Source of the DNA: Candidatus Lightella neohaematopini | GTDB taxonomy: Bacteria; Pseudomonadota; Gammaproteobacteria; Enterobacterales; Enterobacteriaceae | Length of the DNA: 34,483 nucleotides | NCBI GenBank assembly: GCA_025728375.1 | Contig: JAOBJS010000003.1 | Span: 1-34,483, forward strand | Reading direction: 5' to 3' | Part shown: positions 1-34,483 of the stretch, one piece after another | How positions within the stretch are numbered: position 1 is the first letter of the stretch | Layout: each line of letters opens with the position of its first letter | The notes under the pieces: generated by a model | The model's database searches: none | Told to the model about the DNA's origin: nothing | What the model saw: only the letters and a program-made list of their open reading frames with translations | Position numbers and translations under genes: made by a program

Positions 1-2
1 AA

Positions 3-1526
3 ATAGCTAAAGATAAAACTAAAAATGAGTTATATAAACTAAAAATGATGTCACCTATATCAGCAGAGGCTACTGTTGTAAGAAGTTACATAGATTGGAT
101 GTTAGCAATTCCATGGAGTAAACGTAGTAAAATAAAAAAAGATTTATTTGTAGCTAAAAATATTTTAGATAATGATCATTATGGTTTAGATCAAGTAAAA
201 GAATATATACTAGAATATTTGGCTGTACAAAATAGAAGCAATAAAGTAAATGGATTAATATTATGTTTAATAGGACCACCTGGTGTAGGTAAAACTTCAT
301 TAGGTAAATCAATAGCAAAAGCTACCGGAAGAAAATATATACATATGTCTCTTGGAGGAATGAGAGATGAAGCTGAAATACGTGGTCATCGCAGAACATA
401 TATTGGATCTATGCCGGGAAAATTAATACAAAAAATCTCCAAGAGTAAAGTAATTAATCCTGTATTTTTGTTAGATGAAATTGACAAAATATCTTTTGAT
501 ATGAGAGGTGATCCTGCATCAGCTTTATTAGAAGCATTAGATCCAGAGCAAAATAAAACATTTAATGATAATTATTTAGAAGTTGATTATGATTTATCTC
601 ATGTTATGTTTATTGCAACTGCTAATTCTACCAATATAATACCACCTTTGTTAGATAGAATGGAAATAATTAGAATTTCTGGATATTCTGAAGAAGAAAA
701 ACTTAATATTGCAAAAAAATATTTAATACCTAAGCAAATTAAAAAAAATTCTTTAAAAGACAAAGAATTACATATAGATGATAATGCAGTACTAGATATT
801 ATTAGATACTACACAAGGGAAGCAGGAGTTCGTAATTTAGAACGGGAAATATCAAAAATATGTAGAAAAACGGTTAAATTAATATTAACAGGTAATGATA
901 TTAATAATATTAAAATTAATAATAATAATTTAAGTAATTTTATTGGTATAAAAAAATTTAATTTTAAGTATAAAAATAACAAGAATGTAATAGGACAAGT
1001 AAATGGATTAGCTTGGACTGATTCAGGAGGTGATTTATTAATTATTGAAACTACTTGCGTATTTGGTAACGGTAAATTAGTTTACACTGGATCTTTAGGA
1101 AAGATTATGCAAGAATCAATAAAAATTGCTCTTACTGTTGTTAGATCAAATGTTAATAAATTTAAAATAAATCCAACATTTTATCAAACAACAGATATTC
1201 ATGTACATGTTCCAGAAGGAGCTATACCTAAAGATGGTCCTAGTGCTGGTATTGCCATATATACTGCTTTAATATCTTCGTTATCAAAAAAACCTATTAA
1301 AAGTAGTATAGCTATGACTGGAGAAATTACATTAAATGGAAATGTACTGCCTATTGGCGGTTTAAAAGAAAAATTATTAGCTGCTCATAGAAGTGGTATT
1401 AAAACTGTTTTAATACCTTGTGATAATCAACATAATTTAAAAAATATACCAAAAAATATCTTAAACAAAATTGATATAAAATTAGTTAATTCTATTGATG
1501 ACGTAACCAACTTAGCATTAGCATAA
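3..1526 (+). CDS. lon: ATP-dependent protease Lon (partial, 5' end outside the window)
   Basis: The frame is open from base 3 (IAKDKTKNELYKLKMMSPISAEATVVRSYIDWM), so the ORF-track start at 45 is internal. Walker A GPPGVGKTSLGKSIAKATGRKY, Walker B FLLDEIDK, and catalytic-Ser motif PKDGPSAGIAI are present. Confidence 0.97.
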   Translation: MAKDKTKNELYKLKMMSPISAEATVVRSYIDWMLAIPWSKRSKIKKDLFVAKNILDNDHYGLDQVKEYILEYLAVQNRSNKVNGLILCLIGPPGVGKTSLGKSIAKATGRKYIHMSLGGMRDEAEIRGHRRTYIGSMPGKLIQKISKSKVINPVFLLDEIDKISFDMRGDPASALLEALDPEQNKTFNDNYLEVDYDLSHVMFIATANSTNIIPPLLDRMEIIRISGYSEEEKLNIAKKYLIPKQIKKNSLKDKELHIDDNAVLDIIRYYTREAGVRNLEREISKICRKTVKLILTGNDINNIKINNNNLSNFIGIKKFNFKYKNNKNVIGQVNGLAWTDSGGDLLIIETTCVFGNGKLVYTGSLGKIMQESIKIALTVVRSNVNKFKINPTFYQTTDIHVHVPEGAIPKDGPSAGIAIYTALISSLSKKPIKSSIAMTGEITLNGNVLPIGGLKEKLLAAHRSGIKTVLIPCDNQHNLKNIPKNILNKIDIKLVNSIDDVTNLALA

Positions 1527-1795
1527 TTATAATAAATACTAATCATAATTTTTTACTAAAACTAATTTTAATATGTTGGTATTTGTTTCAAATATTGAAA
1601 ATAAAAATTTTTATATTAATTTACAAATAAAAAGTATAATATTAATTTAAATTTTAATGATAATAAATAAGAATAACTAATAATTATCAATAATTAAAGT
1701 GCGTATTAATTAATAGTTATAATTATTGATAATGTTAATTTCTATTGAAAAATTTATTAAAGTATCTATATTTTTTAAAATTATTGGATAATACA

Positions 1796-3535
1796 TTGAG
1801 ACTATTTAAACAATTAAAATGGTTTTTCTATCGAGAATGGCGCCACTATACTGGAGCTATAATAATATTGTTTCTAATAGCTTTATTACAATTAATACCG
1901 CCAATTATGGTTGGTAATATTGTTGATACTGTATTATTAAAATCTTATAATCAATTATATATAATATATATTATAATAATAATGATTATTATTGCAGTTA
2001 TTGCTTACTGGTTACGTTATGCTTGGAGAATATTGTTATTCGGATCAGCTTACAAATTAGCTGTTGAATTACGTAACAAATTATATTACTTATTAAGTAA
2101 TCAATCACCAGAATTTTATTCTAATTATAGAACTGGAGATTTAATAGCTAGAGCAACTAATGATGTCGATCGTGTTGTATTTGCGGCTGGTGAAGGAGTA
2201 TTAACATTAGTAGATTCTTTGGTAATAGGATGTTCTGTAATATTTATTATGGTATTAAAAATAGATTGGAAGTTAACTATATTATCATTAGCTCCTATGC
2301 CAATAATGGCATTTATAATTAATAACGATGGTAAAAAATTACATCAATATTTTCGTTTAGCACAAGCATCATTTTCTTTATTAAATAGTAGGGTTCAAGA
2401 AGATCTAACTAATATAAGAATGATTAAGATATTTGGTATCGAACAAAGACAATTAAAATATTTTACCGATATAGCAATAGATACTAGTAAAAAAAATATG
2501 GATGTTGCTCTGATTGATTCAAGATTCGACCCAATAATTTATCTAACTATAGGATTATCTAATCTACTAGCCGTATTTGGTGGTAGTTGGTTAGTAATTA
2601 ATAAACAAATGACATTAGGGCAACTAACTAGTTTTATTATGTATTTAGGATTAATGATTTGGCCAATGCTAGCACTAGCTTGGATGTTTAATATTGTAGA
2701 ACGTGGTAGTGCAGCTTACACTAGAATCGATCAGATGTTAAATGAATCTTATAAGATTATTGATGGTAAATTAAATTTACCTAGTTGTCAGGGGGATATA
2801 ATTTTAAAAATTAAAAAATTTTCGTATCCAAAAACCAATAAAATTGTATTAAATAATATTGATTATATTATTAAAGCAGGGTCAATTATAGGTATATGTG
2901 GTCCTACTGGTTCTGGTAAAAGTACCTTATTATCATTAATTTTAAGAAATTTTGATTTAGAACACGGTGAAATATTGTATCACAATATACCATTATATTC
3001 ATTAATATTAAATAAGTGGAGAAATAAATTATCTGTAGTTAATCAAAATAATTTTTTATTTTCCGATAGTATAATAAATAATATTACTTTAGGTAGACAT
3101 AATATTAATTTTAATGATATAAAAAAAGTTACAAATATGGCTTGCATACATCAAGAAATTATTAATTTACCTAATGGTTATTATACTAAGGTAGGAGAAA
3201 GAGGCATGATGTTATCTGGAGGACAAAAACAAAGAATAGCTATAGCTAGATCTTTATTATCAGATTCTGCTGATATACTAATTTTAGACGATGCGCTATC
3301 TGCAGTAGACACAGAAACTGAAAATCAAATACTTAGCAATATACATAAATGGAAAAAAAATAAAACATTAATTATTATTAGTCATAAATTAAACTCTATA
3401 AAGCATGCTGATCATATTTTAGTATTTAATAATGGTAATATAATAGAACAAGGTACACATTCTTTTTTATTAAAACAATCTATATGGTATAAAAAAATAT
3501 ATCATTATCAACAACTGAAAGCCACTCTTAAATAA
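1796..3535 (+). CDS. mdlA: Multidrug-resistance-like ABC exporter half-transporter MdlA
   Basis: The ORF track starts at 1745. The residues from TTG 1796 (LRLFKQLKWFFYREWRHYTGA) match the E. coli MdlA N-terminus as recalled. Walker A GPTGSGKS and signature LSGGQKQRIAIARSLL are present. Confidence 0.93.
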   Translation: MRLFKQLKWFFYREWRHYTGAIIILFLIALLQLIPPIMVGNIVDTVLLKSYNQLYIIYIIIIMIIIAVIAYWLRYAWRILLFGSAYKLAVELRNKLYYLLSNQSPEFYSNYRTGDLIARATNDVDRVVFAAGEGVLTLVDSLVIGCSVIFIMVLKIDWKLTILSLAPMPIMAFIINNDGKKLHQYFRLAQASFSLLNSRVQEDLTNIRMIKIFGIEQRQLKYFTDIAIDTSKKNMDVALIDSRFDPIIYLTIGLSNLLAVFGGSWLVINKQMTLGQLTSFIMYLGLMIWPMLALAWMFNIVERGSAAYTRIDQMLNESYKIIDGKLNLPSCQGDIILKIKKFSYPKTNKIVLNNIDYIIKAGSIIGICGPTGSGKSTLLSLILRNFDLEHGEILYHNIPLYSLILNKWRNKLSVVNQNNFLFSDSIINNITLGRHNINFNDIKKVTNMACIHQEIINLPNGYYTKVGERGMMLSGGQKQRIAIARSLLSDSADILILDDALSAVDTETENQILSNIHKWKKNKTLIIISHKLNSIKHADHILVFNNGNIIEQGTHSFLLKQSIWYKKIYHYQQLKATLK

Positions 3536-3553
3536 AATAATCTTGGAAAGATA

Positions 3554-5293
3554 ATGAATAATTGGAAAAATCTTTGGTCTACTTTAAAAAGATTATTGAA
3601 TTATAGCACAAATCATCAAAAATCAATAATTATTGCTATACTTATGTTATGTCTTGCTTCATTAGACGAGGTAACTGGTACAATGATTATTAGTTATTTT
3701 ATAGATAATTTTTTAACTAGCCAAAAATTATCTATATTTATTATAATAATGCTATTAATAGCATTTGTTATATTACAAATTAAATCTGTAATATTACGTT
3801 ATTATCAATCCTTAAAATTTAATAAAACTTCTATAGATATTGTTCAACAACTAAGAATTGATTTAATGAATACAGTTTTAAGACAACCAATTAAAATATT
3901 TGATAATAAATCAGTTGGACAATTAATATCTTGCATTACTAATGATACAGAAGTAGTAAAAGATCTATTTCTTACAGTAATATCATCAGTATTACGTAGT
4001 GTAGCTTTAATTATTGCTATGTTAATAGCTATGTTTTTATTAAATTATCAGTTAGCTTGTGTTTCATTATTATTATTTCCTTTAGTATTTTTAGTAATGT
4101 GGTTATATCAATATTATTGTACTCCGATAGTTAGAAAACTACGTTCTTATGTAGCAAAAATTAATAGTTTTTTTAACGAAACTATCAGTGGTATGTTAAT
4201 TATACAACAATTTTGTCAACAAAAACGTTTTGCAAATAAATTAAAAAGAGCTAGTAATATACATTTTAAATTACGTATGTTGACTCTAAAATTAGATGGT
4301 TATTTATTACGTCCTTTACTAAATTTACTTTTTTCTATTCTTTTATGTAGTATCTTACTTATTTTTAGTTTTAATAAACAACTAATTAGTGTTGGTATAT
4401 TATATGCCTTTATTAATTATTTAAGTAGATTAAATGAACCATTAATAGAACTAACATCTCAACAATCTATTATTCAACAAGCTATAGTAGCAGGAGAACG
4501 TATATTTAAATTAATGGATAGTCCAATACAAAAATATGGACTAGATAATAAATTACTTAATAATGGTAATATAGTTATAAAAAATTTAAATTTCTCATAC
4601 AATAATAATATAAACATACTTAATAATATAAATATTATTATACCTGATAAATATTTTGTTGCTTTAGTTGGGCATACTGGTAGTGGTAAAAGTACTTTAG
4701 CTAATCTCATAATAGGTAATTACCCAATTAGTAAAAATACTATATTTTTGGATAATAGGTCAATTGAAACTCTAACTCATAAAGTAATTCACAATGGTAT
4801 ACTAATGGTACAACAGGATCCAGTTATTATGGCTGATACAATATATGAAAATTTATCACTTGGTAGTAATATTAAAGAGCATGATATATGGACTATACTA
4901 AAGCAAATTAAATTAGCATCACTAGTACATTCTTTACCTAATGGACTATTTACTAAACTTAGTGAATATGGTAATTCTTTATCTGCTGGACAAAGACAAT
5001 TATTAACATTAGCAAGAGCTTTAATATTACATCCTAAAATACTAATTTTAGATGAAGCAACTTCTAATATTGATTACGGTACGGAATTAGCTATTGCAAA
5101 AGTAATTAATAAAATTCGCAAGAATTTGACACTAATCGTTATTGCTCATAGATTATCTACCATTATTCATGCTGACAAAATAGTAGTCTTACGTAAGGGT
5201 AGTATTATAGAATGCGGAACACATGATTTTTTATTAAAAAAACGTAATTATTATTATAAATTATATAAATTACAAAAATTTAACAAAATATAA
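3554..5293 (+). CDS. mdlB: Multidrug-resistance-like ABC exporter half-transporter MdlB
   Basis: ABC exporter with Walker A GHTGSGKST, variant signature LSAGQRQLLTLARAL, and ILDEATSNID. Sits directly downstream of mdlA, as in enterobacteria. Confidence 0.94.
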   Translation: MNNWKNLWSTLKRLLNYSTNHQKSIIIAILMLCLASLDEVTGTMIISYFIDNFLTSQKLSIFIIIMLLIAFVILQIKSVILRYYQSLKFNKTSIDIVQQLRIDLMNTVLRQPIKIFDNKSVGQLISCITNDTEVVKDLFLTVISSVLRSVALIIAMLIAMFLLNYQLACVSLLLFPLVFLVMWLYQYYCTPIVRKLRSYVAKINSFFNETISGMLIIQQFCQQKRFANKLKRASNIHFKLRMLTLKLDGYLLRPLLNLLFSILLCSILLIFSFNKQLISVGILYAFINYLSRLNEPLIELTSQQSIIQQAIVAGERIFKLMDSPIQKYGLDNKLLNNGNIVIKNLNFSYNNNINILNNINIIIPDKYFVALVGHTGSGKSTLANLIIGNYPISKNTIFLDNRSIETLTHKVIHNGILMVQQDPVIMADTIYENLSLGSNIKEHDIWTILKQIKLASLVHSLPNGLFTKLSEYGNSLSAGQRQLLTLARALILHPKILILDEATSNIDYGTELAIAKVINKIRKNLTLIVIAHRLSTIIHADKIVVLRKGSIIECGTHDFLLKKRNYYYKLYKLQKFNKI

Positions 5294-5306
5294 AACTATT
5301 AATAAA

Positions 5307-5329
5307 TTACATCAACTATTATGATGTAA
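5307..5329 (+). terminator. Perfect 8-bp hairpin downstream of mdlB, possible degenerate terminator
   Basis: TTACATCA-ACTATTA-TGATGTAA, 14 bp after the mdlB stop. No U-tract follows (AATAAATAATTA). Confidence 0.35.
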
Positions 5330-5351
5330 ATAAATAATTATTAATAATAAA

Positions 5352-5381
5352 TTGACAGTTATAATCAATTTATTTTAATAT
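5352..5381 (+). promoter_or_regulatory. Candidate sigma70-type promoter of ffs
   Basis: Consensus -35 TTGACA (5352-5357), 18-bp spacer, -10-like TAATAT (5376-5381), 8 bp before the predicted RNA 5' end. Confidence 0.6.
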
Positions 5382-5389
5382 AGTACTCA

Positions 5390-5493
5390 GGATAATTGGT
5401 GTTATTATATTATCTATTTATATAAATCCAGTCAGGTCTGGGAAGAAGCAGCTGTAGTATATTTGTGATAGTGATAGTAATTACTAATTATCC
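5390..5493 (+). ncRNA. ffs: 4.5S signal recognition particle RNA
   Basis: Core CCAGTCAGGTCTGGGAAGAAGCAGC closely matches E. coli CCAGGTCAGGTCCGGAAGGAAGCAGC. The terminal stem GGATAATTGGT/ACTAATTATCC pairs over 11 bp (one G-U) and encloses about 104 nt. The location downstream of mdlB fits enterobacterial order. Confidence 0.93.
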
Positions 5494-5652
5494 AAATAAT
5501 TTTTTATATAAATTGTAGATGATGTTTTATATTAATTATCATCAAAATAGATATTTATTTTAGAAAGCAATTTTTGTCGTTAATTTAGATATTATAATTA
5601 ATTATATTAATACATAATATTATTATTTATAATAATTTTGGTTATTTATATT

Positions 5653-6204
5653 ATGCTCTTAGAGCAAGAAAAATTAGCATTAATTAAAAAAAATATAATA
5701 TCAGTTCCGAATTATCCTAGACCTGGTTTATTGTTTAGAGATATTACTAATTTAGTTAAACATCCATGCGCATATGCTGCTAGTATATCATTATTAACTA
5801 ATTATTATCGTAATTATAATTTAAATAAAATAGTTGGTATAGAAGCTAGAGGATTTTTATTTGGAGCTCCATTAGCATTATCATTGGGATTAGGATTTGT
5901 TCCAGTAAGAAAACCAGGTAAATTACCTAGAGAAACAATAAGTGAGAATTATATATTAGAATATGGTAATAATAAATTAGAAATACATAAAGACTCTATT
6001 ACTCCTGGTGATAAAGTATTAATAGTAGATGATTTACTAGCTACTGGAGGAACAATATGTGCAGTAGCTAAATTAATAAGGAGACTTAATGGTATAGTAA
6101 ATAATGCTGCTTTTATTATTAATTTAATTGAATTAGGAGGAGAAAATATATTAAATAATATTGGTATTAAGAATTATAGTTTATTATTATTTAATAATAA
6201 TTAG
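5653..6204 (+). CDS. apt: Adenine phosphoribosyltransferase
   Basis: PRPP-binding motif [14 protein letters not shown] and the [13 protein letters not shown] segment. The ATG at 5653 fits family length better than the TTG at 5638. Confidence 0.96.
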
Positions 6205-6231
6205 TATTTATATTACACCAATTTAATTTAT

Positions 6232-7308
6232 ATGATTTATAAACCACTGACATTAAAATGGCGTCCTAGATGTTTTAATGATTTAATAGGCCAAGATCAC
6301 ATAGTTAATGCTTTTACTAACGCATTTAACTTAAATAAAATTCATTATGCATATATTTTTTCTGGTTCCTATGGTATAGGAAAAACTACAATAGCTAGAT
6401 TATTAGCTAAAAGTTTGAATTGTATTAATAATAGTATAAATATTTGTGATACATGTGATGCATGTGTAGAAATACAAAATAATTGCTTTATTGATTTAAT
6501 AGAAATTGATGCTGCATCATCTTCTGGAATAGATAATATTAAAGAATTAATAGATAATGCTCAGTATTTTCCGGTAAAAGGAAAATTTAAAATCTATTTA
6601 ATTGATGAAGTACATATGCTATCTCGTAGTAGCTTTAATGCTTTATTAAAAATACTAGAAGAACCTCCTTCACATGTTAAATTTTTATTAGCTACTACTG
6701 AATATAATAAAATACCAAAAGTAATTACTTCTCGTTGTTTACATTTTAATTTATTAAAAATAAGTAATGACGAAATTATTTTATATTTAAAAACTATTTT
6801 AACTAAAGAACAAATATTATTTGATAAGCAAGCAATAATTTATATTACAAATGTTGCTAATGGTAGTTTACGTGATGCATTAAATTTAACTGATCAAGCT
6901 ATAGTTTTTGGTAAAGGAAAGATAATTTTAAATATTGTAGTTAGGATGCTTGGTATAGTGGATATTAATCAATTAGTATTAATTCTTGAATTAATAATAT
7001 TAAATGATACTAATCAATTAATTAATACTATTAATAATATATCTACAAACAATATTAATTGGGAAAAATTTTTAACTGATATCTTATTAATACTACATGA
7101 TATTTTATTAATTAAAACTTTATCAAATTACAATATTAATTATAATAAAAACATATTATTTCGTTTAAACAGTATTTCAAAATCATTATCAATTAATACT
7201 ATAAGAAATTATATTGATTTAGTATTAAATGGTTATAAAGAATTATTAATAGTAGATAATAAAAAATTAGTGGTAGAAATAACATTACTAAAATTAATTA
7301 ATTATTGA
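6232..7308 (+). CDS. dnaX: DNA polymerase III clamp-loader subunit DnaX, short form (domains I-III only)
   Basis: LKWRPRCFNDLIGQDHIV, Walker A GSYGIGKTT, zinc-module cysteines (CINNSINICDTCDAC), SRC sensor (ITSRCLHF). Ends at VEITLLKLINY, equivalent to the end of E. coli domain III. Confidence 0.95.
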   Translation: MIYKPLTLKWRPRCFNDLIGQDHIVNAFTNAFNLNKIHYAYIFSGSYGIGKTTIARLLAKSLNCINNSINICDTCDACVEIQNNCFIDLIEIDAASSSGIDNIKELIDNAQYFPVKGKFKIYLIDEVHMLSRSSFNALLKILEEPPSHVKFLLATTEYNKIPKVITSRCLHFNLLKISNDEIILYLKTILTKEQILFDKQAIIYITNVANGSLRDALNLTDQAIVFGKGKIILNIVVRMLGIVDINQLVLILELIILNDTNQLINTINNISTNNINWEKFLTDILLILHDILLIKTLSNYNINYNKNILFRLNSISKSLSINTIRNYIDLVLNGYKELLIVDNKKLVVEITLLKLINY

Positions 7309-7397
7309 TTTTTAGATTATAAAATTATAATATACTAAATATTTTATTAAGAATTTGATATATGTTAATTTATAATTGCAAGTTATTAATATTATAA

Positions 7398-7997
7398 ATG
7401 AATAATAGTATAATAGATAATTTAGTAAAAATATTAAAAACTTTACCTGGTATTGGACCTAAGTCAGCGCAAAGAATTATGTTCTTTTTACTAAGAAATA
7501 AAAAAGTAGGAACTGATTTATACAAATCATTAAATGATGTAATGTTAAATATTAATCAATGTACTATGTGTTTTAATTTTACTACAAAAAATATTTGTGA
7601 TATTTGTTCTAGTCAAGATAGAATAAATTGTAAACAAATTTGTGTAGTAGAAAATCCTGCTGATGTATTTGCTATAGAACAAACAGGTCAATTTTCTGGA
7701 TTATATTTTGTATTGTTTGGTTGCTTATCACCAATAGATGGAATTAGATCTAATGATATTAATTTAGATATGTTAGAAAATAGATTAAAAAAAAATTTGA
7801 TAAAAGAAGTTATTGTTGCTACTAGTTCTACTGTAGAAGGTGAAATTACTAGTAACTATATTGCTGGAATATGTAAAAATTATAATATTGTTGTTAGTCG
7901 TATTGCTTATGGTATACCAGTAGGTAGTGAAATAGAATCAATAGATTTTAATACTTTATCTCATTCCATAATTAGAAGATATAAAATTAATTCTTAA
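7398..7997 (+). CDS. recR: Recombination mediator RecR
   Basis: LPGIGPKSAQRIMFFLL, four-cysteine zinc finger CTMCFNFTTKNICDIC, Toprim-like VVENPADVFAIEQTGQFSGLYFVL. Confidence 0.96.
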   Translation: MNNSIIDNLVKILKTLPGIGPKSAQRIMFFLLRNKKVGTDLYKSLNDVMLNINQCTMCFNFTTKNICDICSSQDRINCKQICVVENPADVFAIEQTGQFSGLYFVLFGCLSPIDGIRSNDINLDMLENRLKKNLIKEVIVATSSTVEGEITSNYIAGICKNYNIVVSRIAYGIPVGSEIESIDFNTLSHSIIRRYKINS

Positions 7998-8031
7998 TAA
8001 AGTAAATTATTTATCAATTTAGGTGATTTAT

Positions 8032-9894
8032 ATGAATAAAAAAGAGGTACGAGGTTTCCAATCTGAGACTAAACAAATATTGAATATAATGATTAATTCT
8101 TTATACTCAAATAAAGAAATTTTTTTACGCGAGTTAATATCTAATGCATCAGATGCAATAGATAAATTAAAGTTTTTAATGTTGTCTAAACCTGAATTAT
8201 ATAAATATAATAATAATGATTTTTGTATTATGGTTTCTTTTAATAAACAAGATCGTTCTATTATTATAGATGATAATGGTATTGGTATGAGTTATAATGA
8301 AGTAATAAGTAATTTAGGAACAATTGCTAAATCTGGAACGAAAGAGTTTATTAAATTAAAGGAATTTGAAAATAAGTTAAATAGTAATCTTATTGGTCAT
8401 TTTGGTGTTGGTTTTTATTCGTCATTTATTGTAGCTAATAAAGTTGTTGTACATACTAAGTCGTTTAATGATGTTAATGGTGTGTTATGGGAATCAGATG
8501 GTAAAGATCAATACACTATTGATTATTTAGATAAACCTAATCATGGTACTAGAGTTATATTATATTTAAAAGATAATGAAGAAGAATTTCTTGATTATTG
8601 GAAATTAAAGAATGTTATAAATAAATATTCTGATCATATTCAATTACCAATTAAGTTACAGCATTGTGATAGTAAAAATAATAATGTTTGGAAGCAAATT
8701 AATCAAGCTAAAGCTATATGGACCCGCAATAAAGTAGATATTAAAGATAACGAGTATATAGAATTTTATAAACATATTACTGGAGATCATAATAATCCAT
8801 TACATTGGCAACATAGTTTTATTGAAGGTAAACAAGAATACACTATATTGTTGTATATTCCTAGTAAATTCACATACAATCCTTGGCATAATGAACAAAA
8901 GATTGGTTTAAAATTATATGTTAAACGTATATTCATTATGGATAATGTTAGTAGCTTTTTACCAAATTATTTACGTTTTGTAAGAGGAATTATAGATTCT
9001 AATGATTTACCACTTAATGTGTCTCGTGAAGTTTTACAAGAAAATAAAATAATTAATAAAATAAAAAATAGTATTACAAAAAAAGTACTTATTATGTTAG
9101 AAAAATTAGCAAAAAATAATGAGGATAAATATAAAATTTTTTGGAAACAGTTTGGTTTAATTTTTAAAGAAGGTGTAGCTGAAGATTTGAAAAATAAAAA
9201 ACTATTATCTAGCTTATTAAGATTTTCACATACAAATAGTAATGATCAGTATGATTATATGTCATTAGATATGTATATTAATTGCATGAAACAAGAACAA
9301 GATAAAATATATTATATTATTGCTAGTAGTTATAATTCAGCTAAATATAGTCCACATATAGAGATTTTGAAAAAAAATAATATTGTAGTGCTATTGTTAT
9401 TTGATACAGTTGATGAATGGATGATGAATTATATTAATGATTTTAATGGTAAAAAATTTCATTTGTCTAGTAAAGAGGATGATTTAATAAATAAATATGC
9501 TAATGCTGAAAACATAATACACTTAACAGATCCAGTTGAATCTTCTAATAATTTTATTTATCGAATAAAAAATTATTTAGGTGATAAAGTAATTGATGTT
9601 AAATTTACAAAAAAGTTAGTGACATCACCGGTAGCATTAGTAAGTGAAGATAATAGTGTAACTACTCAAATGGCTAAATTATTAAAAAATACTGGTCAAT
9701 CAACACCAAAAATTAAATATATTTTATTAATTAATTATAAACATAGTATAATTAATAAGATGTCTTGTATAAAAGAAGATGATGAATTTAATCAATGGGT
9801 TGAATTATTATTTAGTCAAGCATTATTAATGGAAAGTAATTATTTAGATAATCCGGGAACTTTTGTTAAAATTATTAATCAATTACTAATTTAA
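8032..9894 (+). CDS. htpG: Chaperone protein HtpG (Hsp90)
   Basis: GFQSETKQILNIMINSLYSNKEIFLRELISNASDAIDKL, GHFGVGFYSSFIVA, LPLNVSREVLQ. ATG 8032 preceded by AGGTG; the track starts at GTG 8023. Confidence 0.97.
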   Translation: MNKKEVRGFQSETKQILNIMINSLYSNKEIFLRELISNASDAIDKLKFLMLSKPELYKYNNNDFCIMVSFNKQDRSIIIDDNGIGMSYNEVISNLGTIAKSGTKEFIKLKEFENKLNSNLIGHFGVGFYSSFIVANKVVVHTKSFNDVNGVLWESDGKDQYTIDYLDKPNHGTRVILYLKDNEEEFLDYWKLKNVINKYSDHIQLPIKLQHCDSKNNNVWKQINQAKAIWTRNKVDIKDNEYIEFYKHITGDHNNPLHWQHSFIEGKQEYTILLYIPSKFTYNPWHNEQKIGLKLYVKRIFIMDNVSSFLPNYLRFVRGIIDSNDLPLNVSREVLQENKIINKIKNSITKKVLIMLEKLAKNNEDKYKIFWKQFGLIFKEGVAEDLKNKKLLSSLLRFSHTNSNDQYDYMSLDMYINCMKQEQDKIYYIIASSYNSAKYSPHIEILKKNNIVVLLLFDTVDEWMMNYINDFNGKKFHLSSKEDDLINKYANAENIIHLTDPVESSNNFIYRIKNYLGDKVIDVKFTKKLVTSPVALVSEDNSVTTQMAKLLKNTGQSTPKIKYILLINYKHSIINKMSCIKEDDEFNQWVELLFSQALLMESNYLDNPGTFVKIINQLLI

Positions 9895-9898
9895 TTTT

Positions 9899-10564
9899 AT
9901 GAATATTGATAAAAATATTCGAGTAATTTTAATTGGTGCTCCAGGGACTGGTAAAGGTACACAATCTAATTTACTTGCTAAAAAATATAAGATACCTAAA
10001 ATATCTGTGGGCGAATTATTACGTAAACTAGCAGTTAATAATAATATTTCTAATAATATTAATTTAGGTGATTTAATATCAGATAATATAGTATGTAATG
10101 TAGTTAAGATGCGTCTTTGTAAGGATGATTGTAATAATGGATTTATATTAGATGGATTTCCTAGAAGTATTAATCAAGCTCAATATTTAACTATTAATAA
10201 TATTAGAATTAACTTTGTTTTTAATATTAAGTTGTCATATAAAATTATTATAAAACGCTTATTAGGTAGACGTATTCATGAATCATCAGGTAGAATATAT
10301 CATATAAAATACAATCCACCTATAGTAGGTGGTTTGGATAATATTACCCAAGAACAATTAGTATCTAGAAAAGATGATAATATCAGTATTATTAATCATA
10401 GATTAAAAATTCATAATAAACAAATTAGCAATATAATCAATTATTATAAACAGGAAGTTAAACTAGGTAATATAACTTCCTATACAGAAATAGATGGTGC
10501 TAAATCAATTGATTTAATTTTAGAAGAAATAATTAATAAAATTAATTACTTTTCATTTAAATAG
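9899..10564 (+). CDS. adk: Adenylate kinase
   Basis: P-loop GAPGTGKGTQSNLLAKKY, FILDGFPRSINQA, LID region GRRIHESSGRIYHIKYNPP. Confidence 0.97.
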   Translation: MNIDKNIRVILIGAPGTGKGTQSNLLAKKYKIPKISVGELLRKLAVNNNISNNINLGDLISDNIVCNVVKMRLCKDDCNNGFILDGFPRSINQAQYLTINNIRINFVFNIKLSYKIIIKRLLGRRIHESSGRIYHIKYNPPIVGGLDNITQEQLVSRKDDNISIINHRLKIHNKQISNIINYYKQEVKLGNITSYTEIDGAKSIDLILEEIINKINYFSFK

Positions 10565-10584
10565 TTTTATCTTCTCTTTATTCT

Positions 10585-11484
10585 TTATTTATTTTGTTTT
10601 ATTAATTCTGCAATTCCATTAATTGAGCTAATTAGATTTGTAGTATCCAACGGCATCATAATAATTTTACTATTATTAGCCATACCTATACTACTTAATG
10701 CATCAGTATATTTTTGTGCTATAAAATAATTTATAGCTTGTATATCTCCAGAAGATATAGCTTCAGAAACAATATGTGTAGCATGAGCCTCAGCTTCAGC
10801 AGCTCTTTCTCTAGCCTCAGCCTTCAAAATTTGTGATTGTTTTTCTCCTTCAGCCTTCAAAATTTGTGATTGTTTTTCTCCCTCAGCCTTCAAAATTTGT
10901 GATTGTCTTACTCCTTCAGCTTCTAAGATTTCAGCTCTTTTAGTACGTTCTGCTTTCATTTGAGCATTCATAGCATTTATCATTTCTACTGGTGGTTTTA
11001 TATCCCTAATTTCCACTCTTGTAATTTTTACACCCCAATTATTAGTAGCGTCATCAATAATTTTTAATAATTGTATATTTATATTATCTCTTTGTGAAAG
11101 CATTTCGTCTAATTCCATTGCTCCTAGTACTGTACGTATATTAGTCATAGTCAAATTTAATATTGCTTGATTTAAATTACTTACTTTATAAGCAGCTTGT
11201 TCTGCATTAATTACTTGAATAAAACATACAGCATCTATTTTTACATTAGCATTATCTTTTGATATTATTTCTTGTGAAGGAATATCTAATACTTGTTCCA
11301 TCATATTTATTTTATGACCAACTCTATCTACAAATGGTATTATTAAACTTAATCCTGGTTGTAATGTTTGAATAAATCGACCAAATCTTTCTATTGTCCA
11401 TTGATAACCTTGAGGAACAATCTTTAGACTATTAATAATTATTAACAATAATGTAATAAAAACTAAAAATAATATCACTAACAC
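10585..11484 (-). CDS. qmcA: SPFH/band-7 (prohibitin-like) membrane protein QmcA (YbbK)
   Basis: N-terminal TM plus [53 protein letters not shown], and an 11-aa coiled-coil repeat [11 protein letters not shown]. Start is GTG 11484 or in-frame GTG 11478. Confidence 0.93.
10818..10916 (-). repeat. Three tandem near-identical 33-bp units inside qmcA
   Basis: cagccttcaaaatttgtgattgtttttctcctt repeated at 10818, 10851 and 10884, with 1-2 differences from copy 1. Confidence 0.95.
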
Positions 11485-11547
11485 ATCCTTTTTTATAGTA
11501 TTAATATATTTATAAATAAATATTATTGAACATATTATATAATAATT

Positions 11548-12840
11548 TTACAGATAAGTCAATCCATTCATATATGGTTCCAATATTTTTGGAACTTTAA
11601 TTTTACCATTAGATTGTTGATAATTTTCCATAATAGCCACTAATGTCCTACCAATAGCTAAACCAGAACCATTAATAATATGTACTAGTTCTAACTTATT
11701 ATTTATTGAATTTTTATAACGAATTTTCATTCTTCTAGATTGAAAATCACTTGTATTTGAACAAGAAGACACTTCTTTATATGTTTTACTAGCTGGTAAC
11801 CATACTTCTAAATCATAAGTTTTACATGAAGTAAATCCTGTATCACCCGTACATAATAAAATTTTTCTATAAGGTAAGTTTAATAATTTTAATATTTTTT
11901 CAGCATGACTTGTCAAATCTTCTAAAGCCTGAATAGAATTTTCTGGTTTAACAAATTGTATCATTTCTACTTTATCGAATTGATGCATACGAATTAATCC
12001 CTTAGTATCCTGTCCATAAGCACCTGCTTCTGCTCTAAAACAAGGAGTACAAGCAACCATTTTTATTGGTAATTTATCTTCCTCAATAATTTCATTACGC
12101 ATAATATTTATTAATGGTACCTCAGCTGTTGGTATGAGAGCGTAAGATTTATCATTACTGATAGCTTTATTAATAAAATGAGTATAAAATAAATCATTAT
12201 TAAATTTCGGTAATTGACCAGCACCATATAACGACTCAAAGTTTACTAAGTATGGCACATAATATTCTACATAATTATGTAATGTTGTATGTATTTCTAA
12301 CATAAATTGAGATAGTATTCTATATAAACGGGCAATATTATTTTTCATTACTACAAATCTAGAACCAGTTATTTTAGCAGCTAATGAAAAATCTAAATCA
12401 CCAATATTTCTACCTAAATCAACATGATTTTTAAATAATTTATTACAATTAGTTTTCTTTCCCCATTTAAATATTTCTTTATTAAAGTTTTTATTATTTC
12501 CAATAGGAACATCATCATTAGTAATATTAGGTATTAATAGTTCATAATTACGAATAGAGTTTTTTAATAAGTCTAATTCTACTTTAGTATCTTTTAGTTT
12601 TTTACGAATTTTGACAACTTCTTGACATAAGGAAGTAATATCTTCTCCATTAGATTTCATAACACTAATTTTTCTTGACTTAGAATTTCTTTCTGCTTGT
12701 AATTTTTCTATTTTTAATTGTAAAATTTTCCTACATTTTTCTTGTTTTTTTAATGTTTTAATATCTAATTTAAATTGTCTATAGTTTAATTTTTTAGCAG
12801 TTAAATGTATTTTTTCCTTTAATAAATTTTTATCTAACAT
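11548..12840 (-). CDS. serS: Seryl-tRNA synthetase
   Basis: N-terminal coiled coil, class II motif 2 FRAEAGAYGQDTKGLIRMHQFDKVEM, motif 3 NGSGLAIGRTLVAIMENYQ. Confidence 0.97.
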   Translation of the reverse strand: MLDKNLLKEKIHLTAKKLNYRQFKLDIKTLKKQEKCRKILQLKIEKLQAERNSKSRKISVMKSNGEDITSLCQEVVKIRKKLKDTKVELDLLKNSIRNYELLIPNITNDDVPIGNNKNFNKEIFKWGKKTNCNKLFKNHVDLGRNIGDLDFSLAAKITGSRFVVMKNNIARLYRILSQFMLEIHTTLHNYVEYYVPYLVNFESLYGAGQLPKFNNDLFYTHFINKAISNDKSYALIPTAEVPLINIMRNEIIEEDKLPIKMVACTPCFRAEAGAYGQDTKGLIRMHQFDKVEMIQFVKPENSIQALEDLTSHAEKILKLLNLPYRKILLCTGDTGFTSCKTYDLEVWLPASKTYKEVSSCSNTSDFQSRRMKIRYKNSINNKLELVHIINGSGLAIGRTLVAIMENYQQSNGKIKVPKILEPYMNGLTYL

Positions 12841-13065
12841 AATTGTATTTACTTTTAAATAAACAAATAATATTATAATTCAACGATTTAATTAATATAA
12901 ATAATATAATTATATATTAATAATTTATTTAATTAAAATTATTAAATTATAAATGATAATTTATTAAAATTAACATAATAATTCACTAATTAATTTATAT
13001 TATCTTAAATAAAATAAATTTTATTAATTTTAAAGTAAAATTAAGTTTTGTAAAATATAAAAAAA

Positions 13066-13965
13066 ATGAATAAGGTTAAAGTTAATGGTAACATAGTAGC
13101 ATTAATTACTCCCATGGATAAATCTGGTAAAATAGACAAGTTTAGTTTAAAAAATTTAATTGACTATCATTGTAATAATAAAACTAATGCGTTATTAATT
13201 ACCGGTACTACTGGTGAGTTTTTCACTCTTGACCATGAAGAACGTAAACAATTATTGCTATGGACCTTAAAATTTAATAAAGGTAGATTACCTATTATAG
13301 TTGGTATTGGATCAAGTTCCACACAAAAAGCAATAAAAATTATGAAACACTTTCAGCACTATGATATATCATCTTATTTAAGTATCACTCCATATTATAT
13401 TTGTCCTAATCAACAAGGTATTTACCAACATTTTAAAACTATTTCTGAACACATTAATGTACCACAATTGATATATAATAACCCTAAAAGATCTGGTTGC
13501 GATATTTTACCAAAAACAGTAATTAAATTATCTAAAATAAGTAATATTATTGGTATTAAAGAAACTACATACGATATAAATCGGATTAAATTAATTAAAA
13601 ATATGACAAGTAATTTTTCTATATTAAATGGTAATGATGATAATATATTACCATTTATGTTATCTGGTGGTAGTGGTGTTATATCAGTATTATCTAATAT
13701 TGCTACTAATGAAGTATCTTTATTAATTAAGTTAATAATAAATAAAGAATATCAAAAAGCAAAAATTATTTTTAATAATTTACTACCATTGTGTAAGATG
13801 CTAACATCAATAGCACCTAATCCAGTACCAATAAAGTGGATTTGTAAGGAAGTTGGGTTAATATCTTCAGATAATACTAGATTACCATTAACTAAATTAA
13901 CAAATAATAAAAAAAATATTTTACGTAATGTAGTATTGAAAGCTAATTTAGATGTGTTTAAATAA
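13066..13965 (+). CDS. dapA: 4-hydroxy-tetrahydrodipicolinate synthase
   Basis: ALITPMDKSGKID, TGTTGEFFTL, YNNPKRSGCDILP, GIKETTYDINRI with the Schiff-base Lys. Confidence 0.95.
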   Translation: MNKVKVNGNIVALITPMDKSGKIDKFSLKNLIDYHCNNKTNALLITGTTGEFFTLDHEERKQLLLWTLKFNKGRLPIIVGIGSSSTQKAIKIMKHFQHYDISSYLSITPYYICPNQQGIYQHFKTISEHINVPQLIYNNPKRSGCDILPKTVIKLSKISNIIGIKETTYDINRIKLIKNMTSNFSILNGNDDNILPFMLSGGSGVISVLSNIATNEVSLLIKLIINKEYQKAKIIFNNLLPLCKMLTSIAPNPVPIKWICKEVGLISSDNTRLPLTKLTNNKKNILRNVVLKANLDVFK

Positions 13966-13996
13966 AATAATTAATAATGATAAGTTATTATATAGG

Positions 13997-14070
<74 letters not shown>

Positions 14071-14079
14071 ATATACTAC

Positions 14080-14103
14080 CTTAATAAAAAATTTTTTATT
14101 AAG
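14080..14103. repeat. Perfect 24-bp palindrome between tRNA-fMet and dapD
   Basis: CTTAATAAAAAA|TTTTTTATTAAG. Confidence 0.7.
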
Positions 14104-14126
14104 TAAAAAATAAATAAAACTAGTAA

Positions 14127-14154
14127 ATATTAATATTTAATATATAAATGTCAA
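14127..14154 (-). promoter_or_regulatory. Candidate promoter for tRNA-fMet
   Basis: Minus strand TTGACA (14154-14149), 16-bp spacer, TAATAT (14132-14127), in the dapD-tRNA gap. Confidence 0.5.
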
Positions 14155-14168
14155 GTATTAATATCTAA

Positions 14169-15002
14169 TTAAGTTCTTAAAATATTATTTAATCGTATTT
14201 TTTTTTTAGTTTTATCATCTACTTTTTTTATTATAATAGCACAATAAATACTATATTTACCATCTTTCGATGGTAAATTACCAGGTATAACTACAGATTT
14301 TGCTGGTATTCTTCCATAACTAATAGTATTAGTACTTTTGTTATATATTTTTGTACTTTTCCCTATAAATACTCCCATAGAAATTACTGAAGATTCTTCT
14401 ACTATTACTCCTTCAACAATTTCTGAACGAGCTCCTATAAAACAATTATCTTCTATAATAGTTGGATTATTGCTAATTGGTTCTAATACTCCACCTATAC
14501 CAACTCCACCTGATATGTGAACGTTCTTACCTATTTGTGCACAAGAACCAATTGTTGCCCAAGTATCTATCATAGTACCTTCGTCTATAAAAGCACCTAT
14601 ATTTATATACGATGGCATAATAACTGTATTTTTAGCAATATAAGCACCGTATCTAATGTTAGCTAAAGGAACTACACGAATATTTAAATTAGAAAACTTA
14701 TTAAAGTCCCAATTATTAAATTTTAAAGGTATCTTATCAAAGTACTTTAATTTATTTATATTATTTAATTTACTCTGATTAATATAAAAATATAATAATA
14801 ATGCTTTTTTTATCCAATTAAAAGTGATCCACTGTTTGTTATCTAATTTTATAGATACACGTAGTATTCCTAAATCTAATAATGATATTACTTTTTTTAT
14901 TAGATTTTGTTCTCTAGTACTAAAATTAATAAAATTATTTTTTTTGTAATTATAAAAAATATTATTAATTTGATTTTCTAAATTTTTAAATGTGTTATTC
15001 AT
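14169..15002 (-). CDS. dapD: 2,3,4,5-tetrahydropyridine-2,6-dicarboxylate N-succinyltransferase
   Basis: Left-handed beta-helix [66 protein letters not shown]. Confidence 0.97.
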
Positions 15003-15025
15003 TTATATAATAAGTTTATTTTAAA

Positions 15026-15829
15026 CTAAAATTGATAATGATTAATAATTTTTGGAATACTATCATCTGATCTTAATGTAAGTACTTCACATCCATTATT
15101 AGTGACTAATAATGTATGTTCATATTGAGCAGAAAGACTATTATCTTTAGTTTTAACTGTCCAACCATCATTAGTAACATAAACGTCATGTTTACCAATA
15201 TTTATCATAGGTTCTATTGTAAAAATCATACCTGGTTGCAATATATAATTGTAACAATTATTATCATAATGAAGAACCTGTGGTGGTTCATGAAAATTTT
15301 TTCCTATACCATGACCACAATAATCTCTAACGACAGAAAAATTATTAGATTCAACAAATTTTTGTATTACTTTACCAAGTTTATTTAAATTTATACCTGG
15401 TTTAACCATTTTTATAGCCAAATATAAACTTTGTTTAGCAACATTACATAATTTTTTTGAAACGTTACTAGCTTTACCTACGATAAACATTTTTGAAGTA
15501 TCACTATAAAAACCATCTTTAATAATAGCTACATCTATATTTAAAATATCACCATTTTTTAATTTTTCTTGATCATTAGGAATTCCATGACATACAACTT
15601 CATTAATAGAAACACAAATAGATTTCGGAAATCCATAATAATTTAATGTAGCACAAGTTGCTTTATGTTTATGTACTATATAATCATGACATAAGTTATT
15701 TAATTGATTAGTACTTATACCTGGACGAATATGATATGCAATCATTTCTAGTACTTTCGCTGCTATTTTACCAGCTATACGCATTTTATTAATTTCATAT
15801 TTACTTTTAATATATTTAAAATTACCCAT
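15026..15829 (-). CDS. map: Methionine aminopeptidase type I
   Basis: NYYGFPKSICVSINEVVCHGIP, GDILNIDVAIIKDGFYSDTSKMF, RDYCGHGIGKNFHEPPQVLHY, FTIEPMIN. Confidence 0.97.
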   Translation of the reverse strand: MGNFKYIKSKYEINKMRIAGKIAAKVLEMIAYHIRPGISTNQLNNLCHDYIVHKHKATCATLNYYGFPKSICVSINEVVCHGIPNDQEKLKNGDILNIDVAIIKDGFYSDTSKMFIVGKASNVSKKLCNVAKQSLYLAIKMVKPGINLNKLGKVIQKFVESNNFSVVRDYCGHGIGKNFHEPPQVLHYDNNCYNYILQPGMIFTIEPMINIGKHDVYVTNDGWTVKTKDNSLSAQYEHTLLVTNNGCEVLTLRSDDSIPKIINHYQF

Positions 15830-15975
15830 ACCAATTTTTAATAAACTTACTGAATATAATTAATATTAATTAATATTGTATATAAATTTAACTTAAAGTA
15901 AAATAATTATAGTATTATTTTGTAATATGGATAAATATTATATTTATTTTAATATTAAAATTGAAGAGAATAACA

Positions 15976-16653
15976 ATGATAAATATTTCTTTAAGTGATT
16001 TAATGAAAGCTAATGTTCACTTTGGTCATAAGACTAAATTTTGGAATCCAAAAATGAAGCCATTTATATTTACTACATATAGTGGTATTCATATTATCAA
16101 TTTAGAAAAAACTTTAATACTTTTTAAAAAGGCTTTACTTAAGTTAAGTGATATTCATAAAAATAAAGGAAAAATACTATTTGTTGGTACTAAAAAATCA
16201 GCTAGTTCTTTAATTAAAGAAACTGCTATTAGTTGTAAACAATTTTTTATACATAAAAGATGGTTAGGTGGTATGCTAACTAATTGGAAAACTGTAAGGC
16301 AATCTATTAAATCATTAAAAGATTTAGAAGAACAATTTCATGATGGAACTATTAATAAACTTACTAAAAAAGAAATCTTATTTAAATCTAAAAAATTAAA
16401 TAAACTAGAGCATAGTTTAGGTGGAATTAAAAATATGGGTGGCCTACCAGATGCTTTATTTGTTATAGATGTTGAACATGAACGTACAGCTGTTAAAGAA
16501 GCTAATAATATTGGTATTCCAATATTTGGAATTGTAGACACAAATGCTAATCCAGATGGTATTAATTTTATTATTCCAGGAAATGATGATGCTATAAAAT
16601 CCATTAGATTATACTTAAAATTAGTATTAGATACTTTAAATAATGTTAAATAA
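15976..16653 (+). CDS. rpsB: 30S ribosomal protein S2
   Basis: [35 protein letters not shown] 15976 is preferred over the track's TTG 15961. Conserved [18 protein letters not shown] and [12 protein letters not shown]. Confidence 0.97.
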
Positions 16654-16694
16654 ATAGTTTAAATTAAATTAAAATTTTTTATCTTGAGGTATAT

Positions 16695-17507
16695 ATGGTA
16701 TTGTTAAATATTAATCTAATTAAAAAGTTACGTAATCTTACTGGTGCTGGTATTTTACTATGTAAGGAAGCTTTAATTAAATCAAATGGTAATATAGAAC
16801 AAGCTATAAATATAATTAGAATGTTGGGTAAATCAATATTAAAAAAAAGATCTATAAATAATACTGGTTTTGGTGCAATTTTTGTTAAAGTTAATAAAAC
16901 TAAAAAAGTTGGTGCAATATTAGAATTATGTAGTGAAACTGATTTTGTTAGTAACAACATTAATTTTATAAAATTAGGTGATAAAATTATTAATATAATG
17001 TTAGATTATAATACTGAAGATATAAATTTTATTAATGAAAAATCAAAAAATTATATTAATTCGTTAGTAGTACAGGTTAATGAAAGAATTTCTATTAAAA
17101 GAACTAGTATTATTCATGGAGATATCATCTCTTATTACTTACATAATAATAAAAAAATTGGAGTTTTGTTATCAATAAAAACTAATAATTTTAATAATAA
17201 TAAGTTACCAAAATTATTAGCAATGCATATAGCAGCTTATAATCCTAAGTATATTAGTGATAAAGATATTCCAAATAGTATACTAGATAAAGAATATGAA
17301 ATTCAGTATAGTATTGCTAAACAATGTAACAAACCAGTTAATATAATAAAAAAAATAGTAGATGGTAAAATATTACAGTTTAAAAAAGACATATCATTTC
17401 TAAATCAAATAATAATAACTGATAATAATAAAATAATAAAAGATTTAGTTAATGAAAATAATTATATAATTAATAAATTTATTAGATTTGAAGTTGGTAA
17501 TAATTAA
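16695..17507 (+). CDS. tsf: Elongation factor Ts
   Basis: KLRNLTGAGILLCKEAL, ELCSETDFVSNN, MHIAAYNPKYI. Follows rpsB as in most bacteria. Confidence 0.96.
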   Translation: MVLLNINLIKKLRNLTGAGILLCKEALIKSNGNIEQAINIIRMLGKSILKKRSINNTGFGAIFVKVNKTKKVGAILELCSETDFVSNNINFIKLGDKIINIMLDYNTEDINFINEKSKNYINSLVVQVNERISIKRTSIIHGDIISYYLHNNKKIGVLLSIKTNNFNNNKLPKLLAMHIAAYNPKYISDKDIPNSILDKEYEIQYSIAKQCNKPVNIIKKIVDGKILQFKKDISFLNQIIITDNNKIIKDLVNENNYIINKFIRFEVGNN

Positions 17508-17538
17508 TTATTTATATTTCTTCGTACTAATATAGTTC

Positions 17539-18264
17539 ATGTTTACTAAAAAATCATTAATATATGATAAAATAATAATAAAAATTAGTGGTGAAGTATT
17601 AAGAAGTAATTCTAATACCAATATAGATATTGTTTTTATAAAAAATATAGCTCAAGAAATAAAAGAATTAGTTAATATGGGGGTAAAAATTGGTTTAGTT
17701 ATTGGTGGAGGAAATTTTTATAGAGGTTTAAGTTTAAGTAAAATAGGTATTAATATAATTAATAGCCATTATATTGGGATGTTATCTACTATTATGAATG
17801 GATTGATATTTTATGATACTTTAGAAAATATGAATGTAAATACAAAATTAGTATCGAATATTCCTATTAAAAATATATGTAATTCATATAATTATAAAGA
17901 TATAATAAAATTTTTAGAAAAAAGATATGTTTTAATTTTTGTTGCTGGAACAGGTAATCCGTTTTTTACTACAGATTCAGCTGCTTGTCTTAGAGGATTA
18001 GAAATAAATGCTAATATTATATTAAAAGCCACTAAAGTAGATGGTATCTTTTCTAAAGATCCAATAAAATATTCTGATGCTATCATGTATCGTCATATTA
18101 CTTATAAAGATATATTAAAAAATAAATTAAAAGTCATGGATTTAACTGCTTTTACTTTAGCTCAAGACCATCATATGATACTTCGTATATTTAATATTAA
18201 AAAAAGTGGTGTATTAAAAAAAATTATTACTGGTTCTCAAGAAGGTACTTTAGTTACAGAATGA
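17539..18264 (+). CDS. pyrH: UMP kinase
   Basis: IIIKISGEVLRSN, VIGGGNFYRG, AGTGNPFFTTDSAACLRGLEI, LKATKVDGIFSKDP. Confidence 0.97.
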   Translation: MFTKKSLIYDKIIIKISGEVLRSNSNTNIDIVFIKNIAQEIKELVNMGVKIGLVIGGGNFYRGLSLSKIGINIINSHYIGMLSTIMNGLIFYDTLENMNVNTKLVSNIPIKNICNSYNYKDIIKFLEKRYVLIFVAGTGNPFFTTDSAACLRGLEINANIILKATKVDGIFSKDPIKYSDAIMYRHITYKDILKNKLKVMDLTAFTLAQDHHMILRIFNIKKSGVLKKIITGSQEGTLVTE

Positions 18265-18842
18265 TTAATAATATAAATATGAACAAAGAAATTTTATCAA
18301 AAACAGAAAAATTAATGAGTGATAGTGTAGAATTATTTATTAATAAAATTAACAAAATTAATATTTATTGTATTTCATTAGATTTAATAAAATCTTTAAA
18401 GGTTAAATGTTATAATAAAATAATGTTATTATATACTATATCCAATATAATTGCTGAGAGTAATAATACTATAATTATTGATGTTTTTGATAAAAAATTA
18501 TTACCATTAGTAAAAAAAGCAATTATGGATTCTAAATTAGAATTAAATCAATCTTACATTAATGATAAGATTCGTATTTCCAATCCTATTTTAACTAATG
18601 AAAGGAGACATAATATATTAAAATTAATTGGTAATGAATCAGAAGTTGCTCGTATTTCTATAAGAAATATAAGACACAATTCATTAAATAAAATTAAATC
18701 TTTGTATAAAAAAAATAAATCCTTTAATAAGGATGAATTTAAATTAATAAGTAATAAAATTCAAGAAATTACTAATTTTTGGATTAACAAAATAAATAAT
18801 CAATACTCGATAAAAGAAAAAGAAATTTTAACCAACAGTTAA
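18261..18842 (+). CDS. frr: Ribosome recycling factor (divergent)
   Basis: Overlaps the pyrH stop by ATGA. IIDVFDKKLLPLVKKAIMDSKLELN..., LTNERRHNILKLIGNESEVARISIRNIRHNSLNKIKSL. The conserved TGRASP segment is absent. Confidence 0.9.
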   Translation: MINNINMNKEILSKTEKLMSDSVELFINKINKINIYCISLDLIKSLKVKCYNKIMLLYTISNIIAESNNTIIIDVFDKKLLPLVKKAIMDSKLELNQSYINDKIRISNPILTNERRHNILKLIGNESEVARISIRNIRHNSLNKIKSLYKKNKSFNKDEFKLISNKIQEITNFWINKINNQYSIKEKEILTNS

Positions 18843-18865
18843 TTAATTATTATTTAATTGTATTA

Positions 18866-20065
18866 ATGAAATATATCACTTTACTAGGTAGTACTGGGTC
18901 AATTGGTTGTAATGTTTTAAATATAGTAAAAAATGATTTAAAATTTTTTAAAATTATAGCACTAGTAGCTAGAAAAAATATTTCTTTAATAATTAAACAA
19001 TGTCTGTTTTTCAAACCAAAGTATGTTTGTATGATTAATAAAAAATCAGCAAAAATATTAAAGGATTATTTACATTCAATTAATAGTAAAATAATAGTAT
19101 TATCCGGGATAGAAAATGCCTGTAATGTTAGTATATTAAGTAACATTAATATGGTTATATCAGCAATGTCTGGTACTGCTGGATTATTACCCACTTTTAG
19201 TGCTTTAAAGGCAGGAAAACGTATATTATTAGCTAGCAAAGAAATATTAGTCATATGTGGTAAAATTTTTATGCAGGAATTAAAGGATAACAAAGTACAA
19301 TTATTACCTTTAGATAGTGAACATAGTTCTATTTTTCAAAGTTTACCAATAAAACTCCAAAAAAATTTAGGTAAGAAAAATTTGAGAGATTTTAATATAT
19401 CGAAAATTATTATTACTGGTTCTGGTGGACCATTTAGAAAAATTAAAGATAGTAATTTAAATTACATTACTCCAGAACAAGCATATAATCATCCTAGTTG
19501 GAAAATGGGAAAAAAAATTTCCGTAGATTCAGCTACTATGATGAATAAAGGATTTGAATATATTGAAGCACGTTATTTATTTAATGCAAATGAAAAACAG
19601 ATACAACTATTAATTCATCCTCAATCTATTGTTCATTCTGTAATATATTATGACAATGGTCATATATCTGCACAACTTAGTTATCCAGATATGAAAATAT
19701 ATATTTATTATGCTATGTATTATCCTAATCTTAGTAATTCACAAATGCAATTATTAGATTTATGTAGTTTGAATAAATTAAGTTTTGAAAAAATTAACTT
19801 TAATAAATATCCTTGTCTAAAATTAGCTATTGAAGCTATTAATACAAGTCAATCATCTGTAATTATATTAAACGCAGCTAATGAAGTAGCAGTGTATGCT
19901 TTTATTAATAAGATAATAAAATTTACTGATATAATAATTATCAATAAATTAGTGTTAGATAAATTGTATTTTTTAGAACCTAAAGATATACAAGAAGTTA
20001 TATATATATATAAAACAACAAAAAAATTTACTAAAAGAATAATATTAACTAAATTTAATAAATAA
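18866..20065 (+). CDS. dxr: 1-deoxy-D-xylulose 5-phosphate reductoisomerase
   Basis: GSTGSIGCNVLNIV, LLASKEILVICG, PLDSEHSSIFQ, ITGSGGPFR, SVDSATMMNKGFEYIEARYLF. Confidence 0.97.
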   Translation: MKYITLLGSTGSIGCNVLNIVKNDLKFFKIIALVARKNISLIIKQCLFFKPKYVCMINKKSAKILKDYLHSINSKIIVLSGIENACNVSILSNINMVISAMSGTAGLLPTFSALKAGKRILLASKEILVICGKIFMQELKDNKVQLLPLDSEHSSIFQSLPIKLQKNLGKKNLRDFNISKIIITGSGGPFRKIKDSNLNYITPEQAYNHPSWKMGKKISVDSATMMNKGFEYIEARYLFNANEKQIQLLIHPQSIVHSVIYYDNGHISAQLSYPDMKIYIYYAMYYPNLSNSQMQLLDLCSLNKLSFEKINFNKYPCLKLAIEAINTSQSSVIILNAANEVAVYAFINKIIKFTDIIIINKLVLDKLYFLEPKDIQEVIYIYKTTKKFTKRIILTKFNK

Positions 20066-20108
20066 TAATATAAATTAAATATTTAACTAATATTAATGAG
20101 AAAATAAT

Positions 20109-20825
20109 TTGTTATTATCTAATATAAATATACCAAAACATATTGCTATTATCATGGATGGTAATAGACGTTGGGCAAAAATTAGAGGTAAATTAAGTAT
20201 TTTTGGACACAAAGAGGGAGTGCAATCAGCTAAACGTGCTATAGAATTTGCGATAACAAATAATTTTAATACATTAACATTATATGCTTTTAGTAGTGAA
20301 AATTGGAATAGATCAATATCAGAAGTAAAATCATTAATGGATCTATTTAAATATTCTTTAAAAAATGGAGTATATAATTTACATAATAAAAAAGTTAAGT
20401 TAAAAATTATCGGTGATACATCTAAATTTGAAAAAACACTCAAGAAACTTATTTATAGCTCGGAAAAATTAACTAAAAATAATAATGGGTTAAATTTAAA
20501 CATTGCCATAAATTATGGTGGTAGATGGGATATAATTCAAGGTATAAAAAAAATTATTAATAGAGTTCAAAAAGGATTAATTCATCCAAATCAAATAAAT
20601 GAGCAAACTTTATGTCAAGTAATATCTATGAATGATTTAGATCCTGTAGATTTAGTAATACGTACAGGAGGAGAATATAGAATTAGTAATTTTTTATTAT
20701 GGCAAATAGCATATTCAGAATTATTTTTTACTGATGTACTGTGGCCAGATTTTGACGAAAATATATTTTTTAATGCTATAAAATTCTTTTCTCAAAGAAA
20801 TAGAAGATTTGGTACTACTAAATAG
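20109..20825 (+). CDS. uppS: Undecaprenyl diphosphate synthase (TTG start)
   Basis: HIAIIMDGNRRWAK, LTLYAFSSENWNRS, RTGGEYRISNFLLWQIAYSELFFTDVLWPDF. Confidence 0.96.
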   Translation: MLLSNINIPKHIAIIMDGNRRWAKIRGKLSIFGHKEGVQSAKRAIEFAITNNFNTLTLYAFSSENWNRSISEVKSLMDLFKYSLKNGVYNLHNKKVKLKIIGDTSKFEKTLKKLIYSSEKLTKNNNGLNLNIAINYGGRWDIIQGIKKIINRVQKGLIHPNQINEQTLCQVISMNDLDPVDLVIRTGGEYRISNFLLWQIAYSELFFTDVLWPDFDENIFFNAIKFFSQRNRRFGTTK

Positions 20826-20860
20826 TAAGTATAACAAAAAATTAATAATAGGTGAATTAA

Positions 20861-21703
20861 TTGTTAATAAAGAGAATATTTACTGCTACAATAATTATTT
20901 TTATAATAAATTTATTACTTTTTAAATCTTCTAAATATATTTTTATTTTAGTATTATTTGCTATTTGTACTATAAGTTCGTGGGAATGGAGTAAAATATC
21001 AAATTTAAGTAATTTTTTTTGTATAATATTATTATTAATTATTAATAATGTTATTTTAGGTATATTAGTATTTTTAATTATTAATATAAAAATATTATAT
21101 AGGAAGTTTTTACTATTATTTTTAACATTTATACCAATAATTTGGTGGTTGATAGCTATTTACTTACTTACAACTTATAATAAACTAATAAAAATATGGC
21201 ACCGATTAAAAATAATAAAACTATTATTTAGTACATTCATTATAATACCATTATTATATGATATTACAATTATATATTTATATTATTATAATATTGGGTT
21301 ATTTCAAAATGCACTATTATTATATTTAATAATAATAATATCTTGTATCGATTCAGCATCATTTATATATGGTAGTTATTTTGGTTATAAAAAAATAATG
21401 CCTATTATTTCTCCTAATAAAACTTGGGAGGGTTTTATTGTTGGATTATCATCATCGGTAATAATATCCTTTATACTAATAAATATAATGTTTAACCGTA
21501 GTAAATTATTATTAATAATAAGTTCAATTATATCTTTATTATTATCGATAATAGGTGATTTAACTGAAAGTATGTTTAAAAGATTAGCTAATTTAAAAGA
21601 TAGTAGTAATATTTTACCTGGTCATGGAGGAATTTTAGATAGAATAGATAGTTTTTCTATATCTGTACCTATATTTACATTTTTATTAATACTATTTAGT
21701 TAA
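20861..21703 (+). CDS. cdsA: Phosphatidate cytidylyltransferase (TTG start)
   Basis: Polytopic membrane protein with SPNKTWEGFIVGL and GDLTESMFKRLANLKDSSNILPGHGGILDRIDSF. Confidence 0.95.
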   Translation: MLIKRIFTATIIIFIINLLLFKSSKYIFILVLFAICTISSWEWSKISNLSNFFCIILLLIINNVILGILVFLIINIKILYRKFLLLFLTFIPIIWWLIAIYLLTTYNKLIKIWHRLKIIKLLFSTFIIIPLLYDITIIYLYYYNIGLFQNALLLYLIIIISCIDSASFIYGSYFGYKKIMPIISPNKTWEGFIVGLSSSVIISFILINIMFNRSKLLLIISSIISLLLSIIGDLTESMFKRLANLKDSSNILPGHGGILDRIDSFSISVPIFTFLLILFS

Positions 21704-21899
21704 TATTCATAGTTTAATTTTAGTTTATAGATAATTTTTAATAAATTATTTAGTTTTTATAAAAAAATAATTATTTATTAGTTTAATAGATGTTTTAATA
21801 AAAGATGCAAAACTTTTGTAATAAATTATTTGTAAATATATTAATTATTTAAAATTTTTATCATTAAAAACTAACTCTAATGAATTAATAAAATTTATT

Positions 21900-24278
21900 A
21901 TGTTTACTAAAGTATTAAATAATCTAATAATAAAAATAATTTTATTATTTTCAATACTTATTATTGTTCAACCTGTTAATGGTATAGAAAAATTTAATAT
22001 ACAACGTATTTTAGTAAAGGGATTAAAACACGTAGATGTTAATTCCGTAATTAAAGATATACCAATACATAATAATTTAATATCTTGTATAGATATCAAC
22101 AAAACTATAAAATCATTATTTAATCTTGGTTATTTTAATAATATACAAATTTTTTTAGATAAAAAAACATTAATTATACAAGTTATAGAAAGACCAATAA
22201 TATCTTGTATAAGATTTTATGGTAATAATTATATAGATAAACTAATAATATCAAATTTATTAAAATTTAATAATATTAAAGTTGGTGAATTTTATAACGA
22301 TTTTAATACTAAAAAATTTATATATATGATGAAAAAATTGTATATTAGTATTGGTAAATATAATAACAAAATTAATATTACAAAAAAAATAACATACAAT
22401 AATAGAGTTATAATTATTATTAGTATTTATGAAGGTGTAACAGCAAAAATTAAGCAGATTAATATTATTGGTAATTATAATTTTAATTATAATACTCTAA
22501 TTCATCTATTTAAATATATGAATAAATTAAAATTAAGAAATAACGTTAATACTCAATTTGTAGAAAAAAAACTACAGCAATATACAAAAGCATTAACTAT
22601 ATTTTATTTTAGTAATGGTTATATAAAATTTTACGTAGAACAAATTTATGCTACTATATCTAAAGAAAAAAAAGATATTTACATTACTATAAAAATACAT
22701 GAAGGACAACAATATAAAATAACTAACTTAATTATAAACTGTAATATACCTTACATGTCTAATAATTTAAATTATATTAAATTAAACACAATATATAATA
22801 TTTATAGTTTAGAAAGATTAAAAAATAATATCAATAATTTATTTAACCAATATGGATTTATTAAAGTTAAAATTAATTATAAAATTAATATTAATAATTT
22901 AAATAGATCAATTATAGTATATATTAATATTAATAGTGGTACACGTTATTATGTAAGGTATATACATTTTTATGGTAATAATTATACTAAAGATTATATA
23001 TTAAGACGTGAGATATTGCAGACAGAAAGTTCATTTTTCAATAAAAATTTAATTAAGAGTGATATTTTAAAAATAAAAAATTTAGGATTATTTAAGAAAA
23101 TAAAAGTAAAAATAATTTATATTAATAAGAGAAGTAATATTGTTGATATAATATATAAATTAAAAGAATATAATTTTAATAAAATTAAAACTAATATTAA
23201 TTTTAATATTAGTAATAATATTAACTTAAAGTTAAATTTAATGCAAAATAATTTATTAGGATATGGTAATCAAGTAAATATTATAGAATCAAAAAATAAA
23301 TATCATAATTATTTTGAAATATTTACTATGAACCCATTTTTAACTTTAAATAAAGTTAATATAAAAGGTAAATTGTTTTTTGATCTATCTAATAAAAAAA
23401 TTTTTATCCCAAATACTAATTGGGATAAATATGGTATAAGTATAAATTTTAATATACCAATTAATCATAATAGTAATTTAAGTATTGGTTTGGAAAGCAT
23501 ACACAATATTTTATACAATATAAAATCTCAGTTATCAACAATTTTTTATTTAAACAGTATTAATATTTATCCAAATATCAGTAATTATATAAGTAATAAT
23601 TTTAAAATTAATGATATATTATTATTAACTAATTGGTTTTATACCACTATTAATAAGAATAATTATTTTCCTAATAATGGTATATTAATTAATATGATAA
23701 ATAAATTTACTATTCTAAATTCTAAAAATAATTTTTATAATATTATATTAAATATCAATAAATTCACATCTTTTTATAAAAAGAAAAATTTTATCTTAAC
23801 TTCACACATGCATATTGGTTACTTAGGTAGTTTTAACAATAAATTAATACCATTTTATAATAATTTTTATATGAATAGTAATAATTCTGTTAGAGGGTTC
23901 CAATATAGTAGTTTAGGTAAGAAAAATATATATTACGATTGTTATCTTACTAATAGTCATAATAAGTGTATATTATCATCGTCTAATGATAATGGTGGGG
24001 GAAATATTATTGCTTTAATAAATACTGAATTAATACTACCACTAATTAAAAAATATACAAAAGTAGTACGTATGTCATTATTTATTGATATAGGTAATAT
24101 TTGGAGTAAAAATAACTTATTAAATTTTATAGATAAAAACTTTAGATTATCTCATGGTATATCTATAAAAATTATTTCTCCATTTGGCCCAATATCAATT
24201 TCTTATGCTTACCCTATTAAAAAATATCACGATGATAAAATAGAAAGACTACAATTTAATCTTAATAGATTTTATTGA
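21900..24278 (+). CDS. bamA: Outer-membrane protein assembly factor BamA
   Basis: Signal peptide, POTRA-like repeats, C-terminal barrel with NSVRGFQYSSLGKK and terminal aromatic (FNLNRFY). Position cdsA-[rseP]-bamA-skp-lpxD. Confidence 0.95.
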   Translation: MFTKVLNNLIIKIILLFSILIIVQPVNGIEKFNIQRILVKGLKHVDVNSVIKDIPIHNNLISCIDINKTIKSLFNLGYFNNIQIFLDKKTLIIQVIERPIISCIRFYGNNYIDKLIISNLLKFNNIKVGEFYNDFNTKKFIYMMKKLYISIGKYNNKINITKKITYNNRVIIIISIYEGVTAKIKQINIIGNYNFNYNTLIHLFKYMNKLKLRNNVNTQFVEKKLQQYTKALTIFYFSNGYIKFYVEQIYATISKEKKDIYITIKIHEGQQYKITNLIINCNIPYMSNNLNYIKLNTIYNIYSLERLKNNINNLFNQYGFIKVKINYKININNLNRSIIVYININSGTRYYVRYIHFYGNNYTKDYILRREILQTESSFFNKNLIKSDILKIKNLGLFKKIKVKIIYINKRSNIVDIIYKLKEYNFNKIKTNINFNISNNINLKLNLMQNNLLGYGNQVNIIESKNKYHNYFEIFTMNPFLTLNKVNIKGKLFFDLSNKKIFIPNTNWDKYGISINFNIPINHNSNLSIGLESIHNILYNIKSQLSTIFYLNSINIYPNISNYISNNFKINDILLLTNWFYTTINKNNYFPNNGILINMINKFTILNSKNNFYNIILNINKFTSFYKKKNFILTSHMHIGYLGSFNNKLIPFYNNFYMNSNNSVRGFQYSSLGKKNIYYDCYLTNSHNKCILSSSNDNGGGNIIALINTELILPLIKKYTKVVRMSLFIDIGNIWSKNNLLNFIDKNFRLSHGISIKIISPFGPISISYAYPIKKYHDDKIERLQFNLNRFY

Positions 24279-24321
24279 AATTATTAACTTTTTAAATATT
24301 TATAAATTTAGGTATATATCA

Positions 24322-24825
24322 ATGTTTAATAGATTATTTATTATTAGTATAATATTACTAATTACTGTAACTCCATTTAGGATATTAGCTTGTTGTAATA
24401 AAATTGCAATAGTTAATATTAATAATATTTTTCAACAATATCCAAAAAGAATAGAGATTGCAAAAAAACTTGAAAGTGAATTTGAACATGAAGCAAATGA
24501 GTTACAATTAATGGAGCATGAAATACAAAATAAAATACAATATTTACAACATTATGGATCAAATATGAAAATTAATGAACGTAATGAGTTAGAAAGTTCA
24601 TTAATTAAACAACGTGAAAATTTTTCTAATAAAGCACAAGAATTTGAACAAAATAATCGTCGTAGACAAGCAGAAGAACGAGATAAAATTCTAGTAATAA
24701 TCCAAAATACAGTAAAAAATATTGCTGTAAAATATAAGTATGATATAGTGTTTGATGCAAGTACCATAGTTTACTCTAATAAAATTAAAGATATTACTAA
24801 TGAAGTATTACAATTAATTAGGTAA
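24322..24825 (+). CDS. skp: Periplasmic chaperone Skp/OmpH
   Basis: Signal peptide followed by [17 protein letters not shown], long charged helix, [15 protein letters not shown]. Lies between bamA and lpxD. Confidence 0.92.
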
Positions 24826-24832
24826 TATAATT

Positions 24833-25843
24833 ATGTTTACTATTAAAATAACTGATTTAGCAAAACAATTAAATGCTGAATTAATTGGTAATAACAACAT
24901 AATAATTCATGGTATTACTTCTATTTATAATACAAAAAAAAATTATATTACTTTTCTTGCTAATAATAAATTACGTTTTCTATTATCTAATTGTAAAGCA
25001 TCAGCAATTATTATTGATAAAAATAATATACCATTTTGCAAAATTACTTCATTAGTAGTAACTAATCCTTATCTTGCTTATATTTTATTTGCAAAAACAA
25101 TATATAATACACTACATAATAATATTAAAATAAGTACAAAGGCAAAGAACATCTTTTTAGGAAAAAATGTTAATATTGGTGATAATGTAGTAATAGAAGA
25201 TAATGTGAAATTAGGAAATAATGTTATTATTGGGTCAAATTGTTTTATTGGTAAGAATGTAATTATTAAAGATAATACTAAACTATTTAATAATGTTACT
25301 ATTCATTATGATACCGTAATTGGTAGTAATTGTATTATTCAATCTGGTACTGTAATTGGATCAGATGGATTTGGTTATATTAAAGATAAAGAAAAATGGT
25401 TAAAAATACCACATTTAGGGCGAGTAATTATTAATAACTATGTAGAAATTGGATCATGTACTACTATAGATCGAGGAACATTAGATGATACTATTATTAA
25501 TAATGGAGTTATTATAGATAATTTATGTCAAATAGCGCATAATGTTATAATAGGAAAATATACAGCTATTGCTGGTGGAGTAATAATTGCTGGTAGTTCA
25601 CGTATAGGAAATAACTGTTTAGTAGGCGGTGCAACTGTTATTAATGGTCATATTAGTATTTGTGATAAAGTTACTATTACTGGTATGAGTATGGTAATAC
25701 GTTCAATTAAAAAATCTGGCATATACTCTTCTGGAATTCCAACACAGCAGAATAGTAAGTGGCGTAAAACAGCAGTATTAACTATGAATATTAGTAAAAT
25801 TAACAAACGAATAAAAGTTATTGAACAAAGTATTAATAAATAG
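24833..25843 (+). CDS. lpxD: UDP-3-O-acylglucosamine N-acyltransferase
   Basis: Hexapeptide repeats, [47 protein letters not shown]. Confidence 0.97.
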
Positions 25844-25923
25844 ATATTTTATTTTTTAAATTTTTACATTCAACTAATATAGTTTATTGTTTATTAGAAT
25901 TAATGTTTTTATAGGAATTATTT

Positions 25924-26379
25924 TTGAATATTAATAATTATTCTTTAAATATCAAAGAAATATTAGAGTTATTACCACATCGATTTCCATTTTTACTAAT
26001 AGATCATGTATTGTATTTTGAACGTGGTAAATTTTTACGTGCAATAAAAAATGTTTCTTTTAATGAACCATTTTTTCAAGGACATTTTCCTAGAAAACCA
26101 ATATTTCCTGGAGTACTAATTTTAGAAGCTATAGCTCAAGCAACTGGTATTTTAGCTTTTAAAAGTGTAAGTAAATTAGCACCAGGTGAATTATACTATT
26201 TTGCTGCTGTTAATTCTGCTAGATTTAAAAAACCGGTACAGCCTGGTGATCAAATGATTATTGAAGTAACTTTTATTAAGGAACGAAATGGAATGGCTAA
26301 ATTTAATGGTATTGTTACAGTAGCTAATGTATTAGTTTGTAAGGCATCCATGATGTGTGCTCGTAGGAAGGATATTTAA
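25924..26379 (+). CDS. fabZ: 3-hydroxyacyl-ACP dehydratase FabZ (TTG start)
   Basis: [43 protein letters not shown]. No plausible ATG near the N-terminus. Confidence 0.96.
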
Positions 26380-26386
26380 AAATAAA

Positions 26387-27175
26387 ATGATTGATCAGTC
26401 TTCTTTCGTACATCCTAGTTCTATTGTTGAAGAAGGAGCTATTATTCATGCTGATGTATATATTGGCCCGTTTTGTTTTATAGGGTCTCAAGTATGTATA
26501 GGAGCAAGAACTACATTAAAATCACATGTTGTAATAAATGGTATCACAAATATTGGCGAAGATAATAAAATTTATGCTTTTGCTATTTTAGGGGAGGTAA
26601 ATCAAGATTTAAAATATAATAGTGAACCTACTAGAGTAGAAATTGGTAATCGTAATATGATTAGAGAAAATGTTACTATTCATAGGGGTACTAGACAAGG
26701 TAGAAAAGTAACTAAAATTGGTAATGATAATTTATTAATGGGTAATACCCACATTGCTCATGATTGTATTATTGGTAATCACTGTATTATGGCCAATAAT
26801 GCTACTTTAGGTGGGCATGTATCAATTGATGATTACACTGTTATTGGTGGAATGACAGCAATACATCAATTTTGTATTATTGGAGCTTATGTTATGATTG
26901 GTGGTTGTTCTGGAGTAGCACAAGACGTACCACCTTGTATTGTGGCTCATGGTAATCATGCTATTCCTTTTGGTTTAAATATAAAAGGTTTAAAAAAATA
27001 TGGTTTTGCTAACTATGAATTACATGCTATTAGTACAGCATATAAAATTATATATAGAAATGGTAATACTATAAAAAAAGCTAAATTAGAATTAACTAAA
27101 TTAGCAAAACATAATCCAATAATAACTATTTTTTTAGATTTTTTATCTCGTTCAAAAAGAGGTATTATTCGTTAG
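26387..27175 (+). CDS. lpxA: UDP-N-acetylglucosamine acyltransferase
   Basis: [29 protein letters not shown] from ATG 26387 (track starts at TTG 26357, inside fabZ). [41 protein letters not shown]. Confidence 0.97.
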
Positions 27176-27184
27176 TATTATATT

Positions 27185-28342
27185 ATGACTAAATTAGTGA
27201 ATATTGGTTTAGTAGTTGGTGAATTTTCTGGTGATTTAATAGGTGCTAAATTAATAAAAAATATAAAAAAATATTTGGGAAATGTTAATTTTGTTGGTAT
27301 TGCTGGACCATTAATGCAATTAGAAGGAATGAAAACCTGGTTTAATATTAATGAATTAATGTTATTTGGTATTACCAATGTAATTCCCCATTTATCAAAA
27401 ATTAGGTTTATTAAATATAATACTTTAAATAAATTAATAAATGCCAATATTAGTATTTTTATTGGTATAGATAGTCCAGAAATTAATATTTTTTTAGAAA
27501 CTAGATTAAAAAAATGTGGTATTTATACTATTCATTATGTTAGCCCATCAATTTGGGCTTGGCGTAAAAAGAGAATTAAAAAATTAAAATACGCTACTAA
27601 TAATGTACTTATCACATTTCCATTTGAGGAAAAATTTTATAAGTATTATAATGTTAATTATAAATTTGTTGGTCATCCTATAGCAGAAAATTTACCACTT
27701 TATCCAAATAAAATTTTAATGAGAAAAAAATTAAACATAGATAGTAATAGTTTGTGTTTAGTAATGCTACCAGGTAGTCGTAGAATAGAAATAGACATGA
27801 TTAGTGTTAGTTTTCTCAAATGTATATTAATTTTAAAAAATATTTTTCCTAATTTAATTATCATTGTGCCTTTAAATAATCAAGATCGTATTAATCAATT
27901 TACTAAAATTAAAAACAGTATTATTCCTAATATTGATATCAAGATAATGAATTATCCAGCATACCAAATCATGGTAGCTGCTGATATAGCTTTAGTGGCT
28001 TCAGGTACAGCAACATTAGAATGTATGATAGCTAAGTGTCCAATGGTTGTTGGTTATCGTATCCCATTATTAGATTTTATTATTGCAAAAACATTAATTC
28101 GTATTAAATGGATATCATTACCTAATTTGCTAGCTAATAAATATATAGTTAATGAATATATACAAAATAATCTTAAACCAGAATTATTAGCATCTAGAAT
28201 AATTAAAATTATTCTAGATAAATGTTATCAACGTAAAATTAAAAATATTTTTGTTGACCTACATAAAAAAATAAATTTTAATGCTAGCGAACAAGTAACA
28301 AAAATAATATTACAAACTATTAACAATATCTATATTAAATAA
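27185..28342 (+). CDS. lpxB: Lipid-A-disaccharide synthase
   Basis: VVGEFSGDLIGAKLI, IHYVSPSIWAWRKKRIKK, LPGSRRIEIDM, ALVASGTATLECMIAKCPMVVGYR. Confidence 0.96.
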   Translation: MTKLVNIGLVVGEFSGDLIGAKLIKNIKKYLGNVNFVGIAGPLMQLEGMKTWFNINELMLFGITNVIPHLSKIRFIKYNTLNKLINANISIFIGIDSPEINIFLETRLKKCGIYTIHYVSPSIWAWRKKRIKKLKYATNNVLITFPFEEKFYKYYNVNYKFVGHPIAENLPLYPNKILMRKKLNIDSNSLCLVMLPGSRRIEIDMISVSFLKCILILKNIFPNLIIIVPLNNQDRINQFTKIKNSIIPNIDIKIMNYPAYQIMVAADIALVASGTATLECMIAKCPMVVGYRIPLLDFIIAKTLIRIKWISLPNLLANKYIVNEYIQNNLKPELLASRIIKIILDKCYQRKIKNIFVDLHKKINFNASEQVTKIILQTINNIYIK

Positions 28343-28359
28343 TATAATTTATAATTATT

Positions 28360-31146
28360 ATGTTACCTAAATTTATACATTTACATACAAGAAGTGAATA
28401 TTCTATAATAGATGGATTATCTAGCATTAATCAGTTAGTAAATCAAGCAGTAAAATTTAATATGCCTGCATTAGCAATTACTGACTTTACTAATTTATAT
28501 GGTGTAATTAAATTTTATAATGTTGCTTGTAATTTAGGTGTAAAACCAATCATTGGTGCTGATTTTATTATTAAAGACTACACTAACAGTTATCAATCAT
28601 ACGCAATTACAGTATTAGTAATGAATAATATTGGTTATAGCAATTTAATTTGTTTAATATCTAAAGCACATAAATATAAGATAAATACATCTAGTGTTTT
28701 TATTTATCGTGATTGGCTAAAGTATCACAATTCTGGATTAATTATCTTATCTGGAGCACAATTTGGAGATATAGGACAATGTTTATTATATAATCAAAAT
28801 AATAAACTAAATTATTATATTTCTTTTTATAAAACTTATTTTCGAAATAGTTTTTACTTAGAAATTACACGTAATGGTTTTGAATTAGAAAATGAATATT
28901 TAAATAAAGTTATTGATTTATCTATAGATCAGAACTTACCATTGTTAGCAACTAATAATGTTAGATTTTTAAAAAAAGATGATTTTGAAGCACATACAGT
29001 TAGAGTTGCTATTAGCAATGGTAGTTATGTAAATAGTAATAAAAGTTTATCTACTTCTTATAGTAAAGAACAATATATGAAAAATGAAAAAGAAATGTGT
29101 TTACTATTTAATGATATACCAGAATCATTAATAAATAGTGTTGAATTAGCTAAAAGATGCAATGTTACTATTACATTAGGAAAATATTTATTACCAAAAT
29201 TTCATGTGCCAAAAAAATATACTGCTGAAAAGTATTTAATAAAAATTTCTAAGCAGGGATTAATAAATAGATTAAAAAACAATTTTACTAATAAAATTGT
29301 AAGAAATAAAAAATGGATTACTTATTATCAAAGATTGAATTTAGAATTAAATACTATTATTAAGACTGGTTTTACTAATTATTTTTTAATAGTATCAGAA
29401 TTTATTAATTGGGCAAAAAATAATAATATACCTGTTGGTCCTGGACGGGGATCTGGGGCTGGATCATTAGTAGCTTATGCTTTAAATATCACTGAACTAG
29501 ATCCATTATTGTTTGGTTTAATTTTTGAAAGATTTTTGAATATAGAAAGATTATCTATGCCTGACTTAGATATTGATTTTTGTATGGAAAAACGAGATTT
29601 GGTAATTAATTATGTTGTTAATAAATATGGTGTAGATAATGTAGCACAAATCATTACTTTTGGAACTTTAACTGCTAAGGCAGTTATTCGAGATGTTGGT
29701 CGTGTTCTCGGATATCATTATAATTTTGTAGATAAAATTGCTAGATTAATCCCTATAGATTTTGGCATAACTTTAAAAAAAGCAATTTCAACCGAACCTA
29801 AATTAGCAAAATTATTTAGTAATAATGAAGATGTAAAAATTATATTAAATATGGCTTTTAAATTAGAAGGAGTAATCCGTAATGTTAGCAGGCATGCTGG
29901 AGGAATTGTTATTACACCGAGTAAAATTATTAATTTTGCCCCATTATATTTTGACGATAAGAGTAATTATGCAGCGATACAATTAGATAAAACTGATATA
30001 GTTAAAATTGGCTTAGTTAAATTTGATTTTTTAGGTTTAAGAACCTTAACAATTATTAATCATACTATTAATATGATTAATAAAAAAAATACAAAATTAG
30101 GATTAAGCAATATTCATTTATCTAATATTAAATTAAATGATAAAAATAGTTTTATTTTATTAAATAAAATACACACCAATGCAGTTTTTCAGTTAGAATC
30201 AAAAGGTATGCAAGATTTAATAAAAAGATTAAAACCAGACTCTTTCGAAGATATTATTGCATTAATAGCTTTATTTCGTCCTGGACCATTACAATCTGGT
30301 ATGGTAGATAACTTTATTAATCGTAAACATGGTATAGAAAAAATCTATTATCCTGATATTAATTGGCAACATGATTTATTAAAACCAATTTTAAAATCTA
30401 CTTATGGTATTATTCTATATCAAGAACAAGTTATACAAATAGCACAAGTATTAGCTGGTTACAGCTTTATTGATGCTGATATATTACGTCAAGTAATTAG
30501 TAAAAAAAATTTTGCAGAAATGGATAAACAAAAATTATTATTTGTCAATAATGCTAAAAAAAATAGTATTAGTGAACAATTAGCTACTAAAATATTTTAT
30601 TTCTTAGAAAAATTTGTTCACTATGGATTTAATAAATCTCATTCTACTGCATATGCATTGTTATCTTATTATACATTATGGTTAAAAGCTAATTATCCAG
30701 CAGAATTTTTATCATCTGTAATGACGACTAATATAAATAATCAAAAAAAAATATCTATTTTGATTCAAGAATGCGCTCTTATGAACATAAGAGTTATGTT
30801 GCCAGAAATTAACTACAGTCAATATCATTGTTATGTTTATAATAACATTATTATATGTGGTTTAGGTATGATTAATGGCTTAGGATCTAATATAGCTAAG
30901 GAAATTATTAAAAAACGTAGTCAGGGAAAATTCAAAAATTTATTAGATTTTTGTGTCCGTGTTGACACTAGAATAGTTAATAGATCTATAATTAAACAAT
31001 TAATAAAATTTAATGTCTTTCGTCTGTTAAAAATAACTAATAAGTCTAATGAAGATTATATTAACAATATTATAAACAAATCTAAACAATATGGTAGTTA
31101 TTCAAAACATCAAACTGATATGTTTATACATGTAATTGATAAATGA
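28360..31146 (+). CDS. dnaE: DNA polymerase III alpha subunit (C-terminally shortened, 928 aa)
   Basis: PHP domain FIHLHTRSEYSIIDGL, PVGPGRGSGAGSLVAYAL, catalytic MPDLDIDFCMEKRD and LVKFDFLGLRTLT, YGFNKSHSTAYALLSYYTLWLKANYPAEF. C-terminus is QTDMFIHVIDK. Confidence 0.97.
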   Translation: MLPKFIHLHTRSEYSIIDGLSSINQLVNQAVKFNMPALAITDFTNLYGVIKFYNVACNLGVKPIIGADFIIKDYTNSYQSYAITVLVMNNIGYSNLICLISKAHKYKINTSSVFIYRDWLKYHNSGLIILSGAQFGDIGQCLLYNQNNKLNYYISFYKTYFRNSFYLEITRNGFELENEYLNKVIDLSIDQNLPLLATNNVRFLKKDDFEAHTVRVAISNGSYVNSNKSLSTSYSKEQYMKNEKEMCLLFNDIPESLINSVELAKRCNVTITLGKYLLPKFHVPKKYTAEKYLIKISKQGLINRLKNNFTNKIVRNKKWITYYQRLNLELNTIIKTGFTNYFLIVSEFINWAKNNNIPVGPGRGSGAGSLVAYALNITELDPLLFGLIFERFLNIERLSMPDLDIDFCMEKRDLVINYVVNKYGVDNVAQIITFGTLTAKAVIRDVGRVLGYHYNFVDKIARLIPIDFGITLKKAISTEPKLAKLFSNNEDVKIILNMAFKLEGVIRNVSRHAGGIVITPSKIINFAPLYFDDKSNYAAIQLDKTDIVKIGLVKFDFLGLRTLTIINHTINMINKKNTKLGLSNIHLSNIKLNDKNSFILLNKIHTNAVFQLESKGMQDLIKRLKPDSFEDIIALIALFRPGPLQSGMVDNFINRKHGIEKIYYPDINWQHDLLKPILKSTYGIILYQEQVIQIAQVLAGYSFIDADILRQVISKKNFAEMDKQKLLFVNNAKKNSISEQLATKIFYFLEKFVHYGFNKSHSTAYALLSYYTLWLKANYPAEFLSSVMTTNINNQKKISILIQECALMNIRVMLPEINYSQYHCYVYNNIIICGLGMINGLGSNIAKEIIKKRSQGKFKNLLDFCVRVDTRIVNRSIIKQLIKFNVFRLLKITNKSNEDYINNIINKSKQYGSYSKHQTDMFIHVIDK

Positions 31147-31178
31147 CATTATTAATATAATTTTAATTGTAAAATATT

Positions 31179-32153
31179 ATGAATCTAGAATATCTTGATT
31201 TTGAACAACCAATCATAGAATTAGAAGAAAAGATTAATTTATTAAGTCTTAATAATAAGACAAAAATAAACGATGTTAATTTATCTAACAAAATTAGCAA
31301 ATTAAAAAAAAGAAGTATTGAATTAACTAATAAAATATTTTCTAATTTAAATAAATGGCAAATAATACAATTAGCAAGACATCCATTAAGACCCCATACT
31401 ATAGATTATATTAATACTATCTTTACTGATTTTGATGAACTATCTGGTGATCGTATGTTTTCTGATGATAAAGCTATTGTAGGAGGTATTGCTCGTTTAG
31501 AGTCATATTCAGTAATGATAATAGGTCATGAAAAAGGTCGCAGTGTCAAAGATAAAATTAAGCGTAATTTTGGTATGCCATCACCAGAAGGTTATCGAAA
31601 AGCTCTTAGATTAATGCGTATGGCTAATAATTTTGATATTCCAATAATTACTTTTATTGATACTCCAGGAGCTTATCCTGGTATAGAAGCTGAAGAACGT
31701 GGACAAGCAGAAGCAATAGCAAGAAATTTATTAGAAATGTCTCATTTAAATGTACCAATAATATGCACTATAATAGGTGAAGGTGGATCTGGAGGTGCTT
31801 TAGCTATTGGAGTAGGTGATAAAATTAACATGTTACAATATAGTATTTATTCAGTTATATCTCCAGAAGGATGTGCTGCATTATTATGGAAAGATAGTAG
31901 TAAAATATTATCGTCTATTAAATCAATGAATATAACTGCAATAAATTTAAAAAAATTAAAATTAATTGATAGTATTATTAATGAACCTTTAGGTGGAGCT
32001 CATAAAAATTTGCAATTAACTGCAATAAATATAAAAAAGCAATTACTAATAGATTTAAATAAATTAAAATTTCTAAGTAAGAAACAGTTATTGAAAAATC
32101 GTTACCATAAATTAATTAATTATAATTATGAATTAAGTATGCAAATAAAATGA
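31179..32153 (+). CDS. accA: Acetyl-CoA carboxylase carboxyltransferase alpha subunit
   Basis: [65 protein letters not shown]. Confidence 0.97.
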
Positions 32154-33529
32154 TTAATAAAGATTACACAAAATATTTACAACAACAAGTAATAAAATCT
32201 ATTTATCCATACAATTATTTATTATTAGCTTTTAGTGGTGGTTTAGATTCTATGGTTTTATTAGATATAATTACAGTATTACGTAGTAAATATAATAATA
32301 TATTTTTGAGAGCGTGTTATATTGATCATCAACAAAATAGTTTATCTTCTAATCAATGGTTACATCATTGTATTTATGAATGCAAACAACGTGATGTGTT
32401 ATTTGTGTATGATATTATTAAAGTCAATAAAGGTAATTTTGAACAAGGTGCGCGTGAGCAAAGGTACCAAAAACTATTAAAAATTATAAAATACAATGAA
32501 GTATTAGTTACTGCACATCATCAAAATGATCAAGTAGAAACATTTTTTTTAGCATTAAAAAGAGGTAGTGGTCCTAGAGGACTATCAGCAATGTCAATAG
32601 ATCAACCATTTTATCATAGTAGATTATTAAGACCTTTATTAAATTGTTCAAAAACAATGTTGTTATCTTATGCTAATAAAAATAAATTAAATTGGGTAAA
32701 TGATGATAGTAATTATGATAATTCGCTAGATCGTAATTTTTTAAGAAATAATATTATACCTTTATTACAAAAAAGATGGAATAATTTTTGTCAAAATGTG
32801 ACTTTAAGTGCTTACTTATGTGCTAACCAAGAACAATTAATTAATATGTTATTAAATAAAATAATTTGTAGTATGATATTTCATGATGAATCATTAATAG
32901 TAGATAATATGATTGGTATGAATATAGTTTATTGTTTGGCTATTCTACGTTTTTGGTTAATAAAGAAAGTTTTTATATCATGTTCTTACAAAAAATTAAA
33001 CATAATATGGAATGAGGTAGTTTTGAGCAAAAATGATTCATTAGCTAAATTTTGTATAAATAATTTTATAATACAAAAATTTAGAAATCGTTTATATGTA
33101 CATAAATTTAATAATCGATATAAAGACTTTTGTAGTAAAACTATTATATTTACGTCAACTAATAATTATAAAAGAATTTTATTACCTCTAAATTTAGGAG
33201 AAATTTTATTATTAACAATAAATAATATCAACAATAAAAAACTAATATCTATTGTAAAAGCACCAACTACAACAGATATTGTATCAATACGTTTTAATAT
33301 AAAAGGCAAAACTTTGATAAAACTAGTACATACTAAACATCATGTTACTTTAAAAAAAATTTGGAAAATATTATCAGTACCTCCATGGCAAAGAAAAATT
33401 ATACCTATACTATTTTATAATAATAAATTAATTGCAGCTATAGGGTATTTTGTTACTGTATATGGTACACCAATTAATAGTAATCGTTGGTATTTATATT
33501 GGTTTAACAAAAATAAATATCTATATTAA
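32150..33529 (+). CDS. tilS: tRNA(Ile)-lysidine synthetase
   Basis: PP-loop [45 protein letters not shown] overlap with accA. Confidence 0.95.
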
Positions 33530-34483
33530 ATTATATTCTTTTTTAATAAAAATTGTATTATGTTATTACTATTAACTAAAGTAATAGTATTATTAATACG
33601 ATCTTTGTACTCTATTATTCCTTTATTTAAATTACTTTTACTAATAATTAGTATATTAGGTATACCAATTAATTCTATATCATGTAACATAACACCAAAA
33701 TATTCTTTACGATCATAAAGAAGAGTATCTACATTATAGTATAATAATTTTTTATAAATATATTCTGTTTTATTTTTTACTTCTACTGAAGAGTAAAAAT
33801 TAACTGGTAATAATGCCACATTAAAGGGAGCAATAATAGGTGGCCATTTTATTCCATATTGATCATTATTTTGCTCAATAATAGCTGCAATTAATCTTGT
33901 TATTCCTATACCATAACACCCCATAATTAGTTCTGTTTTATTATCTTTTTTTATATAAGCTTTCATAGGATGAGAATATTTTGTTCCTAATTGGAAAATA
34001 TGTGCAATTTCTATTGCATTATTTTTAGTTTCACTGCAATTACTAATTTTTCTAGCGTAAAATTCATGAGATATATCTCCTCCAATAAATCCGGTATCTG
34101 CTTGAATAACAAAAAAATTAATTTTCATATAATTAAATATTTTTTCATATAAGTGAAAAATCTCATTATATGTTTTTTGTAATGAAAATTTATTAGAATG
34201 GAATGAATAAGCATCTTTCATAATAAATTCTCTAGCACGTATTACTCCAAAACATGGTCTAATTTCGTCACGAAATTTATATTGTATTTGATAAAAAATT
34301 ATTGGTAAATCTTTACAAGAATGAATTTCATTATGAACTAAATTTAATATTACTTCTTCATTAGTTGGTCCTAAAATATATTTTATTTGTTTACGATCAA
34401 TAATAGACATAATTTCTAAATTATTAATTTTTAATCTACCACTTTTTTTCCACAAATACTCCGGTTGTATGATCGGCATCACT
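33526..34483 (-). CDS. proS: Prolyl-tRNA synthetase (partial; N-terminus outside the window; INS editing domain absent)
   Basis: YILGPTNEEVILNLV, YQIQYKFRDEIRPCFGVIRAREFIMKDAYSFH, HIFQLGTKYSHPMKAYI, GCYGIGITRLIAAIIEQNND. The frame is open to the window edge; the track start (GTG 34482) is internal. Confidence 0.95.
   Translation of the reverse strand, partial: VMPIIQPEYLWKKSGRLKINNLEIMSIIDRKQIKYILGPTNEEVILNLVHNEIHSCKDLPIIFYQIQYKFRDEIRPCFGVIRAREFIMKDAYSFHSNKFSLQKTYNEIFHLYEKIFNYMKINFFVIQADTGFIGGDISHEFYARKISNCSETKNNAIEIAHIFQLGTKYSHPMKAYIKKDNKTELIMGCYGIGITRLIAAIIEQNNDQYGIKWPPIIAPFNVALLPVNFYSSVEVKNKTEYIYKKLLYYNVDTLLYDRKEYFGVMLHDIELIGIPNILIISKSNLNKGIIEYKDRINNTITLVNSNNIIQFLLKKNII

Follow-up and report, generated by a model that had tools for sequence, protein, structure and literature searches.

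In the textbook replisome, the tau protein joins the polymerase, the clamp loader and the helicase. The polymerase subunit of Escherichia coli, DnaE or alpha, is a member of the DnaE1 group and shares with the protein described here all domains up to the HhH domain, the place of the internal clamp motif and the gene order dnaE-accA, but it additionally has an OB fold and a tau-binding domain and is 1160 instead of 928 amino acids long. Its internal site, as put forward by Dohrmann and McHenry in 2005, reportedly is the sole clamp site of alpha that is needed for processive replication in E. coli. Clamp binding is weakened, and partly rescued by epsilon, when E. coli alpha is cut at residue 956 or 975, whereas no binding is left after a cut at 917, ahead of the motif, where epsilon is of no help (PMC3642679). 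Deletions of the tail reduce the clamp affinity stepwise and the OB domain contacts the clamp (PMC3642679, PMC4703070); the loop 927-936, located right behind the clamp motif, is disordered (PMC4703070). Strains with an uncoupled alpha-tau contact are viable, with ssDNA gaps and SOS induction (PMC11869525). Among the approximately 1,600 C-family polymerases surveyed in 2014, DnaE1 variants without an identifiable C-terminal domain (CTD) and one truncated after the OB fold were described, while forms without both OB and CTD were found only among DnaE3 and DnaE2 and in no DnaE1 (Timinskas 2014, PMC3919608).

Investigating Candidatus Lightella neohaematopini, we analysed a window of 34,483 nucleotides (contig JAOBJS010000003.1, C34 in our numbering), which belongs to a metagenome-assembled genome (MAG) of 460,641 bp in 45 contigs; the host of this symbiont most likely is the chipmunk louse. 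According to the frame translation, its dnaE (Table 1) ends with ...YSKHQTDMFIHVIDK-TGA. The protein matches E. coli alpha 4-924 in tblastn, with 52% identity over that span, and MAFFT needs only one single-residue gap between E. coli residue 872 and the motif, the pairing of QTDMF with QADMF being unambiguous. PHP, Pol3_alpha, fingers and HHH_6 families were detected by Pfam, while neither PF01336 (OB) nor PF20914 (C-terminal) gave a match in Lightella DnaE, with the E. coli control positive for both. Regarding the architecture of DnaE1, the equivalog match, the PHP-Pol3-(HhH)2 arrangement and the clamp motif are thus found and the OB fold and tau-binding domain are not. The score against the error-prone DnaE2 model NF004225 (554.5 bits) is below its cut-off of 939, which does not place the protein among DnaE2; the genome contains one C-family polymerase and hence no PolC, so a system of DnaE3 and PolC is not present either. 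Across the seven Lightella genomes the motif reads QTDMF or QIDMF, with Q, D, M and F invariant. The AlphaFold model (pLDDT 87.5) superimposes on the E. coli alpha cores 2HNH, 2HQA and 4JOM with TM scores of 0.91-0.94, and its residues 917-928 are without structure.

Table 1. Features of the dnaE region and dnaX in the Lightella window (positions in the window)
Feature	Position	Strand	Evidence
dnaX, 358 aa, clamp-loader domains I-III only	6232..7308	+	tblastn match limited to E. coli DnaX 1-359
dnaE, Pol III alpha, 928 aa	28360..31146	+	NCBIfam NF004226, 1145.9 bits (cut-off 1002); single Pol3_alpha match in genome
PHP domain, residues 7-171, epsilon-binding surface	28378..28872	+	Pfam PF02811
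Polymerase core, residues 292-559, with D402, D404, D556	29233..30036	+	Pfam PF07733; columns invariant, 49 sequences
Fingers domain, residues 562-735	30043..30564	+	Pfam PF17657
Tandem HhH domain, residues 810-894	30787..31041	+	Pfam PF14579 (HHH_6)
Linker from HhH to clamp motif, residues 895-917	31042..31110	+	E. coli alignment, one single-residue gap; codons 886-917 dN/dS ~0.20
Internal beta-clamp-binding motif QTDMF, residues 918-922	31111..31125	+	Counterpart of E. coli QADMF 920-924
Six unconstrained residues IHVIDK and TGA stop	31126..31146	+	dN/dS ~1.3; most variable six-codon window of the gene
Spacer, 32 bp, without remnant of lost tail	31147..31178	+	Frames between dnaE stop and accA
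accA, ancestral dnaE neighbour	31179..32153	+	PF03255, 6e-141, AccA from residue 1; same order in E. coli

Six sister Lightella assemblies (L469, L207, L220, L217, L201, L208), which come from separate louse libraries (PMC9376444), encode DnaE proteins that are 87-95% identical and end at the same place; the last residues drift (IHVIDK, MHVIDE, THLTD, IHPNNK, among others), with one stop shifted by one codon. No DnaE sequence was found in other frames downstream of the stop, and decoding of TGA as a residue would lengthen the protein by just two codons, followed by TAA. No homologue of E. coli alpha 925-1160 is encoded in any of the seven Lightella genomes according to a whole-genome search, and profiles (HMM) of the OB domain, the CTD and the whole tail gave a RecG-like OB fold as their sole match in the six frames of the own genome. 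An assembly or sequencing error such as a frameshift near 31140, or a recoded stop, might be suspected in a MAG in 45 contigs, but with six other assemblies sharing the DnaE end, the 32 bp up to accA free of tail sequence in every frame, and a read-through worth two codons, we consider it extremely improbable; frameshift and recoding were rejected on these grounds, and a C-terminal piece encoded elsewhere was rejected by tblastn, the search of seven genomes and the profiles with their one RecG-like match. Going by the assemblies, the truncated DnaE has become fixed throughout the genus Lightella.

These results bear out the original prediction, which had placed the end of the DnaE frame behind QTDMF as the counterpart of E. 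coli QADMF 920-924 (tblastn to 4-924, a single gap in MAFFT), had stated that about 230 C-terminal residues with the OB fold and the tau-binding domain are absent (Pfam with the E. coli control, genome searches), and had put the start of accA 32 bp past the stop, without a remnant of the tail (no DnaE in other frames). Its view that the cut retains the clamp motif and loses the distal part agrees with the alignment with E. coli and reduced relatives. A frameshift with tail sequence continuing behind it and a separate gene for the DnaE C-terminus had been named as observations that would speak against it; the former was not seen in the sequence, the sister genomes sharing the end, and the latter is found in none of the seven Lightella genomes.

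Among the Lightella genomes, dN/dS is approximately 0.15 in the core of dnaE as well as in the five motif codons and rises to approximately 1.3 past the motif, this last value being derived from six codons only; of 917 six-codon windows in dnaE, none reaches the variability of the stretch after the motif. Judged by these ratios, the dnaE stop lies at the edge of selection and constraint ends at the motif. The equivalents of the catalytic Asp residues (D402, D404, D556) are invariant in 49 sequences, and dN/dS of about 0.15 together with the intact active site led us to reject dnaE as a pseudogene. A profile search of the own genome found no polymerase domains of PolB, DinB or PolA. As far as sequence can tell, DnaE is a working replicative alpha, and no further DNA polymerase was found in the genome. 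PolA is present as a 5'-3' exonuclease only, of 298 aa.

The reduction extends to the partner of the lost tail. Lightella DnaX contains PF13177, PF22608 and PF12169, but the tau domains IV (DnaB contact, PF12168) and V (alpha contact, PF12170) are absent from it, the E. coli control being positive for all five families. In this it is like the short DnaX of Buchnera type (NCBIfam PRK14961, 363 positions), which likewise has domains I-III only, although its score of 411.5 is below the cut-off of that model (562); a DnaX ending after domain III is common in small symbionts of the Enterobacteriaceae. DnaN, DnaQ and HolB are encoded in the Lightella genome, and the three-protein clamp loader consisting of DnaX domains I-III, HolA and HolB is still encoded; HolA is very diverged, with approximately 20% identity to E. 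coli delta, the reduced PolA and HolA being observations on contigs C2 and C8. HolC and dnaA were not found in the own genome. DnaQ (epsilon) retains the exonuclease motifs, a sequence resembling the clamp hexapeptide (QNIIHF/QSIIKF) and the alpha-binding C-terminus (...LDLIQKNGYCLWR), and SSB retains the tip NFDDDLPF.

A graded loss emerged when DnaE and DnaX were compared across 80 reduced genomes belonging to the same family. The tau-binding domain (CTD) is absent from DnaE in 23 of the 80, mostly with an end near E. coli 1057-1100 and the OB fold kept; OB is lost as well only in Lightella and Nardonella (g95). Six genomes have a detectable tau domain V, all of them with full-length DnaE, and none of the 23 without CTD has one. 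This association has the expected direction but is not significant (Fisher p = 0.17), and the genomes are not independent; because of this p value, the order of loss from tau V over CTD to OB is consistent with the data, not statistically proven. Full-length relatives can have a weakened clamp motif (G288, G286, G201). G112 (L127) still carries fresh remnants of the alpha C-terminus (E. coli 1089-1159) just behind dnaE, in interrupted frames ahead of accA, a CTD loss caught midway. In genus g91 one of the two genomes G294 and G217 has a separate ORF with tau domain V alongside full-length DnaE, and in its congener neither tau V nor the DnaE CTD is left. Genus g128 (G133, G241; L173) has DnaE in two frames, with a break at residue ~151 inside the PHP domain. 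In-frame TGA codons occur in dnaE, rpoB, and dnaX or dnaQ of genus g120 (G125, G236, G310, G373; genomes of approximately 0.26-0.30 Mb), which suggests that TGA is decoded as a residue there. In G373, the annotated frame of dnaQ (L255) closes with a long stretch of lysines at the epsilon C-terminus, which may mark slippage or a frameshift in a homopolymer.

Nardonella, a symbiont of weevils (g95, including G100), shares with Lightella a DnaE of 921-930 aa with the stop 1-4 residues past the motif (QIDMF-E, QIDMF-N, QINLF-KNLI, QLNIF-RGKK), a DnaX of domains I-III only and the presence of epsilon. It differs in being very diverged and in an epsilon without the CLWR tip, and the loss probably occurred independently; all 11 proteins from Lightella and Nardonella retain the motif despite a diverged neighbouring linker. 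The shared end-point would be no convergence if one truncation had been inherited from a common ancestor of both. The signal of the DnaE trees is ambiguous: the core tree (LG+C20) does join them at 93/94, albeit without the star and with long branches, and a short-search rpoBC test did not reject a Lightella-Nardonella clade (p-AU 0.70). The finished search under the mixture model for rpoB+rpoC, however, groups Nardonella with the OB-bearing genus g120 at 100/100 and Lightella with Wigglesworthia-like taxa at 95/95, and the AU test on it rejects the clade (p = 0.026); furthermore, Lightella is sister to Puchtella in 14-gene trees, in which Nardonella was not included (PMC9376444). A single event is, in our opinion, unlikely, and two independent truncations, as suggested by these trees, are the more likely history. 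Even in the case of one event, persistence of the motif at the tip over very long branches would speak for function.

Regarding function, Lightella DnaE is likely to be a functional alpha that was eroded from its C-terminus to the first element under selection, so that the clamp peptide now practically forms the tip. It could be objected that the tail was lost by drift in a passively decaying, impaired enzyme, in which the motif is terminal by coincidence or not yet decayed and which is no clamp-dependent minimal replicase. Deleterious losses do accumulate in obligate symbionts, clamp motifs are weakened in the full-length relatives named above and in Portiera, and clamp binding is poor in tail-deleted E. 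coli alpha (PMC3642679). Passive decay is nevertheless hard to reconcile with a motif at dN/dS ~0.15 directly beside a stretch at ~1.3, with 11 of 11 intact motifs next to a diverged linker and with two lineages stopping within 1-6 residues of the motif; the peptide reads GINKLF in the Portiera-like G718, where dnaN is gone, but is also weak (GIKDLF) in the dnaN-bearing G599. We regard it as quite improbable. Even less probability, in fact very little, is given to a supply of the OB and tau-binding functions in trans by a host-encoded or imported protein or by an unrecognised symbiont gene. Aminotransferase import into Nardonella has been reported (PMC10816905), and import has been proposed for other symbionts without polymerase subunits (PMC5322561). 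A homologue of the tail is absent, however, from all Lightella genomes searched, and the tau surface for tail binding is gone as well; therefore, nothing would be left for a tail in trans to restore.

The best reading of the data appears to be a step-wise erosion to a clamp-tethered alpha-epsilon-beta replicase, whose function we infer from its sequence. Tau domain V would have been lost first; because of this loss, the tau-binding domain of alpha would have become useless and been lost, with the OB domain next. The resulting alpha-epsilon-beta enzyme would stay on DNA through two short peptides, contributed by alpha and epsilon respectively, that occupy the two clamp pockets. Nothing encoded in the DNA would physically connect it with the clamp loader or with DnaB, so that leading and lagging polymerases would be recruited independently onto clamps loaded by an unlinked loader of the gamma type, which may be tolerable for a slow-growing symbiont of 0.46 Mb. 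The Lightella end, equivalent to E. coli ~930, falls in the interval from 917, where the construct fails, to 956, where it works, and no tested E. coli construct ending at ~927-930 was found in the literature; since tail deletions reduce clamp affinity in E. coli and OB touches the clamp, a 928-residue alpha may be only weakly processive. The case is stronger than the original prediction could know, because the tau partner surface is gone, constraint drops to neutral right behind the motif and the Nardonella protein has its stop in the same spot. With somewhat less confidence, we tend to favour the overall picture of one stripped polymerase copying the chromosome, touching the replisome only via clamp peptides, with alpha, loader and helicase uncoupled, an end-state that would have been reached independently in Lightella and Nardonella and, OB-less but less precise, in Portiera.

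Close relatives thus seem to display the order in which ties of the replisome can go (tau V, alpha CTD, then OB). An erosion that halts at the clamp peptide would be direct evolutionary evidence for the internal clamp motif as the irreducible distal contact of the DnaE1 replicase, and these natural compact proteins could be used for asking whether strand coupling is needed at all. A literature search outside subscription journals returned no published description of a DnaE1 lacking OB and CTD in such symbionts. In a class-wide survey of DnaE, based on the best 150 matches listed per table and an individual recheck of small genomes, two Portiera-like genomes (G599, G718) outside the family lack OB and CTD; the short DnaE frames of G497 and G783 run off contig ends. 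The Portiera-like proteins (935-937 aa) share the loss of the OB and tau-binding domains with Lightella, but stop ~40 residues past a weakened motif. G718 is without dnaN and dnaQ, G599 has both, and loss of dnaN and dnaQ has been reported for Portiera of B. tabaci (PMC5322561). The same OB and CTD domains are missing in DnaE3 (Thermotogae, some Tenericutes) and some DnaE2 (Timinskas 2014, PMC3919608); DnaE3 pairs with PolC and DnaE2 is accessory, whereas Lightella has a sole DnaE1, and a sole DnaE1 without both OB and CTD is an architecture not contained in that survey of ~1,600 C-family polymerases. In fold and length, Lightella DnaE is nearly equal to the E. coli alpha core structures 2HNH and 2HQA (1-917) and to chain A of PDB 5m1s (927 residues deposited); yet the laboratory chain 1-917, which is cut ahead of the clamp motif, shows no clamp binding, whereas the natural Lightella chain stops just past the motif.
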